A DNA stretch of 64,000 bases from an uncultured beta proteobacterium (lineage in GTDB: Bacteria > Pseudomonadota > Gammaproteobacteria > Burkholderiales > SG8-41): positions 1-64,000 of the forward strand of contig CADECM010000014.1 of NCBI GenBank assembly GCA_902825845.1, read 5' to 3'. The first letter of the stretch is position 1, and each line of letters opens with the position of its first letter. Below are positions 1 through 64,000 of this stretch, in pieces. A model generated the notes under the pieces. It saw nothing but the letters and a program-made list of their open reading frames with translations. It was not told where the DNA came from and made no database searches. The position numbers were made by a program, and so were the translations under genes.

Positions 1-64
1 CCGCGTACATCCCGTGTGCGGATTCTGTGGCATCAATGGCGCCCTGTCCATCGTCCACCGTCAT
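1..64 (-). CDS. Possible start of a further gene of the leftward pigment operon (partial)
   Basis: An ATG at position 64 on the minus strand opens a frame of 21 codons that runs off the left edge. It begins 20 bases after the stop of the glycosyltransferase gene, which fits continuation of the same operon. The visible residues (beginning MTVDDGQGAID) match no family I recognise, and there is no strong ribosome binding site. It could equally be intergenic sequence. Confidence 0.25.
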   Translation of the reverse strand, partial: MTVDDGQGAIDATESAHGMYA

Positions 65-84
65 TGTTCACATGCAGTAACCGG

Positions 85-849
85 TCAGGCTTGCCTGCGC
101 AGGCGCCTGGCCAACAGCAGCGGCAGTCGCAACACAAAACCGCAGAACAGGCGCAAGTGCATCCAGCTCAGCAGCGCGTTGTCGCGCCCATAGCGAAAAT
201 GCGAGACGCCGCCTTCGGCTGCACTGTAGTAGCGCACCGGCGCGGGCAGGTTCACCGGTTGCACCCCTTGCCAGCACAGGCGCACCGCCGCCTCGACGTC
301 AAAATCAAAGCGGCGCATCCATCGCTGCCCGCGCATCACGCGCAACAGTACGGCGGCCGGGTAGACGCGAAACCCGAACAGTGAATCGCCGATGCCGCTC
401 CACAGTGTTTCCAGATTGGCCCACCAGTTGGAGATGCGCCGGCCTCTGACGCGCAGCGCCGGCGCACTGGCGTCGAACACCGGCACGCCGAGGATCATTG
501 CCGCCGGATGCCGCGCGGATTCCGCCATGAAATCCGGGATGCGTTGCGGCGGATGCTGGCCATCCGAATCCATGGTGAGCACGTGGCTGAAGCCGGCTGC
601 CGCCGCCTGCTCCAGGCCATGCAGCACGGCGGCGCCCTTGCCCTGATTGCGCGGCAGGACGAATACCCGCAGCGCACCGTCCTGTGCCGCCATGCCCTGC
701 AGCGCCTGCGCAGAACCATCGGTGCTGCCATCGACCACCACCCACACCGGCGCCCAGTACTGGCGCGCGGCGCGCACGGTTTCGCAGACTTTCTCGCCTG
801 GGTTGTAACTCGGAATCAGGACGAGATGGGAGGACGAAACCGCCATCAT
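85..849 (-). CDS. Family 2 glycosyltransferase of the aryl polyene cluster
   Basis: A 254-residue GT-A fold glycosyltransferase of family 2, resembling dolichol-phosphate mannosyltransferase. The nucleotide-binding strand ends in VVVDGSTDGS (residues 37-46) and the metal-binding motif is DSDGQH (94-99). The C-terminus is rich in Arg and Leu and may contact the membrane. Its ATG overlaps the stop of the upstream acyltransferase gene as ATGA, which indicates translational coupling. Aryl polyene and xanthomonadin clusters commonly encode such an enzyme, which presumably adds a sugar or phosphosugar head group to the polyene lipid on the cytoplasmic side. The acceptor and donor are not readable from sequence. 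Confidence 0.88.
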   Translation of the reverse strand: MMAVSSSHLVLIPSYNPGEKVCETVRAARQYWAPVWVVVDGSTDGSAQALQGMAAQDGALRVFVLPRNQGKGAAVLHGLEQAAAAGFSHVLTMDSDGQHPPQRIPDFMAESARHPAAMILGVPVFDASAPALRVRGRRISNWWANLETLWSGIGDSLFGFRVYPAAVLLRVMRGQRWMRRFDFDVEAAVRLCWQGVQPVNLPAPVRYYSAAEGGVSHFRYGRDNALLSWMHLRLFCGFVLRLPLLLARRLRRQA

Positions 850-1673
850 GCCGAAAGATTTGACCTGAGATCGCCGGCGTGACCGGTCTCGTCCGGCATG
901 CCGCCGGGGGGATAAAACGCCGACTCCCGCACCAGTTCATGCGCAAAATACTGCTCCAGTTCCGCCATGAATTTTCGCGAGTCCCGCGGCGGATCAAAGC
1001 GCCGGCCAAGGCGAACCCGGTAGTGGATCGGCATCGGCGCCTTGCGAAACAGCGTCCAGCCCTTGGTCAGATAGCGCGAGTCGGTTTCGATCAGTATTGT
1101 CTGCACCGGCACCCTGGCGCGGCACGCTATCAGGCCGACGCTGCCGCGGAAATGATTCACCGGATCGCTGGTGGTTCGCGTGCCTTCCGGGAACAACAGC
1201 AAATGGCTGCCGCAGGCAAAGTCCCGCACCGCCAGCCACACCATGCGGCTGACCGGTTCGTTGCGGATATAGCGCGCCATGCGCGCGCCGGCGCCCAGGA
1301 ACACATTGTTCATCAGCTCCGCCTTCAGCACGCAGGCGACATTCGGCAGCCGCGAGATCACCATCAGCGCATCCAGCAAACAGGGGTGATTGGGCGCAAG
1401 AATCAGCGGCGGCGCGTCACGCAGCGTATCCAGCGCTGACACATCGAAGCTGAAACGCCGCGACGCGCCGAGGCACGCCAGGTATAAACGAAATCCCGCC
1501 ATGGAGACGTAGCGTCCCAGCGCGCGTCCGCGGTTCGCCGGCAGCAGCGGGTAGAGCAGCAACGCGAACGGCGTCCACAACAGACACAACAGGCCCAGCA
1601 AACTCACGCCGCAATACACCACCGCATAATCGTAGCCATGGCACAAGGCCCGCCGCACGGTGCGCACGGTCAA
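846..1673 (-). CDS. PlsC-type acyltransferase of the aryl polyene cluster
   Basis: A 275-residue lysophosphatidate acyltransferase-like protein. An N-terminal hydrophobic segment (about residues 17-45) is followed by the HX4D catalytic motif in NHPCLLD (His96, Asp101) and the acyl-acceptor motif FPEGTR (161-166). The start is a TTG at 1673 whose last two bases, with the next A, form the stop of the preceding small ORF (TTGA). Its own stop overlaps the glycosyltransferase start. In aryl polyene clusters such acyltransferases are thought to attach a fatty acyl or polyene chain to a glycerol or sugar-lipid head group at the inner membrane. That role is inferred from context. Confidence 0.88.
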   Translation of the reverse strand: MTVRTVRRALCHGYDYAVVYCGVSLLGLLCLLWTPFALLLYPLLPANRGRALGRYVSMAGFRLYLACLGASRRFSFDVSALDTLRDAPPLILAPNHPCLLDALMVISRLPNVACVLKAELMNNVFLGAGARMARYIRNEPVSRMVWLAVRDFACGSHLLLFPEGTRTTSDPVNHFRGSVGLIACRARVPVQTILIETDSRYLTKGWTLFRKAPMPIHYRVRLGRRFDPPRDSRKFMAELEQYFAHELVRESAFYPPGGMPDETGHAGDLRSNLSA

Positions 1674-1888
1674 ATCCCGCCTTCCGGCGCTGCCAGGCGC
1701 TTGGCTGCCATCGGCGCCACGCCATTCTCGACGCAGAATTCCGGCAGCGCGAGCGCACCGCGTAACGCCCCCTCGTGATGGCGACTTTGCATGTCACCGC
1801 CGCACACGTCACGCCACATGCGCGCGCGCTGCGCCCCGTGTGCCCCCGGGGCGGGGTTTACAGTGGCCCGGGCAATCGTCGCACGCAT
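1670..1888 (-). CDS. Small coupled ORF of unknown function in the pigment operon
   Basis: A 72-codon frame that fills the 214-base space between the halogenase-like gene and the acyltransferase gene. Its ATG (1888-1886) overlaps the halogenase stop as ATGA, and its TGA (1672-1670) overlaps the acyltransferase TTG start as TTGA. This is the same coupling seen at almost every junction in the cluster. About three quarters of its third codon positions are G or C, compatible with coding. The product is basic in its first half and ends in AAKRLAAPEGGI. I do not recognise a domain. It could be a genuine small protein or a decayed remnant that preserves coupling. Confidence 0.5.
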   Translation of the reverse strand: MRATIARATVNPAPGAHGAQRARMWRDVCGGDMQSRHHEGALRGALALPEFCVENGVAPMAAKRLAAPEGGI

Positions 1889-3231
1889 CAGCCTGCCGCG
1901 GCACCGGCCTCGTCCACGGCACGGATATTGTGTTTGCGCCGTTGACCGGCCTTCAGCGTACGCCGGATATGGAACAGGCATGCGACGTAATACAACCCTT
2001 TGAACGCCAGTAACGGCATGCGCGTCGGCGTGTTGCCGAACACATCACCCGCCAGCACCGACAGCAGTGCCTCCTTGATGCGAAAAATATTGCTCGGGTT
2101 CATCAGCAGGTCGCGCAGCGTGGGATTGGTCACCCGATAAATGAACCAGGTGTAGGCCCGGGGACCCTTGCGCATGACCCGGTCAAAATGTTTCAACGCG
2201 GCGGCAGCCCGCCGCGGTTGCCGCAGGCAGGTGTCCACCGTTTCAGCCGCGACAAACGCGCTGTGCATCGCCAGCATCACCCCGGACGAAAACACCGGAT
2301 CGATGAACGCATACGCATCGCCCAGCAGCAGATAATTGCTGCCGTGGGCGCGGTCGCACGCGTAGGAATAGTTACCTGTGGCCTCCACCGGCGACACCCG
2401 CTGCGCGTGCCGCAGCCGATCTCTCAGCGGCACGCACAGCGCAATGGTGTCGTGCAAAAACTGTTCCAGCGTTCTCGACTTGCGGGTCTTCAGGAAATAG
2501 GGCCAGATCACCGCGCCCACGCTGGTAACACCGCCGGCCAGCGGGATGACCCAAAACCAGCCGTGTTCGAACCAATAGATCGTGATGTCGCCCGCGGTCT
2601 TGCCGAGGCTGCGCCCGGCCCCGGTAAAATGGGCGTAAATGGCGGCGCTGCTATGCTTCTCGTTGCGGCGCTTTGCCTTCAGGCGGTTGCCGAGAAACGT
2701 ATCGCGCCCCGACGCATCCAGCACAAAGCGCGCGCCCACCGTTTCGAGGCTGCCATCGGCGTGGCGCGCCTGCGCCTGCACACCAGCGTCGTCGGGCAGA
2801 AAACGCACGTCCTCCACCTCGCAGCCTTCCACCACCCGGGCATTCCTGCGCGCGGCATTGCGGATGAGGATTTCGTCAAACTCCGCACGGCGCACCTGGT
2901 ACGCCATGGGCATGGATTTGTCCATTGCGTCGCTGAATACGAACGACTGCTGATGCGCATGCCAGGGCGATACAAACTGTGCACCCCACTTTTCCATGCC
3001 GATCGCCCTGACGGCGTCCGCGACACCCAGCTGTTCCAGCAAACGCAGATTGGCGGGCAACAATGACTCGCCGATATGAAAGCGTGGGTGGTGCGCTTTT
3101 TCCAGCAGCGTGACGCAGTAGCCGCGCTCGGCCAGTAATGCTGCCGCCGTCGAGCCGGCAGGCCCGCCGCCAATGATCAGCACGTCACAATGCGACGCAT
3201 GACGTCTTGCCGCATCCGTGTCGGGACTCAT
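1888..3231 (-). CDS. Flavin-dependent halogenase-like oxidoreductase of the aryl polyene cluster
   Basis: A 447-residue FAD-dependent monooxygenase/halogenase-family protein. The dinucleotide-binding loop GGGPAGST is at 21-28, the FAD-contact motif FHIGESLLP at 51-59, and a second FAD motif (GDAYAFIDPVFSSG) lies near residues 325-340. The stretch GWFWVIP contains WxWxIP (225-230), the signature that separates flavin halogenases from ordinary monooxygenases. Lys81 in EKWGAQF lies about where the catalytic lysine of halogenases sits; that alignment is inference. Xanthomonadin clusters carry a predicted halogenase that brominates the aryl ring, so this gene suggests a halogenated product. It could instead be a ring hydroxylase or a polyene geranylgeranyl-reductase-like dehydrogenase. 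It is the first gene of the leftward operon. Confidence 0.82.
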   Translation of the reverse strand: MSPDTDAARRHASHCDVLIIGGGPAGSTAAALLAERGYCVTLLEKAHHPRFHIGESLLPANLRLLEQLGVADAVRAIGMEKWGAQFVSPWHAHQQSFVFSDAMDKSMPMAYQVRRAEFDEILIRNAARRNARVVEGCEVEDVRFLPDDAGVQAQARHADGSLETVGARFVLDASGRDTFLGNRLKAKRRNEKHSSAAIYAHFTGAGRSLGKTAGDITIYWFEHGWFWVIPLAGGVTSVGAVIWPYFLKTRKSRTLEQFLHDTIALCVPLRDRLRHAQRVSPVEATGNYSYACDRAHGSNYLLLGDAYAFIDPVFSSGVMLAMHSAFVAAETVDTCLRQPRRAAAALKHFDRVMRKGPRAYTWFIYRVTNPTLRDLLMNPSNIFRIKEALLSVLAGDVFGNTPTRMPLLAFKGLYYVACLFHIRRTLKAGQRRKHNIRAVDEAGAAAG

Positions 3232-3513
3232 CGCCCGGTCCGGACGTATTCGCCGCGAATTTTCATGTTAAGGAATTGTATCGCAACCCGCTGCCGCCAA
3301 TTCGAAAGGATTGTGTTGCGCCGACTCAAAGCGCCGCACAAAACTCATCCGCGAAGGTGAATATGTCGGCGCAAAACAACCGGCTGAAGTACAATTTGCC
3401 GCTGTAATCAACTGCGGCTGACAATGCGGCCCAGGGGCGCCTTCGCCGCTCTCAACAATGCCGGCACAGCGTGTTCCTGACCCCGTTTCCGACAAATTCA
3501 GGCGTTAAAAATC
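3232..3513. promoter_or_regulatory. Divergent promoter region between the two pigment operons
   Basis: These 282 bases hold no convincing gene and separate the leftward halogenase operon from the rightward ACP operon, so both promoters should lie here. A TACAAT hexamer at 3390-3395 could be a -10 box for the rightward operon, but I see no good -35 box at proper spacing. The GAATTTTCATGTTAAGGAATTG stretch around 3258-3280 is the most AT-rich part. No clear operator palindrome was found. Confidence 0.5.
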
Positions 3514-3804
3514 ATGCATGACAACCCGTTATCCACAGGCACCGGCGCCGCGAGTTTGCAGCGCGAAGTCGCCGCACTGATGATCGAGTCCCTTAACCTG
3601 GAGGTCGAAGTGGACGAGATAGCGCCGGACAGCCCGCTGTTCGGCGAGGGTCTCGGCCTGGACTCCATCGACGTTCTGGAGGTCGCATTGGTGGTGTCCA
3701 AGCGCTATGGCTTGCAACTGCGCGCCGACAGCGCGGACAACCAGCATATTTTCAGTTCTCTGCGCACGCTGTGCGACTACATTGCGGCGCACCGAACCTG
3801 TTGA
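3514..3804 (+). CDS. Acyl carrier protein of the aryl polyene cluster
   Basis: A 96-residue acyl carrier protein with the phosphopantetheine attachment motif GLDSIDVLE; Ser51 is the modified serine. It carries the growing polyene chain between the ligase, ketosynthase, reductase and dehydratases encoded downstream. It is longer than a typical ACP (about 80 residues) because of a polar N-terminal extension. It is the first gene of the rightward operon, and its TGA shares one base with the ATG of the next gene. Well-studied aryl polyene clusters have two ACP genes; only this one is visible here. Confidence 0.93.
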   Translation: MHDNPLSTGTGAASLQREVAALMIESLNLEVEVDEIAPDSPLFGEGLGLDSIDVLEVALVVSKRYGLQLRADSADNQHIFSSLRTLCDYIAAHRTC

Positions 3805-4448
3805 TGGCACTGCGAACCGCGCGCTGGATCGGTGTTGCCGCATTGGTGGTTGGCTATCCCGTACTCGCGCACTTCACCAATCAATCCGCATCGTTGCGCC
3901 CGCTTGGCGCGGCGGTTGCCGTTGCGCCCCTGGTTTTGATCGCGCTCGCGCTGGCGTGGCGTTCACCGCGGCGTGGCCTTATGCTGGGCGTGCTGGCACT
4001 GGCATGCGGCGCGCTGTGGCTGGCATGGCCCGCCCTGTCGCAAGACTTCGCTGTCATCTACTGGCTGCAGCATGCGGGCATGCAGTTCGCCCTGTTGGTC
4101 GTTTTTGGCCGCACGCTGATCCCGGGCCAGTTGCCACTGTGCACACGCTTTGCCCGGGCAGTACACGCACCCATGACCCTGTCGCCACCGCATGAGCGAT
4201 ACACGCGCCAGGTGACGCTGGTCTGGACACTGTTCTTTGCCGTGATGGGCGTGGCCTCGACGGCACTGTTCTTTCTGGCGCCGCTGCCCACCTGGTCGGT
4301 ATTCGCGAATTTCCTGACGCCGCTGCTGGTCGCGTTGCTGTTTATCGTCGAATATCGCATGCGGCACTGGCTGCTGCCGCACATACCGCCCACGCACATC
4401 CTCGACGCGGTACGGGCGTTCCGGCGTTCGGCCGGCAGCCCGCACTAG
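3804..4448 (+). CDS. Integral membrane protein, COG4648-like (aryl polyene cluster)
   Basis: A 214-residue hydrophobic protein with about six predicted membrane segments and a basic C-terminal tail. It resembles the COG4648 membrane proteins that recur in aryl polyene clusters directly after the ACP genes; their biochemical role is unknown. The start chosen is the ATG at 3804, which overlaps the ACP stop as TGATG. An upstream in-frame ATG at 3771 would overlap ACP codons and is less likely. The gene's TAG stop is formed at the left boundary of the inserted MITE-like element at 4447, so the native C-terminus may have differed before insertion. Confidence 0.8.
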   Translation: MALRTARWIGVAALVVGYPVLAHFTNQSASLRPLGAAVAVAPLVLIALALAWRSPRRGLMLGVLALACGALWLAWPALSQDFAVIYWLQHAGMQFALLVVFGRTLIPGQLPLCTRFARAVHAPMTLSPPHERYTRQVTLVWTLFFAVMGVASTALFFLAPLPTWSVFANFLTPLLVALLFIVEYRMRHWLLPHIPPTHILDAVRAFRRSAGSPH

Positions 4449-4630
4449 TGTCCTGGCCCATTAATTTCGATACATCGACAGCCTTGCCAGAAAACCGCCG
4501 CGCAACATTGTCGAAATCGCTGCCAGGCGCGAAGCCGCGCGCAGCCGGGTTGGGAACCCGGCGAGCACGGCGACATAGCATGGCGGCGATTCCCGGCAAT
4601 GTTGTATCGATAGTTATGGACCGGGACACT
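4447..4630. mobile_element. MITE-like 184-bp element with imperfect terminal inverted repeats
   Basis: The left end reads AGTGTCCTGGCCCATTAA and the right end, read inward on the other strand, AGTGTCCCGGTCCATAAC. The similarity continues inward through TCGATACA and CCGCC, so most of the element is a long imperfect palindrome. It encloses a perfect 8-bp stem with a GGG loop (4544-4562, GCCGGGTT/AACCCGGC). No transposase is encoded. The rest of the operon is packed with overlapping genes, so this insertion stands out. I did not identify a clear target-site duplication beyond a possible CT. Confidence 0.65.
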
Positions 4631-4652
4631 CAGCGCTGCAAGGTCTGACACC

Positions 4653-6017
4653 ATGCCCACGCTACCGCTGATATCACACAGGGATCCGGACAGCATTGTC
4701 GCCTGGCGCGCCGATGGGGCCGTCACGCGGCGGCGGTTTCTGTCTGACGTGGCGCAACTGGCGGCGCGCTTTCCTGCCGGCGCGCATCTGCTGAACCTGT
4801 GCAGGGACCGTTACCGCTTCAGCACAGGATTGGCGGCAGGGATCGTCAGCGGCAAGCTGAGTCTGCTGCCGTCCACCCACACGCCGGGCGTGGTGCGCCA
4901 GATCCGGGATTTTGCACCCGACGTATTCTGTCTCACCGACAGCGATACCGACACGGTGGATCTGCCCCGACTTCGCTACCCGGACCTCGATGCCGAACAA
5001 CCCCACACGGCGGCAGTGCCGCAAATCGCACGCCAACAGCCGGTGGCCGTGGTGTTCACCTCCGGTTCGAGCGGCGTGCCGCTGCCGCATGCCAAGACCT
5101 GGGGCGCGCTGGTCGGCTGCGTGCAGTCAGAAGCCGGGCAACTGGGATTGTTGCAGCGCCAGCCCTGCAGCCTGATCGGCACCGTGCCGCCGCAACACAT
5201 GTACGGCTTTGAATCCACGGTACTTATGGCGTGGCACAACGGCTTCGCGCTGGGCCATGCGCAACCGTTCTACCCTGCCGACATTTGCGCGTCGCTGGCC
5301 GCTGTCCCCGCGCCGCGCGTGCTGGTGTCCTCGCCGGTGCACCTGCGTGCGCTGCTGGAGAGCGGACTGGCGATACCCGAGATCGCCACCGTGGTATGCG
5401 CCACCGCACCCCTCTCCATGCAACTCGCACAGGAAATCGAAAACCGCTGCAACGCGCCGCTGATGGAAATCTACGGCAGCACGGAAACCGGGCAGATCGC
5501 GACCCGCCGCACCGCGCATACCGCGCAATGGCAACTGTTTCCCGGCATCACCTTCGAACGCGAGGGCGAGCGCATGCGGGCTTGCGGCGGCCATGTCGAG
5601 ACCGCATCCACGCTGGGCGATGTGATCGAGCCGGCCGGCGACGGGCAGTTCCTGCTGCTCGGCCGCATCACGGACATGATCAACATAGCGGGCAAGCGCC
5701 ATTCGCTGGCCAGCCTGAACCATCTGCTCAATACCATTCCCGGCGTCGCCGACGGCGCGTTCTACATGCCGGATGACGTGGACAGCGCGCATGGTGCCGC
5801 GCCCGAACGGGTGCGGCGGCTTGCGGCCTGCGTGGCGGCGCCGGGGCTTTCCGCGGCAGACGTGCTGGGCGCGCTGCGGCAGCATATCGATCCGGTGTTC
5901 CTGCCGCGTCCGCTGCTGTTTGTCGATGCGTTGCCGCGCAACAGCACGGGCAAGCTGCCGCGCGAAGCGCTGCAAGCCCTGTTCCGCAATCGCAATACAC
6001 GGCTGACGCATGACTGA
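4653..6017 (+). CDS. AMP-dependent acyl ligase (aryl starter activation)
   Basis: A 454-residue member of the ANL adenylating superfamily, shorter than typical ligases (500-550) as is usual for aryl polyene cluster ligases. The phosphate-binding loop TSGSSG is at residues 136-141, the aromatic/ATP motif YGSTETGQ near 275, and the C-terminal catalytic lysine in NSTGKLPREAL near 437. It most likely adenylates an aromatic starter such as a hydroxybenzoate or coumarate-like acid and loads it on the ACP. The start ATG at 4653 follows an AAGG sequence. The gene begins 22 bases after the MITE-like element, so its expression depends on read-through or on a promoter from that element. Confidence 0.88.
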   Translation: MPTLPLISHRDPDSIVAWRADGAVTRRRFLSDVAQLAARFPAGAHLLNLCRDRYRFSTGLAAGIVSGKLSLLPSTHTPGVVRQIRDFAPDVFCLTDSDTDTVDLPRLRYPDLDAEQPHTAAVPQIARQQPVAVVFTSGSSGVPLPHAKTWGALVGCVQSEAGQLGLLQRQPCSLIGTVPPQHMYGFESTVLMAWHNGFALGHAQPFYPADICASLAAVPAPRVLVSSPVHLRALLESGLAIPEIATVVCATAPLSMQLAQEIENRCNAPLMEIYGSTETGQIATRRTAHTAQWQLFPGITFEREGERMRACGGHVETASTLGDVIEPAGDGQFLLLGRITDMINIAGKRHSLASLNHLLNTIPGVADGAFYMPDDVDSAHGAAPERVRRLAACVAAPGLSAADVLGALRQHIDPVFLPRPLLFVDALPRNSTGKLPREALQALFRNRNTRLTHD

Positions 6018-6333
6018 CACTGACGCCTTGTCTGACGCCTTGCGCTGGACCGTGGCCCCCGACCATCCGGCATTCGCCGGCCATTTCCCCGGCACGCCCA
6101 TCCTCCCCGGCGTTATGCTGCTGGATGCCGCGCTGCAAGGCATTGCCGCCGTCACCGGCATCGCCCTCGACACCTGCGACATCAGCGTGGTCAAGTTTCT
6201 GAGTCCGGTACACCCCGGCGATCTGCTGACGACCCGGCATACCATCGCCGCAGGCGGCATGATCCGATTTGAAATCACCGCCGGCACGCGCCCGGTTGCC
6301 AGCGGCAGCATCGTGCCGCGGCCGGCATCATGA
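6010..6333 (+). CDS. ApeI-like 3-hydroxyacyl-ACP dehydratase (hotdog fold)
   Basis: A 107-residue single hotdog-domain protein with the FabZ-like motif HFPGTPILPGV (His25 is the likely catalytic histidine). It would dehydrate 3-hydroxyacyl-ACP intermediates to the trans-2-enoyl state, so that repeated cycles without enoyl reduction build the conjugated polyene. It overlaps the ligase gene by 8 bases and the next acyltransferase gene by 4. The order ligase then small dehydratase matches apeH-apeI in known aryl polyene clusters. The symbol is left blank because the clusters vary between lineages. Confidence 0.87.
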   Translation: MTDTDALSDALRWTVAPDHPAFAGHFPGTPILPGVMLLDAALQGIAAVTGIALDTCDISVVKFLSPVHPGDLLTTRHTIAAGGMIRFEITAGTRPVASGSIVPRPAS

Positions 6334-7277
6334 CCGCGCGTGCCGCCGCAGGGCATTCGGCCTGGGCGCACATGCCCGAGCGCAGCAACCGGTTCATGAT
6401 GCGCCTCATGATCTGGATTTCATTGCGCCTGGGGCGGCGTGTATCCCGCATCCTGTTGCATCCGATCGCGGTCTACTTTATGTTGTTTGCACCCGCCAGC
6501 CGCCGTGCCTCGCAACACTACCTGCGGCGTGTGCTCGCGGCCGCAAGCGGCGCGCCGCGCTGGCGCGACGTCTACCGGCACTTCTTCAGTTTTGCCAGCG
6601 TCATCCACGACCGCATTTATCTCATCGGCCGCCGCTTTGACCTGTTCCGTTTTGAGGTGCACGGACAGCAGGCGCTGGACCGCTTGCTGACCAAAGGCGA
6701 GGGCGTGTTCCTGATGGGCGCCCATCTGGGCAGCTTCGAGGTGATACGCGCGCTGGGCCGCCAGGGGACGCAAAAGCCGGTGGCCATGGTGATGCACGAA
6801 GACAACGCCCGCAAAATCAACGCCTTGCTCGCCGCCATTCATCCCGAAGCCATGCGCGACATCATTGCCATGGGTCGCGTGGATTCGATGCTCACGGTTT
6901 ATGAGCGTCTCAAGGAAGGCTACGCCATCGGCATCCTCGCCGATCGCACCGCCGGTGCCGACGCGCTGCACCCGGCGCGGATTCTGGGCGCGCAGGCGCA
7001 GTTGCCCGGCGGGCCGTTTCGCATGGCGGCGCTGCTGCGGCGCCCGGTGATTTTCATGACTGGCCTGTATCTGGGCGGCAATCGCTATGCCATCCACTTC
7101 GAGCCGCTGGCGGATTTTTCAACCGTCGCGCGCAGCGAGCAGGATGCGGCGGTGCAGGCGGCGATCGGCCGCTACGCCGAGCTGCTCGAGCGCTACTGCC
7201 GCATGGCGCCCTACAACTGGTTCAATTTTTTCGATTTCTGGCAGCCGGCGCCTGTCGCGAAGCCTTCCCGCCCATGA
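6330..7277 (+). CDS. LpxL/HtrB-like lipid acyltransferase
   Basis: A 315-residue acyltransferase of the lauroyl/myristoyl (LpxL, HtrB) family. The HX4E motif in HLGSFE (His132, Glu137) and the downstream GILADRTAG stretch are typical of the family. A hydrophobic region near residues 28-55 should anchor it to the inner membrane. In aryl polyene clusters this class is often found fused to or beside a glycosyltransferase and is thought to acylate the lipid anchor that carries the polyene. The start overlaps the dehydratase stop as ATGA. With the PlsC-type enzyme at 846-1673, the cluster has two different acyltransferases. Confidence 0.85.
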   Translation: MTARAAAGHSAWAHMPERSNRFMMRLMIWISLRLGRRVSRILLHPIAVYFMLFAPASRRASQHYLRRVLAAASGAPRWRDVYRHFFSFASVIHDRIYLIGRRFDLFRFEVHGQQALDRLLTKGEGVFLMGAHLGSFEVIRALGRQGTQKPVAMVMHEDNARKINALLAAIHPEAMRDIIAMGRVDSMLTVYERLKEGYAIGILADRTAGADALHPARILGAQAQLPGGPFRMAALLRRPVIFMTGLYLGGNRYAIHFEPLADFSTVARSEQDAAVQAAIGRYAELLERYCRMAPYNWFNFFDFWQPAPVAKPSRP

Positions 7278-7861
7278 CCCACCGAATCCGCGTGCCGCAC
7301 GCCGTGGCTGTGCTGCTGCTGGCACTGGCGGCGGCCGGCGCCCGCGCCGCCGACTGGAGCGTCGATCAGTTGATGCAAAGCCTCGCGCAGATCCGCGCCG
7401 AGCGCGCCACCTTTACCGAGAAAAAGTTCATTGCCATCCTCGACCGGCCGGTGGAGTCGTCGGGTGAATTGCTCTATCGGGCGCCGGACCGTCTGGAGAA
7501 GCGCACCCTCAAGCCGCGTCCCGAATCCATGGTTCTCGACCAGAACCTGTTGCAGATCGAACGCGGGCGCCAGAAACTCAGCCTGCCGCTGCAGGAACAC
7601 CCGGAACTGGCGGCCTTCATCGACAGCATCCGCGGCACGCTGGCGGGCGACCGCAAGTCACTGGAACGCAATTACCGGCTCAGCATGGAAGGTGGCGCGC
7701 AACAGTGGACACTGCAGCTGGTGCCGCTGGACGAGAAGATGCTGGCGGTGGTGAAACAGATTCGCATGACCGGCGTACGTGACGCAGTGCGCAGCATTGA
7801 AGTCACCCAGGCCGACGGCGACCGCTCGCTGATGCTGATCGAACGGATGGCCAAACCGTGA
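7274..7861 (+). CDS. LolA-like outer membrane lipoprotein carrier homologue
   Basis: A 195-residue secreted protein with a Sec signal peptide (hydrophobic core AVAVLLLALAAAGARA, cleavage expected near residue 26). The mature part resembles LolA/LolB-fold proteins, including segments such as FTEKKFIAILDRPVESSGEL and YRAPDRLEKRTL. Aryl polyene clusters always place a LolA-like gene beside an MMPL exporter. The pair is thought to move the polyene lipid across the periplasm to the outer membrane. The gene overlaps its neighbours by 4 bases on each side (ATGA and GTGA). Confidence 0.85.
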   Translation: MTHRIRVPHAVAVLLLALAAAGARAADWSVDQLMQSLAQIRAERATFTEKKFIAILDRPVESSGELLYRAPDRLEKRTLKPRPESMVLDQNLLQIERGRQKLSLPLQEHPELAAFIDSIRGTLAGDRKSLERNYRLSMEGGAQQWTLQLVPLDEKMLAVVKQIRMTGVRDAVRSIEVTQADGDRSLMLIERMAKP

Positions 7862-10233
7862 CGCCCCGCCCGGCACGGCGTGGCCGGATCGCCATTTGGC
7901 TGTGGCTGGCTTTCCTTCTCGCCTGCGGTATCGTCATCAGCCGCAGCCAGTTCAGCGCCGACCTGTCGGCATTCCTGCCGCGCAACCCCACGCCGGCACA
8001 ACAACTGCTGACGGAACAGTTGCGCGAGGGCCTCGCCTCGCGCCTGATCCTCGCGGGCATTGAGGGCGCCGATGCGCCCACGCGAGCGCGGCTGTCAAAA
8101 CAACTCGCGCAGCGGCTGCGCGCCGATCCCGCCTTCGTCACGGTAAGCAACGGCGAGCCGGTCAATGCCGAACGCGATCGCGCCTTCCTGTTTAACCACC
8201 GCTACCTGCTGAGCCCCGCGATCACGCCGGCACGCTTCAGCGTGGACGGCCTTCGCGCCGCGGTGGGCGAGAGCATCGACCTGCTCGCGTCGCCGGCCGG
8301 GTTGCTGACCCGGTCGCTGCTGCCGCGCGACCCCACCGGCGAAGTGGTGCAATTGCTGATGCAGCTGAACAGCGACTCGCGCCCGCGCATGATCGAGGGC
8401 GCGTGGGCGTCGCGCGACGGCGCGCACGCCTTGCTGCTGATCCGGACGCGCGCCCTGGGCTCCGACATCGACGCCCAGCAGGCCGCCATGACCGCGATCC
8501 GCGAGGCGTTTGCCGCAGTGGCGGGGGCCGCACCCGCCGCGCGTTTGTTGATGACGGGTCCCGGCGTGTTTTCCGTCACCACGCGCGAGACCATCCAGCA
8601 GCAGGTGCACCGGCTGTCGCTCATCAGCATTGTGCTGATCGCCGGCATGCTGGGACTGGTGTACCGTTCGTTTACCGCGCTGCTGCTGGGATTTCTGCCC
8701 GTGCTCAGCGGCGCGCTGGCCGGCATCGCCGCGGTGTCACTGGGGTTTGGCGTGGTGCACGGCATCACGCTGGGGTTCGGCACCGCGCTGATCGGCGAAG
8801 CAGTGGACTATTCCATCTATCTGTTTGTGCAATCCGAACGCGGCGCGGCGGACCCGCGCGACTGGATCGGCGGTTTCTGGCCCACCATCCGACTGGGTGT
8901 GCTGACATCGATATTCGGCTTTGCCTCGCTGCTGCTATCGGGCTTTCCCGGCCTCGCGCAACTGGGGTTGTATTCCATTGCCGGCCTGATTGTGGCCGCG
9001 CTGGTGACACGTTTTGTGCTGCCGCATCTGTTGCCGGAAAATTTCCGCATTCATGATGTTTCCGCGCTGGGACTCGCGCTGTCGGGCGTGGTGCGCCGCG
9101 CCGCTGCGCTGCGCTGGGTGGCAATACTGTTGTTGCTGGGCGCGTGCGCAGTACTGATCGCTCAACGCGGCAATCTGTGGAACAACAGCATTTCCGGCCT
9201 GAGCCCGCTGTCGCAGGCGGACGTCGACCTCGACACCCGCTTGCGCGCCGACATGGGTGCGCCCGACGTGCGCTATCTGGTGGTGGTGAGCGGCGCCAGC
9301 CGCGACCTGGTGCTGCAGCACGCGGAGCAGGTGTCGGCGATCCTGCAGACACAGGTCGACCGCGGTGTGCTCGCCGCCTACCAGAGCCCCAGCCGCTTCC
9401 TGCCGAGCGCGGCCACGCAGCGCGCGCGCCAGGCCAGCCTGCCTGCCCCCGCCGAACTGGAGGCGCGCCTGGCGCAGGCGCTGCGCGACCTGCCGCTGCA
9501 GCCGCAGCGCCTGATGCCGTTTGTGGCCGACGTCGCCGCCGCGCGCGCGCAGCCGCTGCTGCAGGCGGCCGATCTGGCGCAAACCTCAATGGCCATGGCC
9601 GTGGATGCGCTGTTGCTGCAACGGGGCACACAATGGAGCGCCCTGCTGCCGCTGACCGCGCCGCCGGGGGCGGACATCGATGCCGGGCGCGTCCGCGACG
9701 CGTTGCGCGGCGCCGCGGTGCCGCATGCCTTGTTTGTGGACCTCAAGGGTGAATCAGACCGCCTGTACGCAGGCTATCTGCACGAAGCCATCGTGCTGTC
9801 GCTGGGCGGACTGGCGGCCATTGTCGTGCTGCTGCTCGCGGCGCTGCGTTCCCTGCCGCGTGTCGCGCGCATCATTGTGCCGCTGGCCGCGGCCGTGCTC
9901 ACCGTGACGGCGGGATTGGTTCTGTTCGGCCAGCGACTGATCATTCTGCATCTGGTGGGACTGCTGCTGGTGGCGGCGGTCGGTTCCAACTATGCACTGT
10001 TTTTCGACCGGCTATATCGGTCCTCCGCCACCGCCTCAGGGGCAGCCGTCCCCGCCGTCTCGCCGCGCACCCTGGCCTCGATGCTATTTGCCAATCTGAC
10101 CACGGTCGCGGGCTTTGGCGTGCTCGCATTTTCCAAGGTTTCGATCCTGCAGGCGATGGGCGTCACGGTGGCGCCCGGCGTCATTCTGGCGCTGCTCTAT
10201 GCCGCGATGTTTGCGGACAAGCGACATGCCTAG
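7858..10233 (+). CDS. MMPL/RND-family exporter of the aryl polyene lipid
   Basis: A 791-residue polytopic membrane protein of the RND superfamily, MMPL branch. Two repeats of one membrane segment, a large periplasmic loop and five clustered membrane segments are visible; the first cluster is around residues 250-400 and the second around 635-790. The start is a GTG that overlaps the LolA-like stop (GTGA). It is expected to flip or extrude the finished aryl polyene lipid from the inner membrane to the LolA-like carrier. The length and position match exporters of xanthomonadin and APE clusters. Confidence 0.88.
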   Translation: MTPRPARRGRIAIWLWLAFLLACGIVISRSQFSADLSAFLPRNPTPAQQLLTEQLREGLASRLILAGIEGADAPTRARLSKQLAQRLRADPAFVTVSNGEPVNAERDRAFLFNHRYLLSPAITPARFSVDGLRAAVGESIDLLASPAGLLTRSLLPRDPTGEVVQLLMQLNSDSRPRMIEGAWASRDGAHALLLIRTRALGSDIDAQQAAMTAIREAFAAVAGAAPAARLLMTGPGVFSVTTRETIQQQVHRLSLISIVLIAGMLGLVYRSFTALLLGFLPVLSGALAGIAAVSLGFGVVHGITLGFGTALIGEAVDYSIYLFVQSERGAADPRDWIGGFWPTIRLGVLTSIFGFASLLLSGFPGLAQLGLYSIAGLIVAALVTRFVLPHLLPENFRIHDVSALGLALSGVVRRAAALRWVAILLLLGACAVLIAQRGNLWNNSISGLSPLSQADVDLDTRLRADMGAPDVRYLVVVSGASRDLVLQHAEQVSAILQTQVDRGVLAAYQSPSRFLPSAATQRARQASLPAPAELEARLAQALRDLPLQPQRLMPFVADVAAARAQPLLQAADLAQTSMAMAVDALLLQRGTQWSALLPLTAPPGADIDAGRVRDALRGAAVPHALFVDLKGESDRLYAGYLHEAIVLSLGGLAAIVVLLLAALRSLPRVARIIVPLAAAVLTVTAGLVLFGQRLIILHLVGLLLVAAVGSNYALFFDRLYRSSATASGAAVPAVSPRTLASMLFANLTTVAGFGVLAFSKVSILQAMGVTVAPGVILALLYAAMFADKRHA

Positions 10234-11041
10234 CGTGCGCTGGCGTCCTTCGGCGCTGATCCGCGCCAGCGTGGCGCTGCATGTGCTGACGCTGGCGGCA
10301 GTGGCGGCCGTGCCGCGGCATTGGCCGTGGGCGCTCGGCATCATGCTCGCCAATCATGGCCTGCTGACGCTGCTCGGCCTGTGGCCGCGCAGCCACGGGC
10401 TGGGAGCGAACTGGACGCGGCTGCCCGCGGCCGCCGCCGCGCGACAGCACATTGCAGTGACCATCGATGACGGCCCCGATCCCGAGGTAACGCCGCAGGT
10501 TCTGGACATTCTGGAGCGCCACGCGGCACGCGCGACCTTCTTTTGCATCGGTGATAAAGCCGCGCGCCATCCCGAACTGTGCCGGGAAATCGTGCGCCGC
10601 GGCCACGCGGTGGAAAATCACAGCCAGCACCATTCCCACTGCTTTGCGTTTCTCGGGATGCGCGGGCTGGCGCGCGAGATTCAAGCGGCGCAAACCACGT
10701 TCGAGACCATTACCGGCCGCGCGCCGGTATTTTTCCGCGCACCGGCCGGCATCCGCAGTCCGCTGCTGGATCCAGTGCTGGCGCAGTTCGGCCTGCAACT
10801 CGTGGCATGGACGCGGCGCGGTTTTGACACGCGCATTGCACAACCGGCCGTGGTGCAGCGGCGCCTGCTGCGCGACATGAAAGCCGGCGCCATTCTGCTG
10901 CTGCACGACGGCAACTGTGCGCGCTCGGCGTCTGGCGTGCCGGTGATCGTAGCCGTGCTGCCGGCGGTGCTGGCAGCCGCCGCCGCGGCCGGGCTGACAA
11001 CGGTCACGCTGGCCCAGGCGTTGCAGGCGGACGATACATGA
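10226..11041 (+). CDS. Membrane-anchored NodB-type polysaccharide deacetylase
   Basis: A 271-residue protein with two N-terminal hydrophobic segments (about 10-52) followed by a NodB homology domain. The catalytic and metal motifs are visible: TIDDGPDP (Asp81, Asp82), the HSxxH zinc site (His132 and His136), the RAP motif in FFRAPAGIRSP, and LLHDG near the end. The start chosen is the ATG at 10226, which overlaps the exporter stop by 8 bases. It probably removes an acetyl group from an amino sugar or related acyl group. In this cluster it may process a sugar head group placed by the glycosyltransferase, which is inference. Confidence 0.82.
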   Translation: MPSVRWRPSALIRASVALHVLTLAAVAAVPRHWPWALGIMLANHGLLTLLGLWPRSHGLGANWTRLPAAAAARQHIAVTIDDGPDPEVTPQVLDILERHAARATFFCIGDKAARHPELCREIVRRGHAVENHSQHHSHCFAFLGMRGLAREIQAAQTTFETITGRAPVFFRAPAGIRSPLLDPVLAQFGLQLVAWTRRGFDTRIAQPAVVQRRLLRDMKAGAILLLHDGNCARSASGVPVIVAVLPAVLAAAAAAGLTTVTLAQALQADDT

Positions 11042-11802
11042 TGCCGTTCGTTCGCGCCCTGGCCGGCGCAGCCGCAGCGCCGTATCGCGCGGTAGGGCCC
11101 TTTGCCTGGCGCTTCGCACGCGGCAAACTCGGCGGCGATCCGGTGTTTGCGGGCGTGCTTGCGCATGGTTTGATACCCGACAACGCGCGCATGCTCGACA
11201 TCGGCTGCGGCCAGGGACTGCTCGCCGCCTGGCTGTTGTCGGCCCGTGCCAGCTACGATAACGACAAAAGCCGCTGGCCGTTGCAGTGGCCGCCGCCGCC
11301 GCGCTCACGCGACATCCGCGGCATCGAACTGATGCCGCGCCAGGCGCAACGCGCGCAACGCGCTCTGGGCGGCGCGGCAACCATCATTGCCGGCGACATG
11401 CGCGATACGGACTTCGGCAAGGCCGATGTGGTGGTGATCTTCGATGTGCTGCACTACATCAGCATCGCGGAGCAGGACGCGTTGTTGCACAGAGTGCGCG
11501 ATGCGCTGGCACCGCGCGGTACGCTGTTGCTGCGTATTGGCGATGCCGCAGCCGGCCTGCGTTTCCTGTACGGCGTGTGGGTCGACCGGCTGGTGCGGGT
11601 GGCACAAGGCCAACGCCACAGCCGCCTGCAGGGCAGGCCGTTGGCGGCCTGGTGCGCGCGGCTGGGCGAACTGGGCTTCGCGGTGGAAACGCTGCCCATG
11701 AGCCACAGCACGCCGTTTGCCAATGTGCTGCTGGTGGCCAAGCTGGGGCAGAATAGCGATGTGCGTCCGGCGCGCGCAGCGCACTCAAAAAAACTTGTTT
11801 AA
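11038..11802 (+). CDS. Class I SAM-dependent methyltransferase (aryl polyene cluster)
   Basis: A 254-residue methyltransferase with the SAM-binding motif LDIGCGQG (53-60), the acidic loop GIELMP, and the post-motif strand VVVIFDVLHY. It is likely to methylate the aryl ring, as aryl polyenes often carry methyl or methoxy groups, but carbon and oxygen methylation cannot be told apart here. Its start (ATGATG) overlaps the deacetylase stop. The TAA stop lies inside a copy of the recurring AT-rich motif (11798-11816), and a 39-base gap follows, the only other break in the rightward operon besides the MITE-like insertion. Confidence 0.82.
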   Translation: MMPFVRALAGAAAAPYRAVGPFAWRFARGKLGGDPVFAGVLAHGLIPDNARMLDIGCGQGLLAAWLLSARASYDNDKSRWPLQWPPPPRSRDIRGIELMPRQAQRAQRALGGAATIIAGDMRDTDFGKADVVVIFDVLHYISIAEQDALLHRVRDALAPRGTLLLRIGDAAAGLRFLYGVWVDRLVRVAQGQRHSRLQGRPLAAWCARLGELGFAVETLPMSHSTPFANVLLVAKLGQNSDVRPARAAHSKKLV

Positions 11803-11816
11803 AAACAAATACTTAC
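11798..11816 (+). repeat. AT-rich intergenic motif, copy A
   Basis: TTTAAAAACAAATACTTAC. It is identical over 19 bases to the copy at 44943-44961. It contains the TAA stop of the methyltransferase and ends 25 bases before the TTG start of the ketosynthase. The function is unknown. Confidence 0.6.
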
Positions 11817-11841
11817 GTACAATCTACTCGTTCTGACCGCC

Positions 11842-13041
11842 TTGACACCGCTGTTACTCTCCCATTTCACCGCCACCAGTTGCCTGGGTCGCGGGCTGGA
11901 TCCCATATTACGCGCGCTGCGCGAACGGCGCGGTGGCCTGGCGGCCTGTACCTTCGATACCGTGGATGTGGCGACCTGTGTCGGCGAAGTGGCCGGCGTG
12001 GATGCGGTGCGGCTGCCGCAGGCGCTGGCGCCGTTTGACTGCCGCAACAACCGCCTCGCGCTGCTCGGTCTGGAACAGGATGGCTTTGCCAACGCGGTGC
12101 GCGCCGCGATCGCGCAATACGGTGCGCAACGCGTCGCTGTGATTCTGGGCACCAGCACCTCGGGGATATTGCAAACGGAACTGGCCTATCGCCGGCGCGA
12201 CCCGGCCAGCGGCGCGCTGCCGCCGGACTACAACTACCATACCACCCACAACACCCATTCGCTCGCCGCGTTCACGCGCCGCTATTTCGGCCTGCGCGGT
12301 CCCGCGGCCACCATATCGTCGGCGTGTTCATCGAGTGCGCGGGTGTTCGGTTCGGCACGACGCATGATCGCGGCCGGCGTGATCGATGCAGCGCTTGTGG
12401 GCGGTGTCGACTCGCTGTGCCTGACTACGCTGTATGGCTTCAACTCGCTGGAACTGGTGTCGGACGAGGCCTGCCGCCCCTTCGACAGTCAGCGCAACGG
12501 CATCTCCATCGGCGAAGCGGCGGCGTTTGCCCTGCTTGAGCGCGCGCCGCCGCGTCCGGCGCCCGATGCGGTGCTGCTGCTGGGCACGGGCGAATCGAGC
12601 GACGCCTATCACATGTCGTCGCCGCATCCCGACGGACTGGGTGCGCGCATGGCGATGCAGGACGCGCTGCGCATGGCGGGCCTGCAGCCGGCCGACATCG
12701 GCTATATCAATCTGCACGGGACCGCCACGCCCACCAACGACGCCGCGGAGGGCAAAGCCGTCAATGCGGTGTTCGGCCGCCACACGCCGTGCAGTTCCAC
12801 CAAGGGCGCGACCGGCCACACGCTGGGCGCCGCGGGCGGTCTCGAGGCGGTGATTTGCGCGCTCGCACTGCGGCACCAGTTCCTGCCCGCCGGCATCAAT
12901 ACGCGCGAGCTGGATCCGGCACTGCATGTCGACTACCTGCTGGAACATTGCGAGCAGCCGCTGGCGCGCGCGATCAGCAACTCGTTCGGCTTTGGCGGCA
13001 CCAATTGCAGCCTGATTTTCGGGCGCGCGGAGCCGGCATGA
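11842..13041 (+). CDS. Beta-ketoacyl-ACP synthase (KAS II-like) for polyene elongation
   Basis: A 399-residue ketosynthase of the FabF/KAS II type with all catalytic residues. These are Cys162 in SSACSSSARVFG, His292 in HGTATPTND, and Lys321 with His326 in KGATGHTLG. The C-terminal glycine motif NSFGFGGTN is present. It condenses malonyl-ACP with the growing aryl polyenoyl-ACP. The best start is the TTG at 11842, since no ATG is placed well; there is no strong ribosome binding site. It forms a pair with the ketosynthase-like gene that overlaps its stop, reminiscent of the KS and chain-length-factor pairs of type II polyketide systems. Confidence 0.9.
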   Translation: MTPLLLSHFTATSCLGRGLDPILRALRERRGGLAACTFDTVDVATCVGEVAGVDAVRLPQALAPFDCRNNRLALLGLEQDGFANAVRAAIAQYGAQRVAVILGTSTSGILQTELAYRRRDPASGALPPDYNYHTTHNTHSLAAFTRRYFGLRGPAATISSACSSSARVFGSARRMIAAGVIDAALVGGVDSLCLTTLYGFNSLELVSDEACRPFDSQRNGISIGEAAAFALLERAPPRPAPDAVLLLGTGESSDAYHMSSPHPDGLGARMAMQDALRMAGLQPADIGYINLHGTATPTNDAAEGKAVNAVFGRHTPCSSTKGATGHTLGAAGGLEAVICALALRHQFLPAGINTRELDPALHVDYLLEHCEQPLARAISNSFGFGGTNCSLIFGRAEPA

Positions 13042-13841
13042 TACCGATTGCACTGGACGCCTGCATTGAAGGCATTGGTCTGCTCGGTCCGGGATTCTCA
13101 AGCTGGCCGCACGCACGGCCCATCCTCGAAGGCAAACAACCGTACCAGCCGCAGCCGACCGTGCTGCCCACGCCCGCACTGTTGCCGGCGGCCGAGCGCC
13201 GCCGCAGCGGCGCCATCGTGAGACTGACCCTCGCCACCGGACTGGAGGCCGTCACCGCGGCCGGCCTGGATGCCGCCACGCTGCCCACCGTGTTTGCATC
13301 GTCCGGCGGCGACGGCGAGACCTGTCACGCCATCTGCGAAATGCTCGCCTCCAGCGACCGGCGCATCTCGCCCACGCGTTTTCACAATTCCGTGCACAAC
13401 GCCGCCGCCGGCTACTGGAGCATCGCCACCGGCGCGATGGCCGCATCGTCCGCATTAAGCGCGCATGACGCCAGCTTTGGCGCGGGCTTGCTGGAAGCCG
13501 TGATTCAGGCCGCAGTGGACGGGACGCGCACCCTGCTGCTGGCCTGTGACACCCGCTATCCGCAGCCCCTGCACGGCGCACGCCCGATGCTGGATGCGTT
13601 CGGCATCGCGCTGGTGTTGGCGCCGCAAGCCGGCGTACGGTCGCTGGCCAGAATCAGCGTCGCGCTGAGCGCGGCCGGCGCGGATACGCTTGACGATCCG
13701 GCGCTGGAACGGCTGCGGCTCGGAGTTCCCGCGGCGCGCGGTTTGCCGCTGCTGCGCGCGCTGTCGCTGTCGCAGGACGGGCCGGTGGTGCTGGACTACC
13801 TCGATGACACGCGTCTCGCGGTGACCGTCGCCGCATGCTGA
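13038..13841 (+). CDS. Ketosynthase-like partner protein (ApeC/chain-length-factor type)
   Basis: A 267-residue thiolase-fold protein, much shorter than an active ketosynthase. It has no Cys-His-His set. It instead carries the stretch FHNSVHNAAAGYWSIATG near residues 115-132, typical of the beta-ketoacyl synthase N-terminal-like proteins of aryl polyene clusters. By analogy it should form a heterodimer with the complete ketosynthase and help set chain length. The ATG overlaps the ketosynthase stop (ATGA). A longer in-frame extension upstream would lie antiphase within the ketosynthase gene and is rejected. Confidence 0.82.
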   Translation: MIPIALDACIEGIGLLGPGFSSWPHARPILEGKQPYQPQPTVLPTPALLPAAERRRSGAIVRLTLATGLEAVTAAGLDAATLPTVFASSGGDGETCHAICEMLASSDRRISPTRFHNSVHNAAAGYWSIATGAMAASSALSAHDASFGAGLLEAVIQAAVDGTRTLLLACDTRYPQPLHGARPMLDAFGIALVLAPQAGVRSLARISVALSAAGADTLDDPALERLRLGVPAARGLPLLRALSLSQDGPVVLDYLDDTRLAVTVAAC

Positions 13842-14308
13842 CCCCCGCGCCAACAGCGCTGGACCATGCATGGATTGCGCGCCACATTCCGCACCAGGGA
13901 CGCATGTGCCTGCTGGATCGTGTGCTGGCGTGGGATGCGCAACGCATTCAGTGCCGTGCGCGCAGCCACCGTGAAGCCGACAATCCCCTGCGTGCCCACG
14001 GCCGGCTGGGCGCCGTGTGCGGTATCGAATACGCCGCGCAGGCAATGGCGGTGCACGGCGCCGTGCTGGCACCCGCCGGCGCGCCCGCGCGCGCAGGCTA
14101 CCTGATCAGCGTGCGCGGCACGCGCTTGCTTGTCGCGCGGCTGGACGACGTCGCCGCCGATCTGATGATCGAAGCCGAGTGTGTCACGCGTGGCGGCAAT
14201 CAGATCCTCTATAACTTCAGTGTCGGCGCGGCGGGGCAACTGCTGCTGACAGGACGTGCCGCGGTGGTGCTGGACGCGGACAAACTTGCCGCGGGAGACG
14301 CCGCTTGA
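13835..14308 (+). CDS. ApeP-like 3-hydroxyacyl-ACP dehydratase (hotdog fold)
   Basis: A 157-residue hotdog-fold protein with the motif RHIPHQGRMCLLDRVL near its N-terminus and a helix containing GIEYAAQAMAVHG, both characteristic of the ApeP family of predicted 3-hydroxydecanoyl/3-hydroxyacyl-ACP dehydratases. With the ApeI-like protein at 6010-6333 it probably forms the two-component dehydratase that creates each double bond. It overlaps the previous gene by 7 bases and the reductase gene by 4. Confidence 0.85.
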   Translation: MLTPAPTALDHAWIARHIPHQGRMCLLDRVLAWDAQRIQCRARSHREADNPLRAHGRLGAVCGIEYAAQAMAVHGAVLAPAGAPARAGYLISVRGTRLLVARLDDVAADLMIEAECVTRGGNQILYNFSVGAAGQLLLTGRAAVVLDADKLAAGDAA

Positions 14309-15024
14309 AACATGCACTGGTCACTGGCGGCAGCGGCGGCATCGGCGCGGCGATCTGCCGCCGTCTGGCGGCCGACGGTTATCACGTCCACATCCATGCC
14401 CACCGCGGACTGGCGGCGGCACAGGCGCTGGCAACGTCCATTTGCGCAGGCGGCGGCAGTGCAGCGGCGCTGGCGTTTGACGTGACCGACAGCGCCGCGG
14501 TGGCCGCGGCATTGGCGCCGCTGCTCGACGCGCAGCCGATCCAGGTCCTGGTCAACAACGCGGGCATTCACGACGACGCGGTATTCCCCGGCATGCGCGC
14601 GGCGCAATGGCACCGCGTGATCGACGTATCGCTTGACGGATTTTTCAATGTCACGCAACCGTTGATGATGCCGATGATTCGCAGCCGCTGGGGCCGCATT
14701 GTCAACGTCTCGTCCATCGCCGCGCTCACCGGCAACGCGGGGCAGGTGAACTACGCTGCCGCCAAGGGCGCGCTCAACGCGGCCACCAAATCACTGGCGC
14801 GTGAAGTCGCCAGCCGCGGCATCACGGTGAACGCCGTGGCACCCGGCATTATCGACACCGCCATGAGCGCGGCCACCTTCGACGCCGCAACGATCGCGCG
14901 CATGGTGCCGATGAAACGTGCCGGCACGCCGGCGGAAGTAGCCGACCTGATCGCGTTTCTGGCATCCGCGCAGGCGGCCTATATCACCGGCCAGATCATT
15001 TCCATCAACGGCGGGCTCGTGTGA
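14305..15024 (+). CDS. 3-oxoacyl-ACP reductase, FabG/ApeQ-like
   Basis: A 239-residue short-chain dehydrogenase. The cofactor loop TGGSGGIG (7-14), the NNAG motif (84-87) and the catalytic Ser137, Tyr150 and Lys154 are all visible. It reduces the 3-keto group made by the ketosynthase in each elongation cycle, using NADPH. The start is a TTG at 14305 overlapping the dehydratase stop as TTGA, consistent with coupling. The gene order ketosynthase, KS-like, dehydratase, reductase matches the apeO-apeR style block of known aryl polyene clusters. Confidence 0.92.
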   Translation: MKHALVTGGSGGIGAAICRRLAADGYHVHIHAHRGLAAAQALATSICAGGGSAAALAFDVTDSAAVAAALAPLLDAQPIQVLVNNAGIHDDAVFPGMRAAQWHRVIDVSLDGFFNVTQPLMMPMIRSRWGRIVNVSSIAALTGNAGQVNYAAAKGALNAATKSLAREVASRGITVNAVAPGIIDTAMSAATFDAATIARMVPMKRAGTPAEVADLIAFLASAQAAYITGQIISINGGLV

Positions 15025-15848
15025 TGACGCAAGATCATGAACCCTCTGCTCCCGCCGGGGAGATGCGTGCGGTGCGCGCTGCAGGCGCGCCGCACCTGCC
15101 GCTGACCGGCTATTACGCATCCGAACAGGATCGGCAGACGTACTTGCGGCGCATGTTCGACGATACCGCGGCGGACTACGAGCGCTTTGAAAAGATGCTG
15201 GCGTTGGGTTCCGGCTCCCGCTACCGGCGCCAGGCACTGCAGCGCGGCGGCTTGCAGCCGGGCATGACAGTTCTGGACGTCGCCGTGGGCACCGGCCTGG
15301 TTGCCGCGCAAGCCTGCATTCTGACCGGCGACCCGTCGCGGGTTACCGGCGTGGACCCCAGCCCCGGCATGATGGCCGCCGGCAAATTGCCGCGCGCACT
15401 GAAGCTGGTGGAAGGCCGCGCCGAGCAACTGCCCTTTCCGGACAACCACTTCGACTTTCTGAGCATGGGATACGCGTTGCGCCACGTCAGCGATCTGGGC
15501 GTCGCATTCGCCGAGTTTGCGCGGGTGCTGAAGCCGGGCGGCCGCCTGTGCATACTGGAAATTACGCCGCCGCGGAACCGGCTCGGCCTTGGGTTGCTCA
15601 GGGCTTATCTGCGCGGCGTGATCCCGCTGCTCACCCGTGCCATGTCCAGGCGGAAAGAAACCACGATCCTGTGGCGCTATCACTGGGACAGCATCGAAGC
15701 CTGCGTGGCGCCCGAACAGGTGCTGGCAGCACTGGGCGCGGCGGGATTCCAGCGCGTGCGCCGCCATCTGGAACTGGGCATTTTCTCCGAATACCAGGCC
15801 GTGAAGGCCGAACCCGATCCACCACCACAACAACAAGGTCAGGCATGA
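15021..15848 (+). CDS. UbiE-like SAM-dependent methyltransferase
   Basis: A 275-residue class I methyltransferase with VLDVAVGTG (84-92) as motif I and GYALRHVSDL, typical of UbiE/COQ5-type enzymes, around residue 150. It is longer than UbiE (about 250) because of an N-terminal extension. Given the operon, it more likely methylates the aryl head group of the pigment than ubiquinone precursors. Translation may start at the GTG (15021) or at the ATG (15024); both overlap the reductase stop. Confidence 0.82.
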   Translation: MMTQDHEPSAPAGEMRAVRAAGAPHLPLTGYYASEQDRQTYLRRMFDDTAADYERFEKMLALGSGSRYRRQALQRGGLQPGMTVLDVAVGTGLVAAQACILTGDPSRVTGVDPSPGMMAAGKLPRALKLVEGRAEQLPFPDNHFDFLSMGYALRHVSDLGVAFAEFARVLKPGGRLCILEITPPRNRLGLGLLRAYLRGVIPLLTRAMSRRKETTILWRYHWDSIEACVAPEQVLAALGAAGFQRVRRHLELGIFSEYQAVKAEPDPPPQQQGQA

Positions 15849-16687
15849 AACGATTTCCGGAACTATGCGCGATATTCTGCTTGCTCGCGGGGGCGATCCC
15901 GCTGTCGGCGCGCGCCGAGCAGCGGCCGCTGTGGGAACTGGGTATGGGTGCGGCGGCAATCAGCTTTCCCGATTATCGCGGGTCCAACGAGCGCACCAAT
16001 TATGTGTTGCCGCTGCCGTATTTCGTGTATCGCGGCGAATTCCTGAAAGCCGACCGGCAACGCGTGCGCGGACTGTTTTTCAAAAGCGACCGCGCTGAAC
16101 TCGACGTCAGTATCAGCGGCTCGGTGCCCGTCAAAAGCGACAGGAACGCGGCGCGGCGCGGCATGCCTGACCTCGATCCGTCGCTGGAAATCGGGCCCTC
16201 GCTCAATCTTTTTCTGCTCAATTCCGCCAACAAGCGCCATACGCTCGAACTGCGCCTGCCCGTGCGTGCCGTCGTTGCATCGGATTTCCATCACGTCAAC
16301 TATCAGGGGCTGGTGTTTCATCCGCAACTGAACCTCGATAACCGCGATTTTCTCGGCTACCATGGGCTGAATCTCGGACTGGCCGTGGGACCGATCTTTG
16401 CGGACCGGCGTTATCATCAGTTCATTTACGGCGTGGACAGCGCCTACGCCACGACTGAACGGCCCGCTTACCGCGGTCGCGGCGGTTACGGCGGCACGCA
16501 GTTCGTGACGGCGCTGTCCAAGCGCTTTTCCTCGTACTGGGTGGGCAGCTTTATCAAATATGACAGCATGCACGGCGCCGCCTTTGACGACAGCCCGCTC
16601 GCCAAGTCCAAAACCGGCTTTACCGCGGGCATCGGCATTTCCTGGGTGTTTTCGGAATCCAGAACCAAGGTCGAGGCACGGGATTAG
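15845..16687 (+). CDS. MipA/OmpV-family outer membrane protein
   Basis: A 280-residue protein with a signal peptide (about residues 1-23, ending LSARAEQRP). Many alternating beta strands follow, including FPDYRGSNERTNYVLPLPYFVYRG, the hallmark region of MipA/OmpV proteins, and it ends in an aromatic-rich strand. It should form an outer-membrane beta barrel. Its ATG overlaps the methyltransferase stop (ATGA), so it is the last coupled gene of the pigment operon. A MipA-like barrel linked to an aryl polyene operon suggests a role in placing the pigment in the outer membrane or in envelope remodelling, but this is inference. Confidence 0.83.
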   Translation: MKRFPELCAIFCLLAGAIPLSARAEQRPLWELGMGAAAISFPDYRGSNERTNYVLPLPYFVYRGEFLKADRQRVRGLFFKSDRAELDVSISGSVPVKSDRNAARRGMPDLDPSLEIGPSLNLFLLNSANKRHTLELRLPVRAVVASDFHHVNYQGLVFHPQLNLDNRDFLGYHGLNLGLAVGPIFADRRYHQFIYGVDSAYATTERPAYRGRGGYGGTQFVTALSKRFSSYWVGSFIKYDSMHGAAFDDSPLAKSKTGFTAGIGISWVFSESRTKVEARD

Positions 16688-16690
16688 TCC

Positions 16691-17734
16691 ATGCCAATCC
16701 AAATCCATCACCGCAACAATAACTATATGATTTTATTGAATTTTTTAAGATTCCTGCACTTGCGTGCACGCGCATTGCGACTGCAACAGGTGTGCGCCGC
16801 GCCGCTGTTGATCGCCACCGCCGCGGGTGCGCAGAATTATCCCAGCGGCCCGATGACAATGGTCGTACCGTTCCCGCCGGGCGGCGGCACCGACATTCTT
16901 GGCCGCGCGCTCGCGCAGAAGCTGAATGAAGCCTGGGGCCAGGCGGTGGTGGTGGACAATCGTGCCGGCGCCAATGGCGTGATCGGCACTGCGCTGGTTG
17001 CGCGCGCCGCGCCCGATGGCCACACCATGCTGATTGTGCCGGGCGGGCTGGCGGTGAATCCCGCCATTCGCAAGAATCTGCCGTACGACACGCTCAAGGA
17101 TCTCGCGCCCGTGACGCAACTCGCGTGGAGCCCGCTGGTGCTGTCGGTACATCCATCGTTTCCGCCGCGCTCGGTCAAGGCGTTTGTCGCGTTTCTCAAA
17201 GCGCACCCCGGCACGGTGAACTTCGGCACCTCGGGCAACGGCTCGCCGCCGCACCTGGCGGCGGAGTTGTTCAAGGTGATGACCGGCGTACAGATGACCC
17301 ATATTCCCTACAAGGGCGCGGGTCCGGCAGCGGTGGATCTGATCGCCGGACAGATCGAACTCTATTTCATGAACGCGCTGCAGGTGGTGCCGTATATCCG
17401 TTCCGGGCAGGTGCGCGCACTCGGCCTCACCAGCGCCGCGCGCAGCACCGCCCTGCCCGGCGTGCCCACCATCGCCGAAGCGGGCGTGCCGGGCTACGAA
17501 CTGACCCACTGGTACGGGCTGCTGGTGCGCGGCGGCACACCGCGCGCATCCATCAACAAGCTGCAGGCGGAAATGGCGCGCATCCTGCGCTCACCTGATA
17601 TTGAAAAGCGCCTGGCGCATGAAGGCGCGACGGTGGTCGCCAGCACCCCCGAACAGTTCGGCGCGTTTGTGATGGCCGAGATGAAAAAGGCAGCGCAGAT
17701 CGTCAAAGCGTCGGGCATGTCGGCAAGCAATTAA
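16691..17734 (+). CDS. Bug/TctC-family periplasmic substrate-binding protein (1)
   Basis: A tripartite tricarboxylate-type (Bug) receptor of up to 347 residues. The family motifs VVPFPPGGGTDILGR, VVDNRAGANGVIGT, HIPYKGAGPA and PTIAEAGVPGYE are visible. It has a signal-like hydrophobic stretch ending in ATAAGA. Bug proteins capture carboxylates and related ligands in the periplasm, but no TctA or TctB membrane subunit lies nearby. The start is uncertain: ATG at 16691 or at 16727, the latter inside a reversed copy of the AT-rich motif. It lies 3 bases after the pigment operon but is functionally unrelated to it. Confidence 0.87.
   Translation: MPIQIHHRNNNYMILLNFLRFLHLRARALRLQQVCAAPLLIATAAGAQNYPSGPMTMVVPFPPGGGTDILGRALAQKLNEAWGQAVVVDNRAGANGVIGTALVARAAPDGHTMLIVPGGLAVNPAIRKNLPYDTLKDLAPVTQLAWSPLVLSVHPSFPPRSVKAFVAFLKAHPGTVNFGTSGNGSPPHLAAELFKVMTGVQMTHIPYKGAGPAAVDLIAGQIELYFMNALQVVPYIRSGQVRALGLTSAARSTALPGVPTIAEAGVPGYELTHWYGLLVRGGTPRASINKLQAEMARILRSPDIEKRLAHEGATVVASTPEQFGAFVMAEMKKAAQIVKASGMSASN
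16720..16737 (-). repeat. AT-rich intergenic motif, copy G
   Basis: Reads AATAAAATCATATAGTTA on the minus strand, close to the motif copies listed elsewhere. It falls within the uncertain N-terminal coding region of the first Bug receptor, which favours a start further downstream or makes this a chance inclusion. Confidence 0.45.
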
Positions 17735-17761
17735 CAGCGCCGTGTATCCGGAAAGGTCATC

Positions 17762-18934
17762 ATGATCAAACCTCGCGTGTCCCATGCCATTGGCGCCATG
17801 CTGCTGCTGACGGCCATCGCCGTCGCGGCCCCGGACGTGTTTCGCGCACCGCTGAAATTGCGCGACGAAAGCGCCAAAGCGCGTGCGGAACCCTTTCGCG
17901 GCATCACCAGCGACGGCAAGGTCGTGCCCGGCCTGTTTGCCCTGGCGCAGACTGGCGTGACTACCGAGCCAGTGCGCAAGGCTGCAGAGGCCTTTCTCGC
18001 GAGCCTCAACGCGGCGCAGCGCAAGAAGACCTTGTTTCCCGTCGGCGACGACGAATGGCGTACCTGGGACAACCGTCACTTTGCAGTACGCCAGGGCATG
18101 GGCTTTTTCGAGATGAACGATGCCCAGCGCCGGCTGGCCATTGATCTGATGCGCGCGAGCCTCAGTGCCAAGGGCCTGAAGCAGACCCGCGACGTGATGA
18201 ACCTCAACGGCACGCTCGCCGAGTTGACCGGCAACTACGACGAATACAGCGAATGGTTCTACTGGATCACCATGATGGGTGAGCCTTCCGCAACCCAGCC
18301 TTGGGGCTGGCAGCTTGACGGCCACCACGCGATCATCAATTACGCTGTGCTGGGTGATCAGGTGGTGATGACGCCGGTATTCATGGGATCGGAACCGGTG
18401 AAGGCCGACGGTGGAAAATTCAACGGCACCGCGGTGCTGCAGGCCGAACAGGACAAGGGCCTCGCGCTGATGCAGTCGCTGGATGCCGCGCAACAGAACA
18501 AGGCGCGCATCGGCGCGCGCAAGTCGCGCGAGGATCTGTTGACCGCCGCGTACAAGGACAACGTGGTACTGGAGTTCGCCGGCATTCGCGCCGGCGAACT
18601 CAACCCGGCGCAGCAGGATCATTTATTGGGCGTGATCGGCGAATACGTGAACAACATGGACGACGGCCACGCGCGGGTGAAAATGTCCGAGGTGCGCAAG
18701 CATCTGGCCGAGACCCGCTTCGGCTGGATCGGCAGTACCGAGCCCGATGGGGCGTTCTACTACCGCATCCACAGCCCGGTGATCCTGATCGAATTTGATC
18801 ACCAGCGCCCAATTGCGCTCGCGCGCTCGGACGTGCCGACGCGCCAGCACATCCACACGATCGTGCGCACGCCCAACGGCAACGACTACGGCAAAGACCT
18901 GCTGCGCCAGCACCACGCACGGCAAAAGCACTGA
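17762..18934 (+). CDS. DUF3500-family secreted protein
   Basis: A 390-residue protein with an N-terminal signal peptide (hydrophobic core [14 protein letters not shown]). The mature part matches the DUF3500 family, with [23 protein letters not shown] and FMGSEPV as conserved stretches and a His-rich C-terminal motif IEFDHQ. The function of the family is unknown; the conserved His pairs could bind a metal. It follows the first Bug receptor by 27 bases and may share its transcript. It ends 16 bases from the converging stop of the second Bug receptor. Confidence 0.82.
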
Positions 18935-18950
18935 ACTGCAGCGGGCAAAC

Positions 18951-19934
18951 CTACTTTGCCTTCAGCCCCAGCCGCTGTACGATTTCGCCAAAGTCACGAA
19001 TCTGCTGGCGCAGAATCTTGTCGTGCTCCAGCGGCGTGGTGGGCTCGGACTGATAAGCCTGAGCCGCCAGCTTCGCCTTGACCTCGGGCATCTCAAACAC
19101 GCGTGCCACATCGCGGCTGATCTGATTGCGGATCGCCATCGGCGTACGGGCGGGCGCCAGCAGCGAATGCGAACCGTCGCGGCCGAAGCCCGGCACCACC
19201 TCGGTAATCGACGGCACGTCGGGCAACAAGGGTGAGCGCTGCTGCGTACTCACCGCGAGCGGCAACAGACGGCCATTCTTGATCAGCGGCAACGCCGAGC
19301 CCAGACCGACGATGCAGTACTGCACGCGCTCGCCCGCGACTTCCAGCAAGGCGTCCGGCGTGCCCTTGAATCCCACATGCACGGCCTTGATGCCGGCCGC
19401 GGCGTTGAAACGCTCCGCGCTCAAATGTGTGCTGCTGCCGCCGCCGCCCGAGCTGAACAGTATCTTGCCGGGCCGCGCCCGCGCGTAGGCAATGAAGTCC
19501 TTCAGCGTTTTGGGCCCCAGCGCCGGATGCACCGGCAGCACGCTGGTGGAAAAGCCGATTTGCGTGACACCGGCAAAATCCTTGAGCGGATCGTACGGCA
19601 GCTTGCTGTGCATTGCCGCCCCAATGGTGAACTGCGCGGAGATCAGCAGCAGCGTGTATCCGTCGGGCGTGGCCTGCGCCAGCAGCGTCGCGGCGATGGT
19701 GCCCGCGGCGCCGGGGCGATTCTCGATTACCACCGGCTGGCCCCACATCTCGGCCAGCCTGGGGCCGAGTGTGCGCGACAAAATGTCGCTGGGGCTGCCA
19801 AAGGCGCCGGACAGCATGCGCACCGGTTTTACCGGATATTTTTGCGGCGCTTGCGCCAACGCCGCCGCTGTGATCCACAGTGTCCCGATGACAACCGCGA
19901 GGCTAGAAACAATCCGTTTTTGCTTCTCATGCAT
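18951..19934 (-). CDS. Bug/TctC-family periplasmic substrate-binding protein (2)
   Basis: A 327-residue Bug receptor with a signal peptide ending AAALAQ. Family stretches are PVRMLSGAFGSPSDILSR, VIENRPGAAGTIAA and HVGFKGTPDALLEV. The usual PFPPGG ligand loop is replaced by SGAFGSPSD, so ligand contacts may differ from those of the other receptors here. The start ATG at 19934 is preceded by GGAGGG at good spacing, so the longer in-frame extension to 20402 is rejected. It is transcribed divergently from the selenocysteine peroxiredoxin gene. Confidence 0.88.
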   Translation of the reverse strand: MHEKQKRIVSSLAVVIGTLWITAAALAQAPQKYPVKPVRMLSGAFGSPSDILSRTLGPRLAEMWGQPVVIENRPGAAGTIAATLLAQATPDGYTLLLISAQFTIGAAMHSKLPYDPLKDFAGVTQIGFSTSVLPVHPALGPKTLKDFIAYARARPGKILFSSGGGGSSTHLSAERFNAAAGIKAVHVGFKGTPDALLEVAGERVQYCIVGLGSALPLIKNGRLLPLAVSTQQRSPLLPDVPSITEVVPGFGRDGSHSLLAPARTPMAIRNQISRDVARVFEMPEVKAKLAAQAYQSEPTTPLEHDKILRQQIRDFGEIVQRLGLKAK

Positions 19935-20108
19935 GTATTTGCCCTCCTTTGCACAAAGGTTTTTCGAAGTCCCGCCAGTGTAGCCTGTCCGGCCCGCAAT
20001 GCCCCCACTCGCGAGTCGGATAGAACAAAATGCGCGCTGCGTCTTGCCGCAGGCGGGCGTCAAAGGTAGTCTCTCGGTTCCTGCCAACCCATCACAAGGA
20101 GTTTTGCC

Positions 20109-20567
20109 ATGTCCGTGCAAGTAGGCGCAGCCGCGCCGGATTTCACGCTGGCGGCACACACCGGAGCCTCGGTGTCGCTGTCCGGCTTTAAAGGTCGCAA
20201 GACCGTGGTCGCGTTTATGCCCTTCGCGTTTACCGGTGGCTGAACGAATCAAGTCAAAGGGTTCCGTGAGAACTACGAAGCATTCAAAGCATTGAACGTT
20301 GAAATCGTCCAGATCAGCGCAGACACCGTCCCCAGCCTCAAGGCCTGGGCCGAACAACTGGGTGGCATACCCTTTCCGCTGGTGTCGGACTACTGGCCGC
20401 ATGCCGCAGTGGGCAAAGCCTACGGCATTTTCAACGAAGAAAAAGGTTTCGACAAACGTGCCGCCTACGTGCTCGATGAAAAAGGCGTGGTGCGTTACGC
20501 CAAAGTGTACGAGCCGGGCACCATTCCGCTGAGCGATGAACTGCTGGCGGAGTTGAAGAAGATTTAG
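20109..20567 (+). CDS. Selenocysteine-containing peroxiredoxin (in-frame UGA at the peroxidatic position)
   Basis: A 152-residue AhpC/TSA-type peroxiredoxin if the TGA at 20241-20243 is read as selenocysteine (residue 45). Reading starts at ATG 20109, 7 bases after AAGGAG. The N-terminus is VGAAAPDFTLAAHTG, followed by KTVVAFMPFAFTGG, then UGA, then TNQVKGFRENYEAF. This places UGA exactly where the family has its peroxidatic cysteine (FTxxC). The reading frame continues without any further stop through ISADTVPSLKAWAEQLGG and VVRYAKVYEPGTIP to TAG at 20565. No cysteine occurs in the protein, so without selenocysteine it would have no catalytic residue. A SECIS-like hairpin follows the UGA. It should reduce hydrogen peroxide or organic hydroperoxides. 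The alternative is a recent Cys-to-stop pseudogene. Confidence 0.85.
20241..20274 (+). promoter_or_regulatory. UGA codon plus candidate bacterial SECIS hairpin (peroxiredoxin)
   Basis: After the UGA there are exactly 21 bases, the last five forming the 5' arm GGTTC (20260-20264). Then come a 5-base loop CGTGA (20265-20269) and the 3' arm GAACT (20270-20274), giving five pairs including one G-U. The loop carries GU at positions 2-3, as expected for SelB recognition. The stem is short, but spacing and loop match the second candidate at 36797-36832. Confidence 0.7.
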
Positions 20568-20585
20568 TGTTTGTTTGAGAACATG

Positions 20586-20618
20586 GGCCGGCCACGTAAC
20601 AGGGCCGGCCTTTTTTTT
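20586..20618 (+). terminator. Rho-independent terminator after the peroxiredoxin gene
   Basis: A perfect 8-bp stem GGCCGGCC (20586-20593 and 20603-20610) with a 9-base loop is followed directly by eight T residues (20611-20618). It lies 18 bases after the peroxiredoxin stop and isolates that gene from the amidohydrolase gene downstream. Confidence 0.92.
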
Positions 20619-20659
20619 CCGTCATCCCGTGCCTGTGCTTTTTCGCGAAAGGAACTGCC

Positions 20660-22330
20660 ATGCCCTACGACCTGCTGATCAAAAACGGAACCGTGGTGGA
20701 CGGCACCGGCGCGCCGCGGCGTCACGCGGATGTGGCCATCAAGGACGGCCGCATCGCTGAAATCGGCAAAATCAACGACAGCGCCGCGCAAGTGATCGAC
20801 GCCGAAGGCCGGATCGTGTGCCCCGGCTTTGTCGACCCGCACACCCATTACGACGCGCAGATTACGTGGGACCGCCTGCTGTCGAGCTCCGCCGAGCACG
20901 GCGTGACCACCGTGGTGATGGGCAATTGCGGCGTGGGCATCGCGCCCTGCAAACCCGAAGCACGCGACCTGCTGATCGGCGATCTGGTCAACGTCGAAGG
21001 CATGGAAAAGGAAGTACTCGCCGCCGGCATCCACTGGGAATTCGAAACCTTTCCACAATTCATCGCCGCGGCCGAAAAAAAAGGCGGCGGCATCAACCGC
21101 GCATTCCTCGCCCCGCTGGCGCCGTTCCGCACCTATGTCATGGGCACCGAAGCCACCGAGCGCGCCGCCAACGCCGACGAAACGCAGGCCATCACGCAAC
21201 TGATCGCCGAAGCAGTGGCGGCTGGCGCGGTGGGCTTCAGCACCACGGCGATGCTGTCGCACATCGGCCACGGCGGCAAACCGTTCGCCGCGCGCGTGGC
21301 GAGCCGCGACGAACTGGCCTCGTACTGCGGCGTGTTGAAACGCGCCGGACGCGGCGTGATCGAAATGGCGCTCACCAAGCAATTCGGCCGCCTGCAGGAC
21401 GACGAATACGACCTGCTCGATTTCATGCTCACCCACAGCAACCGCCCGGTGACGTGGCTGTCGCTGCATAACATCGCGGAGCGCCCGAACAACGTGCAGG
21501 AAGTGCTGGAAAAGGCGGCGCCGCTGATCGCGCGCGGCGGCCTGCCGCAAATCCTCACGCGGCCGCTGGTATCCGACATGAACCTCGCGCGCCCGTTCCA
21601 GTTGGGCGAAATGAAAAGCGCCAAAGCCCTGTTCAATGCCCCCGTCGAGCAACAACTGAAAACCTATGCCGACCCGGCGTTCCGCGCGGCGTTCAAGGAA
21701 GAACTGAAGCAGGGCCGCAAGTGGCGTTCCGCAGGCATCACCGTGTTCAAGGTATCCAATCCCAAGTTGAAGCCGTTCGAAGGCGCCACCATCGGCGACA
21801 TCGCGCAAAAGCTCAACCAGGACCCCGACACGGTGTTCTTCGACCTCGCGGTGGAAGACAAACTCGAAATGAAATGCGTGGTGCCGCGCGCCAACACCGA
21901 CCGCACGCGTATCGCCGAAGTGCTCAACGACAACCGCACCCTGATCGGCCTGTCCGATGCCGGTGCCCACGTCGACATGTTCGCCGAAGCGGGCTACACC
22001 ACCTACCTGCTCGGCCACTGGGTGCGCGAGAAACAGGCGCTGACCCTGGAGGCCGCGATACAACGCGTGACGCTGCACCCCGCCGATTATTTCGGCTTCA
22101 AGGATCGCGGCCGCCTGACCCCGGGCGCTGCGGCGGATGTCGTCGTGTTCGATGCCGACACCATCGGCTCACCCGAACGCGCCAGCCTCGTGCGCGACCT
22201 GCCCGCCGGCGGCGCACGCATGGTGGCCAGGGCGAATGGCATCTCGCATGTGGTGGTGAATGGCGTGGAGCTGTATCGTGACGGGCGGCATACCGGGGCG
22301 TTTCCGGGGCGGGTGTTGCGCACGCAATAG
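20660..22330 (+). CDS. D-aminoacylase / N-acyl-D-amino-acid deacylase family amidohydrolase
   Basis: A 556-residue metal-dependent amidohydrolase. The HxH zinc motif appears as DPHTHYD (His61, His63). The conserved VVMGNCGVGIAP stretch, the TTAMLSH loop and the late catalytic Asp in LSDAGAHVDMF are typical of the N-acyl-D-amino-acid deacylase group. It would remove acyl or carbamoyl-like groups from an N-acylated substrate in the cytoplasm; the exact substrate is not readable, and many family members act on other amides. The ATG at 20660 is preceded by AAAGGAA. It stands alone between a terminator and an intergenic stretch. Confidence 0.85.
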   Translation: MPYDLLIKNGTVVDGTGAPRRHADVAIKDGRIAEIGKINDSAAQVIDAEGRIVCPGFVDPHTHYDAQITWDRLLSSSAEHGVTTVVMGNCGVGIAPCKPEARDLLIGDLVNVEGMEKEVLAAGIHWEFETFPQFIAAAEKKGGGINRAFLAPLAPFRTYVMGTEATERAANADETQAITQLIAEAVAAGAVGFSTTAMLSHIGHGGKPFAARVASRDELASYCGVLKRAGRGVIEMALTKQFGRLQDDEYDLLDFMLTHSNRPVTWLSLHNIAERPNNVQEVLEKAAPLIARGGLPQILTRPLVSDMNLARPFQLGEMKSAKALFNAPVEQQLKTYADPAFRAAFKEELKQGRKWRSAGITVFKVSNPKLKPFEGATIGDIAQKLNQDPDTVFFDLAVEDKLEMKCVVPRANTDRTRIAEVLNDNRTLIGLSDAGAHVDMFAEAGYTTYLLGHWVREKQALTLEAAIQRVTLHPADYFGFKDRGRLTPGAAADVVVFDADTIGSPERASLVRDLPAGGARMVARANGISHVVVNGVELYRDGRHTGAFPGRVLRTQ

Positions 22331-22637
22331 GAAAACATTCGGCCCGTGGGCCGTCCGCGATCCCAAAAAACCCATTTTAGCGGCGGGTAAGCCGACTATC
22401 GTGGTCGCCGATGCTGGCCATCTGCGACCCATCTAAGCCGCCGCACGGCAGTCAGTTTCGAGGCAGCTTCAACCACAAAACCCGCCCCAACGCGCTACTC
22501 GACCTTTATAGTCGTTTTGATCCTTCAAAGGCCGCAATGTGTGGGCGGTCTCAGGCGCGGCGGCTGGCTAGGACGGCCAATTTGCACTTTCGACCGTAGC
22601 CGTACCCTACCCGCAGTGGCTGAACGACCTTTTCACC
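22331..22637. other. Intergenic stretch without a supported gene
   Basis: I found no convincing coding frame, RNA gene or repeat in these 307 bases between two converging genes. A short palindrome CGGCCCGTGGGCCG lies near 22340-22353 but has no T tract, so at most it is a weak terminator. Confidence 0.5.
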
Positions 22638-23657
22638 CTACCCATAACCCCGACGATCCACGCGACGACGTTCCCGGACCATGGTATGCCCCTCTCGGGC
22701 CTCGACGAGTCGGATCTGCGGCCTACCGATCAACGGCGGCATCGATGGCTCGCGCCGCCGATAAACGCCGGGCGCCACGCCAAAGCACCGTTTGAATGTG
22801 CGACTAAAGGCAGACACCGAGTTATAGCCACATTTTTCCGCGATGATCTCAACCGCGAGCTTGGATTCCTTCAGCCAGTTGGCTGCGATTCGCATGCGCC
22901 AATATATTAGATATTCCTTGGGCGGGCGGCCCATCAATTGGGCAAATTTAACGGTGAGTACCGTCTTGGACAGTCCTGCACGTGCGCCAAGCTCGACCAC
23001 GGTCCATGGGTGCCATGGTTCTTGATGAATCAGACTCAGCGCCGTTTGCAACCGACTATCGTTCATTGCGCTGAAAACCCCTTGCTGCACCAGGCCGTGC
23101 TCGATGCAATGGCGCACCATTAAAACGAAAATGTTGTCGCAAAGCCGCTCGACGATCAAGAAGCTGCCAAATCGGTATTGGCGCACTTCAGAAATGATGA
23201 GCCGCGTCAACTCCGCCAGATTACCTTCAGCCTCGCTTTTGCGAACGACGATCTCGGCCGGCAACGCGCGCCAAAAGCCTGCCTTGGGTAGACCCAGATC
23301 GATGATGGCGCAAACGAATGCAGCGCCACCTTCTTCCCAACTGGTCTTTTTCGCGTCTTCGGCGCCAAACACCAGTTCGTGCGGACTGTAGGAAAAATAG
23401 TGCAACGCTGCGTGCGGCAGAAAAGCGACCAGATCGCCTTCGTCGAGTTGCATCGGGGACGGCCAAGCGGCTGAATGAACCCACACGCTGCCCTTAGTGA
23501 CAAGGTGAATCCAGATCGCCGTCTTGGAGTTGTGGTCAATTCCCCAACGCCCGCAAACGCCGCCGGCATAGGTCAGCCTGGCGTGTACGCCCAGCAGACT
23601 ATTGAAAAAATCGCCGGCCATTTCAACCCCATCTTCGGAAAACTTTTTCGGACCCAT
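22638..23657 (-). CDS. AraC-family transcriptional regulator (AraC_binding/cupin_6 type)
   Basis: A 339-residue regulator. The N-terminal half resembles the cupin sensor domain (cupin_6) of AraC-type regulators, with GRWGIDHN and QLDEGDLVAFLPHAALHYFS. The C-terminal half holds two helix-turn-helix motifs, with WTVVELGARAGLSKTVL and VEIIAEKCGYNSVSAFSRTFK as recognition segments around residues 215-285. It lies divergently from the esterase gene at 23941, with 283 bases between, so it may control that gene in response to a small ligand. No operator was recognised. Base composition is less GC-rich than that of its neighbours, which hints at transfer. Confidence 0.88.
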   Translation of the reverse strand: MGPKKFSEDGVEMAGDFFNSLLGVHARLTYAGGVCGRWGIDHNSKTAIWIHLVTKGSVWVHSAAWPSPMQLDEGDLVAFLPHAALHYFSYSPHELVFGAEDAKKTSWEEGGAAFVCAIIDLGLPKAGFWRALPAEIVVRKSEAEGNLAELTRLIISEVRQYRFGSFLIVERLCDNIFVLMVRHCIEHGLVQQGVFSAMNDSRLQTALSLIHQEPWHPWTVVELGARAGLSKTVLTVKFAQLMGRPPKEYLIYWRMRIAANWLKESKLAVEIIAEKCGYNSVSAFSRTFKRCFGVAPGVYRRREPSMPPLIGRPQIRLVEAREGHTMVRERRRVDRRGYG

Positions 23658-23940
23658 TTTACCGAACGAACGGGCATGAATTCCGGCTCCTGAAGCATGT
23701 TCCGACCTTCAGTTTAGCATTACCCTAACTTGCGCAGCAATTCGCCGTTCACCACGAGCCGGACCCACGCTTGAGGGAGACTGTCGTGCGACAACCGAAT
23801 GAAAAAGGCAACCTGATGTTTTTCGGAATTTCGCCGCCATCAAATATATCGTGGCGCTTCGACGACTGCCGCTGCCACAATCACCGCGTGGTATCCGGCC
23901 ACGCCCTACCCGATCAGTTGATCCGGCACCGACCGTCCAT

Positions 23941-24903
23941 ATGACACTGGATACCAGCAACCCCATACCTCAGCCCGCGCCGCTCTTCTCGGACCGGAGC
24001 ATCGTGGTGACAGACGGGCATTCGAAACGCACGCGTCAGTTTCTGATCCATCGTCCTGTTCGGCCGTCGGGACAAAACACGCCGATGCCGGCAGTAATCG
24101 CCTTCCACGGTGCGGCCCAGATGGCCAGCGAGATGGCCGAACACTGGACATCGGTGATTGCCCTTCACGACATTGTCGTTATCTGTCCGCAAGGCCTTGT
24201 AGATCCGGCAAACAACAGGACACACTGGCTGGACGCCGGGCAAGGCGACACCCGCGTGCCGACAACTGATCTGGCTTTCGTCGATGCGCTTCTCGACTGG
24301 CTGGCGAGCACGGGCCACGTTGATATGAACCGCGTCTATGCCAGCGGCTTTTCCAATGGCGCGGGAATGACCTGGCAGCTCGCCATGCTCGACGACTTCG
24401 TCAACCGTTTCCAGGGATTCGCCCCGGTTTCCAGTCATGGCACCCAACGGGCCAAGCTTCGTCTGGGCGATGCCAACGCGCGCAGGACGCCTAAACCATT
24501 GATCTACACGCACGGCACGGCCGATGACAACTGGTCTACCGTGGTAAACGGTGAACAGCAACTCCTGCCGCCGGACGTGGTGGCACGCTGGGTTGAGCGC
24601 AACCACGCCTTGGCTGCCGGTGCCCCCACAGTTTACTCATGCCCTTCGGCAGACGCGGCGCCGATCAATCCGACCGCGATCGAGCAACTCTACATGCCCG
24701 ATTCGGCGGATTCGTCCAGCAAGGCTGTTTGCTTCATTACCATACTCAACGGGGCGCATTGCTGGCCGCTGACCGGCACGGACGGTTCCGGCCGCGGTCT
24801 GGTGTGCCGCGATATTGACCTGAGTAAGCGCATCATCGCCTTCTGGAACAGCTACGCGGGCATGGGGCTGCCTACGTCCCCTTTTTGGAAGCAGTGCACT
24901 TGA
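23941..24903 (+). CDS. Polyhydroxybutyrate depolymerase / feruloyl-esterase-like alpha/beta hydrolase (LpqC type)
   Basis: A 320-residue alpha/beta hydrolase of the LpqC/PHB depolymerase group. The nucleophile motif is GFSNG (Ser138), an acid lies in HGTADDNW (about Asp195), and the histidine in NGAHCWP. The oxyanion region reads AFHGAAQ. It hydrolyses ester bonds in polyesters or carbohydrate esters. No clear signal peptide is seen with the ATG at 23941; a frame extending to 23851 adds a basic, proline-rich leader that looks non-coding. Several paired Cys residues near the C-terminus may form disulfides, as in secreted relatives. Confidence 0.82.
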   Translation: MTLDTSNPIPQPAPLFSDRSIVVTDGHSKRTRQFLIHRPVRPSGQNTPMPAVIAFHGAAQMASEMAEHWTSVIALHDIVVICPQGLVDPANNRTHWLDAGQGDTRVPTTDLAFVDALLDWLASTGHVDMNRVYASGFSNGAGMTWQLAMLDDFVNRFQGFAPVSSHGTQRAKLRLGDANARRTPKPLIYTHGTADDNWSTVVNGEQQLLPPDVVARWVERNHALAAGAPTVYSCPSADAAPINPTAIEQLYMPDSADSSSKAVCFITILNGAHCWPLTGTDGSGRGLVCRDIDLSKRIIAFWNSYAGMGLPTSPFWKQCT

Positions 24904-25040
24904 GCTTTGAGACTTGAATAACTGAAGGCAGCCGGAGCGCGCAGCGCACGCGTCGAAATAATTTCACGTCTTTTTCGCAGAATTGCCGGAAAGCGATTTC
25001 CAATTGATGCTGGATGATCTACATAAAGGAGCGCGTAACG

Positions 25041-25391
25041 ATGGCAAAAATCGTGAGTGGAACGCTTAAAGGCGCGAAAACCGAACACTACGTAAAATTT
25101 TCCGCGGCTGGACCGGCCACGCTGCATTTCACCGTGACGCACAAAGGCAAAGGCGACAATCCTTTGCATGTGCGTGCGGCTGAAACGGCTATCGTGATCT
25201 GGGCCCAGTTCATGAATTTCAAGATCGCCCCAGGAAGCACGGTGGCGCGCAAGCTCGATTTCGACTGGGACTACACCCCTGACACCAGCGACGGCAAGGT
25301 GGATTTTCGTTTGCGGCTGTCGCGCGATATCCTGACCAAGGAAATCCCCTGGGAGATCAAGTTTTGGGTGACCCCGCCGGAGTGGTTATAG
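25041..25391 (+). CDS. Small protein of unknown function upstream of the RiPP maturase
   Basis: A 116-residue protein starting at ATG 25041, which has AAAGGAG 8 bases upstream; a longer start at 25014 lacks such a site. I recognise no domain. The sequence alternates short hydrophobic and polar stretches (HYVKFSAAGPATLHFTVTHKG and WEIKFWVTPPEWL), suggesting an all-beta fold. It has no Cys, signal peptide or membrane segment. It is followed after 119 bases by the radical SAM maturase in the same orientation, so it may belong to the RiPP locus. Confidence 0.7.
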   Translation: MAKIVSGTLKGAKTEHYVKFSAAGPATLHFTVTHKGKGDNPLHVRAAETAIVIWAQFMNFKIAPGSTVARKLDFDWDYTPDTSDGKVDFRLRLSRDILTKEIPWEIKFWVTPPEWL

Positions 25392-25510
25392 ACGGGCGCC
25401 TGGCACACGCGATTCCGGGCGCGCAGGTTCGACGCCGCATGGCGCAGGCGTACCGTTGGGCGAGGGCGGCTGGCTGGTTGCACCGTCAGTGACACCGGAT
25501 TTTTCGCGCA

Positions 25511-27343
25511 ATGACCCGTGAACCCGATCTGCGTCGTGTCACGGGAAACGCCGACGTGCTGCTGGTGGTCCCGCCTTTCGGCGGCATAGACCGGCCTTCG
25601 CTTGGCGTGCATTTGCTGCAGGCCTGCGCAATGCAGGCGGGCATCGCGGTGGATGTGTACTACGCGAACCTTGCGTTTGCACAAGTCATCGGCGAACGGG
25701 CGTACGAGGCCATCGCCTACGCGCCGGGGTGCGCACTGATCGGAGAAAGAATCTTCGCGCGTGCCGCGTATGCAGCGCCCCCGCTGGGGCGTGATCACGA
25801 ATCGATTGCCGGCGAGTTAAACGCGGTCTGCGCCGCGGGCGGGTTATGTCGCGGCCAGTTGGACGCAATCGAGCGGATGGCGGAGGACTGGGCATATACC
25901 GTGGCCCGGCGTATCTGCGATGCAGGGTATCGCGTGGTGGGGTGTTCGAGCACATTTGAACAGACCGCAGCCAGCGCGGCCCTGTTGCACGCGGTCAAAC
26001 GCATCACGCCGGCCACCATCACCCTGCTCGGCGGCGCCAACTGCGATGGGCCGATGGCCGGGGGCGTGATGACGCTGAAGATCGCGGCAGATCATGTTTT
26101 CAGTGGTGAAAGCGAGCGCACCTTTGTCGCGTTTCTGCGGGGATTTCAGAGGGGGCAGTTGCCCGGGGCGCGCATAATCTGCGGTCAGCCATGCGCCGAT
26201 CTCGACGGGCTGCCTGTACCCGACTACACAGCGTTTTTCCGGCAGGCGAGCGCCGCTTCGCCCGATGCTGCAAAGCCATACGGCCATTGGCTGGTGTACG
26301 AAACCAGCCGCGGCTGCTGGTGGGGTGAGAAGCGCCACTGCACGTTCTGCGGCCTGAACGCGCAAGCCATGTCGATGCGCCGCAAATCGGCGCCGCGGGT
26401 GATCGCTGATCTGCAGACCATGCGGCAGCGCCATGGATCGCTGCCGGTTTGCCTGACCGACAACATCATGCCGCACGAGTATCTGCGCACCCTGCTGCCG
26501 CAACTGCCGCAGGCCTTGCCGGGCATTTCCCTGTTCTACGAAATCAAAGCCAATCTCACGCTGGCGCAGGTGCGCACGCTGGTGCAGGCCGGTGTCCATG
26601 TGGCGCAGCCGGGCATCGAGGCGCTTTCGACGCGGCTGCTTGAATCCATGCGCAAGGGAACCACGGCGCGCCAGAATCTGGCCTTGCTGCGCCATGCGCG
26701 CGCGTGCGGTCTGGAGTTGCGCTGGAATCTGCTTTACGGTTTGCCCGGCGACCAAGCCGCCGACTACGCGGCGCAACTCGCGCTGTTGCCGCTGCTGCGC
26801 CACCTGGAGCCGCCGCAGGGCGTGTTCTGCGTGACCCTCGACCGCTTCAGCCCCTACCACCATGCGCCCGCACAGTTCGGCATCCGGGCATTGCGGCCGG
26901 CAAGCAGCTACCGCGACATACTGCCCGCGTCGGCCGACGCGATGAATATCGCCTATCACTTTGACGGCGAATTCGATTCCGAATCCCGCAGCAACCCGGA
27001 CTTGATCGAGCGTTTGCGAGGCGCAGTGGCCGGCTGGCGGCAAACGTGGGACGACGCATCGCGGCCGCTTCTCGCTGTAATTCCGACCGGGGACGATGGC
27101 TATCTCATGATCGATACACGGGGTTTGGCGGGGTGCGCCACGACCTGTCTGCTCGACGCGTCAACCGCTGCTGCCGTCTTGTTTTCGCGGCCAATGCGCA
27201 AGACCGGTGAACAACACCGCTGGGCGCGGGAACACCAGCTTGCCGTTGAACTGGATGACTGGCATGTGGGCCTGGCCACTGCCGAGCCGGCATTGCTTGA
27301 AGACTTCGAGCGCCGCGCGCGAGTCGCGGCTACAACCCGATGA
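25511..27343 (+). CDS. B12-binding radical SAM protein, RiPP maturation radical SAM protein 1 type
   Basis: A 610-residue protein. The N-terminal cobalamin-binding-like domain (residues about 15-235) starts with VLLVVPPFGG and includes VGCSSTFEQTA and LLGGANCDGP. The radical SAM core begins near 262 with the iron-sulfur cluster cysteines in CWWGEKRHCTFC (Cys269, Cys277, Cys280; CX7CX2C spacing). YETSRGCWWGEK and TDNIMPHEYL are diagnostic of the family called RiPP maturation radical SAM protein 1. Such enzymes modify ribosomally made peptides, in many cases by C-methylation or related chemistry, but products of this family are poorly known. A matching precursor is encoded on the opposite strand and overlaps the last 14 bases. 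Confidence 0.87.
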   Translation: MTREPDLRRVTGNADVLLVVPPFGGIDRPSLGVHLLQACAMQAGIAVDVYYANLAFAQVIGERAYEAIAYAPGCALIGERIFARAAYAAPPLGRDHESIAGELNAVCAAGGLCRGQLDAIERMAEDWAYTVARRICDAGYRVVGCSSTFEQTAASAALLHAVKRITPATITLLGGANCDGPMAGGVMTLKIAADHVFSGESERTFVAFLRGFQRGQLPGARIICGQPCADLDGLPVPDYTAFFRQASAASPDAAKPYGHWLVYETSRGCWWGEKRHCTFCGLNAQAMSMRRKSAPRVIADLQTMRQRHGSLPVCLTDNIMPHEYLRTLLPQLPQALPGISLFYEIKANLTLAQVRTLVQAGVHVAQPGIEALSTRLLESMRKGTTARQNLALLRHARACGLELRWNLLYGLPGDQAADYAAQLALLPLLRHLEPPQGVFCVTLDRFSPYHHAPAQFGIRALRPASSYRDILPASADAMNIAYHFDGEFDSESRSNPDLIERLRGAVAGWRQTWDDASRPLLAVIPTGDDGYLMIDTRGLAGCATTCLLDASTAAAVLFSRPMRKTGEQHRWAREHQLAVELDDWHVGLATAEPALLEDFERRARVAATTR

Positions 27344-27542
27344 GCACGGCAATAATGCCTGTGCGCGGGCGGGCAGGCGTGGTCTTGACGCGGCCCGCGA
27401 TCGAATCGCGCAGGAACTGCGCCTGTTCGTCCGACAGTGTCAATCCCAGTTTGTTGAGCTGAGCCACCGGGTCTTTGATGAAGGTTTTGCGATACGCATC
27501 GTCCGATTGCAGCCGTTTCTCCAGCAGAGCCAGATCAACCAT
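27330..27542 (-). CDS. RiPP precursor peptide, Franean1_4349-like leader
   Basis: A 70-residue peptide starting at ATG 27542 with AAAGGAG seven bases upstream. Residues 1-50 resemble the leader of Franean1_4349-type RiPP precursors, with YRKTFIKDPVAQLNKLGLTLSDEQAQFL around residues 17-44. The likely core is the tail after about residue 50, basic (GRVKTTPARPRTG) and ending in the hydrophobic IIAVLIGL. The presumed maturase is encoded convergently and overlaps by 14 bases (27330-27343). No protease or exporter gene is visible nearby. The assignment as a precursor rests on leader similarity and proximity. Confidence 0.8.
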   Translation of the reverse strand: MVDLALLEKRLQSDDAYRKTFIKDPVAQLNKLGLTLSDEQAQFLRDSIAGRVKTTPARPRTGIIAVLIGL

Positions 27543-27726
27543 GGGGCGACTCCTTTCTTTGATCGACCACGCCAAGCACGGTAAACAGACTCGATTCCGC
27601 CGCGCGCCCAAACTCTAGCACGCACTTGCACCGCCATGCCCCGTCCAGACAGACCGCCATGACCGTACCGCCGGGAGCATGCCTGGCACGAGGATCGCAG
27701 GGCACAAGGGGATATCTCACAATATC

Positions 27727-27745
27727 AATAAAAACATATACTTAC
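27727..27745 (+). repeat. AT-rich intergenic motif, copy C
   Basis: AATAAAAACATATACTTAC, in the 271-base gap between the precursor and the CobW-like gene, which holds nothing else I can identify. The precursor promoter should lie in the same gap. Confidence 0.5.
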
Positions 27746-27813
27746 GTTATCCCCGGGAAACCTGACACGGCGCCTCTGCGCCCGCTGCGGCGGCCATCCG
27801 GCGGGCGAAAAGC

Positions 27814-28833
27814 TCACGCAGCCGGAACCCGCGAACTTTCCGCGGCAACTTCCGCATCCAGCAACTCAATCAACTCGCGCACCCACGCCTCACGCAAGTT
27901 GCGCCCGATAAACACCATGCGCGTACGCCGGTCATCCGACGGCCAGCGCGGCAGCCACACCGGCGCGTGATACACGTGCTGCACGCCGTGAATGACGGCG
28001 GGGCGCTGCGGGTCTTCGTGCACGTTGACGATGCCCTTCATGCGCAGCAGATCGGCGCCGTGGTTTTCCGCCAGCGCGGACAGCAGCAACGCCAGCGTCA
28101 CCGCGTGCAGCGGTGCATCGCGCACGATGCTGAAACTCGCGATGTCGTCGGTGTGCGCATGGTGCGCGTGCGCGGCTGCGTCGTGCGCGAGCCACGCGCC
28201 GACATCGGGATGTTTTCCGCCGGCCTCGTACCAGCCGTGGCCGAACAACAGCGATGGCGTGATGGTTGTGCCGGCATCGGTCACCGCCGCACCGGGGTTC
28301 AACTGCGCGAGGCGTTGGCGGACGGCGTCTGCGTTGGCGCCATCGGCATCGGTCTTGGTGATGACGATACGGTCGGCCACCGCCGCCTGCCGCCGTGATT
28401 CTTCATGGTGGTCGAGTGTGGTGATGCCGAGCAGGGCATCCACCGTGGTGATCACGCCGTCGAGCGCGTAGACGCCATTCAGGTCGCGGTCAGTCATCAG
28501 CGCGTGCAGGATGGGCGCGGGGTCGGCGAGGCCGCTGGTCTCGATCACCACGCGCTCGAACGGTGGGATCGTGCCCTGCGCGCGACGTGCCGCGAGGTCG
28601 CTCAAGGTGAGCGTGAGATCGCTGCGCACATTGCAGCACAGGCAGCCGTTGGAGAGCTGCACAAAGCTCTCTTCGCTGGTCTCGATCAGGTCGTGGTCGA
28701 GCGCAATTTCACCGAACTCGTTGATGATGACCGCGGTGCGCCCCATCGCCGGATCACGCATCAGGCGCGCGAGCAGCGTGGTTTTGCCGCTGCCGAGGAA
28801 GCCGGTGATGATGGAGACGGGGATCAATGCCAT
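27814..28833 (-). CDS. CobW/COG0523-family GTP-binding metallochaperone
   Basis: A 339-residue G3E GTPase. It shows a Walker A motif GFLGSGKTT (11-19), the metal-binding CxCC motif in GCLCCN (Cys64, Cys66, Cys67), SGLADP and the base motif ITKTDAD. A histidine-rich stretch DAAAHAHHAHTDD lies between the GTPase domain and the C-terminal CobW domain. Such proteins move zinc, cobalt or another metal to a client enzyme, often under metal limitation. The neighbouring dihydropyrimidinase and other metallohydrolases could be clients. No zinc-uptake-regulator site was recognised. Confidence 0.9.
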   Translation of the reverse strand: MALIPVSIITGFLGSGKTTLLARLMRDPAMGRTAVIINEFGEIALDHDLIETSEESFVQLSNGCLCCNVRSDLTLTLSDLAARRAQGTIPPFERVVIETSGLADPAPILHALMTDRDLNGVYALDGVITTVDALLGITTLDHHEESRRQAAVADRIVITKTDADGANADAVRQRLAQLNPGAAVTDAGTTITPSLLFGHGWYEAGGKHPDVGAWLAHDAAAHAHHAHTDDIASFSIVRDAPLHAVTLALLLSALAENHGADLLRMKGIVNVHEDPQRPAVIHGVQHVYHAPVWLPRWPSDDRRTRMVFIGRNLREAWVRELIELLDAEVAAESSRVPAA

Positions 28834-28949
28834 GCGCTGCTGTTTAACGTGGGATTACAGGATGACGGCGGGGTTCATCAGGATGTTCCATGCGTCACAC
28901 ATTCGCAGCGAAAATTGCGACAGGCTCGCATGGCGTCAATCCCGAACCG

Positions 28950-29279
28950 TCATTCCAGCGCCGCCACCACCCGCACCGCGCTTCCCCGCTCCACCCCCAG
29001 CCCCTCGCGCGCCGCCGCCAGCATGCCCACCAGCGAGCCGCAGGCGCGCGGCCGCAGTTCGCGCACGCCGCCGGGCGCGTCACCGGCGCGGCGCCAGCGC
29101 ACGAACCATTTAAACGGCGTGTCATCGCCTGCGCGTTCAATCCACACCCGGGCACCGTCGTCAGCACGTATTTCAATCAGCACCGGCGCAACCCCCGCGA
29201 GCACCTTACCGCCCACCTGCCACAGCGCAAGGCTCTCTGCCAGAAACGCGCGCAGCCGATCGCCGCCGGCGGCACTCAC
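28950..29279 (-). CDS. Small uncharacterised protein coupled to the dihydropyrimidinase gene
   Basis: A 109-residue protein whose ATG overlaps the dihydropyrimidinase stop by 4 bases (ATGA), so it is probably translated in step with it. The sequence includes VLIEIRADDGARVWIERAGDD and the short stretch GDAPGGVRELRPRACGS, with no recognised domain. It has no signal peptide and no CxxC motif. It may be an accessory or regulatory subunit of the hydrolase. The assignment as a real gene rests on coupling and GC-rich third positions. Confidence 0.6.
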   Translation of the reverse strand: MSAAGGDRLRAFLAESLALWQVGGKVLAGVAPVLIEIRADDGARVWIERAGDDTPFKWFVRWRRAGDAPGGVRELRPRACGSLVGMLAAAREGLGVERGSAVRVVAALE

Positions 29280-30706
29280 AGCATCGCGCCGCCGCGGATG
29301 GCTTCGGCAATTTTGCGCGGCAGGAACTTGCCGTCCTTGAGGTCACCCAGATACTGCCCGCCATCGACGACGACTTTGCCACGCAGCACGGTGGTCGACG
29401 GCCAAGCCAGCATTTCATGGCCTTCCCATGGCGAATAATCCTGCTCGTGCAGCATGTCCTTGGTCAAAATAAACTGCCGCGACGGATCGAGCACCACGAT
29501 GTCGGCATCGGAACCGACGGCGATGGCGCCCTTGCGCGGATACAGGCCCATGATTTTCGCGGCATTGGTCGATACCAGGTCGACGAATTTTTCCAGCGAA
29601 TAACCACGGCGCCCCACCATCTCGGAATACATCAGCGACACGCGCGGCTCCACGCCGACGTTGCCGCCGGTGGTATCGTCGATGCGCTTGCCCATGGTCT
29701 TGTCCTTCAACGAACAGCACACTTCATCAGTGGCCACCGTGTGTATGCTGTGATCCACCATGCCGCGCCACAGCGCATCCTGATCGGCCTGCGACTTGAT
29801 CGACGGATAGGTGTGATACATCTGGCCATTGGGACGCTTGTAGTCGCCCGAGGTGTACATCAGGTATTGATGCAGCGTCTCGCCGTACACCGGCAGGCCT
29901 TTGGCGCGCGCCTCGCGGATCGCCTCCACGCCGAACGCGGCGCTCACATGCATGAAGTACAGCGCAATGCCCGGCACGTTTTTCGCCAGTCCCAGCACGC
30001 GGCGGAACGACAAGTCCTCGGACATGGCGTTGTGCACCTCGGCCATGTTCTCGAAGCCGGTTCGGCCCTCGCGAATCAGCTTGTCGTACATGTGCATCAC
30101 GATGTCGTTGTCTTCGCCGTGGATCACGCACAGGCCGTGCGCATCGGCCACCACCTTGAACACTTCCCAGATGTCGCCGAAATCGACCATGCGCCCGCGG
30201 CGGCTGGGCGTGATGTCGGTGGTGAACATTTTCACCGTCGGATAGCCATCGCGCAGCACCTCGGCAAGCTGGCCAAAGATTTCCGGCGGCAGCGCGCCCT
30301 CCACCATCACGTGAAAGCTGTAGTCACACTGGCACTGCCCGGTCCAGTCCTTGTGGCGATCCTCGATCGCCTGGCGGATGGTCTTGCCGTGGGTCCAGCG
30401 CACGAAGTCGATCATGGTGGTGGTGCCGCCATACAGCGCGGCGCGGCCCACCACCGACGGCGGATCGGTGAAAGTGACGCTGCCGTCGGGATGCGGCGAA
30501 TACCATTTCAGATGCACATGCGGATCGATGCCGCCGGGCATCACAATCTTGCCGCTGGCGTCGATCAGACGTTTGGTGCTGTCGGCGCCGAAGCTGCCGA
30601 CCGCCGCGACAGCCGCAATGGTCTCGCCGCGTATCGCCACATCGCATGCGGCAACACCCGACGGCGTCACCACGCGGTCACTGCGTATCACCAGATCGTA
30701 TGTCAT
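29276..30706 (-). CDS. Dihydropyrimidinase/hydantoinase-family amidohydrolase
   Basis: A 476-residue cyclic amidohydrolase. It has the DPHVHLK metal motif (His63, His65), a lysine in TVKMFTTD that is normally carbamylated to bridge the two metals, His in VIHGEDND, and a final conserved Asp in TDEVCC. It should open cyclic imides such as dihydropyrimidines or hydantoins. The start ATG (30706-30704) is the end of an AT-rich motif copy. The gene upstream is an MmgE/PrpD-like gene whose stop lies 12 bases away. Thus 32077 to 28950 looks like a three-gene operon. Confidence 0.87.
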   Translation of the reverse strand: MTYDLVIRSDRVVTPSGVAACDVAIRGETIAAVAAVGSFGADSTKRLIDASGKIVMPGGIDPHVHLKWYSPHPDGSVTFTDPPSVVGRAALYGGTTTMIDFVRWTHGKTIRQAIEDRHKDWTGQCQCDYSFHVMVEGALPPEIFGQLAEVLRDGYPTVKMFTTDITPSRRGRMVDFGDIWEVFKVVADAHGLCVIHGEDNDIVMHMYDKLIREGRTGFENMAEVHNAMSEDLSFRRVLGLAKNVPGIALYFMHVSAAFGVEAIREARAKGLPVYGETLHQYLMYTSGDYKRPNGQMYHTYPSIKSQADQDALWRGMVDHSIHTVATDEVCCSLKDKTMGKRIDDTTGGNVGVEPRVSLMYSEMVGRRGYSLEKFVDLVSTNAAKIMGLYPRKGAIAVGSDADIVVLDPSRQFILTKDMLHEQDYSPWEGHEMLAWPSTTVLRGKVVVDGGQYLGDLKDGKFLPRKIAEAIRGGAML

Positions 30707-30723
30707 AAGTATTTGATTTTAAA
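30706..30723 (-). repeat. AT-rich intergenic motif, copy D
   Basis: TTTAAAATCAAATACTTA on the minus strand, 17 of 18 bases identical to copies A and B. It contains the TAA stop of the MmgE/PrpD gene and runs into the ATG of the dihydropyrimidinase gene. Confidence 0.6.
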
Positions 30724-32077
30724 TGGTTTTTAAGGATTGCTTCAGCAGCCCTGCGAATTCTCCCACGCTCGTCCAGTGCTCGCAGCGATCAATCGCGCGC
30801 TCTGCTTCGGCAACACCCTTTGGCGTCAGCACATCACCCGCGAGATCGCGGAATTTTTCGCGCAGCAGCGCTTCGTCGTAGGGATTGTTGAAGTCGCCGG
30901 CGTGGCTGTCAACCGCGCGCGTCATCGTGCGGCCGTCCTTGAGCGTCAGCGTCACACGCGCGGGTTTAAGGCGCGGCACCTGTGCACTCATCGCCGCATC
31001 TTCCGCCATGCGCACGCGCGCGCGCACTGCGGTGATCGCCGGATCCGCGAGCGCGCTGTCGTCGATGGCGCGGTGGCGCGTGTCGCCGCGCACCACCATC
31101 ACTGCCGCCGCGTGCGGCAGCGAGTACTTGGAGGCGAAGTAATTCGACGGCGCCGGATTGGCCATTACCGAGGCAAAACGGTAGGTCGCGAATTCGATGC
31201 GCTCGATCTCGTCGGCGCGCGGCTTCAATGCGTCGAGTGCGGCACGCAGTGCATCCAACGCCGGGTGGATCGGATTGCAGCAGGCGTGCAGGCGGAAATA
31301 ATTGCGCGTGATTTCCCAGCGCGTGCCGAGTTCATCCAGCAGATGCTCGGTGTTGAATCCGTCGCCGACCATTTTGCCCAGCGCCTCCTCGATGGCATCG
31401 GGCTGCGCCTCGAAGCCCGCCAGCGCCAGATCGGGCGCAAACGCCCCGGCAAAACCCGCCATGCCGCCGGCGACGTTGAGCGCCGTCGCGCCCGCGCCGG
31501 TGTTGGTATAACTGGGCGTCATCATCATCACCGCCGAAATGCGCATCGCCAGACTCACGCCTGCCGCATCGAGCCCGCGCATGCGCGCACCCGCGGCAGC
31601 GGCGGCCAGCAGCATCGCCTGCCCGTTCTGATGCGCCAGCGCGCGCGGCGTGAATGCCATGCCGATGCGTGCTGCCGCTTCGTAGCCCAGCACCAGCGCC
31701 GCGAGCACGTCGCGACCGCTGGCACACGCGTGTTCGCCCACGGCGAGAATCCCCGGCAGGATCTGCATCGCCGCCTGCCCGGACGCAAGGCGCAGGCCCT
31801 CGCACAACTCAATTGCGCGGCCGGCGATGCCGTTCAACAATGCCGCGCTGCGCAGATCGTGCGTGGGCGCGCCGGGCGCGTAGACGGTGGCGCCGGGGCC
31901 GGCGGTGGAGGCCATGCGCCCGCGCAGCGCCGCGACTTCGGGACGCACCGAACCGGCGAGGATCACACCGACGGTATCAAGCAACACGAGTCTGGCATGC
32001 TCGCGCACCGGCGCAGGGATGTCATCCCAGTGCGTTTGCGCGACGAACTGCGCGAGTGTTTCGATGGTTTGGCTCAT
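30719..32077 (-). CDS. MmgE/PrpD-family protein
   Basis: A 452-residue protein of the MmgE/PrpD fold, to which 2-methylcitrate dehydratase and iminodisuccinate epimerase belong. N-terminal LVLLDTVGVILAGS, the stretch NGIAGRAIEL, and the C-terminal domain starting near residue 270 are typical. In Bug-rich betaproteobacteria, many MmgE/PrpD genes sit by amidohydrolases and receptors, and their substrates are mostly unknown. It precedes a dihydropyrimidinase gene in the same operon, so a role in a cyclic amide or dicarboxylate pathway is plausible, not proven. Confidence 0.85.
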   Translation of the reverse strand: MSQTIETLAQFVAQTHWDDIPAPVREHARLVLLDTVGVILAGSVRPEVAALRGRMASTAGPGATVYAPGAPTHDLRSAALLNGIAGRAIELCEGLRLASGQAAMQILPGILAVGEHACASGRDVLAALVLGYEAAARIGMAFTPRALAHQNGQAMLLAAAAAGARMRGLDAAGVSLAMRISAVMMMTPSYTNTGAGATALNVAGGMAGFAGAFAPDLALAGFEAQPDAIEEALGKMVGDGFNTEHLLDELGTRWEITRNYFRLHACCNPIHPALDALRAALDALKPRADEIERIEFATYRFASVMANPAPSNYFASKYSLPHAAAVMVVRGDTRHRAIDDSALADPAITAVRARVRMAEDAAMSAQVPRLKPARVTLTLKDGRTMTRAVDSHAGDFNNPYDEALLREKFRDLAGDVLTPKGVAEAERAIDRCEHWTSVGEFAGLLKQSLKTI

Positions 32078-32147
32078 GCTGCCGCTCTCAAAAAGTCTTC
32101 CGTTACAGACGGCGCCGATTTGACCGCCAATTCAACCTCATCCCATT

Positions 32148-32260
32148 CGTCATTCCGGCGCAGGCCGGAATCCAGTGCGTAAACCTCCGGCGCGCAGCGC
32201 CGCAATATATTGCGCTACGCGCGGGTTGCAACCTGGATTCCGGCCTGCGCCGGAATGACG
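32148..32260. repeat. Inverted pair of palindromic repeats (BIME-like)
   Basis: A 28-base unit CGTCATTCCGGCGCAGGCCG plus GAATCCAG (32148-32175) recurs in perfect reverse complement at 32233-32260 with 57 bases between. Each unit is itself a near palindrome (ATTCCGGC.GCCGGAAT). The pair sits between the MmgE/PrpD gene and the third Bug receptor. Related units occur near 52767 and 55044. Confidence 0.85.
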
Positions 32261-32337
32261 GTTTTGGTGCGGCATGCCTTGCGTGCCAAGTATGCTCTGT
32301 GCGTCGTGTGTCATTTACCGCTGTTCACCCTATCGCA

Positions 32338-33312
32338 CTACTCCAGCTTGATCCCCGCATCCCGGACAATCCGCGTCCACTTGGCAATCTCATCGCGCAC
32401 GAAACGGTCAAATTGCGCGGGCGTGTTGCCGACCGGCGTCGCCCCCACCTGCAAGGCGCGCTCGCGAATGGCCGCAAGCGCCATGGTTTTTGCGACATCG
32501 CCGCTCACCTGTTCGACGATGGCGGCCGGCGTTTTTGCCGGCGCGAACAATCCGAACCAGCCGACCGCCTCGTAATCCTTGAATCCGGATTCGATGGCCG
32601 TGGGCACATCGGGCAATGCCGGCGCGCGCTCGCGCGTCGATACCGCCAGCGCGCGCAGCCGCTTTGCCTGCAACAGTCCCATCACCGTCTCCGGCGTGTT
32701 GAACGCCACCGTGGCCTCGCCGCTCATCACCGCAGTCGCGGTCTGCGCGCCGCCCTTGTACGGCACATGCGTGAGCTTTGTCTGGGTCGCCACGCCAAAC
32801 AGCGCGCCCGCCAGATGCATGGCGCTGCCCGGCCCCGCCGACGCGTAGAGCACCTGCCCCGGCCGCTCGCGCGCGAGGCGCACAAAATCGCGAAGGTCCT
32901 TCACCGGCAGCGACGGCAGCACGCACAGCACGAAAGGCACGCTCACCACCTGCGACACCGCCGCCAGATCCTTCAGCGGGTCATAGCGCAGCTTCGGATA
33001 CAGCCCCGGCGTATAGGAATACGACGCCGAGGTCATCAACAGCGTATGGCCGTCCGCCGGCGCGCGCGCGACGTATTCCGTGCCGAGGGTCGAACCCGCG
33101 CCCGGACGATTGTCGACGACGAACTGCTGGCCATAGGTCTCCGTCCACCGCTGCGCCAGCAGGCGCGCGAACACGTCGGAGCCGCCGCCCGTGCCGAAAG
33201 GCACCACGATGCGCACGCCTTTTTCGGGAAATTTCTGCGCCCGCAGCGGCGGTGCGGCAACAGCGCATGCGGCAAGTGTCGCGGCAAGCGTAATTCGGGA
33301 GATGTGTTTCAT
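32338..33312 (-). CDS. Bug/TctC-family periplasmic substrate-binding protein (3)
   Basis: A 324-residue Bug receptor with a signal peptide (ending AVAAPPLRA) and the family motifs VVPFGTGGGSDVFAR, VVDNRPGAGSTLGT and HVPYKGGAQTA. It lies 4 bases downstream of the amidohydrolase gene at 33317-34186, so the two are likely co-transcribed. The receptor may bring in the substrate for that hydrolase or act as a sensor, since no membrane subunits are present. The ligand cannot be read from sequence. Confidence 0.9.
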   Translation of the reverse strand: MKHISRITLAATLAACAVAAPPLRAQKFPEKGVRIVVPFGTGGGSDVFARLLAQRWTETYGQQFVVDNRPGAGSTLGTEYVARAPADGHTLLMTSASYSYTPGLYPKLRYDPLKDLAAVSQVVSVPFVLCVLPSLPVKDLRDFVRLARERPGQVLYASAGPGSAMHLAGALFGVATQTKLTHVPYKGGAQTATAVMSGEATVAFNTPETVMGLLQAKRLRALAVSTRERAPALPDVPTAIESGFKDYEAVGWFGLFAPAKTPAAIVEQVSGDVAKTMALAAIRERALQVGATPVGNTPAQFDRFVRDEIAKWTRIVRDAGIKLE

Positions 33313-33316
33313 GGGT

Positions 33317-34186
33317 TCACTTTGCTTTCAGACAGGGATAGAAGTCGAGCGCGGTGTTGCCGAGGATCCATTCCTGCTCCTCTTGGCCGAGAAACGAGAT
33401 CGCCTTTTTCGACTGCTCCAGACGCGTCTTGATGCCGCCGAACTTCGGGTGTGCCGGGTAGTTCGAACTCCACATGATGCGCCTGGCGCCGAACACGCGC
33501 ACCAGCTTTTCGTAGAGCTGCTCGGGCGTGCCGCCGCCGTCGCGCGCGGCCGCGATGTTGTTGATCGCGGTCTTGATATACACGTTCGGATTCTTCGCCA
33601 GCCCGAATAGCGGCTGCAACACACTGTAGTCCGGCGGCGCGCCGACGGCATGTCCCCACGAGTGCTCGAACGCCACGCGCACGCCGGGGTATTTTTCCAG
33701 CGGCCCGAGAATTTTGCCGTATTCAACGATCCGTTCGTTGATCGCCAGCGGTAGCTGGAGCTTTTCGATGCGCGCCCACAGCGGGTAGGTCTCGGGCTTG
33801 CCAAGCGAGCTTTCCGGCAGGCGGCCGCGCATAAAGCGGATGCCGGTAACCCCTTTGCGCTCCACCAGCCGTGACAATTCATCAGGTGCTTTCGGGTCCA
33901 GCGGATCGAGCACCACCACGCTGGAAAAGCGCTTGGGGTACTTGAGCACCGAATCGATGGTGTAGGTATTGTCGTACTCATAGACGAAGTACGCCTGCAC
34001 CAGCGTCGCCTTGTCGACGCCCGCCTCGTCCATCATCGTGATCAGCATTTCTGTTGTGGTGAGCGGCCATTCCGTTTGCCCGATTTCGGTCACGGTCGGA
34101 ATGCTGCCTGCGCGCGGCGTATCCCGGATCTGCGGATAATTCTTGCGGTCGTCGGTGAACACATGCACATGGGTGTCGATGATCAT
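33317..34186 (-). CDS. Amidohydrolase-2 family (TIM-barrel metal-dependent hydrolase)
   Basis: A 289-residue hydrolase of the amidohydrolase_2 group. It starts MIIDTHVHVF with the HxH motif (His6, His8), has FEHSWGHA as a later histidine motif and SSNYPAHPKFGG near the C-terminus. Relatives include 2-pyrone-4,6-dicarboxylate lactonase and aromatic-acid decarboxylases, so it could open a lactone or decarboxylate a ring acid. It is coupled by position to the third Bug receptor. The usual final catalytic Asp is replaced by SSNYP, so activity may be atypical. Confidence 0.82.
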   Translation of the reverse strand: MIIDTHVHVFTDDRKNYPQIRDTPRAGSIPTVTEIGQTEWPLTTTEMLITMMDEAGVDKATLVQAYFVYEYDNTYTIDSVLKYPKRFSSVVVLDPLDPKAPDELSRLVERKGVTGIRFMRGRLPESSLGKPETYPLWARIEKLQLPLAINERIVEYGKILGPLEKYPGVRVAFEHSWGHAVGAPPDYSVLQPLFGLAKNPNVYIKTAINNIAAARDGGGTPEQLYEKLVRVFGARRIMWSSNYPAHPKFGGIKTRLEQSKKAISFLGQEEQEWILGNTALDFYPCLKAK

Positions 34187-34396
34187 GATCTTGTCTCGGC
34201 AAAGCGTGGACCGCCCTTAATCTAACGCATCGCTTAACGGCGCGCCAGTTGCGTGCGGTTCCGCAATGTGCCACACCGCGAGCGCAGGACGCCAATTCTT
34301 GTGATAATCGCGCGGCGCCTTTGTTCGTTCGCAAATCCGTTTCAAGGTGTTCTTCGCGCATCTGCGCGAACGACCCACACACGAGGAGAATTCAGT

Positions 34397-35371
34397 ATGC
34401 GTGTTTCCCCATGGATCGCCCGGCTGGCCGCGCTGGGTCTGCTGCTGGCCGCCGGCGGCGTACTTGCCCAGCAAGCCTATCCGATAAAGCCGGTGCGCTA
34501 CATCATCCCCTTTCCGCCCGGCGGCAGCACCGACCCGATGGGACGCATGATCGCAACGCGGCTGACCGAACGCTGGGGGCAAAGCGTCGTCGTCGACAAC
34601 CGTCCCGGCGGCAATACGGTCATCGGCACCGAGCTTCTGGCACGCGCCGCGCCCGACGGCTACACCATCGGCTGGTGCGGTGCGTCGTTTTTCAGCACGC
34701 CCAGCCTGATGAAGCTGCCCTACGATTCGATCAAGGACTTCACCGGTGTCACCGGCGTCGCCCGGCAACGTTCGGTGCTGGTGCTGCATCCTTCCGTTCG
34801 CGCCGGCAATCTGCAGGAGCTTATTACGCTGGTCAAATCCAAGCCGGGCGAGTTCAATTTCGGCTCGTCGGGTGTGGGAACCAACACCCATTTGTCGGGC
34901 GAACTCTTTAACCAGGTGGCGGGAACGAAGATGGTGCACATCCCGTACAAGGGTTCGGGGCCGGTCACCACCGATCTGCTGGCCGGGCGCCTGCAGTTAT
35001 CGTTCCAGGTGCCGATCACCGTCATTCCGTTCATCGCGTCGGGCCGACTGAAACCCATCGCGGTCACCGGCGAAACACGCCTCGCGGCGCTGCCACAGGT
35101 GCCCACCTTCAAGGAAGCGGGCTTGCCCAATTTCGGTCTCACCAGCGTGACCACCATCGCCGCGCCCGCGCGCACGCCGCGCCATGCGCTCGACCGAATT
35201 TCGCGCGAAGTCGCCGTCATACTGACCCTGCCCATCACGCTGGAGTTCATGGCCAAGCAAGGCGCGGAACCGTTGACGGCCAATCCCGATCAGGCGAGCG
35301 CCTTAATCCGCGAAGAAATTGCCCGCTACGCAAAAATCATCAAAGACGCCGGCATCAAGTTTCAGCCCTGA
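34397..35371 (+). CDS. Bug/TctC-family periplasmic substrate-binding protein (4)
   Basis: A 324-residue Bug receptor beginning at ATG 34397 with GAGGAG upstream. The signal peptide runs to about residue 24 (AAGGVLAQQ). Motifs YIIPFPPGGSTDPMGR, VVDNRPGGNTVIGT and HIPYKGSGPVTT are present. A major-facilitator transporter gene begins 23 bases after the stop; co-transcription is likely, though the two use different transport principles. It is divergent from the hydrolase gene upstream. Confidence 0.92.
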   Translation: MRVSPWIARLAALGLLLAAGGVLAQQAYPIKPVRYIIPFPPGGSTDPMGRMIATRLTERWGQSVVVDNRPGGNTVIGTELLARAAPDGYTIGWCGASFFSTPSLMKLPYDSIKDFTGVTGVARQRSVLVLHPSVRAGNLQELITLVKSKPGEFNFGSSGVGTNTHLSGELFNQVAGTKMVHIPYKGSGPVTTDLLAGRLQLSFQVPITVIPFIASGRLKPIAVTGETRLAALPQVPTFKEAGLPNFGLTSVTTIAAPARTPRHALDRISREVAVILTLPITLEFMAKQGAEPLTANPDQASALIREEIARYAKIIKDAGIKFQP

Positions 35372-35394
35372 ACCTTCTGTCCTCCTGACCCGGC

Positions 35395-36630
35395 ATGACG
35401 GATAATTTGCGCGCCAGGCTGGAGGGCATGCCCCAGATCGCGGCGCTGCGCCACCGCGGCTTTCGGCTGCTGTGGATCGCCACACTGCTGTCGTCGACCG
35501 CGCGCTGGGCCGACATGGTGGTGGTAGGCTGGCTGACGCTGGAGCTGACGGAGTCCGCGCTGATGGTGGGCATCGTTTCCGCGTGCAAAATGGCCGGCTA
35601 CATCGCGGCACCGTTCATGGGCGTGGCGGCGGACCGCATGGACAGGCGCATGCTGCTGATCATCGCGGCGCTGGTGAACTGGAGCGTATCGCTGATCATG
35701 CTGGCGCTGCTGCTGGCGGGAGCGCTGACGCTGCCCTACCTCATCGCGCTGTCGCTGGTGGGCAGCCTGACCTGGGCACTCGACAATCCCACGCGCCAGG
35801 CCTTGGTTCCGGACCTCGTCGGGCGCGAAGATTTGACCAACGCCATCGCGCTGAACGCGGTGGCCGCGGAGATTACCGTGGTGGTGGGCCCGGCGCTGGG
35901 CGGAATGCTGATTCCGGTGTTCGGCATGAAGGGGGCCTACTGGCTGATCGTCGGCATTTACCTGCTGGATCTGCTGGTGCTGTACCGGATGCAGCCGGTA
36001 CAGCACGCGGCCACCGTGCAGCACGAATCGCCCGTGAAAAGTCTGATCGGCGGCTTCAAATATGTCCGCGACAACCAGACGGTGTTGTTGTTGCTGGTGA
36101 TCGCCTTTCTGCTCAATCTGCTGGCGGCGCCGTACCGCTATGCGTTCATGCCGCTGTTTGCGCGGTACATTCTGGATGCGGGTCCGGCAGGCTACGGCAT
36201 GCTGACCTCGATGGCGGGCATTGGCGCGCTGTTTGCCGGCATCTGGGTGGTGTCCCTCGGCAATTACCGGCGCAAGGGCCGGCTGCTGCTATGGGGCAGC
36301 ATCGCGTGGCCTGCCGCTCTGCTGCTGTTTGCGCTGTCAAAGTGGTATTACCTGTCGCTGGCACTGGTGTTCGTGGCCGGCCTGATGCAGGCGATTGCGT
36401 GGACGGTGATTGCAACGCTGATTCTCGGCAATACCTCGCAGGCCATGCGCGGGCGCGTAATGGGCCTGCGCACCGGCGTGGTCATCGCATTGCCGTTCGG
36501 CAACTTTCTCGCCGGTGCCGCCGCGCAACACTTCGGCGCGCCGATCGCGCAGGGCGCTTATGCGGTGGCCGCCATGCTGGTGATGCTGGCGATCGTGGCG
36601 CTGGCGCCCCACCTGCGGCGGCTGGAGTAG
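35395..36630 (+). CDS. Major facilitator superfamily transporter (EntS-like, MFS_3)
   Basis: A 411-residue integral membrane protein with about 12 membrane segments. The MFS loop motif appears as GVAADRMDRRMLL after segment 2, and the stretch WALDNPTRQALVPDLV is typical of the MFS_3/EntS group of exporters. The substrate is unknown; relatives export siderophores, drugs or metabolites. The ATG at 35395 lies 23 bases after the fourth Bug receptor. It ends only one base from the converging stop of the SelW-like selenoprotein gene. Confidence 0.88.
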   Translation: MTDNLRARLEGMPQIAALRHRGFRLLWIATLLSSTARWADMVVVGWLTLELTESALMVGIVSACKMAGYIAAPFMGVAADRMDRRMLLIIAALVNWSVSLIMLALLLAGALTLPYLIALSLVGSLTWALDNPTRQALVPDLVGREDLTNAIALNAVAAEITVVVGPALGGMLIPVFGMKGAYWLIVGIYLLDLLVLYRMQPVQHAATVQHESPVKSLIGGFKYVRDNQTVLLLLVIAFLLNLLAAPYRYAFMPLFARYILDAGPAGYGMLTSMAGIGALFAGIWVVSLGNYRRKGRLLLWGSIAWPAALLLFALSKWYYLSLALVFVAGLMQAIAWTVIATLILGNTSQAMRGRVMGLRTGVVIALPFGNFLAGAAAQHFGAPIAQGAYAVAAMLVMLAIVALAPHLRRLE

Positions 36631-36631
36631 T

Positions 36632-36862
36632 TCAAGCGGCCCCCTGCTTGCGCAGTGATTCGATAATTTCAGCCGTGTCGGGATAGCGCCCTTCACGGTG
36701 TTTGGAAAAGATGATGGCACCATCAACGGTGACATCGAAAATCCCGCTGCCACCCTTGCACAGTTCGGCTTTCACGCCCAGCGCAGCGGACAGGTCGGCT
36801 GCCAGACTGGCAGCCCGCGGCAGGTAATTTCAGGCGACGCAATAGGTGATGGCAACGTTCAT
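36632..36862 (-). CDS. SelW-like (Rdx family) selenoprotein with a CxxU motif
   Basis: A 76-residue thioredoxin-like protein if the UGA at 36832-36830 is read as selenocysteine (residue 11). It starts MNVAITYCVA, then UGA, then NYLPRAASLAADL. This forms the CxxU redox motif (Cys8, Sec11) after the first beta strand, as in SelW and other Rdx proteins. The remainder, including GSGIFDVTVDGAIIFSKHREG and RYPDTAEI, matches the family to the end. The start ATG follows an AGGACC-like site. The family binds partners through the CxxU or CxxC motif and is thought to act in redox signalling or repair. A hairpin with GU in its loop follows the UGA. Cys homologues are common, so a simple stop mutation is the alternative. 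Confidence 0.87.
36797..36832 (-). promoter_or_regulatory. UGA codon plus candidate bacterial SECIS hairpin (SelW-like gene)
   Basis: On the minus strand the UGA (36832-36830) is followed by 21 bases whose last seven form the arm GGCTGCC (36815-36809). Then come the loop AGTCT (36808-36804) and the perfectly paired arm GGCAGCC (36803-36797). The 7-bp stem is strong, and the loop has GU at positions 2-3. Spacing and loop size equal those at the peroxiredoxin gene. Confidence 0.78.
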
Positions 36863-37284
36863 GGACGGGTCCTCCCGGGTGAATTTTGGCGGCATGCCCG
36901 CGGCGCTGCGTTGCCATGATTCCACTGGCATTAGGCAGCCGCCGACGCTTGTCCTGTGCAGTCTGCCGGCACTTGAAAACGCCGGCAAGCAGAATCTTGC
37001 CGCGTTTTTACCGGCACCACAATTCGCACGGCCGGTAAAAACCGTTGCCGCCGTACATGGAGTTCGCATAGCGGCCCTTGGCAAATTACGTTTGCAACGA
37101 AAATTCACAACCTGTTGTTTTTATTTATTTTTTTATTTTACCCGCATGCTATTCCTGTGGACGCCCAGGTATTGTTATTATCGCGGTCTGCCCGAATCCG
37201 GCGTGAGCGTGCCCTGCTTCCACAACAAGAGGCGCGCCAGTCCGCGCCACGCAAATCCCATTACCGCAACCACCCAACCTGCCC
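36863..37284. other. Intergenic region with an 11-bp inverted repeat and an AT-rich block
   Basis: No gene is supported in these 422 bases between two divergently transcribed genes, so both promoters should lie here. A perfect inverted repeat GTTTTTACCGG / CCGGTAAAAAC occupies 37004-37014 and 37032-37042 with 17 bases between, a plausible operator or hairpin. A second short hairpin GCCGGC/GCCGGC lies at about 36965-36986. A long AT-rich block at 37112-37140 contains a poorer copy of the recurrent AT-rich motif in reverse. Confidence 0.55.
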
Positions 37285-37746
37285 ATGATTGAAGTCAACG
37301 AACGTATCGAAGTACCCTCCACGCCACAAACGGTGTGGGCCATTTTGTCGGATCCCAATGCGGTGGTGGAGTGCGTGGAAGGCGCCGAGCTCGGCGATAA
37401 ACAGGAAGACGGATCGTTCGACGCCAAGATGACGGTGAAATTCGGCCCGGCCAAGGTGTCGTTTGCAGCGAACGTCATGGTCAATTACGAAGAAGCTAAC
37501 AAAGCTGGGAGCGTCACTGCGCGCGGGCGTGACCGCATCAGCGGCACCAAATTCACGACCGAGATGCAGTTCAAGGTGGAAGGCGACGATGCGGTAGCGC
37601 AAAGCGCGATCCCCATCAAGGCGGAATGCGAACTCACCGGCCGGCTGGCGCACCTGATCGAATCCGGCGCCAATCTCGTGATCAAGCGCATGACCGCGAG
37701 TTTCGCGCAAAAGCTGGCCGAGCGCTGCGGCGGCACCAAGGCCTGA
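37285..37746 (+). CDS. CoxG-like SRPBCC-family protein
   Basis: A 153-residue START/SRPBCC-fold protein related to CoxG (carbon monoxide dehydrogenase subunit G). IEVPSTPQTVWAILSDPNAVVECVEGAEL is the conserved N-terminal region, and the C-terminal helix follows. It lacks the C-terminal membrane anchor found in CoxG. It probably binds a hydrophobic ligand or helps assemble an enzyme complex. It lies 66 bases upstream of the thiamine-diphosphate enzyme gene in the same direction, which suggests a shared transcript and a joint pathway. Confidence 0.82.
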   Translation: MIEVNERIEVPSTPQTVWAILSDPNAVVECVEGAELGDKQEDGSFDAKMTVKFGPAKVSFAANVMVNYEEANKAGSVTARGRDRISGTKFTTEMQFKVEGDDAVAQSAIPIKAECELTGRLAHLIESGANLVIKRMTASFAQKLAERCGGTKA

Positions 37747-37812
37747 CGCAAGCATTCAATGTGTGTTTGTTTCAATGGTTTCAATGGCAGGACTTTCCAA
37801 GGAGAGTAGACG

Positions 37813-39462
37813 ATGAAGGTGTATGAACGACTTTCGCAGGCCTTCAAGGCCGAAGGCACCACCAACGTATTCGGCATGATGGGCGACGGTAATATGTACT
37901 GGCAGTACGCCAATGAGAAAAACGGCATCAAAATGCACGAAGTGCGCCATGAAGGCGTGGGCCTCGGCATGGCCGACGGCTGGGCGCGCGCCACGCGCAA
38001 CCCCGGCGTGTGCACCGCGACCTGCGGCCCCGGCACCACGCAGTTGGCCACCGCGTTCGTGACCGCGGCGCGCGCCTCGTCACCGTTGGTGGCGTTCTGC
38101 GGCGAATATCCGGTGAGCGACGACGAATATACGCAGGCGCTCGATCAATCCGCGTTTGCCCACGGCGTCGAAGCCGCCTTCGTGCGCATGGGCACGGCCG
38201 AAGACGCGGACGAAGCGGTGCGCAAGGCGTTTTATATCGCGCGCACGCAATCGCGTCCGGTGTTGCTGTCGGTGCCGATGGATCTGCAGCAAAAAGAATG
38301 GGACGACGACGAGCCGTATAAACCCTCGACTTCGATCATCCCCAAGCGCGTGGTGACGCCGAATCAATCGGCGATTGAACAAGCCGCCGACATGCTTTCC
38401 AAGGCAAAAAAGCCGGTGATCGTGGTCGGCCGCGGCGCGATGTGGTCGGGCGCGGGCGACGAAGTGCGCGCACTGGCTGCGCGTACCGGTGCGTTGATCG
38501 CCACCACCTTGCAAGCCAAAAACTGGCTGGTTGACGACGAGTACCACATCGGCATCTCCGGCACCTATGCCACCAAAACCGCTATCGGCCTGCTTTCGGA
38601 TTCCGACGTGGTGGTTGCCGTGGGCGCCAGCTTGAACCGCTATACCACGCACGAAGGACTGCTGTATCCGGAAGCCCAGTTCATCCACATCGACCCCAAA
38701 GCGCATGTCATGCTGTCGCGCGGCAAGGGCGCGGATCACTACGTGCAATCAGACGGCAAAGCCGGCGTGGCAGCACTCAATGCCGAACTCACCAAGCGCA
38801 ACTTCAAACAGATGGGCCGCCGCACGGGCGAAGTTAAAGAAAAACTCGCCAATGCGTGGGAAGACCGCGCCGATTTCAAAATCGAAGAAGGCACGCTCGA
38901 CCCGCGTCCGCTTTGCCTGGCGCTGGACGACCTGGTGCCCACCGATATCAACCTATTCGTGGGTAGCGGCCATACGTCGGGCTTCACCAACATTCTGTTC
39001 CGCAAGAGCCGCCCGATTGTGATGCCGGGCCACTTCTTCGGGTGCATCGGGCAGATGATGCCCGCCGCAGTGGGTGCTGTGATCGGCTCGGGCATGAAAC
39101 CGGCGATACTGATGGACGGCGACGCCAGCACCATGATGCACATCGGCGACTTCGACACCATGGTGCGCTACAACGTGCCGCTGTTGATTTATTGCATGAA
39201 CAATCAGTGTCTGGGCGCCGAGTACTACAAACTCGAAGCACACAACATGAAGGTCGATACCTCGTGCATTCCGACGGCGGACTTGGGCGCAGTGGCCCGC
39301 GCCTTCGGTGGCCGCGGCGCACTGTGCCGCACCGAAGAAGAAGTGAAAAAAGCCACGAAGGAATGGCTCGCAAAACCCGGCCCGATGATCATCGACGTGC
39401 GCGTATCGCGCTCGGTAGTGACCCTGCCGTATCGCCGCGTGCACTACGGCGAGGATGTGTAA
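37813..39462 (+). CDS. Thiamine-diphosphate-dependent enzyme (acetolactate synthase/decarboxylase-like)
   Basis: A 549-residue enzyme with the three-domain layout of the acetolactate synthase superfamily. The N-terminal pyrimidine-binding domain has the catalytic Glu in RHEGVGLGMADG and CGPGTTQLATA. The central domain includes KKPVIVVGRGA. The C-terminal PP-binding domain has MDGDASTMMHIGD and the NN pair 30 residues later (CMNNQCLG), the GDG...NN motif. It could decarboxylate or carboligate a 2-oxo acid; the substrate is not readable. A strong terminator follows, so the operon with the CoxG-like gene ends here. Confidence 0.87.
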   Translation: MKVYERLSQAFKAEGTTNVFGMMGDGNMYWQYANEKNGIKMHEVRHEGVGLGMADGWARATRNPGVCTATCGPGTTQLATAFVTAARASSPLVAFCGEYPVSDDEYTQALDQSAFAHGVEAAFVRMGTAEDADEAVRKAFYIARTQSRPVLLSVPMDLQQKEWDDDEPYKPSTSIIPKRVVTPNQSAIEQAADMLSKAKKPVIVVGRGAMWSGAGDEVRALAARTGALIATTLQAKNWLVDDEYHIGISGTYATKTAIGLLSDSDVVVAVGASLNRYTTHEGLLYPEAQFIHIDPKAHVMLSRGKGADHYVQSDGKAGVAALNAELTKRNFKQMGRRTGEVKEKLANAWEDRADFKIEEGTLDPRPLCLALDDLVPTDINLFVGSGHTSGFTNILFRKSRPIVMPGHFFGCIGQMMPAAVGAVIGSGMKPAILMDGDASTMMHIGDFDTMVRYNVPLLIYCMNNQCLGAEYYKLEAHNMKVDTSCIPTADLGAVARAFGGRGALCRTEEEVKKATKEWLAKPGPMIIDVRVSRSVVTLPYRRVHYGEDV

Positions 39463-39469
39463 AAAAATC

Positions 39470-39488
39470 AATAAAATCCAATAGTTAC
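39470..39488 (+). repeat. AT-rich intergenic motif, copy F
   Basis: AATAAAATCCAATAGTTAC, 7 bases after the stop of the thiamine-diphosphate enzyme and just before the terminator hairpin. Confidence 0.5.
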
Positions 39489-39492
39489 ATAT

Positions 39493-39526
39493 GGCCCTTC
39501 GCCGCCTGGTGAAGGGCCTTTTTTTT
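39493..39526 (+). terminator. Rho-independent terminator
   Basis: An 8-bp stem GGCCCTTC (39493-39500) pairs with GAAGGGCC (39511-39518) around a 10-base loop, and eight T residues follow (39519-39526). It terminates the SRPBCC / thiamine-diphosphate enzyme operon. Confidence 0.93.
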
Positions 39527-39613
39527 GAAAACACCGCTATCGGGTAGCCGCAGCCAACACCCGTGCCGCCTACCCGGCAGCAACGACTCACACTGAATGG
39601 AGAATATCCCCGA

Positions 39614-40579
39614 ATGAAGCCATTGCTCGTCCTGGCCACAATCGCGCTTGCCGCGGCCACGCACAACGTTTCCGCCCAATCCACCGCCAAATGGCCGCAA
39701 CGCCCGGTGCGCGTGATCGTGCCCTTCCCGCCCGGCGGGAGTACCGACATCATCGCGCGCCTGATCGCACCACACCTCACCGACGATCTCGGCCAGCAGT
39801 TCGTCATCGACAACCGCAGCGGCGCCGGCGGCACCATCGGCTCGGAAATTGCCGCGCGCGCCACGCCCGACGGCTACACATTGGCGATAATCCCATCGAG
39901 CTACGCCGGGGCGGCCGCCCTGTATCCGCTCAGCTTCGACCCGGTGAAAGGCATCGCGCCCATCAGCATGATCGGCATGGGTTCGTTCATCCTCGGTATC
40001 AATCCGTCCGTGAAGGCCACAAACTTCACCGCGTTCGTCGAACTGCTGAAGGCCAAACCCGGCGCCATGAATTTCGCCTCGCCCGGTACCGGCAGCACGC
40101 CGCATCTAGCCTCGGAATTATTCAAACAGATGAGCGGCACGAATTTCGTGCATGTGCCGTACAAGGGCGACACGCCCGCGCTGACAGACCTGCTCGGCGG
40201 ACAGATGCACATCATGATCGCCTCGGGCCCGCTGTTCCTGCCGCACATCAAATCCGGCAGAGTGCGCGCGCTTGCGGTGACCGCCAACAAGCGCTATTTC
40301 GCGCTGCCCGATTTGCCTTCCATCGCTGAAACCTATCCCGGATTTCACGCCTCGGGCTGGAACGGCATGATCGCGCCCACGGGCACGCCACGCAACGTCA
40401 TCGAGCGCCTGAATCGCTCCATCGCTGCCTTCCTCAAACGCCCCGACATCCAGCAACGCCTGCGCAACGACGGCCGCGACCCCATCCCCACCACGCCCGA
40501 AGAAACCGCGCAAATGCTGGCGAGCGAAATTGCCACCTGGCGCAAGGTGGTGAAAGTGGCCAATATCAGGCTCAATTAG
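39614..40579 (+). CDS. Bug/TctC-family periplasmic substrate-binding protein (5)
   Basis: A 321-residue Bug receptor starting at ATG 39614 with GGAG nearby. The signal peptide ends around THNVSAQS. The motifs VIVPFPPGGSTDIIAR, VIDNRSGAGGTIGS and HVPYKGDTPALTD are intact. It sits behind a terminator and ahead of a cupin dioxygenase and a dienelactone hydrolase, so it may serve that catabolic set. No permease genes are nearby. Confidence 0.92.
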   Translation: MKPLLVLATIALAAATHNVSAQSTAKWPQRPVRVIVPFPPGGSTDIIARLIAPHLTDDLGQQFVIDNRSGAGGTIGSEIAARATPDGYTLAIIPSSYAGAAALYPLSFDPVKGIAPISMIGMGSFILGINPSVKATNFTAFVELLKAKPGAMNFASPGTGSTPHLASELFKQMSGTNFVHVPYKGDTPALTDLLGGQMHIMIASGPLFLPHIKSGRVRALAVTANKRYFALPDLPSIAETYPGFHASGWNGMIAPTGTPRNVIERLNRSIAAFLKRPDIQQRLRNDGRDPIPTTPEETAQMLASEIATWRKVVKVANIRLN

Positions 40580-40686
40580 CGGCGACAGTGGGCCAGCGCG
40601 GATGGACTTTCGCTTCACACGTCGTCACGCATTCGGTAATCTACAAGCTGCAAGTCAAATCCATTTTTAGCGATGAGGAGAGACAA

Positions 40687-41196
40687 ATGGCGCAAATCGT
40701 TGACCAGTTTGCCAAGCAATGCAGTTCCATTCTCAAGGCGGAACCGGGACCCGCGGGGCGGCAAAAAGCCTGTGATCTTTTGAAACAGATGTTGGTGAAC
40801 AAAGCATTCGTCGATGCCACCATCGCCGAAGCCAAATCTGACCATCACCTGCTGTACGAAGACCCGGAACTGAAGTTCTGCATTTTTGCAGAGACAAGAA
40901 CCGGCCAGGCCACCGGCGCGCCGCACGACCACGGCCCATCGTGGGCCATCTATGGCCAGGCGGTTGGCAGCACCGAGATGTCAGAATGGGAACTGCTCGA
41001 ACCGGCCGCCGGCGACAATCCCGGCAAGGTCCGCAGGCAGAAACGCTACACCATGACGCCGGGCTCCGCCTACGTCTACAACGAGGGCGTTCTACATTCG
41101 CCGTCACGCACCGATTCAACACGGCTGATCCGCTTCGAAGGCGTCAACCTGGAGACGTTGAAACGGCAGCGCCCGAAATATCAGATCGTTGAGTAA
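40687..41196 (+). CDS. Cysteine-dioxygenase-like cupin protein
   Basis: A 169-residue cupin starting at ATG 40687 with GAGGAGA upstream. The iron-binding motif is visible as PHDHGPSWAIYG (two His), with a third histidine in GVLHSPSRTD. This layout is that of the cysteine dioxygenase / thiol dioxygenase family. Relatives oxidise Cys, 3-mercaptopropionate or other small thiols, but the weak overall similarity leaves other substrates open. The dienelactone hydrolase gene starts 27 bases downstream. Confidence 0.78.
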   Translation: MAQIVDQFAKQCSSILKAEPGPAGRQKACDLLKQMLVNKAFVDATIAEAKSDHHLLYEDPELKFCIFAETRTGQATGAPHDHGPSWAIYGQAVGSTEMSEWELLEPAAGDNPGKVRRQKRYTMTPGSAYVYNEGVLHSPSRTDSTRLIRFEGVNLETLKRQRPKYQIVE

Positions 41197-41223
41197 CGAT
41201 CGCAAACGTTTCTGGAGAACACG

Positions 41224-41934
41224 ATGAGCACTGAACCGGTACGCATTCGCGCCAGGGACGGCGGAGATTTCGAGGCCTGGCTGGCCACGCCAGCCTCGGG
41301 CCGTGGGGCAGGCATCATCGTGCTGCCGGAGGTCTACAACGCCAATCCGTGGGCGCGCTCGGTTGGCGAACGTCTGGCGGCGCAAGGTTATGTGGCCATC
41401 GTGCCCGACCTCTTCTGGCGCCAGGAACCCGGCGCGTACCTGCCGTACACGCCTGAGGGACAAGCCCGCGCGCGGGCGCTGGCAACAGCGGTTGATCTGC
41501 CGCTGTTCATCGAAGACCTGCGCGCGTGCACAGATTGGCTGAAGAAACGCGCCGATTGCACTGGGGCCATCGGCATCGTCGGCTTCTGCTTTGGCGGGTT
41601 TCTGGCCTGGCTCGGGCTATCGCGCCACGTGGTCGATGCTGCAGTCGCCTATTACGCCACACAGCTTGCCGACCACCTCGACGCCGCAAAAACCATCGAT
41701 CAGCCGCTGATGATGCATTTTGGTGCGCTCGATTACCGCGTACCGCCCGAGTTGTATGACAAAGTTCGCGCATCCCTCGCCGGCAAACCCAATACGGCCA
41801 CCTTCTGGTATGAAGGCGCCGACCACGGTTTCAACCGCGACGGTTATCCGCCGTATCACCCCGAAGCGGCCGCGCTGGCGTGGCAGCGGACCCTGGCGTT
41901 CCTGGGGCAGCACCTGGTTGGCAAAGGAAAATGA
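41224..41934 (+). CDS. Dienelactone hydrolase family protein
   Basis: A 236-residue alpha/beta hydrolase. The nucleophile is Cys122 in GFCFGG, typical of dienelactone hydrolases; the acid lies in ALDYRVP and the His in GADHGFNRDG. The start follows a GGAG site. Dienelactone hydrolases open lactones in the degradation of chloro-aromatics, but many relatives act on other esters. Its position after the cupin gene suggests a small catabolic operon. Confidence 0.88.
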   Translation: MSTEPVRIRARDGGDFEAWLATPASGRGAGIIVLPEVYNANPWARSVGERLAAQGYVAIVPDLFWRQEPGAYLPYTPEGQARARALATAVDLPLFIEDLRACTDWLKKRADCTGAIGIVGFCFGGFLAWLGLSRHVVDAAVAYYATQLADHLDAAKTIDQPLMMHFGALDYRVPPELYDKVRASLAGKPNTATFWYEGADHGFNRDGYPPYHPEAAALAWQRTLAFLGQHLVGKGK

Positions 41935-42059
41935 AAAGACGCCGGATTTGGCGAACCTGTCGCTAAACTTCAAGTGCATACAGGATCATTGGGCGCCACG
42001 TGATCGAGACCTACGGCTTTCGGGGTACTGCACGCAAGAAAGTCGGTGCAAGCATTGGC

Positions 42060-42340
42060 ACGGAAGCCGACAGCAAATCCCCCTGAGAGCCGCCGAGCAA
42101 CGCAGACGCGCCGGGAGAAGTCGGCGAGGACTGTCTGAGTCCTCGCGGGGGTATCGCGAGGGCGAGTTCCGCAGCCGCCCGGCGCGTCGAGTAGCGCAGG
42201 CAAGGGCACACTTGAAGCGGAGCAGCAGCCCGAAGGGCCGGCGAACCGGGGGCCGCCTTCTTTTGGTTACTTTTCTTGGCGGAGCAAGAAAAGTGACCAG
42301 CCGCCGGGCTGCCCCCGGCGAAGTTGGGGTGCAGACTTGA
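42060..42340. repeat. Dispersed intergenic repeat region with strong hairpin
   Basis: The stretch after the dienelactone hydrolase gene (41935-42397) is non-coding. It contains phrases I recall as recurring between genes in many proteobacteria: a GAGTTCCGCAGCCGCCCGGC run near 42167 and CTTCTTTTGGTTACTTTTCT near 42258. GGTTACTTTTCTTG (42265-42278) pairs with CAAGAAAAGTGACC (42285-42298) around GCGGAG, giving a 14-bp stem with one G-T pair. The hairpin lacks a T tract on either strand. Origin and function are unknown. Confidence 0.6.
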
Positions 42341-42397
42341 CGTTTACATCCGGCGCAATGCGCTTCGCTTATTGCCGCCCTACCGTGCTAATGCCGC

Positions 42398-42688
42398 CTA
42401 CGGCTCGTCGCTATCCAGAAATGGCGCGACCACTTCCTGTGTCTCCGCGCTTGATACCACAGGAATAAACTCAAACGTGGTACCAGAACCGCGCCATTTG
42501 AGCGCCCACTGCTGAAGCAGCCGCGGATCGTCGCACTCCATCAACTGAAAACACCGGCTGAAATTCGGTTCGACCCAGCTTCCGACATAACGCAGCCCGT
42601 CAGGAAAACCCCGCCCGGATTCCCGTAAGCGACGATAAACAGGGACCATGTCGTTGTCGCGAAAACGCTCGATCACCATATAGAGCAT
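42398..42688 (-). CDS. DUF3303-like small protein
   Basis: A 96-residue protein beginning MLYMVIERFRDND, typical of the DUF3303 group of ferredoxin-like-fold proteins. Segments RYVGSWVEPNFSRCFQLMEC and WRGSGTTFEFIPVV are conserved in the family. There is no known function. The start has GGAGG in good position. It ends the same-strand run after ffh, 20 bases downstream, and may be co-transcribed with it. Confidence 0.8.
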   Translation of the reverse strand: MLYMVIERFRDNDMVPVYRRLRESGRGFPDGLRYVGSWVEPNFSRCFQLMECDDPRLLQQWALKWRGSGTTFEFIPVVSSAETQEVVAPFLDSDEP

Positions 42689-42708
42689 GTCGACCTCCTA
42701 ATGGGCGT

Positions 42709-44070
42709 TTACCGCAACCCCGGGATCCGCCCCTTAAGCCCCCGCATCATCTTCTGCAACCCCCCCTTCGCCATCATCTTCATCATCTTCTGCGTCTGCT
42801 CGAACTGTTTGAGCAGACGATTGACCTCCTGCACTGAAACCCCCGCGCCGGTGGCGATGCGGCGCTTGCGTGAGGCCTTGATCAGATCGGGATAGGTGCG
42901 TTCCTTCACCGTCATCGCGTTGATGATGCCTTCGATGCGGCGTATCGATTTGTCGTCCACCTGCGGGGCACCTTGTGCGCCCTTGGCCATTTGCGCCAGC
43001 TCGCCGGGCAACTTGTCCATCATGGCCGTGACACCGCCCATCTTCTGCATCTGCACGATCTGCTGCTTGAAATCTTCCAGATCGAAGCCCTTGCCCGTCT
43101 TGAGTTTCTTCGCCAGCTTTTCGGCGTCGGCCACATCAACCGTCTTTTGCACATCCTCGATCAGCGACAGCACGTCGCCCATGCCGAGGATGCGCGAGGC
43201 CATGCGGTCGGGGTGAAACGCCTCCAGCCCGGTGAGCTTTTCGCCCACGCCGGCAAATTTGATCGGCTTGCCGGTGACATGGCGCACGGAGAGCGCAGCA
43301 CCGCCGCGCGCATCGCCGTCCAGCTTGGTGAGCACCACGCCGGTCAGCGGCAGTGCTTCGGAGAACGCCTTCGCCACGTTGACCGCGTCCTGGCCCTGCA
43401 TGGCATCGACCACGAACAGGGTTTCGATGGGTTTCAGCGCCGCGTGCAGCTCGCGGATTTCATCCATCATCGCCTGATCGATGGCAAGCCGCCCGGCGGT
43501 GTCGACGATCAGCACGTCGTGGTAATGACGGCGCGCATGATCGATCGCGGCGGCGGCGATCGCCACCGGTTTTTGCTCGCCGCTGGAGGGGAAGAAATCC
43601 GCGCCGATCTGTGCCGCCAGGGTTTTCAACTGCTCGATGGCCGCCGGCCGGTACACGTCGCAACTTGCCAGCAGCACTTTTTTCTTGCGGTTTTCAGCCA
43701 GCCACTTGGCGAGTTTGCCGCTGGTGGTGGTCTTGCCGGAACCCTGCAGGCCGGCCATCAGGATCACTGCGGGTGGGGTGGTGGCGAGATCAAGATCGTC
43801 ATTCTTCTCGCCCATCAAGGCGACCAGTTCGCGGTGCACGACACCGACCACTGCCTGCCCCGGCGTCAAGCTGCCCATCACCTCCTGCCCCAGCGCCTTC
43901 TCGCGGATGCGCGCAATAAAGTCGCGCACCACCGGCAGCGCCACATCCGCCTCCAGCAGCGCCATGCGCACTTCGCGCAAGGCGTCACCGATATTGTCTT
44001 CGGTGATCCGCGCTTCGCCGCGCAGCGTCTTCAGTACTTTGGACAGGCGATCGGTGAGGTTATCGAACAT
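42709..44070 (-). CDS. ffh: Signal recognition particle protein Ffh
   Basis: A 453-residue SRP54 GTPase. The N-terminal helical N domain, the G domain with GLQGSGKTTTSGKLAKWL (P loop near residue 107), DTAGRLAID, TKLDGDARGGAA, and the methionine-rich M domain (QMQKMGGVTAMMDKLPG and the MMKMMAKGGLQKMMRGLKG run) are complete. It binds signal peptides of nascent membrane proteins together with 4.5S RNA and delivers them to FtsY. Divergent from a CcsA-like gene, an arrangement common in betaproteobacteria and a marker of chromosomal core. Confidence 0.98.
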   Translation of the reverse strand: MFDNLTDRLSKVLKTLRGEARITEDNIGDALREVRMALLEADVALPVVRDFIARIREKALGQEVMGSLTPGQAVVGVVHRELVALMGEKNDDLDLATTPPAVILMAGLQGSGKTTTSGKLAKWLAENRKKKVLLASCDVYRPAAIEQLKTLAAQIGADFFPSSGEQKPVAIAAAAIDHARRHYHDVLIVDTAGRLAIDQAMMDEIRELHAALKPIETLFVVDAMQGQDAVNVAKAFSEALPLTGVVLTKLDGDARGGAALSVRHVTGKPIKFAGVGEKLTGLEAFHPDRMASRILGMGDVLSLIEDVQKTVDVADAEKLAKKLKTGKGFDLEDFKQQIVQMQKMGGVTAMMDKLPGELAQMAKGAQGAPQVDDKSIRRIEGIINAMTVKERTYPDLIKASRKRRIATGAGVSVQEVNRLLKQFEQTQKMMKMMAKGGLQKMMRGLKGRIPGLR

Positions 44071-44106
44071 GGCTGATAAATGGCGGGTTGGTGTAGACTC
44101 GAAAAT

Positions 44107-44934
44107 ATGCAGTCCATTCTACCGCATCTGGTTTGCGCCATTCTTTATGGCGCGCTGGCGTTTTATTTCTGGCGGCGGCATTGGTCAGGTGTCGAAACAG
44201 CCGTGGCCGATGCCCCCTCGCGCCGCGTGGTCGAGCACGCCGCGCTGCTGGCGCCGTTTGCGCTGCACAGCGGGTTGCTGTGGACGTCGATGTTCGGCGC
44301 CGCGGGCTTGTATCTGGGCGTGGGCAATGCGCTGTCGCTGATCCTGTGGCTGACCGTTCTGATCTACGGATTGGGCAGCCTGTTTTACCGTCTCGACGGC
44401 CTGCATGCGCTGGTGCTGCCGCTGGCCGCGGTTGCCGTCGTGCTGCCCGCGGCGTTTCCCGCAGCCCGCGCGCTGCCCAATACGCAGTCGTGGGAATTTA
44501 CCGCACATCTGCTGATCTCGATGCTGGCGTACAGCCTGTTCACCATCGCTTCGCTGCACGTGATGCTGATGGCCATCATCGAGCGGCGGCTGCACAGCGG
44601 CACCCTGCCGACCGCGCTGCGCAGCATGCCGCCGCTGCTGACGATGGAAACACTGCTGTTTCGCATCATTGCGGCGGGCTTCGTGTTGCTGACGCTCACC
44701 ATCCTCAGTGGCGTATTGTTTTCAGAAGAATTGTTCGGCAAGCCTGCGCGCTTTTCGCACAAGACGGTGTTCGGCGTCATCTCGTGGCTGATCTTCGGCG
44801 CGTTGCTGGCCGGACGCATGTTCTACGGCTGGCGTGGCCGCACCGCAGTACGCTGGACGCTGGCGGGATTTTTCGCGTTGGTGCTCGCCTACATCGGCAG
44901 CAAGTTCGTGCTGGAAGTGATTTTAGGTCGCTAG
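44107..44934 (+). CDS. CcsA/YpjD-like cytochrome c assembly family membrane protein
   Basis: A 275-residue protein with eight or so membrane segments, resembling the YpjD/CcsA-type proteins encoded beside ffh in many beta- and gammaproteobacteria. A conserved WEFTAHLLISMLAYSLFTIA stretch and FSHKTVFGVISW near the end carry the histidines typical of heme-handling family members. The physiological role of YpjD is uncertain; heme handling is suggested by the family. The ATG at 44107 is chosen over upstream frames. It ends 9 bases before a perfect copy of the AT-rich motif. Confidence 0.87.
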   Translation: MQSILPHLVCAILYGALAFYFWRRHWSGVETAVADAPSRRVVEHAALLAPFALHSGLLWTSMFGAAGLYLGVGNALSLILWLTVLIYGLGSLFYRLDGLHALVLPLAAVAVVLPAAFPAARALPNTQSWEFTAHLLISMLAYSLFTIASLHVMLMAIIERRLHSGTLPTALRSMPPLLTMETLLFRIIAAGFVLLTLTILSGVLFSEELFGKPARFSHKTVFGVISWLIFGALLAGRMFYGWRGRTAVRWTLAGFFALVLAYIGSKFVLEVILGR

Positions 44935-44942
44935 AAAAACCG

Positions 44943-44961
44943 TTTAAAAACAAATACTTAC
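44943..44961 (+). repeat. AT-rich intergenic motif, copy B
   Basis: TTTAAAAACAAATACTTAC, 19 of 19 bases identical to copy A at 11798-11816. It lies in the 37-base gap between the CcsA-like gene and the EamA transporter gene, ending 10 bases before the TTG start. Confidence 0.6.
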
Positions 44962-44971
44962 AGAATACGCC

Positions 44972-45841
44972 TTGCGGCCTGCACAACTTGCCTGGCTGAT
45001 TGCGCTGGGCGCCATCTGGGGCGCCTCGTTCCTGTTCATGAAAATCGCGGTGACGGCGTTCGGACCGTCGATGATGATGGGCGGACGCATCGGCATCGGC
45101 GCGGCAACGTTGTCGCTGATCGCATGGTTCATTCACAAGAAACTGCCGCGTGGCGCGCAATGGAAGCCGGCCATCATTACCGGCATTTTCTACGCCGCGA
45201 TTCCGCTGTGGCTGTGGGGCTACGCGGCGCAGCAACTCAGTGCATCGCTGCTGTCGATCATCAACGCCACCGCGCCCCTGTTCGCGGCGCTGCTGTCGCT
45301 GCTGTGGTCGCGCGAACGCATGGGCGCGCGCGGCGTGGCCGGCCTTGCGCTTGGCTTCGCGGGGGTCGCGGTGCTGGTCGGGGGCGTGGGGCTGAGCGAC
45401 AGCCGGCCGCCGGTGCAGTTCATCGCCGCGGCGTTTCTCGCCAGCTTTTTGTATGGCGTGATTTCCAACTATTGGCAAACCGTGAAGAACATGGACGCCT
45501 ACTCCAACGTACTGGGCAGCCTGTGGGTGGCGACGCTGGCGATGGTGCCGCTGATGATTTTGTTTCCGGTGCGCGAGACGCCCGGCGTGGCCGCGTGGAG
45601 CAGCGTCGCCGCGCTGGGCATCCTGTGCACCGCGATCGCCTATGTCGGCTATTTTCGCCTGATCGAGCAGATCGGCGCCGCACCCGCGCTGACCACCACC
45701 TACCTGATCCCCTTGTTCGGCACCCTGTGGGGTGTAATATTCCTGGGTGAGCGCCTTGGCGTGCATCATGTGCTGGGCGCCGCGATGATCATCGGCGGCA
45801 TTGCACTGGTGGCAAGCGCACGCCGCCGCACCATGCCATAG
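44972..45841 (+). CDS. EamA/DMT-family transporter
   Basis: A 289-residue membrane protein with ten predicted segments and two EamA repeats. The first repeat holds LGAIWGASFLFMKIAV and the second SLWVATLAMVP; the conserved LIPLFGTLWGVIFLGE lies near the end. It exports a small metabolite such as an amino acid; the substrate is unknown. The start is a TTG at 44972 without a clear ribosome binding site, so an alternative start is possible. A copy of the AT-rich motif lies immediately upstream. Confidence 0.87.
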   Translation: MRPAQLAWLIALGAIWGASFLFMKIAVTAFGPSMMMGGRIGIGAATLSLIAWFIHKKLPRGAQWKPAIITGIFYAAIPLWLWGYAAQQLSASLLSIINATAPLFAALLSLLWSRERMGARGVAGLALGFAGVAVLVGGVGLSDSRPPVQFIAAAFLASFLYGVISNYWQTVKNMDAYSNVLGSLWVATLAMVPLMILFPVRETPGVAAWSSVAALGILCTAIAYVGYFRLIEQIGAAPALTTTYLIPLFGTLWGVIFLGERLGVHHVLGAAMIIGGIALVASARRRTMP

Positions 45842-45900
45842 CCGGCACAAAAACATTCATATCAAACGCATTCGTAACCTTTGACCCGAGGAGACCCGAC

Positions 45901-47169
45901 ATGCCAGACATCGACACACTCACCGCCTCTGCCGAGAATTGCCGGCTGCTGGGCTTTCACGATCTGCAGGGCCGCGAATCACTGCAGGTTGTGCTGCAGG
46001 GCGACTGGTGTTACGTCGGCCATCTGCCGGGCTATCTGCCCAATCCGCTCACCGGCCAGAAGGAACACAGCGGCACCTCGATCCTCGACGTGTCCAATCC
46101 CGCCAAGCCGACGCTGGTGGCGCACATCCCCAGCGCACCCGAGGCGAATTGCCGCGCGGTGCAGGTGATCAATAGCCCGCGCGACGGCAAGCGCTACCTC
46201 GCGCGCAATCATGAAATGGCCAGCGCATGCAGCTTCCAGATATTCGACATCACCGACCGCACGAAACCGACGCAGGTGGCCGATGTGGCCTCGACCCCGG
46301 CCGGCGCGATGAACATGGCGCACAAAGGCTGGTGGGACGAGGGCAGCGGACTTTATTTCGGCTGCGCCAATGAACCCGGCTTTCGGCCCGGCGGACATCT
46401 GGTGATCTGGGATTTTTCCAATCCCGCGAATCCCAAATACATCACCAACCAGTGGCTGCCCGGCCAGTTGCGCACCGAGCCCACGCACATCGAGCGCGGG
46501 CTGAATCTGCATCACCCGGTGGTGGACATGTCCAACAACCGTGTCTATCTCTCATACGCGCGCGGCGGCAATGTCGCCGTGCTCGACATCAAGAACATCA
46601 ACAAGCCCGAATTGATTTTCGATTACAGCATTGAGCCGCAATTCAAAGGCCCGCATACTTCAATGCCGTTTTTCGGCGTCAAGACGCCGAATTTCACGCC
46701 GGGCTTCGGCGATATCCGCGACTACATCCTGGTGTGCAATGAAGCCAGTGATGCGGAATACCGCGGCCAGGAAATCCGCTGCATGGTGTACTGCCTGGAC
46801 GTGACCGAGTGGAAAAAGCCGATGATGGTCGACATCTTCCGCGTGCCCGATGCGGATTTCCTGACACAGGGCGGCCGCTTCGGCCCGCACCAGTTCAACG
46901 AAACGCAGGACAATAAACTCTACCGCCCGCAAGACAACCGCAACCTGCTGTATGTCGCCTACTTCGCCGGCGGCCTGCGCGTGCTGGATATTTCCGATCC
47001 GTATGCGATGAAGGAAGTCGGCCATTACATCCCGAAAACCACCGCCACCACCATCCCGCGGCTGAAGACCTGCATCCAGACCAACGACGTCGATCTCGAC
47101 TACCGCGGGCTCGCCTACATCAGCGACCGCGCGGGCACTGGGTTGCACGTGGTCGAGTACACGGGCTGA
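45901..47169 (+). CDS. LVIVD-repeat beta-propeller protein
   Basis: A 422-residue protein composed of LVIVD-like repeats, for instance SILDVSNPAKPTLVAHIPS, FQIFDITDRTKPTQVADV, VAVLDIKNINKPELIFDY and LRVLDISDPYAMKEVGHY. Such repeats form a beta propeller. It has no signal peptide, which is unusual for a family that is often secreted. The start has GAGGAGA upstream. Its function is unknown; it could act as a scaffold or as a lactonase-like enzyme. Several Cys and His residues (NCRAVQ, CNEASD, LHHPV) may bind metal. Confidence 0.8.
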   Translation: MPDIDTLTASAENCRLLGFHDLQGRESLQVVLQGDWCYVGHLPGYLPNPLTGQKEHSGTSILDVSNPAKPTLVAHIPSAPEANCRAVQVINSPRDGKRYLARNHEMASACSFQIFDITDRTKPTQVADVASTPAGAMNMAHKGWWDEGSGLYFGCANEPGFRPGGHLVIWDFSNPANPKYITNQWLPGQLRTEPTHIERGLNLHHPVVDMSNNRVYLSYARGGNVAVLDIKNINKPELIFDYSIEPQFKGPHTSMPFFGVKTPNFTPGFGDIRDYILVCNEASDAEYRGQEIRCMVYCLDVTEWKKPMMVDIFRVPDADFLTQGGRFGPHQFNETQDNKLYRPQDNRNLLYVAYFAGGLRVLDISDPYAMKEVGHYIPKTTATTIPRLKTCIQTNDVDLDYRGLAYISDRAGTGLHVVEYTG

Positions 47170-47242
47170 TAAACCGCCGAGAGGCGGCATGAACGCCCGC
47201 GCGCTGCAGTACGCCGGGCGGTAACCGCCGTTCTTCGGCGGA

Positions 47243-48094
47243 TTACGCCGGCGCGTTGCCGCGCAGGCAGGTACGCTGCAATACGCGCGGAAATTTTGCC
47301 GCGTCGAAGTTGGGATTGGCACGATGCAGCAGGCAGCGGTTATCCCACATCAGCATATCGCCCAGTGTCCACTTGTGGCGATAGACAAACCGCTCTTCGA
47401 TCGCATGCGCGGTGAGCCTGGCCAGTTGCGCATAGCCCTCGTCGCGCGGCAGACCTTCGATATACGCCGCGTGCTCGCCCATGAACAGCGCCTTCCTGCC
47501 TGTCTCCGGAATCGTGCGCACCAGCGGATGGGTCATCGGCGGCGCATCGGCGATTTCCTCCGGCGTGGCCTTGCCGCCGGCGCGCTCGCGCGACAGTTCC
47601 CAGCTGTGCACAACCTTCAAGCCGTCGAGACGCGCCTTTTCGTCCTGCGGCAGCGCCTCATAGGCGGCGACCATGTCGGCAAAGCAGGTCTCGCCGCCGT
47701 CGGGCGGCATCACCAGCGCATGCAGTATCGTCGCCAGCGACGGCAGCTGCCGGAACGATTTGTCGGTATGCCAGCGCGTGGAGGAAAGTTTGCCGCTCGG
47801 CTGGCCATCCGGCCCGAGGTTGCTGACGATGTTCACCAGCGGGTTGGCGCCGGTGCGGTTGCGCGCGATGTGGCGCTCGAGCGTGCCGAACTGCCCGCTG
47901 AAGGCGATCTGCTGCGCTTCGTCGAGCTTTTGATCGCGAAAGCACAGCACGTGATGGCGAACAAACGCGTCGTGGATGGCGCGCCGGGTCGCTTCGGCAA
48001 GGGGCTGCCCAAGGTCAATGCCGGTGATCGAAGCGCCAAGCTGCGGCGACAGCGGCGCGATGGCCAGATTCACGGTTTCAGCGATGACAGTCAT
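47243..48094 (-). CDS. TauD/TfdA-family alpha-ketoglutarate-dependent dioxygenase
   Basis: A 283-residue Fe(II) and 2-oxoglutarate-dependent dioxygenase. The facial triad is visible as WHTDKSF (His109, Asp111) and the distal histidine in CLLHRANPNFD; the 2-oxoglutarate-binding Arg lies in RVLQRTCL. The ATG at 48094 has GGGAGAGAG upstream; a longer frame to 48517 is out of phase with the divergent Bug gene and is rejected. Substrates of the family include taurine, sulfonates and phenoxy acids; this one is undefined. It is divergent from the sixth Bug receptor, which may supply the substrate. Confidence 0.9.
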   Translation of the reverse strand: MTVIAETVNLAIAPLSPQLGASITGIDLGQPLAEATRRAIHDAFVRHHVLCFRDQKLDEAQQIAFSGQFGTLERHIARNRTGANPLVNIVSNLGPDGQPSGKLSSTRWHTDKSFRQLPSLATILHALVMPPDGGETCFADMVAAYEALPQDEKARLDGLKVVHSWELSRERAGGKATPEEIADAPPMTHPLVRTIPETGRKALFMGEHAAYIEGLPRDEGYAQLARLTAHAIEERFVYRHKWTLGDMLMWDNRCLLHRANPNFDAAKFPRVLQRTCLRGNAPA

Positions 48095-48211
48095 GGCACT
48101 CTCTCCCGTCTGCTCTGCGGTTGGGGTCACGCCAAATTCTACTCTCTTCGGATTTAGAATAGGCGCTGCCGAACGCGCAGACAGCCGTCGGCACCACAAT
48201 GGAGATTCCCG

Positions 48212-49225
48212 ATGGATGACCTGTCCCGTTGCGCCACGACATATCGCTGGCGCCTCACCCTGCTTGCGGCTGGCGCGGGCATTGCACTCGGTGCCGCCGC
48301 GCCAATCGCGCGCGCGGCCGAAATCGCCGGTTATCCCAGCCGCCCGCTGCGCTTCGTGGTGCCATTTCCCCCCGGCGGCTCCAACGACATCATCGCGCGC
48401 GCACTCGCGGGCGGGCTCCATGAGCAATTGCGCCAGCCGGTGGTGATTGACAATCGCGGCGGCGCCAACGGCATCATCGGCACCGATCTTGTCGCGAAGG
48501 CCCCGCCGGATGGCCACACATTTCTAATCGTCGGCAACGGGTTCGCCAGCAATCCCAGCGTGTACCGCAAACTGCCCTATGACAGCGAGCGTGACTTCGC
48601 GCCGGTGTCGCTGCTGGGCTATGGCGGTTTCGTGCTGGTGCTGCATCCATCGCTGGCGGCCCGCAGCGTGAAGGACCTGATCGCACTCGCCAGGGCTTCG
48701 CCGGACAAACTCACCATGGCCTCGGCGGGCATCGGCAACATGGCGCATCTGTCGGGCGAGCTTTTCATGTCGCTCACGCGCACGCGTTTTTTGCACGTGC
48801 CCTACAAGGGCGGCGGGCCGGCGATGAGCGAACTGCTCGGCGGACAGGTCAATCTGTATTTCAGCACCATCATCGTGGCGCTGCCGCATGTGCGGGCGGG
48901 CAAGCTGCGTGCCCTGGCGGTGGCGGGCTCACGCCGTGCGTCGGTCGTTCCCGAACTGCCCACCATCGCCGAAGCCGGCGTGCCGGGCTACGCGGTCGAT
49001 GGCTGGTACGCGATGCTGATGCCGGCGCAGACCCCGCCGCGCATCATCGCGCGGTTCGCAGACGGTCTGCACCGCGTGCTGCAGGCGGCGGAGGTGAAGC
49101 AGCGTCTCGCCGCGCAGGGTATCGACACCGCCACCAGCACACCGGCGCAACTTCGCACAATCATCGCTGCCGATCTCGCCAAGTGGGCAAAAGTCGTGCG
49201 CGACGCGGGCATCAAGCCGGAGTAA
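48212..49225 (+). CDS. Bug/TctC-family periplasmic substrate-binding protein (6)
   Basis: A 337-residue Bug receptor with a signal-like stretch ending AAPIARAAEI. Family motifs FVVPFPPGGSNDIIAR, VIDNRGGANGIIGT, HVPYKGGGPAMSE and PTIAEAGVPGYAVDGW are present. It is divergent from the TauD-like dioxygenase gene. After it, 418 bases hold no supported gene except a weak AT-rich motif copy. Confidence 0.92.
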   Translation: MDDLSRCATTYRWRLTLLAAGAGIALGAAAPIARAAEIAGYPSRPLRFVVPFPPGGSNDIIARALAGGLHEQLRQPVVIDNRGGANGIIGTDLVAKAPPDGHTFLIVGNGFASNPSVYRKLPYDSERDFAPVSLLGYGGFVLVLHPSLAARSVKDLIALARASPDKLTMASAGIGNMAHLSGELFMSLTRTRFLHVPYKGGGPAMSELLGGQVNLYFSTIIVALPHVRAGKLRALAVAGSRRASVVPELPTIAEAGVPGYAVDGWYAMLMPAQTPPRIIARFADGLHRVLQAAEVKQRLAAQGIDTATSTPAQLRTIIAADLAKWAKVVRDAGIKPE

Positions 49226-49643
49226 TCGATCGGCTTTCACGCGCACGCGCGGGCACACTTGCGCGTTTGCAAAGCCGGACACACGCGCTGCGGCACGCCT
49301 GCACGCCGCACGTAGAACGTGACGGTGGCCGGACTTTGAATGATGTAACTTATTGATTATATTAATCTTTTATACGCGCCCCGGCTCTGCCACCAGCAGG
49401 CCCCTGCAATGCTCATCGTGGACGGCCAGTCCGGCAAGCGCTGAATCGCGGCGCGTGACTCCGGCTGAAGCAGCCGAACCAAGGCATGCCCGGTCCGCTG
49501 CCGGCTGACAGTCTCGCTGGGACGACATGCGGTATCGGGTCAACCCAACGCCCCCACGAACGAGACTTGGCTTTGATGAAAAAAAGCGCCCGGCATTCAT
49601 TACAATGCGCGACAGTCTCGTTCAGCCTCCTTTTGATACGACC
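49226..49643. other. Intergenic region with an AT-rich motif copy
   Basis: No gene is supported in these 418 bases. A weak reversed copy of the recurrent motif (AATATAATCAATAAGTTAC on the minus strand) spans 49345-49363. An alternative upstream start for the next gene at 49527 would add a leader without signal peptide features and is rejected. Confidence 0.5.
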
Positions 49644-50567
49644 ATGACTCGCTTCCTATTCGCCGTCGCGCTGATACTCATCGCGGGCCTCGCCCCCGCG
49701 CAGGAGCGCTTTTCGATATTCGTCGGCAGCGCGCAGGAAAACGTCGAGCGCATGATCCGCATCGCCGAAATCCGGGACGATGACGTGGTGGTCGACCTCG
49801 GTTCGGGCGACGGGCGCATCGTACTCACCGCCGCCAAGGCCAACAGCAAGGTCAAGGGCTGGGGCGTGGACATCGACGAAAAACTCGTGCGCGAATCCAA
49901 CGCCGAAGCCAAAAAATTGGGCCTGGCCGACCGCGTGCAGTTTTTCAAGCAGGACGTGTTCGAGGCCGATCTGTCCACTGCCAGCGTGGTGACCATGTGG
50001 ATGTGGCCGGAAATGCAGCGCATGCTGCGCACCAAAATCCTCAAGGAGGCGCGGCCCGGCACGCGCGTGCTCACCAACATCTGGGACATGGGTACGGCGT
50101 GGCCTGCGGACAAGGTGGACACCGTCGACAGTTCCTCCGTGTTCCTGTGGACCGTACCCGCGCGCGTGCAAGGCTACTGGTCATGGGAACTCGACTACGC
50201 CGGCGCCAAACGCCAATACGACGCAGTGCTGGAGCAGAACTTTTCCAAAGCCGAAGGCGTGGTGCGAACCGGCAACCGCCGCGGCGTGCTCGACAAAATG
50301 ACCCTGCGCGGCGCGAACATCGACTTCACGCTGGCCATGACACTGGATGGTGCCGGCTTGACCACTCACACCTTCAGTGGCAAGGCGGTCAGCGACAGCG
50401 AGATCATCGGCACGGTGAAGATGCAGCGCGTTGTGAATGAGGAAACCGTGGTGGTGGACATGCCGTGGCGTGCGGTGCGCACCACCACCAGCGCCTATTT
50501 TTCCCCGACGGGGGCGCAGCCGGCGCAGGCGATGGGGCCGGCGAGGCCCGCCGCGAGAAAGCCCTGA
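49644..50567 (+). CDS. Secreted class I SAM-dependent methyltransferase-like protein
   Basis: A 307-residue protein. A Sec signal peptide (MTRFLFAVALILIAGLAPAQ) precedes a methyltransferase fold with VVDLGSGDGRIV (motif I), WGVDIDEKLV and VVTMWMWPEMQ. The C-terminal third is an extra beta-rich region with TFSGKAVSDSEIIGT. A methyltransferase with a signal peptide is odd because SAM is not known to be available in the periplasm; the product may be a DOT1-like or moonlighting protein, or the signal may be a membrane anchor. Start chosen at ATG 49644 because of the signal peptide. Confidence 0.72.
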   Translation: MTRFLFAVALILIAGLAPAQERFSIFVGSAQENVERMIRIAEIRDDDVVVDLGSGDGRIVLTAAKANSKVKGWGVDIDEKLVRESNAEAKKLGLADRVQFFKQDVFEADLSTASVVTMWMWPEMQRMLRTKILKEARPGTRVLTNIWDMGTAWPADKVDTVDSSSVFLWTVPARVQGYWSWELDYAGAKRQYDAVLEQNFSKAEGVVRTGNRRGVLDKMTLRGANIDFTLAMTLDGAGLTTHTFSGKAVSDSEIIGTVKMQRVVNEETVVVDMPWRAVRTTTSAYFSPTGAQPAQAMGPARPAARKP

Positions 50568-50590
50568 GGCAGCAGGTGCGGCACGGCTGA

Positions 50591-51037
50591 TCAGTCCGGA
50601 ATGTCTGGCTCCACCAGTCGTGCCAGATGGGCCAGCGATTCCTGCCAGCCAAGGCAACAGGCTTCCGGCGGAATCACCCCGGGAATACCCGTTTGCTCGA
50701 TATTCATTTCCGTACCGCACGACACCACCTTTAACATCACCGTGGTCTGCATTTCGCCCGGCAGATTCGGATCGTCGAATTTCGCCGTGTAGCGGATGCG
50801 GCTGTGCGGCACCAATTCCAGCCACGTGCCGCCGAAGGAATGACCGTGGCCCGTGGTGAAATTGGTGAACGACATGCGATAGCTAGCGCCGACTTTGACA
50901 TCCATTTCGTGCACCTTGGCGGTGAAGCCATTGGGCGGCAGCCAGCGCGCCCAGGCGTCAGGTTCGGTGAAGGCGCGATAGATTTTTTCAGGCGAGGTGC
51001 GCAGGACGCGGTGGAACTTGACGGAGTTGGTGGTCAT
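50591..51037 (-). CDS. AHSA1/SRPBCC-family protein
   Basis: A 148-residue Bet v1-like fold protein of the AHSA1 group (activator of Hsp90 homologue type). VKFHRVLRTSPEKIYRAFTEPDAWARWLPP, SFGGTWLELVPHSRI and the C-terminal GWQESLAHLARLVE are typical. The function is unclear; such proteins bind hydrophobic ligands. It stands alone, convergent with the secreted methyltransferase. Confidence 0.85.
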   Translation of the reverse strand: MTTNSVKFHRVLRTSPEKIYRAFTEPDAWARWLPPNGFTAKVHEMDVKVGASYRMSFTNFTTGHGHSFGGTWLELVPHSRIRYTAKFDDPNLPGEMQTTVMLKVVSCGTEMNIEQTGIPGVIPPEACCLGWQESLAHLARLVEPDIPD

Positions 51038-51164
51038 GGTCGAATCTCCTTGTTTTGGCCCGACGCGGTGGAATAGTGTTGCGCTTGGCCTTCACTTGTC
51101 GAATGGACGATTAGCGTATCGACAGAGACCGAAAAATAGTTTCGCCGCGAAGTCCAACCAACGG

Positions 51165-51203
51165 CCGGTAGGGTGGGCACGAAGGGCGTGCCCACTCTAC
51201 CGG
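51165..51203. repeat. GTAGGGTGGGCAC-type inverted repeat hairpin
   Basis: CCGGTAGGGTGGGCAC (51165-51180) pairs with GTGCCCACTCTACCGG (51188-51203), with two mismatched positions, around a 7-base loop. Sequences of this kind recur between genes in many bacteria. Here it supplies the TAG stop (51197-51199) of the hydantoinase B gene, so it may have trimmed or shaped that gene's end. Confidence 0.75.
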
Positions 51204-52735
51204 GTACCGAATCCCCCACCACCCGCCGTCTCCATCACCACCCGATCGCCCTTGTTGAGCACCCAGTGATCAGCCGGATTGATCGCCTTGCCGTTCAACG
51301 TCAGTCCGCCCGCCTTGCCCGGCGCACCGCCGAAGATGCCCTGTGGCGCGGTCTTGTAGCGCGTCATGATCATCGACGCCATCATCGGCGTGTCGGCCAC
51401 CACTTCCACTTCAAAGCGCAGGCCATCGCCGCCCTGATGCTGGCCCGCGCCACCGCTGTTGCGCCGAATGGCGCGCTCGATCACGCGCACCGGCGCCATC
51501 TGCTCGAACACCTCGATCGGCGTGTTCGACAGGTTCGACGGAAACGACAGCATGGTGAACCCGTCGCGATGCTGGGTGGCGCCCTGCCCGGCATTCATGA
51601 AATTCACGGCTGCATACGGCCGGCCGCGATGTTCACCGGTGACTGTCATCGATGAATTGGAGGAGCCTTCCGCCAACGCGCGTTCGGGCAGCACGTCCGC
51701 CAGCGCCATCATGATCGCCGGCACCATCATGTGCCCGATCATGCCACGCCCGCCGCTCGCCGCGGGATAGGTCGGGTTGAAAATCGAGCCCAGCGGCGCA
51801 CTGGTGGAAATCGGCGTGAAGCTGCCTTCATTGTTGGGCACGTCAGGGCACAACAGCGCCTTCACCGCGAACGCGGAGTAGGCGAAGGTGTAAATCGGCA
51901 CCACGTTCACCGCGCGCGGCACCTGTGCGCTCGAGCCCGTGTAATCGATGGACAGTTTGTCGCCCTTCACCGTCACCGTGGCATTGATGATGATGGGCTC
52001 TTCAAAGCCGTCGTGCTGCGTCGCGCCGTGGTAGACGCCGTCGGGCACCTCGCGGATCGCCTTTTTCATCGCCGCCTCGGAGCGGCGGCGGATCTCCGCG
52101 CCCAGTGATTCGAGGTCGATTTCCTTCAGCAGCGGCTTCAGGCGCTCTTCCAGCATTTTGCACGCGGCCACCTGCGCCCAGATATCGCCCAGCGTCTGCT
52201 CCGGCACGCGCACGTTCTGCGCGATCACGTCGAGCAGGTTTTGATCGGGCTTGCCCGCGCTGATCAGCTTCATGCGCGGTATCTGCAGGCCTTCCTCATA
52301 AATATCGCGGATGCCGGCATTGCGGATACGCCCGCCGATGTCGGGCATGTGGCTCACCACCGCGGCATAGGCCACGATTTTGCCCTTGTGGAAAATCGGC
52401 ATCGCCACGTTGACGTCGTGGATGTGGCCGGTGCCCATCCACGGATCATTGGTGATCATCACGTCGCCGGGCTTCAACGTCTTCGGCGGAAATTTCTGCA
52501 GAAAATGTTTGACCGTCGCCGGCAGCGTGCCAATGAACGACGGAATTGACAGGATCGACTGCGCTATCGAGCGTCCCTGTGCGTCGGTGAGCACCACGGC
52601 AAAATCGTTGGCCTCGCGCACCAGTACCGAGAACGAGGTGCGCACGAAGGCGGCCGAGGCTTCGTCCACCATCGATACCAGACGCTTCCACTGGATTTCG
52701 AGGGAGATCGGGTCGAGTTTGGTTTTCCGAGTCAT
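51197..52735 (-). CDS. Hydantoinase B / oxoprolinase family subunit
   Basis: A 512-residue HyuB-type subunit. DPISLEIQWKRLVSMVDEA starts the family homology, and NDPWMGTGHIHDV, SHMPDIGGRI and the C-terminal GDRVVMETAGGGGFG are diagnostic. It pairs with the HyuA-type subunit encoded just upstream in an ATP-dependent hydrolase that opens hydantoin or 5-oxoproline rings, or acts as an acetone/acetophenone carboxylase-type complex. The start ATG at 52735 follows AAAGGAAA. An inverted repeat pair lies between the two subunit genes. Confidence 0.9.
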   Translation of the reverse strand: MTRKTKLDPISLEIQWKRLVSMVDEASAAFVRTSFSVLVREANDFAVVLTDAQGRSIAQSILSIPSFIGTLPATVKHFLQKFPPKTLKPGDVMITNDPWMGTGHIHDVNVAMPIFHKGKIVAYAAVVSHMPDIGGRIRNAGIRDIYEEGLQIPRMKLISAGKPDQNLLDVIAQNVRVPEQTLGDIWAQVAACKMLEERLKPLLKEIDLESLGAEIRRRSEAAMKKAIREVPDGVYHGATQHDGFEEPIIINATVTVKGDKLSIDYTGSSAQVPRAVNVVPIYTFAYSAFAVKALLCPDVPNNEGSFTPISTSAPLGSIFNPTYPAASGGRGMIGHMMVPAIMMALADVLPERALAEGSSNSSMTVTGEHRGRPYAAVNFMNAGQGATQHRDGFTMLSFPSNLSNTPIEVFEQMAPVRVIERAIRRNSGGAGQHQGGDGLRFEVEVVADTPMMASMIMTRYKTAPQGIFGGAPGKAGGLTLNGKAINPADHWVLNKGDRVVMETAGGGGFGTR

Positions 52736-52766
52736 CCGAGTTTCCTTTGTGTGACCAACCCATCGT

Positions 52767-52845
52767 GTCGTTCCCGCGCAGGCGGGAACCCATAACATTG
52801 GGCCACTTGAGACGCCCTATAAATTCCCGCCTGCGCGGGAATGAC
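52767..52845. repeat. Inverted pair of palindromic repeats (BIME-like)
   Basis: GTCGTTCCCGCGCAGGCGGG (with AACC, 52767-52790) is followed by AAATTCCCGCCTGCGCGGGA (with ATGAC, 52821-52845), a near-perfect reverse complement 30 bases away. The pair sits between the two hydantoinase subunit genes. It is the same type of unit as at 32148 and 55044, but with CCCGC in place of CCGGC. Confidence 0.85.
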
Positions 52846-52886
52846 ACCGCAGGTATCGCGCCATCGGCGTTGTGTACCCATGGCCG

Positions 52887-54998
52887 TCAAAACTCCCTGA
52901 TCGTCACCGACACTGTGTAGTCCGGCAAAATCCGCAAGTCGGATTTCACCGGTACCACCAGCGTCGACTCACGCTCTTCCAGCACCACCGGCCCGGTGAG
53001 CCGCGTGCCGGGCTTCAATGAATAACGGTCATACACCGGCACCGGCGCGTATTTCTTTCTCAGCGGCAGATAGATGTCGCGCTTGCCACGCATCACCGGC
53101 TTGAGCGAAGACCGCGCATCGCCCCAGGTAAATATGTGACTCTTCACCACCGAGCGCCCGGTGAGCCGCCAGGTAATCACCTGCGGCGCGGCACCCGGCA
53201 CCAGATGGCCGTACAGCTGGCGGTAGTTGGTCTCGAATGCCTTGAGCAGTGCGGGCGACAGGGACTCGCCCGCGTTGCGCCAGGGCAAACTCACCGATAC
53301 ATTGTGCCCCTGTCCCGCATAGCGCATTTCCGCGCCGATATACCACTTGATGGTCTTCAGGTCGGCGCCCGCGGATTTGAGTTCCGCCTCGGCATCGTCT
53401 CGCATGTCCGCGTAGGCCGTGGCCACCTGCTTCCAGTCGATGTCTTTCAGCAGGCACGGTTGCGACCACGCGCGGTCCACCCGTGCGGGTGCGGCCAGCA
53501 GACCCAGGCACGAGCCCGCGCCCGCGGCGATGGTCGCCAGCACGCGCGGAATCTGCAGCTTGCGCGCCACTTCAACCACATGCACCGGTCCCGCGCCACC
53601 GGTGGCCACCATGGTGAACTCGCGCGGATCGTGACCCTTCTCGGCGATGTGAATGCGTGCGGCGGCGGCCATGTTTTCGTTGACGATATTACAGATGCCC
53701 CAGGCAACGTCCGTCGTCGTGAGCCTGAGCTTTGACGCCAGCTTGCCGAGCGCGGCTTCGGACAGATCGCGCCGCAGCTTCATCTCGCCGCCGAGGAAGT
53801 TGTCGGCGTTGAGATAGCCCAGCGCCAGGTCGGCATCGGTCACCGTCGCCTCCGTGCCACCCTGGTTGTAGCAGGCCGGGCCGGGATCGGCGCCCGAGCT
53901 TTCCGGACCAACATTGAGCAGGCCCAGATCGTTCACATGCGCGATCGAGCCGCCGCCTGCGCCAATTTCGATGAGGTCGATACTCGGAATCAGAATCGGC
54001 AAGCCCGAACCGCGCTTGAAGCGCGCCACGCGCGCGCATTCGAAGCTATGCGCGATCAGCGGCTCGCCACCCACGGCAACGCAGGCCTTGGCCGTAGTAC
54101 CGCCCATGTCGAAGGCGAGGATTTGATCGATGCCGGCATTGCGCGCGGTGTTCAGCGCGGACAACACGCCACCCGCGGGGCCGGATTCCAGCAGCAGAAT
54201 CGGCGTTTCCGCCGCGGCCTTGCCCGAGGTAAAGCCGCCGCTCGATACCATGATCCGCAGCGGCGCTTTGGGCGCGAGTTCGTGCACACGCGTATCCAGC
54301 CGGTTCAGGTATTCCGCCATCAGCGGCTGCACGTAGGCATTGGCCGCCACCGTCGACATCCGTTCGTACTCGCGGATTTCGCGCGCGATGTTGGATGAGA
54401 TGGAGACCGCAAGCTGCGGAAAACGCCGGTGGATCGCGGCTTCAATCTGCTTTTCATGCGCGTCATTCACGTAAGCGTGCAGGAAGCACACGCCGACGGC
54501 CTCCACATCCAGAGCGGCCACCGCATCCATCAGCCGGTTGATTTCCGCTTGTGCCAACGGCTGCACCACCGCGCCTTCAACATCCATGCGTTCGGCCGCT
54601 TCGAGGCGCTTGTCGACACCGACCAGCGGCTGCGGGATTTCCAGGTTGAGGTCATACAATTCGTAGCGAATTTCGCGGCCGATGCTCAGTACATCGCGCG
54701 TGCCCTGCGTGACGATGAGCCCGGTTTTTGCGCCTTTGCGCTCGATCAGCGTGTTGGTCACCAGCGTGGTGCCATGTACCACTTCAGCGACATGCGCGCT
54801 TGCCTGAGCAGCAGTCACCTGGCGTAACAAATCCGCCATGACGGTCGTCACTGCCTCGCCCGGATCGCGCGGCGTGGTCAGTGTTTTCGCCACCCAGATG
54901 CGGCCGCCGGGCGTGAGCACGGCAAGGCCGTCGGTGAAGGTGCCGCCGATGTCTACGGCGATGCGGATGGAGGGATTTCTTTTGCTTGTCATTGCCAC
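52887..54998 (-). CDS. Hydantoinase A / oxoprolinase family subunit
   Basis: A 703-residue HyuA-type subunit of the ASKHA fold. It begins with AVDIGGTFTDGLAVL (phosphate 1 motif) and shows GTTLVTNTLIERKGAKTG, the phosphate 2 motif region LAFDMGGTTAKAC, and GTEATVTDADLALG. The C-terminal domain with ERESTLVVPV is present. It provides the ATP-dependent phosphorylation half of the two-subunit hydrolase with the HyuB protein encoded next. Start at MAMTSKR, with a second ATG two codons later. The substrate is unknown. Confidence 0.9.
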   Translation of the reverse strand: MAMTSKRNPSIRIAVDIGGTFTDGLAVLTPGGRIWVAKTLTTPRDPGEAVTTVMADLLRQVTAAQASAHVAEVVHGTTLVTNTLIERKGAKTGLIVTQGTRDVLSIGREIRYELYDLNLEIPQPLVGVDKRLEAAERMDVEGAVVQPLAQAEINRLMDAVAALDVEAVGVCFLHAYVNDAHEKQIEAAIHRRFPQLAVSISSNIAREIREYERMSTVAANAYVQPLMAEYLNRLDTRVHELAPKAPLRIMVSSGGFTSGKAAAETPILLLESGPAGGVLSALNTARNAGIDQILAFDMGGTTAKACVAVGGEPLIAHSFECARVARFKRGSGLPILIPSIDLIEIGAGGGSIAHVNDLGLLNVGPESSGADPGPACYNQGGTEATVTDADLALGYLNADNFLGGEMKLRRDLSEAALGKLASKLRLTTTDVAWGICNIVNENMAAAARIHIAEKGHDPREFTMVATGGAGPVHVVEVARKLQIPRVLATIAAGAGSCLGLLAAPARVDRAWSQPCLLKDIDWKQVATAYADMRDDAEAELKSAGADLKTIKWYIGAEMRYAGQGHNVSVSLPWRNAGESLSPALLKAFETNYRQLYGHLVPGAAPQVITWRLTGRSVVKSHIFTWGDARSSLKPVMRGKRDIYLPLRKKYAPVPVYDRYSLKPGTRLTGPVVLEERESTLVVPVKSDLRILPDYTVSVTIREF

Positions 54999-55043
54999 TT
55001 TGGATTCCGCCTCAAACAGCTATACAGTTAACCGGGTTACGAA

Positions 55044-55137
55044 CTGGGTCCCGGCCTGCGCCGGGACGACGATGTTTGGCAGTGAGACTGCATTTGCACT
55101 TGCCACAGTCGTCATTCCGGCGAAGGCCGGAATCCAG
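55044..55137. repeat. Inverted pair of palindromic repeats (BIME-like)
   Basis: CTGGGTCCCGGCCTGCGCCG (with GGACGAC, 55044-55070) faces GTCATTCCGGCGAAGGCCGG (with AATCCAG; whole unit 55110-55137). The two are imperfect reverse complements. They lie between the hydantoinase A gene and the broken GIY-YIG gene. Confidence 0.8.
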
Positions 55138-55155
55138 AATCGTCGTTTGCCTTTT

Positions 55156-55440
55156 TCAAATCAGCTTTTCATAGAGGTCCATCCAGTGCGGATTCATTTC
55201 CTCAATCAATCGCAACTTCCACTTTCGCCTCCATTCTTTCAGCGCCTTCTCGCGCGCAATGGCTGATTCCATTGTTGCATGCACCTCTTACCATACGAGC
55301 CGATGTACACCGTGTCGTTTGGTAAACCCATCCACGAAATCATTCTTGTGTTCCCATACGCGTTTCACCAGATCGGAAGTCACACCAATGTAAGGCTTAC
55401 CGTTCCTCTTGCTCGCTAACATATAGACGCACGGCTGCAT
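55156..55440 (-). pseudogene. GIY-YIG nuclease-family gene interrupted by an in-frame TAA
   Basis: A 94-codon frame on the minus strand with the full GIY-YIG homology. It starts MQPCVYMLASKRNGKPYIG, contains VTSDLVKRVWEHKN, and after the interruption continues EVHATMESAIAREKALKEWRR to a natural TGA at 55158-55156. The codon at 55290-55288 (codon 51) is TAA where relatives have a tyrosine codon (LVWYEV). Everything else is intact, so it is a single nonsense change: a very recent pseudogene, a sequencing error, or a truncated 50-residue protein. The family is related to UvrC and small stand-alone GIY-YIG proteins of unknown role. Confidence 0.82.
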
Positions 55441-55474
55441 CGCTGCTGGGTTCTGGCCTTCTCCAGAACGACGA

Positions 55475-55930
55475 CTAGAAATACCCCTTCAACATTGCCG
55501 GCACCCAGTCTGCCTGCTTCGAATTGTCGACACTGTCGAACTCCGGAATGAACGGCTTGATATCCAGCACCGGCGTGCCGTCCATCGCATCGAGGCCGGA
55601 CACGGTCAGCACATTGCCGTCGATCGAGATCAGTTTCACTGGCGTCACGCCAATCGGATTGGGGCGGAACTTGGTACGCTGTGCGAATACACCCACCGGC
55701 GGCAGATGTTCCATGCCGCGCGGTTGGCGTAACAATTGTTTGGCTTTGTCGAACGGCGGAATCTGATCCAAATGAAAAATCACTACCACGTGCGAAAAAT
55801 CCGCCAGCCCCTGCAGGCCAGAGACAAGATCGGCGTTGATCTCGATTGTCGATTCGGCGCCGGCCCAGTTGCCGGTGGACATTTTGTTGATGGCGTTTCG
55901 GACGATACCGACAGGGAAAAACGTAACCAT
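55475..55930 (-). CDS. TrmO-like (TsaA/UPF0066) tRNA methyltransferase-family protein
   Basis: A 151-residue protein of the TsaA/VirR/TrmO family. The family hallmark GVFAQRTKFRPNPIGVTPVKL is near residues 79-99, with VSGLDAMDGTPVLDIKP after it. TrmO makes N6-methyl-t6A at position 37 of certain tRNAs using SAM. This protein is shorter than E. coli TrmO (235 residues), so it lacks the C-terminal domain and may differ in target. Its start ATG lies at the end of an AT-rich motif copy. It is 18 bases downstream of the flavin oxidoreductase gene. Confidence 0.85.
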   Translation of the reverse strand: MVTFFPVGIVRNAINKMSTGNWAGAESTIEINADLVSGLQGLADFSHVVVIFHLDQIPPFDKAKQLLRQPRGMEHLPPVGVFAQRTKFRPNPIGVTPVKLISIDGNVLTVSGLDAMDGTPVLDIKPFIPEFDSVDNSKQADWVPAMLKGYF

Positions 55931-55941
55931 TTGATTTTATT
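55923..55941 (-). repeat. AT-rich intergenic motif, copy E
   Basis: AATAAAATCAAATGGTTAC on the minus strand, in the junction between the flavin oxidoreductase stop and the TrmO-like gene; the ATG of the latter lies within the motif. Confidence 0.5.
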
Positions 55942-55948
55942 GAATATT

Positions 55949-57082
55949 TTATCTAGAGATATCTCGGATTTGCTCACGCCGCCGCAGCCACCAGGCGTAT
56001 TCGTCGGGCAGCAGATCGAGGTAGCCGGCATCGCCCAGTTGCTTCGCGGCATGCACCGGCCAGTTGGGGTTGTACAGAAACTCACGCGCCATTGCGATCA
56101 GATCGGCCTGACCGCGCTGAAGAATGTCTTCGGCGTGTTCCGCTTCGGTGATCAATCCCACGGCGCACGACATCACACCGGCTTCCTTACGCACGCGCGC
56201 CGCGTACGGCACCTGATAGCCGGGCGTGCGCGGCACGATGGCCATGTTGAGCGGGCCATTGATGCCGCCGGACGAACAGGCGATGACATCGACGCCCCGC
56301 GCCTTGAGTTCGCGCGCCAGTTGCACGGTGTCGTCCATGCTCCATGCACCGCCGTCGCCGTCCACCGCCGACACGCGAAACCACAATGGCTTGTCCTTGG
56401 GCCACACCGCGCGCACCGCTTCAGTGAGTTCCAGCGCGAAGCGCATGCGGCCCTGCAGATCGCCGCCGTAGCCGTCCGTCCGCTTGTTGGCGAGCGGCGA
56501 CAGGAACTGGTGAATCAGGTAGCCATGCGCGCCATGAATCTCGACGATGTCGAATCCAGCGTCCAGCGTGCGCAACGCCGCCTCGCGCCATGCACTGATC
56601 ACTTCGCGGATCTCCGCAGCCGACAGTTCGTGCGGCACCTGCGCATCGTCGCGATGCGGCAATGCACTGGGCGAAACACCCCGCCACGGCGCCATGCCGG
56701 CGCCGGCATCGGCGTCACTCAGCGGTTTGAAGTTGGTCCACGGTGGCCCGCACGACGCCTTGCGGCCGGAGTGGCCGATCTGCATCGCCGGAATGCTCTT
56801 GTTGCCGCGGATGAAGTCCGTGATGCGCCGGTACATCGGCACGTGCCGATCGCTGTAAATGCCGGCACAGCCGTAGGTCTTGCGCGCGCGCTGCTCGACT
56901 GCGGTCTCCTCGCAAAAAATGATCGCGGCACCACCGAGCGCAAACTTGCCCAGATGCACCAGGTGCCAGTCGGTGGGCCCGCCATCCTCGGACGAGTACT
57001 GGCACATCGGCGAGACGACGATGCGATTGCGCGCGGTAAGGCCGGCGAGTTGAATGGGTGTGAACAATAGCGGTCGGGACAT
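55949..57082 (-). CDS. OYE-family NADH:flavin oxidoreductase (YqjM/xenobiotic reductase type)
   Basis: A 377-residue old-yellow-enzyme homologue. Its N-terminus holds MCQYSSEDG with the YqjM-type cysteine, QIGHSGRKAS, the active-site HGAHGYLIHQFLSP, and the long NKRTDGYGGDLQGR segment. FMN is the expected cofactor. It reduces activated double bonds of enones, nitroaromatics or similar electrophiles with NADPH. Followed by the TrmO-like gene; upstream is an inverted repeat of 30-base arms. Confidence 0.92.
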   Translation of the reverse strand: MSRPLLFTPIQLAGLTARNRIVVSPMCQYSSEDGGPTDWHLVHLGKFALGGAAIIFCEETAVEQRARKTYGCAGIYSDRHVPMYRRITDFIRGNKSIPAMQIGHSGRKASCGPPWTNFKPLSDADAGAGMAPWRGVSPSALPHRDDAQVPHELSAAEIREVISAWREAALRTLDAGFDIVEIHGAHGYLIHQFLSPLANKRTDGYGGDLQGRMRFALELTEAVRAVWPKDKPLWFRVSAVDGDGGAWSMDDTVQLARELKARGVDVIACSSGGINGPLNMAIVPRTPGYQVPYAARVRKEAGVMSCAVGLITEAEHAEDILQRGQADLIAMAREFLYNPNWPVHAAKQLGDAGYLDLLPDEYAWWLRRREQIRDISR

Positions 57083-57100
57083 AAAATTCGAAAAACCCTG

Positions 57101-57170
57101 GACGCAGATTTACGCAGATAAACGCGGATTAACTGCAAACAATCTGCGTTTATCTGCGCAAATCTGCGTC
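57101..57170. repeat. Large inverted repeat with 30-base arms
   Basis: An arm starting GACGCAGATTTACGCAGATA (57101-57130) pairs with an arm ending TCTGCGCAAATCTGCGTC (57141-57170), with two mismatches, around a 10-base loop. The arms are themselves made of repeated ACGCAGAT units. Related ATCTGCGTTTATCTGCG phrases recur between genes in diverse bacteria. It lies between the aminotransferase and oxidoreductase genes and could end transcription or stabilise mRNA ends. Confidence 0.9.
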
Positions 57171-57184
57171 AAACGCTTTTGACG

Positions 57185-58384
57185 TTACTTCAACTCCGCC
57201 ACCGCGCGCTGCATGCGCCGGCACGCTTCTTCGAGATTTTTCATGTCGGTGGCAATCGACATGCGGAAGTACGGCGACATGCCATATGCCGCGCCCAGCA
57301 CCACCGCCACGCCGTGATCCATGAGGTGCATCACCACGTCGGTTTCGTTTTCGAGAACCTTCCCGGCCGGCGTTTTCCGTCCGAACAGGTCGCCGCAGCG
57401 CACGAACAGGTAAAACGCGCCCTCGGGGTAATTCGGCTGCAAGCCGGGAATGTCCTTGAACATGTCAAGCACGCGGTCGCGCCGCGCCTGATACTCCGCA
57501 GCGTAGCCCGGAATGAATTCCTGCGGACCATTGAGCGCCGCGACCGCCGCCCACTGACTGATGGAACTCACGCCCGCGGTGCTTTGCGACTGCAGCTTGA
57601 CGATGTTCTTGATCAGCTCCTTCGGTCCGGCGGCGTAACCCAGCCGGAAACCGGTCATCGCGTAGGCCTTGGAGACGCCGTTGACCGTCAGCGTGCGGTC
57701 GTAGAGTCTGGGTTCGACCTGCGCAATGGTGGCAAACTCGATGCCATCAAAGCGCAGGTGCTCATAAACGTCGTCGGTCAATACCCACACCTGCGGGTGT
57801 TTGAGCAGCACATCGGCCAGCGCGCGCAACTCCGCGCGCGAATACACCGCACCGGTGGGATTATTGGGCGAATTGATGAACAGCCACTTGGTACGCGGCG
57901 TGATCGCCGCCTCCAGCTGCGCAGGCGTCAGCTTGAAGCCGCTTTCGGCGCTGCACGGCACTTCCACTGGCGTGCCGTCGGAAACCAGCACCATGTCGAG
58001 GTACGAAATCCAGTATGGCGCGGGGATGATCGCCTCGTCGCCCTGGCCGATGGTGGAGAGCATGGCATTGAACAGGATTTGCTTGCTGCCGGTGCCGATC
58101 ATCACCTGATCGGCACTGTATTTGAGCCCGTTCTCGCGCTGGAACTTGCGTGCCACGGCCTCGCGCAATTCGGGAATGCCGTCGATCGGCGGATACTTGG
58201 TCTCATTGCGCGCCAGCGCCTCCATCACGCCCTGTTTCACATGTTCCGGCGTGTTGAAGTCCGGCTGGCCGATGGTCAGCGCAATGATGTCGCGGCCCTG
58301 CGTACGCAACTCGCGCGCGCGCATGGTCGCTGCCGTGCTGGGGGAGAGTTTGATGCGGCCTAGCCGGTCGGAATAAAAGCCCAT
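57185..58384 (-). CDS. Class I/II pyridoxal-phosphate aminotransferase (aspartate aminotransferase type)
   Basis: A 399-residue fold-type I aminotransferase. It begins GFYSDRLGRIKLSPSTAAT, has TIGQPDFNTPEHVK, SPNNPTGAVYSR and the PLP-binding lysine in TVNGVSKAYAMTGFRLGYA. It is close to the bacterial aspartate/prephenate aminotransferases of subgroup I-gamma/beta. The likely reaction is transamination of aspartate or an aromatic amino acid with 2-oxoglutarate. It is upstream of the inverted repeat and follows the seventh Bug receptor gene by 18 bases, so both may be co-transcribed. Confidence 0.9.
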   Translation of the reverse strand: MGFYSDRLGRIKLSPSTAATMRARELRTQGRDIIALTIGQPDFNTPEHVKQGVMEALARNETKYPPIDGIPELREAVARKFQRENGLKYSADQVMIGTGSKQILFNAMLSTIGQGDEAIIPAPYWISYLDMVLVSDGTPVEVPCSAESGFKLTPAQLEAAITPRTKWLFINSPNNPTGAVYSRAELRALADVLLKHPQVWVLTDDVYEHLRFDGIEFATIAQVEPRLYDRTLTVNGVSKAYAMTGFRLGYAAGPKELIKNIVKLQSQSTAGVSSISQWAAVAALNGPQEFIPGYAAEYQARRDRVLDMFKDIPGLQPNYPEGAFYLFVRCGDLFGRKTPAGKVLENETDVVMHLMDHGVAVVLGAAYGMSPYFRMSIATDMKNLEEACRRMQRAVAELK

Positions 58385-58402
58385 TGGTTTTCCCTGAAAC
58401 GG

Positions 58403-59374
58403 TTATTCGAATTTGATGCCTTGCTCGCGAATGACCTTGCCCCATTTCGCGGTTTCCTGCTTTTGGTAAGCGACCAGTTGTTCGGGCGAACTGCCCACCG
58501 GATCGACACCCTGCGCCCTGAGTTTGTCGCGCACGTCGCTCGCCGCCAGCGCGCGCACCGCTTCACGATTGACTCGGGCCAGCAGCTCGCGCGGCGTGCC
58601 GGCAGGGGCAAACAGCGCGAACGAGGTCACCGATTCGAAATCGGGCAGGCCGGATTCGTGCACCGTCGGCACCTGCGGCATCAGCGGTGTGCGCTTGAGC
58701 GTGCTGGTGGCCAGCGCGCGCACGCGGCCGGCCGTGGCGTGTGGCGCCACCGTGATGGCATCGACGAAGGAAAGCGCGGTTTCGCCGGAAATCAGCGCCT
58801 GGAACGACGGCCCGCCGCCCTTGTACGGCACATGGGTCATGCGGATTTTCGCCATGTTCATGAACAACTCGGTAGCCATATGGCTGGTGGCGCCCACACC
58901 GGCGCTGGAAAACGCGATCTGTCCCGGTCTGCTGCGCGCCAGCCCGATCAGATCCCGCGCGGTTTTCACCGGCAACGAGGCATGCACGGTAAGGATCTGC
59001 GGATTCACCGCCACCAGCGAAATCGGCGCGAATGCCGTGTCGTTGTCGTACTGAATGTTCTTGTACAGATGCGGCGCGATGGCAAAGGTGCTGTTGGTGC
59101 CAATCAGCAGCGTATAGCCGTCGGGCGCTGCCTTGGCCGCCAGCGCATGGCCGATGGTGCCGGTGGCACCGCCGCGGTTGTCGACGATCCACTGCTGGCC
59201 GGTGTAGTCGGCGAGTTTTTGCGCAAGGATGCGGCCGATCGAATCGGTCGATCCACCCGCCGCCCACGGCACGATCAGGCGCACGGTCTTGTTCGGGTAG
59301 TCCTGCGCCTGCGCCGCTGCCGGCATGGCGAGGAGGCCGTACACGGCCAGCGTCTTGATTGGTAGTTTCATCAT
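58403..59374 (-). CDS. Bug/TctC-family periplasmic substrate-binding protein (7)
   Basis: A 323-residue Bug receptor with a signal peptide ending AMPAAAQAQDYP. The ligand loop is VPWAAGGSTDSIGR, with VDNRGGATGTIGH and HVPYKGGGPSFQA. The aminotransferase gene starts 18 bases downstream in the same orientation. No permease subunits are nearby. Divergent from the alpha/beta hydrolase gene at 59493. Confidence 0.9.
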   Translation of the reverse strand: MMKLPIKTLAVYGLLAMPAAAQAQDYPNKTVRLIVPWAAGGSTDSIGRILAQKLADYTGQQWIVDNRGGATGTIGHALAAKAAPDGYTLLIGTNSTFAIAPHLYKNIQYDNDTAFAPISLVAVNPQILTVHASLPVKTARDLIGLARSRPGQIAFSSAGVGATSHMATELFMNMAKIRMTHVPYKGGGPSFQALISGETALSFVDAITVAPHATAGRVRALATSTLKRTPLMPQVPTVHESGLPDFESVTSFALFAPAGTPRELLARVNREAVRALAASDVRDKLRAQGVDPVGSSPEQLVAYQKQETAKWGKVIREQGIKFE

Positions 59375-59492
59375 GTTGTGTTGTAGGCGATCACGTCAGG
59401 TTTCTGCGGGATTCTACCGGGAAACCCGGCGCAGCCATGCGGCGTGTAAAATTCCCGCTCTGCAAATCTTTTCACAAAAAGAGGGAGAAACG

Positions 59493-60722
59493 ATGATCCG
59501 CAAGCTCAGAACTGAACGCGACGGCCAGCAGTGGATGCTCGACCTCGCGCTCAATATGCGCGGCCGCGTGCAGAACTTCGAGCGCGACGATATTGAAGTG
59601 CCCGCGGGAAAACGCGCACGCAACTACCGCATGCTGCCCAAGGTATGGCGCGAAGCGGGCGAGCGCCACGAGGCGCTGGCCAGGCGCGCCGAAGCACGCG
59701 GCGCCGATGCCACGGCCGTGGCGCACTACGATCACGCGATCGAGGCCTACCGCATGGCGCAGCACCCGATCTATTTCGATAACCACCCCGTCAAGAAATA
59801 TCTGTACAAGAAGCTGTCGGAGATGGTGGACCGCCGCAGCAAGCTGGCGGAATACCCGATCGAGCGCGTGGAAGTTCCGTTCGACAACGGCACCACCATT
59901 TCCTGCCTGCTGCATCTGCTGCCGGACCGCCGCAAGGCGCCCTGCGTGATTTACGTGCCGGGCATGGACCAGTCCAAGGAAGTGTTTCCCAAGGCCAGCC
60001 ACAACATCGCTTTGTCGCGCGGCTTTCACGTGTGCGCCATCGACGGCCCCGGACAGGGCAATTCGAACATGCAGAAGATCCGCGCGGTGGGCGATAACTA
60101 CGAACGCGCCGGCGCGGCGGTGATCAGCTATCTGCAAAAGCGCAAGGAAGTCGACAAGAACAAGATCGCCATCTATGGCATCAGCATGGGCAGCTACTGG
60201 AGCCTGCGCCTGTCGAGTTACGACCATCGCGCCGCAGCAGTGGTGAGCTCGGTGGCGTGCTTCAATCCCAACAACACCATCTTCACCCAGTCCTCACCGC
60301 GCTTCAAGCAGATGTTCATGTACATGGCCGGCTACGACAACGAGGAAAAATTCGACGAGGAAGTCGCCAAGCCGATGACCGTGCGCGGCTACCTCGGCAA
60401 GATCACCTGTCCGACGCTGCTGGTCACCGGTGAATTCGATCCGCTGTGCCCGCTGGAAGACGCGGTGGAAGCCTTCGATGATCTGAAAGTGCCGAAGGAA
60501 ATGTGGGTGATCGAAAACCAGTATCACCCGCTGTGGGGCCTGCCCAATCTCGGCGGCCTCGACTGCCACGAGTACGCGCTCGACTGGCTCAGGGCGCTGT
60601 TCAGCAAGAAGATGACGCCCAAGAAAAGTGGGCGCATCGCCTATGTGAAGGAAAACGGCGACGGACCGTGGGGCAATTGCGAGTGGACGCCGCCGATACG
60701 GCGCGGGCAGGCGTATTTTTAG
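59493..60722 (+). CDS. Alpha/beta hydrolase (FrsA/DUF1100-like, with N-terminal helical domain)
   Basis: A 409-residue hydrolase beginning at ATG 59493 with GAGGGAGA upstream. An N-terminal helical lid (about residues 1-120) precedes an alpha/beta fold with IYVPGMDQSKE, AIDGPGQGNSN and the nucleophile in YGISMGSYW. The acid is in TGEFDPLCPLED and the histidine in NQYHPLWG. It resembles 2,6-dihydroxypseudooxynicotine hydrolase and related C-C or ester hydrolases, so it could split a carbon-carbon or amide bond in an aromatic degradation pathway. The substrate is unknown. Divergent from the seventh Bug receptor. Confidence 0.87.
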   Translation: MIRKLRTERDGQQWMLDLALNMRGRVQNFERDDIEVPAGKRARNYRMLPKVWREAGERHEALARRAEARGADATAVAHYDHAIEAYRMAQHPIYFDNHPVKKYLYKKLSEMVDRRSKLAEYPIERVEVPFDNGTTISCLLHLLPDRRKAPCVIYVPGMDQSKEVFPKASHNIALSRGFHVCAIDGPGQGNSNMQKIRAVGDNYERAGAAVISYLQKRKEVDKNKIAIYGISMGSYWSLRLSSYDHRAAAVVSSVACFNPNNTIFTQSSPRFKQMFMYMAGYDNEEKFDEEVAKPMTVRGYLGKITCPTLLVTGEFDPLCPLEDAVEAFDDLKVPKEMWVIENQYHPLWGLPNLGGLDCHEYALDWLRALFSKKMTPKKSGRIAYVKENGDGPWGNCEWTPPIRRGQAYF

Positions 60723-60909
60723 GTGAGATGAAAACCAAATATATTGTTTATAATCAACAGCTTATCATGAAACTTATCCTTTACTAGCGCAACCGAAAGC
60801 GACGCGGGCCGCGGGAGAATTTTCCCGCGACTGCGCATTCGCACAGCAGACGATTTACATTGTATTGCCGCTTCGCGCGGGCAACTGCGCTGCCCCCGAC
60901 ATGCCGTGC

Positions 60910-61785
60910 TCAAAAGCTGAGTTGCAGGGATAGGTAGAGTGCATTCTGTTTCGGCTTGTCGGCGATGGTGCCGAGCCTGGCATAGGCCGCGGTCAGTGAT
61001 ACATACTTTGCCGGCAGAAACGCGATGAATACGTCTTTGAAGTCGTGCTCTTCGAACACGCTGAGGTTATTGGGTTTGTGCCGGTACTCCACACCCGCCA
61101 GCAAATTATCCGTCAGGAACACGCCTGCAGAGGTTTCAAAATGCAGGGTATAGCGGTCACGCAAGTCGCCGCCGAATCCGAGCAGGCCCATTTGATTGGC
61201 TTTGGTGGCGCGCAGGGTTCCGTTCAACAACACATTTCTGCCGACGACTGCACCCAGCAAAAGCTTTGATGCGGCGACGTAGTAGTCGACACCGCTGGAG
61301 CGCCTGGCGCCAAGAGCTCGTGGCACGGGATCAAAATCCTGATTGTGTTTGTACTGCAGACCGACCGCGATCTGCGGCACCCAGGTGTCCTGGTCGAATA
61401 CCGCGTCTCCAGCGACTTTGACCTTGACGCCCAGCACATCCTGTTTGATCGAGCGCCCGGGCACGGTGCTGCCAAGGCCCAGCCGCTGTTCCGCGAACGA
61501 CAATTCAACGCGGTCATGGATGCCGACTGCCACACCCTTGCTGTCCAGTGAAAAATCACTGGGATCGGCCCGCGTATAGAAAACCGTAGCGCCGATCTGA
61601 TCTCGTGAACCGTATCCCGCGATCAGCGCCCAGGGCACCAGTCCGCCGCCGGCAGCACCTTCGATCTGCGTTACACCGCCGGTAGTGATCAATCGTGCGC
61701 CCGGCTGCGCCGCGAGCACTGTTGTGAAATGCGCTGAGGCAATAATCCCAAGCAGCCACCAGGCAATTTTTTTCATGATGTACAT
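60910..61785 (-). CDS. DUF3034-family outer membrane protein
   Basis: A 291-residue protein with a signal peptide (hydrophobic core WWLLGIIASAHFTTVLA). The mature part is rich in alternating strands with GGVTQIEGAAGGGLVPWALIAGYG and ends in SLQLSF, a terminal aromatic residue as in outer-membrane barrels. It fits DUF3034, of unknown function. It is transcribed divergently from the globin gene at 61911. Two adjacent starts (MYIMKK) leave the first residues uncertain. Confidence 0.87.
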   Translation of the reverse strand: MYIMKKIAWWLLGIIASAHFTTVLAAQPGARLITTGGVTQIEGAAGGGLVPWALIAGYGSRDQIGATVFYTRADPSDFSLDSKGVAVGIHDRVELSFAEQRLGLGSTVPGRSIKQDVLGVKVKVAGDAVFDQDTWVPQIAVGLQYKHNQDFDPVPRALGARRSSGVDYYVAASKLLLGAVVGRNVLLNGTLRATKANQMGLLGFGGDLRDRYTLHFETSAGVFLTDNLLAGVEYRHKPNNLSVFEEHDFKDVFIAFLPAKYVSLTAAYARLGTIADKPKQNALYLSLQLSF

Positions 61786-61910
61786 GGACGGACGATGGAC
61801 AAAGGGTGCAAGAAACTCGCATTTGCCGCGAAATTCTTCATGCTTCGCGGCACATTACCGTCTTATAATTACCAAACAATCCAGTATTATCAATGTTTTA
61901 GGGTCTTCCC
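61786..61910. promoter_or_regulatory. Divergent promoter region of the DUF3034 and globin genes
   Basis: A TATAAT hexamer at 61864-61869 is a good -10 box for the rightward globin operon, 42 bases before its start. The -35 region is weak (TGCTTC at 61841-61846). A further AT-rich run (TATTATCAATG) follows. Confidence 0.5.
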
Positions 61911-62384
61911 ATGACCGATCTTTCCGTTCGTGCCGGCGCCAGTCCGCGCTGCCGCGCCACACTGGCACTGGCACTCGTCATTGCGATGGGCGCATTTCCG
62001 GCATGGGCTCAAGACACCACCACCAAACACGCGACACTGTACGATCGCCTTGGCGGCAAAACCGTGCTCACGCGGTTGGTCAGTGATCTCATCGATCATT
62101 CCACTCAGGATCCGCGCACACGGCGCTCGTTTCAAAAAGTGGATCTCAAGCGACTCAAGCAAAAAGTGGAAGAGCAATTGTGTTCGCTCACCGGCGGACC
62201 TTGCAAGTATACCGGCGACGACATGAAACAATCGCACGCCGGACTGAACATCACTGAAGCTGAATTCTATGGCTTTGTTGAAGAACTGATCGACATGCTG
62301 GATCGCTACAACATCGGCACGCGCGAAAAGAATCAATTGCTGGCGATACTCGCCCCGATGAAACGCGACATCGTCACGCGCTAA
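61911..62384 (+). CDS. Periplasmic group 1 truncated hemoglobin
   Basis: A 157-residue protein. A cleavable signal peptide (LALALVIAMGAFPAWAQ, residues about 18-34) precedes a group 1 truncated globin fold with TLYDRLGGKTVL, FQKVDLKRLKQKVEEQLC and the proximal histidine in KQSHAGLNI (His109). A pair of Cys (91 and 98) can form a disulfide. Bacterial truncated globins bind oxygen or NO. The secretory signal places this one in the periplasm, together with a cupredoxin and a membrane sensor in one operon, which suggests gas or redox sensing. Confidence 0.87.
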   Translation: MTDLSVRAGASPRCRATLALALVIAMGAFPAWAQDTTTKHATLYDRLGGKTVLTRLVSDLIDHSTQDPRTRRSFQKVDLKRLKQKVEEQLCSLTGGPCKYTGDDMKQSHAGLNITEAEFYGFVEELIDMLDRYNIGTREKNQLLAILAPMKRDIVTR

Positions 62385-62408
62385 CCGCCCGGGACCGGAG
62401 ACAAACTC

Positions 62409-63116
62409 GTGGACGACCACGCCATTATTCCCCTTTATCACTTCCGTCTGTCGCACTATTTTTGGCGCATCGTGAAACGCGCGCTCGTACTCCTGCCGAT
62501 CGCGGCATTCGCAATCTGCGCACCCCTCGCCAACGCCGCCTCCATTGCCACGACCGTCACCGACAAGGCCAATGTGCCACTCGATGACGCCGTGGTCTAT
62601 GTGACACCTGTATCCGGCACCCCTTCGTCGAAAGCTGCGCGCAACGCGCAATTGGATCAGGTCAATAAGGAGTTTGTGCCGTATGTCATGGCGGTGCAAA
62701 CCGGGACGTCGGTGAACTTTCCCAACAAGGACAACATTCGCCATCACGTCTACTCGTTTTCGCCGGCAAAAACCTTTGAATTGAGACTTTATTCCGGCAC
62801 GCCATCGTCGCCGGTAATCTTCGACAAGCCCGGCCCGGTGGTCGTGGGTTGCAATATTCACGACTGGATGGTGGCCTATGTCTACGTCGTCGACACGCCG
62901 TATTTCGCAAAAACGGCCAAGGGCAGCGCGCGCATCGATTCGCTGCCCGATGCGGAATACGAATTGCGGGTGTGGCACCCGCAGCTGCGGGGAGCGGTCC
63001 CCATGCAGCGGATCAGGATTGGCCCGGGGGGCGCGGCACATTACACCATTGCATTGGATATTCAGCCCAAACCGGCCGTGCGCAAGGCGGCGCCATCCGC
63101 AGAGAGTTATAAGTGA
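62409..63116 (+). CDS. Cupredoxin-like (methylamine utilization protein-like) secreted protein
   Basis: A 235-residue protein annotated in related genomes as a methylamine utilization protein. A hydrophobic N-terminal segment ends ANAASIA. The mature part has a cupredoxin-type fold with possible copper ligands in NIRHHVYSF (His112 or His113) and GCNIHDWM (Cys148, His151, Met154). The start is a GTG at 62409 with GGAG upstream; another GTG at 62472 would leave a shorter signal peptide. It is 24 bases after the globin gene and overlaps the sensor gene as GTGA. Confidence 0.82.
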   Translation: MDDHAIIPLYHFRLSHYFWRIVKRALVLLPIAAFAICAPLANAASIATTVTDKANVPLDDAVVYVTPVSGTPSSKAARNAQLDQVNKEFVPYVMAVQTGTSVNFPNKDNIRHHVYSFSPAKTFELRLYSGTPSSPVIFDKPGPVVVGCNIHDWMVAYVYVVDTPYFAKTAKGSARIDSLPDAEYELRVWHPQLRGAVPMQRIRIGPGGAAHYTIALDIQPKPAVRKAAPSAESYK

Positions 63117-64000
63117 TTTTACGCAGCCTTGAAACCCGCATTGTTGTTTTTTTCGTCATCCTGCTGGTTGCAGTACAAGGAACCGCGTTTGTATTGATCA
63201 GTGCCGCCAATCAGGCCATAGCCAAACGCGAAGTCTCCAGTCAACTGGAGGTTGGCGAGCGCGTTTTCCGTTTGCTCATCGAACAAAACGCGCGTCAATT
63301 GGGGCAGGCAGCAGCCGTACTGTCGGCGGATTTTGCGTTTCGCGAAGCCATTGCCACTCGCGACACGGGCACCATGGTTTCGGTGCTGGGCAACCATGGC
63401 GCGCGCATCAAGGCCAGCGTGGTGATGCTGGCCAATCTGGAAAACAAACTGCTGGCCGACACGCTCCATCCGGATCGGATAGACCGTCCATTTCCGTTTG
63501 CGAATCTTGTCGACAGGGCAGGCGGGCAACGTCAGGCAAGTACGATAACCATCATTGACGGCGAGCCGTATCAGGTGGTGGTGGTGCCGGTGTTGGCGCC
63601 GGTGCCGATTGCATGGGTGGCCATGGGATTTAAAATCGATGATCGGCTCGCCCGGGATATTCTGGCCCTGACCTCGTTGCAAGTGTCTTTTTTTACCAGC
63701 GATACGGCAAAGCAGTGGACAATTCGCGCATCCACGCTTCCCGTCGCGGATCGTGACACCGTCGTGCGTCAATTCGCCGACTTGGCGGGGGCCGGGCTCA
63801 ATCAGTCAACGATGACCGTCGGTGCGGAAGACTACGAAACGCGCACCCTCGCATTGCACAACAAGGGTGATGCAGCCATATACGTCGCGTTGCAGCAATC
63901 CCTGAAAACGGCGCTGGAGCCGTTTAGCAAGCTGCGCAATACGTTGATCGTGCTGGCCGTGGCAAGCCTGGTGCTGTCGTTTGTGGGCAGCATTCTGCTG
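63113..64000 (+). CDS. Membrane sensor protein, N-terminal part (runs off the right end)
   Basis: 296 codons are visible from a GTG start at 63113 that overlaps the cupredoxin stop (GTGA). A membrane segment near residues 8-30 is followed by a periplasmic sensory region of about 250 residues with ILRSLETRIVVFFVILLVAV at the N-terminus and SVVMLANLENKLLADTL and VAWVAMGFKIDDRLARDIL further on. A second membrane segment begins at the end of the window (LIVLAVASLVLSFVGSILL). This is the layout of a double-Cache-like sensor. In related genomes such genes continue into GGDEF, EAL or kinase domains, but none is visible. Confidence 0.85.
   Translation, partial: MILRSLETRIVVFFVILLVAVQGTAFVLISAANQAIAKREVSSQLEVGERVFRLLIEQNARQLGQAAAVLSADFAFREAIATRDTGTMVSVLGNHGARIKASVVMLANLENKLLADTLHPDRIDRPFPFANLVDRAGGQRQASTITIIDGEPYQVVVVPVLAPVPIAWVAMGFKIDDRLARDILALTSLQVSFFTSDTAKQWTIRASTLPVADRDTVVRQFADLAGAGLNQSTMTVGAEDYETRTLALHNKGDAAIYVALQQSLKTALEPFSKLRNTLIVLAVASLVLSFVGSILL

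Follow-up and report, generated by a model that had tools for sequence, protein, structure and literature searches.

An AhpE-type peroxiredoxin gene of environmental betaproteobacteria predicted to encode selenocysteine at the peroxidatic position

An uncultured betaproteobacterium carries a gene whose product is almost certainly an AhpE-type, cytosolic one-Sec peroxiredoxin, with selenocysteine (Sec) specified by a UGA that would be decoded by SelB and a hairpin downstream. The gene lies in the window (the whole 64,000-nucleotide stretch of DNA that was analysed), which comes from a genome of 6.04 Mb in 207 contigs (100% complete, 2.68% contamination). The original prediction that Sec takes the place of the peroxidatic Cys is supported by the comparisons below, from which we infer both Sec incorporation and peroxidase activity.

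The reading frame (20109-20567) starts, as predicted, at an ATG preceded by AAGGAG, and purine-rich sites of this kind precede nearly all orthologues of the Sec peroxiredoxin (Sec-Prx). Translated with TGA as U, the frame runs on to a TAG stop at 20565-20567, its sole TGA is codon 45, and its 152 residues include no Cys at all, as had also been foreseen. The Pfam domain PF00578 (AhpC/TSA) matches residues 5-130 with 123.3 bits against a cutoff of 26 (E 7e-36). The TGA codon aligns to Cys45 of M. tuberculosis AhpE, and so falls at the catalytic Cys where the original prediction had placed it; R117 is the invariant catalytic Arg. The warning that gene callers would yield a short C-terminal fragment was justified: ORF calling with table 11 gives just 91 aa from TTG 20292.

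Most close relatives keep, at fixed spacing and a few tens of bases 5' of the start codon, a block that looks like the promoter of a non-standard sigma factor (Table 1). Because this pattern has a single occurrence in the genome and its reversed control pattern has three, it is no proof of a regulon. No conserved partner gene was found near Sec-Prx among the fetched relatives, and a downstream amidohydrolase gene was common to just four of them. Coding bias on either side of in-frame TGAs, a crude method, gave no other convincing selenoprotein candidate in the window.

Table 1. Features of the Sec-Prx gene in the window.
Feature	Position	Strand	Basis
Sec peroxiredoxin gene, AhpE-like, 152 aa, apparently monocistronic (predicted)	20109..20567	+	translation with TGA=U, PF00578, AhpE similarity
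In-frame UGA, predicted Sec45, peroxidatic Cys position of P38xxxT42xxU45	20241..20243	+	translation, TGA in 53/53 non-redundant full-length orthologues
Ribosome binding site AAGGAG	20096..20101	+	upstream of ATG 20109
Promoter-like block TTGCY-N16-GGTARYCT	20044..20072	+	kept in most close relatives, function inferred
Block without synonymous variation GGG TTC CGT GMG AAC TAC, predicted SECIS core	20259..20276	+	53-gene codon comparison
Predicted SECIS hairpin GGUUC-CGUGA-GAACU, 5 bp, 5-nt loop with G and U	20260..20274	+	fold and conservation

To follow the active-site column across relatives, we assembled 53 non-redundant full-length genes (60-89% identity, window gene included) from 60 genomes and database contigs. 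The column is TGA in all 53 and Cys in none. Genome searches returned more TGA-bearing orthologues outside this set, and in the 60 genomes every subfamily match that spans the column has TGA. The orthologues are otherwise free of frame damage, and their terminal stops are TAA, TAG or TGA. Residues P38, T42, U45 and R117 are invariant in the 53, and the few Cys of the other orthologues sit at scattered positions, none of them conserved. Pairwise omega against nine close relatives ranges over 0.04-0.18 in the part upstream of the TGA and over 0.09-0.17 in the part downstream: purifying selection acts on either side.

In the tree, the Sec-Prx orthologues form a single clade (support 99/99) apart from the Cys homologues. 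The alignment of Cys and Sec at this column, which had been proposed as a check, shows Sec throughout the orthologues, and most of the distant homologues have Cys there. Additional TGA lineages comprise a Chloroflexi sequence (L094), exported paralogues and a 43% relative from another family of the order. A search for a Cys-form orthologue covered 398 genomes from the phylum and 300 from the order and found none: the column-spanning matches that reached E 1e-24 were all TGA. The putative Sec peroxiredoxin is fixed throughout an entire group of environmental betaproteobacteria. Several MAG contigs labelled Bordetella parapertussis or Klebsiella pneumoniae group with the betaproteobacterial Sec-Prx carriers (L049-L052, L055, L058, L074, L076, L087); the organism names on these records look wrong.

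Downstream of the TGA, the 53 sequences share a block of 18 nt that begins 15 nt past it (codons +6 to +11). Only five of the 67 eligible codon columns lack synonymous variation, and all five lie inside this six-codon block, a clustering as tight as which was obtained in 0 of 200,000 random draws. Neighbouring conserved residues mostly use two to four codons. GGG makes up 18% of the Gly codons in these genes overall and 100% at its position in the block. The block can form a hairpin (GGUUC-CGUGM-GAACY) beginning 16 nt past the UGA, with its loop at 21 nt from the end of that codon. Its five pairs are kept in 53/53 sequences, one of them alternating between G-U and G-C, and the Glu/Ala variation in the block (GAG/GCG) touches the last loop base alone. 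Covariation is absent because the sequence scarcely varies.

We take this constrained hairpin 3' of the UGA as a predicted SECIS element. It lies just past the UGA with a G in its small apical loop, as a bacterial SECIS should, and is weak by folding energy alone. Since the 63 nt that surround and follow the UGA fold no more stably than their shuffles (z 0.44), we rejected a stable extended SECIS fold and claim just the short apical hairpin. The hairpin being short and the z-score 0.44, the case for a SECIS rests on synonymous constraint. The exact core occurs once in the genome and is therefore gene-specific, not a genome-wide motif. A gene for a TlpA-like selenoprotein in the same genome has a hairpin (UGCCUUC-CGUGCA-GAAGGCA) at a similar distance from its UGA, and the two hairpins have the apex UUC-CGUG-N(1-2)-GAA in common, which fits recognition by one SelB.

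The original prediction had pointed to the sel genes of the rest of the genome as a check, and all of them are present. One locus holds selA (585 bits), selB (455 bits), a gene for a thioredoxin-reductase-like flavoprotein and the tRNA-Sec (selC) with anticodon UCA; selD (421 bits) lies outside it. Because the N-terminal region of selD (L109:1501-2430) has an in-frame TGA (GGC-TGA-GGC-TGC, peptide GGGUGCK), SelD is itself probably a selenoprotein in this genome. SelD is among the most widespread bacterial selenoproteins (PMC1794560).

We scored the co-occurrence of Sec-Prx and selB in 60 genomes (G000-G059); in G013 and G029, where selB is partial or split at a contig end, it was counted as present. 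Both genes occur in 33 genomes, selB without Sec-Prx in 8 and neither in 19; no genome has Sec-Prx without selB. The direction of this association is the one predicted for a selenoprotein, with a Fisher p of 1e-9, uncorrected for the relatedness of the genomes, which inflates the significance. Two family members that lack Sec-Prx (G022 and G034) also lack selB.

Other explanations of the TGA have to be weighed against these data. The chance that a Cys codon was misread in sequencing or assembly is practically nil. TGC and TGT are one base from TGA and the window comes from a draft assembly in 207 contigs, but dozens of genomes that were assembled separately have TGA at the same codon; because all 53 orthologues share the column, the TGA is neither such an error nor chance. 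It is extremely unlikely that the TGA is a true stop in a decaying pseudogene with a nonsense mutation. The standard code does read it as a stop, and the 91-aa downstream ORF alone is called, but none of the 53 TGA-bearing orthologues has other frame damage, and the genome has Sec machinery. Decay of the gene in relatives, named along with the original prediction as a finding that would speak against it, is absent, and omega stays low (0.04-0.18) both before and after the TGA.

Readthrough of UGA happens in bacteria, and the codon might be read as Trp or another residue instead of Sec. We regard this as very unlikely, because TGA also serves as the terminal stop of several orthologues, the homologous residue is Cys, selABCD are present with selB co-occurring with Sec-Prx, and a constrained hairpin stands at the position expected of a bacterial SECIS. 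Only slightly less improbable is a selenium-dependent switch, in which UGA would mostly terminate translation, the full-length protein would be made only when selenium is plentiful, and regulation would be the main point. Decoding of UGA by SelB generally competes with termination; however, the 44 codons before the UGA do not make a complete domain and selection downstream is equally strong. Moreover, a switch is compatible with a Sec peroxiredoxin and thus not a true alternative to it.

Sec peroxiredoxins with a TxxU motif are an established bacterial selenoprotein family, as the original prediction had stated (PMC13188914, PMC9312934, PMC1794560, PMC1088965). PMC13188914 and PMC9312934 cite the Sec-Prx of Eubacterium acidaminophilum as an example, and a 2016 survey counted 91 Sec-Prx proteins in 78 organisms (PMC5029168). 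Like the known members, the window gene has PF00578, a PxxxTxxU motif whose peroxidatic position is a UGA, a downstream SECIS (here predicted) and Sec machinery in its genome, and by every sequence criterion it belongs to this broad family. It differs from them in that its protein has no Cys and its host is a betaproteobacterium. The protein scores 86.1 bits with the NCBIfam PrxU equivalog NF040737, far below the curated cutoff of 270, and does not belong to that equivalog.

The nearest solved relative, by both sequence (E 8e-33) and predicted structure, is M. tuberculosis AhpE (PDB 1xxu, 4x0x, 5id2). The predicted structure (pLDDT 96.6) matches AhpE best, with Z 27.0 and rmsd 1.2 over 151 residues, and other peroxiredoxins follow close behind (Z 23-26). 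Both proteins have Thr42, a single catalytic chalcogen as nucleophile at residue 45 and no resolving Cys; the catalytic Arg is residue 116 in AhpE and 117 here. They are 36-37% identical, and the nucleophile of AhpE is Cys. In AhpE, Thr42 and Arg116 assist Cys45 in its reaction with peroxide (PMC4965862), and the reductant is mycothiol/mycoredoxin (PMC4360819), an actinobacterial chemistry not expected in the host of the window gene.

The protein would be made and would work as follows. SelB carrying Sec-tRNA-Sec would bind the hairpin 16 nt past the UGA, so that selenocysteine is inserted at residue 45. By analogy with AhpE, Sec45, activated by Thr42 and Arg117, would attack the O-O bond of the peroxide and become a selenenic acid. 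Because there is no resolving Cys, an outside thiol would be required to reduce it: glutathione/glutaredoxin, a thioredoxin-like protein or the flavoprotein of the sel locus. As mycothiol/mycoredoxin is not expected in betaproteobacteria, its place is probably taken by glutathione/glutaredoxin or a thioredoxin-like donor.

The flavoprotein gene (L017:12767-13669, plus strand) lies between selB and the tRNA-Sec. Its 301-aa product has FAD/NAD(P) domains and a CADC motif, and matches Pyr_redox_2 with 120 bits and TIGR01292 with 214 bits, the latter below the cutoff of 343. The gene occupies the same place in every sel locus of the family that we examined and in G040. Five genomes that have selB without Sec-Prx (G037, G042, G044, G049, G058) lack it in their sel loci. 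This distribution is suggestive of a link between the reductase gene and Sec-Prx. The link is weakened by G047, which has Sec-Prx and lacks the flavoprotein gene in its sel locus, and by three family members (G017, G026, G035) with the reductase gene in which Sec-Prx was not detected. In the L119 locus, reading of the insert between the reductase gene and the tRNA-Sec revealed no evident further selenoproteins. The flavoprotein is a candidate for the electron source of Sec-Prx. That it is a reductase dedicated to Sec-Prx, and perhaps to other selenoproteins too, in this betaproteobacterial lineage seems unlikely on balance. If it were, the Sec-decoding locus would both make and recharge selenoproteins, and environmental betaproteobacteria would possess a selenium-based peroxide defence system.

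The same genome encodes a Sec-Prx paralogue (L100:4845-5396, minus strand; FTKTUTQ) that likewise has an AhpC/TSA domain with TxxU. It is 34% identical to the window protein, has a hydrophobic N-terminus resembling a signal peptide and sits on a separate branch of the tree. It adjoins a TlpA/ResA-like gene (L100:5433-5966, minus strand; WATWUDIC, a UxxC motif). The two genes, located outside the window at about 126844-127965 of G000:C4, encode putative exported selenoproteins: each is interrupted by a TGA in frame, and each product begins with a hydrophobic stretch. The products are possibly a periplasmic selenium redox pair. In other family members (L102:2177-3289, L104:2812-3899), the gene for an exported TGA peroxiredoxin is followed directly by a second, peroxiredoxin-like gene that has Cys in the active-site column.

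A 2006 survey of sequenced genomes reported one selenoprotein family in betaproteobacteria (PMC1794560). What the sequences here add to the known peroxiredoxins is a distinct clade, AhpE-like, betaproteobacterial, predicted to be cytosolic and one-Sec, and below the NCBIfam PrxU cutoff; we found no published description of it in our partial coverage of the literature. In the lineage to which that survey gave one selenoprotein family, there is a peroxiredoxin clade that appears to be Sec-only, with no Cys form in the sampled genomes. Ordinary gene callers will render its genes as short fragments. Together, the gene, its synonymously frozen putative SECIS and the reductase gene of the sel locus would make up a compact system in which to ask why selenium is kept in a peroxidase.
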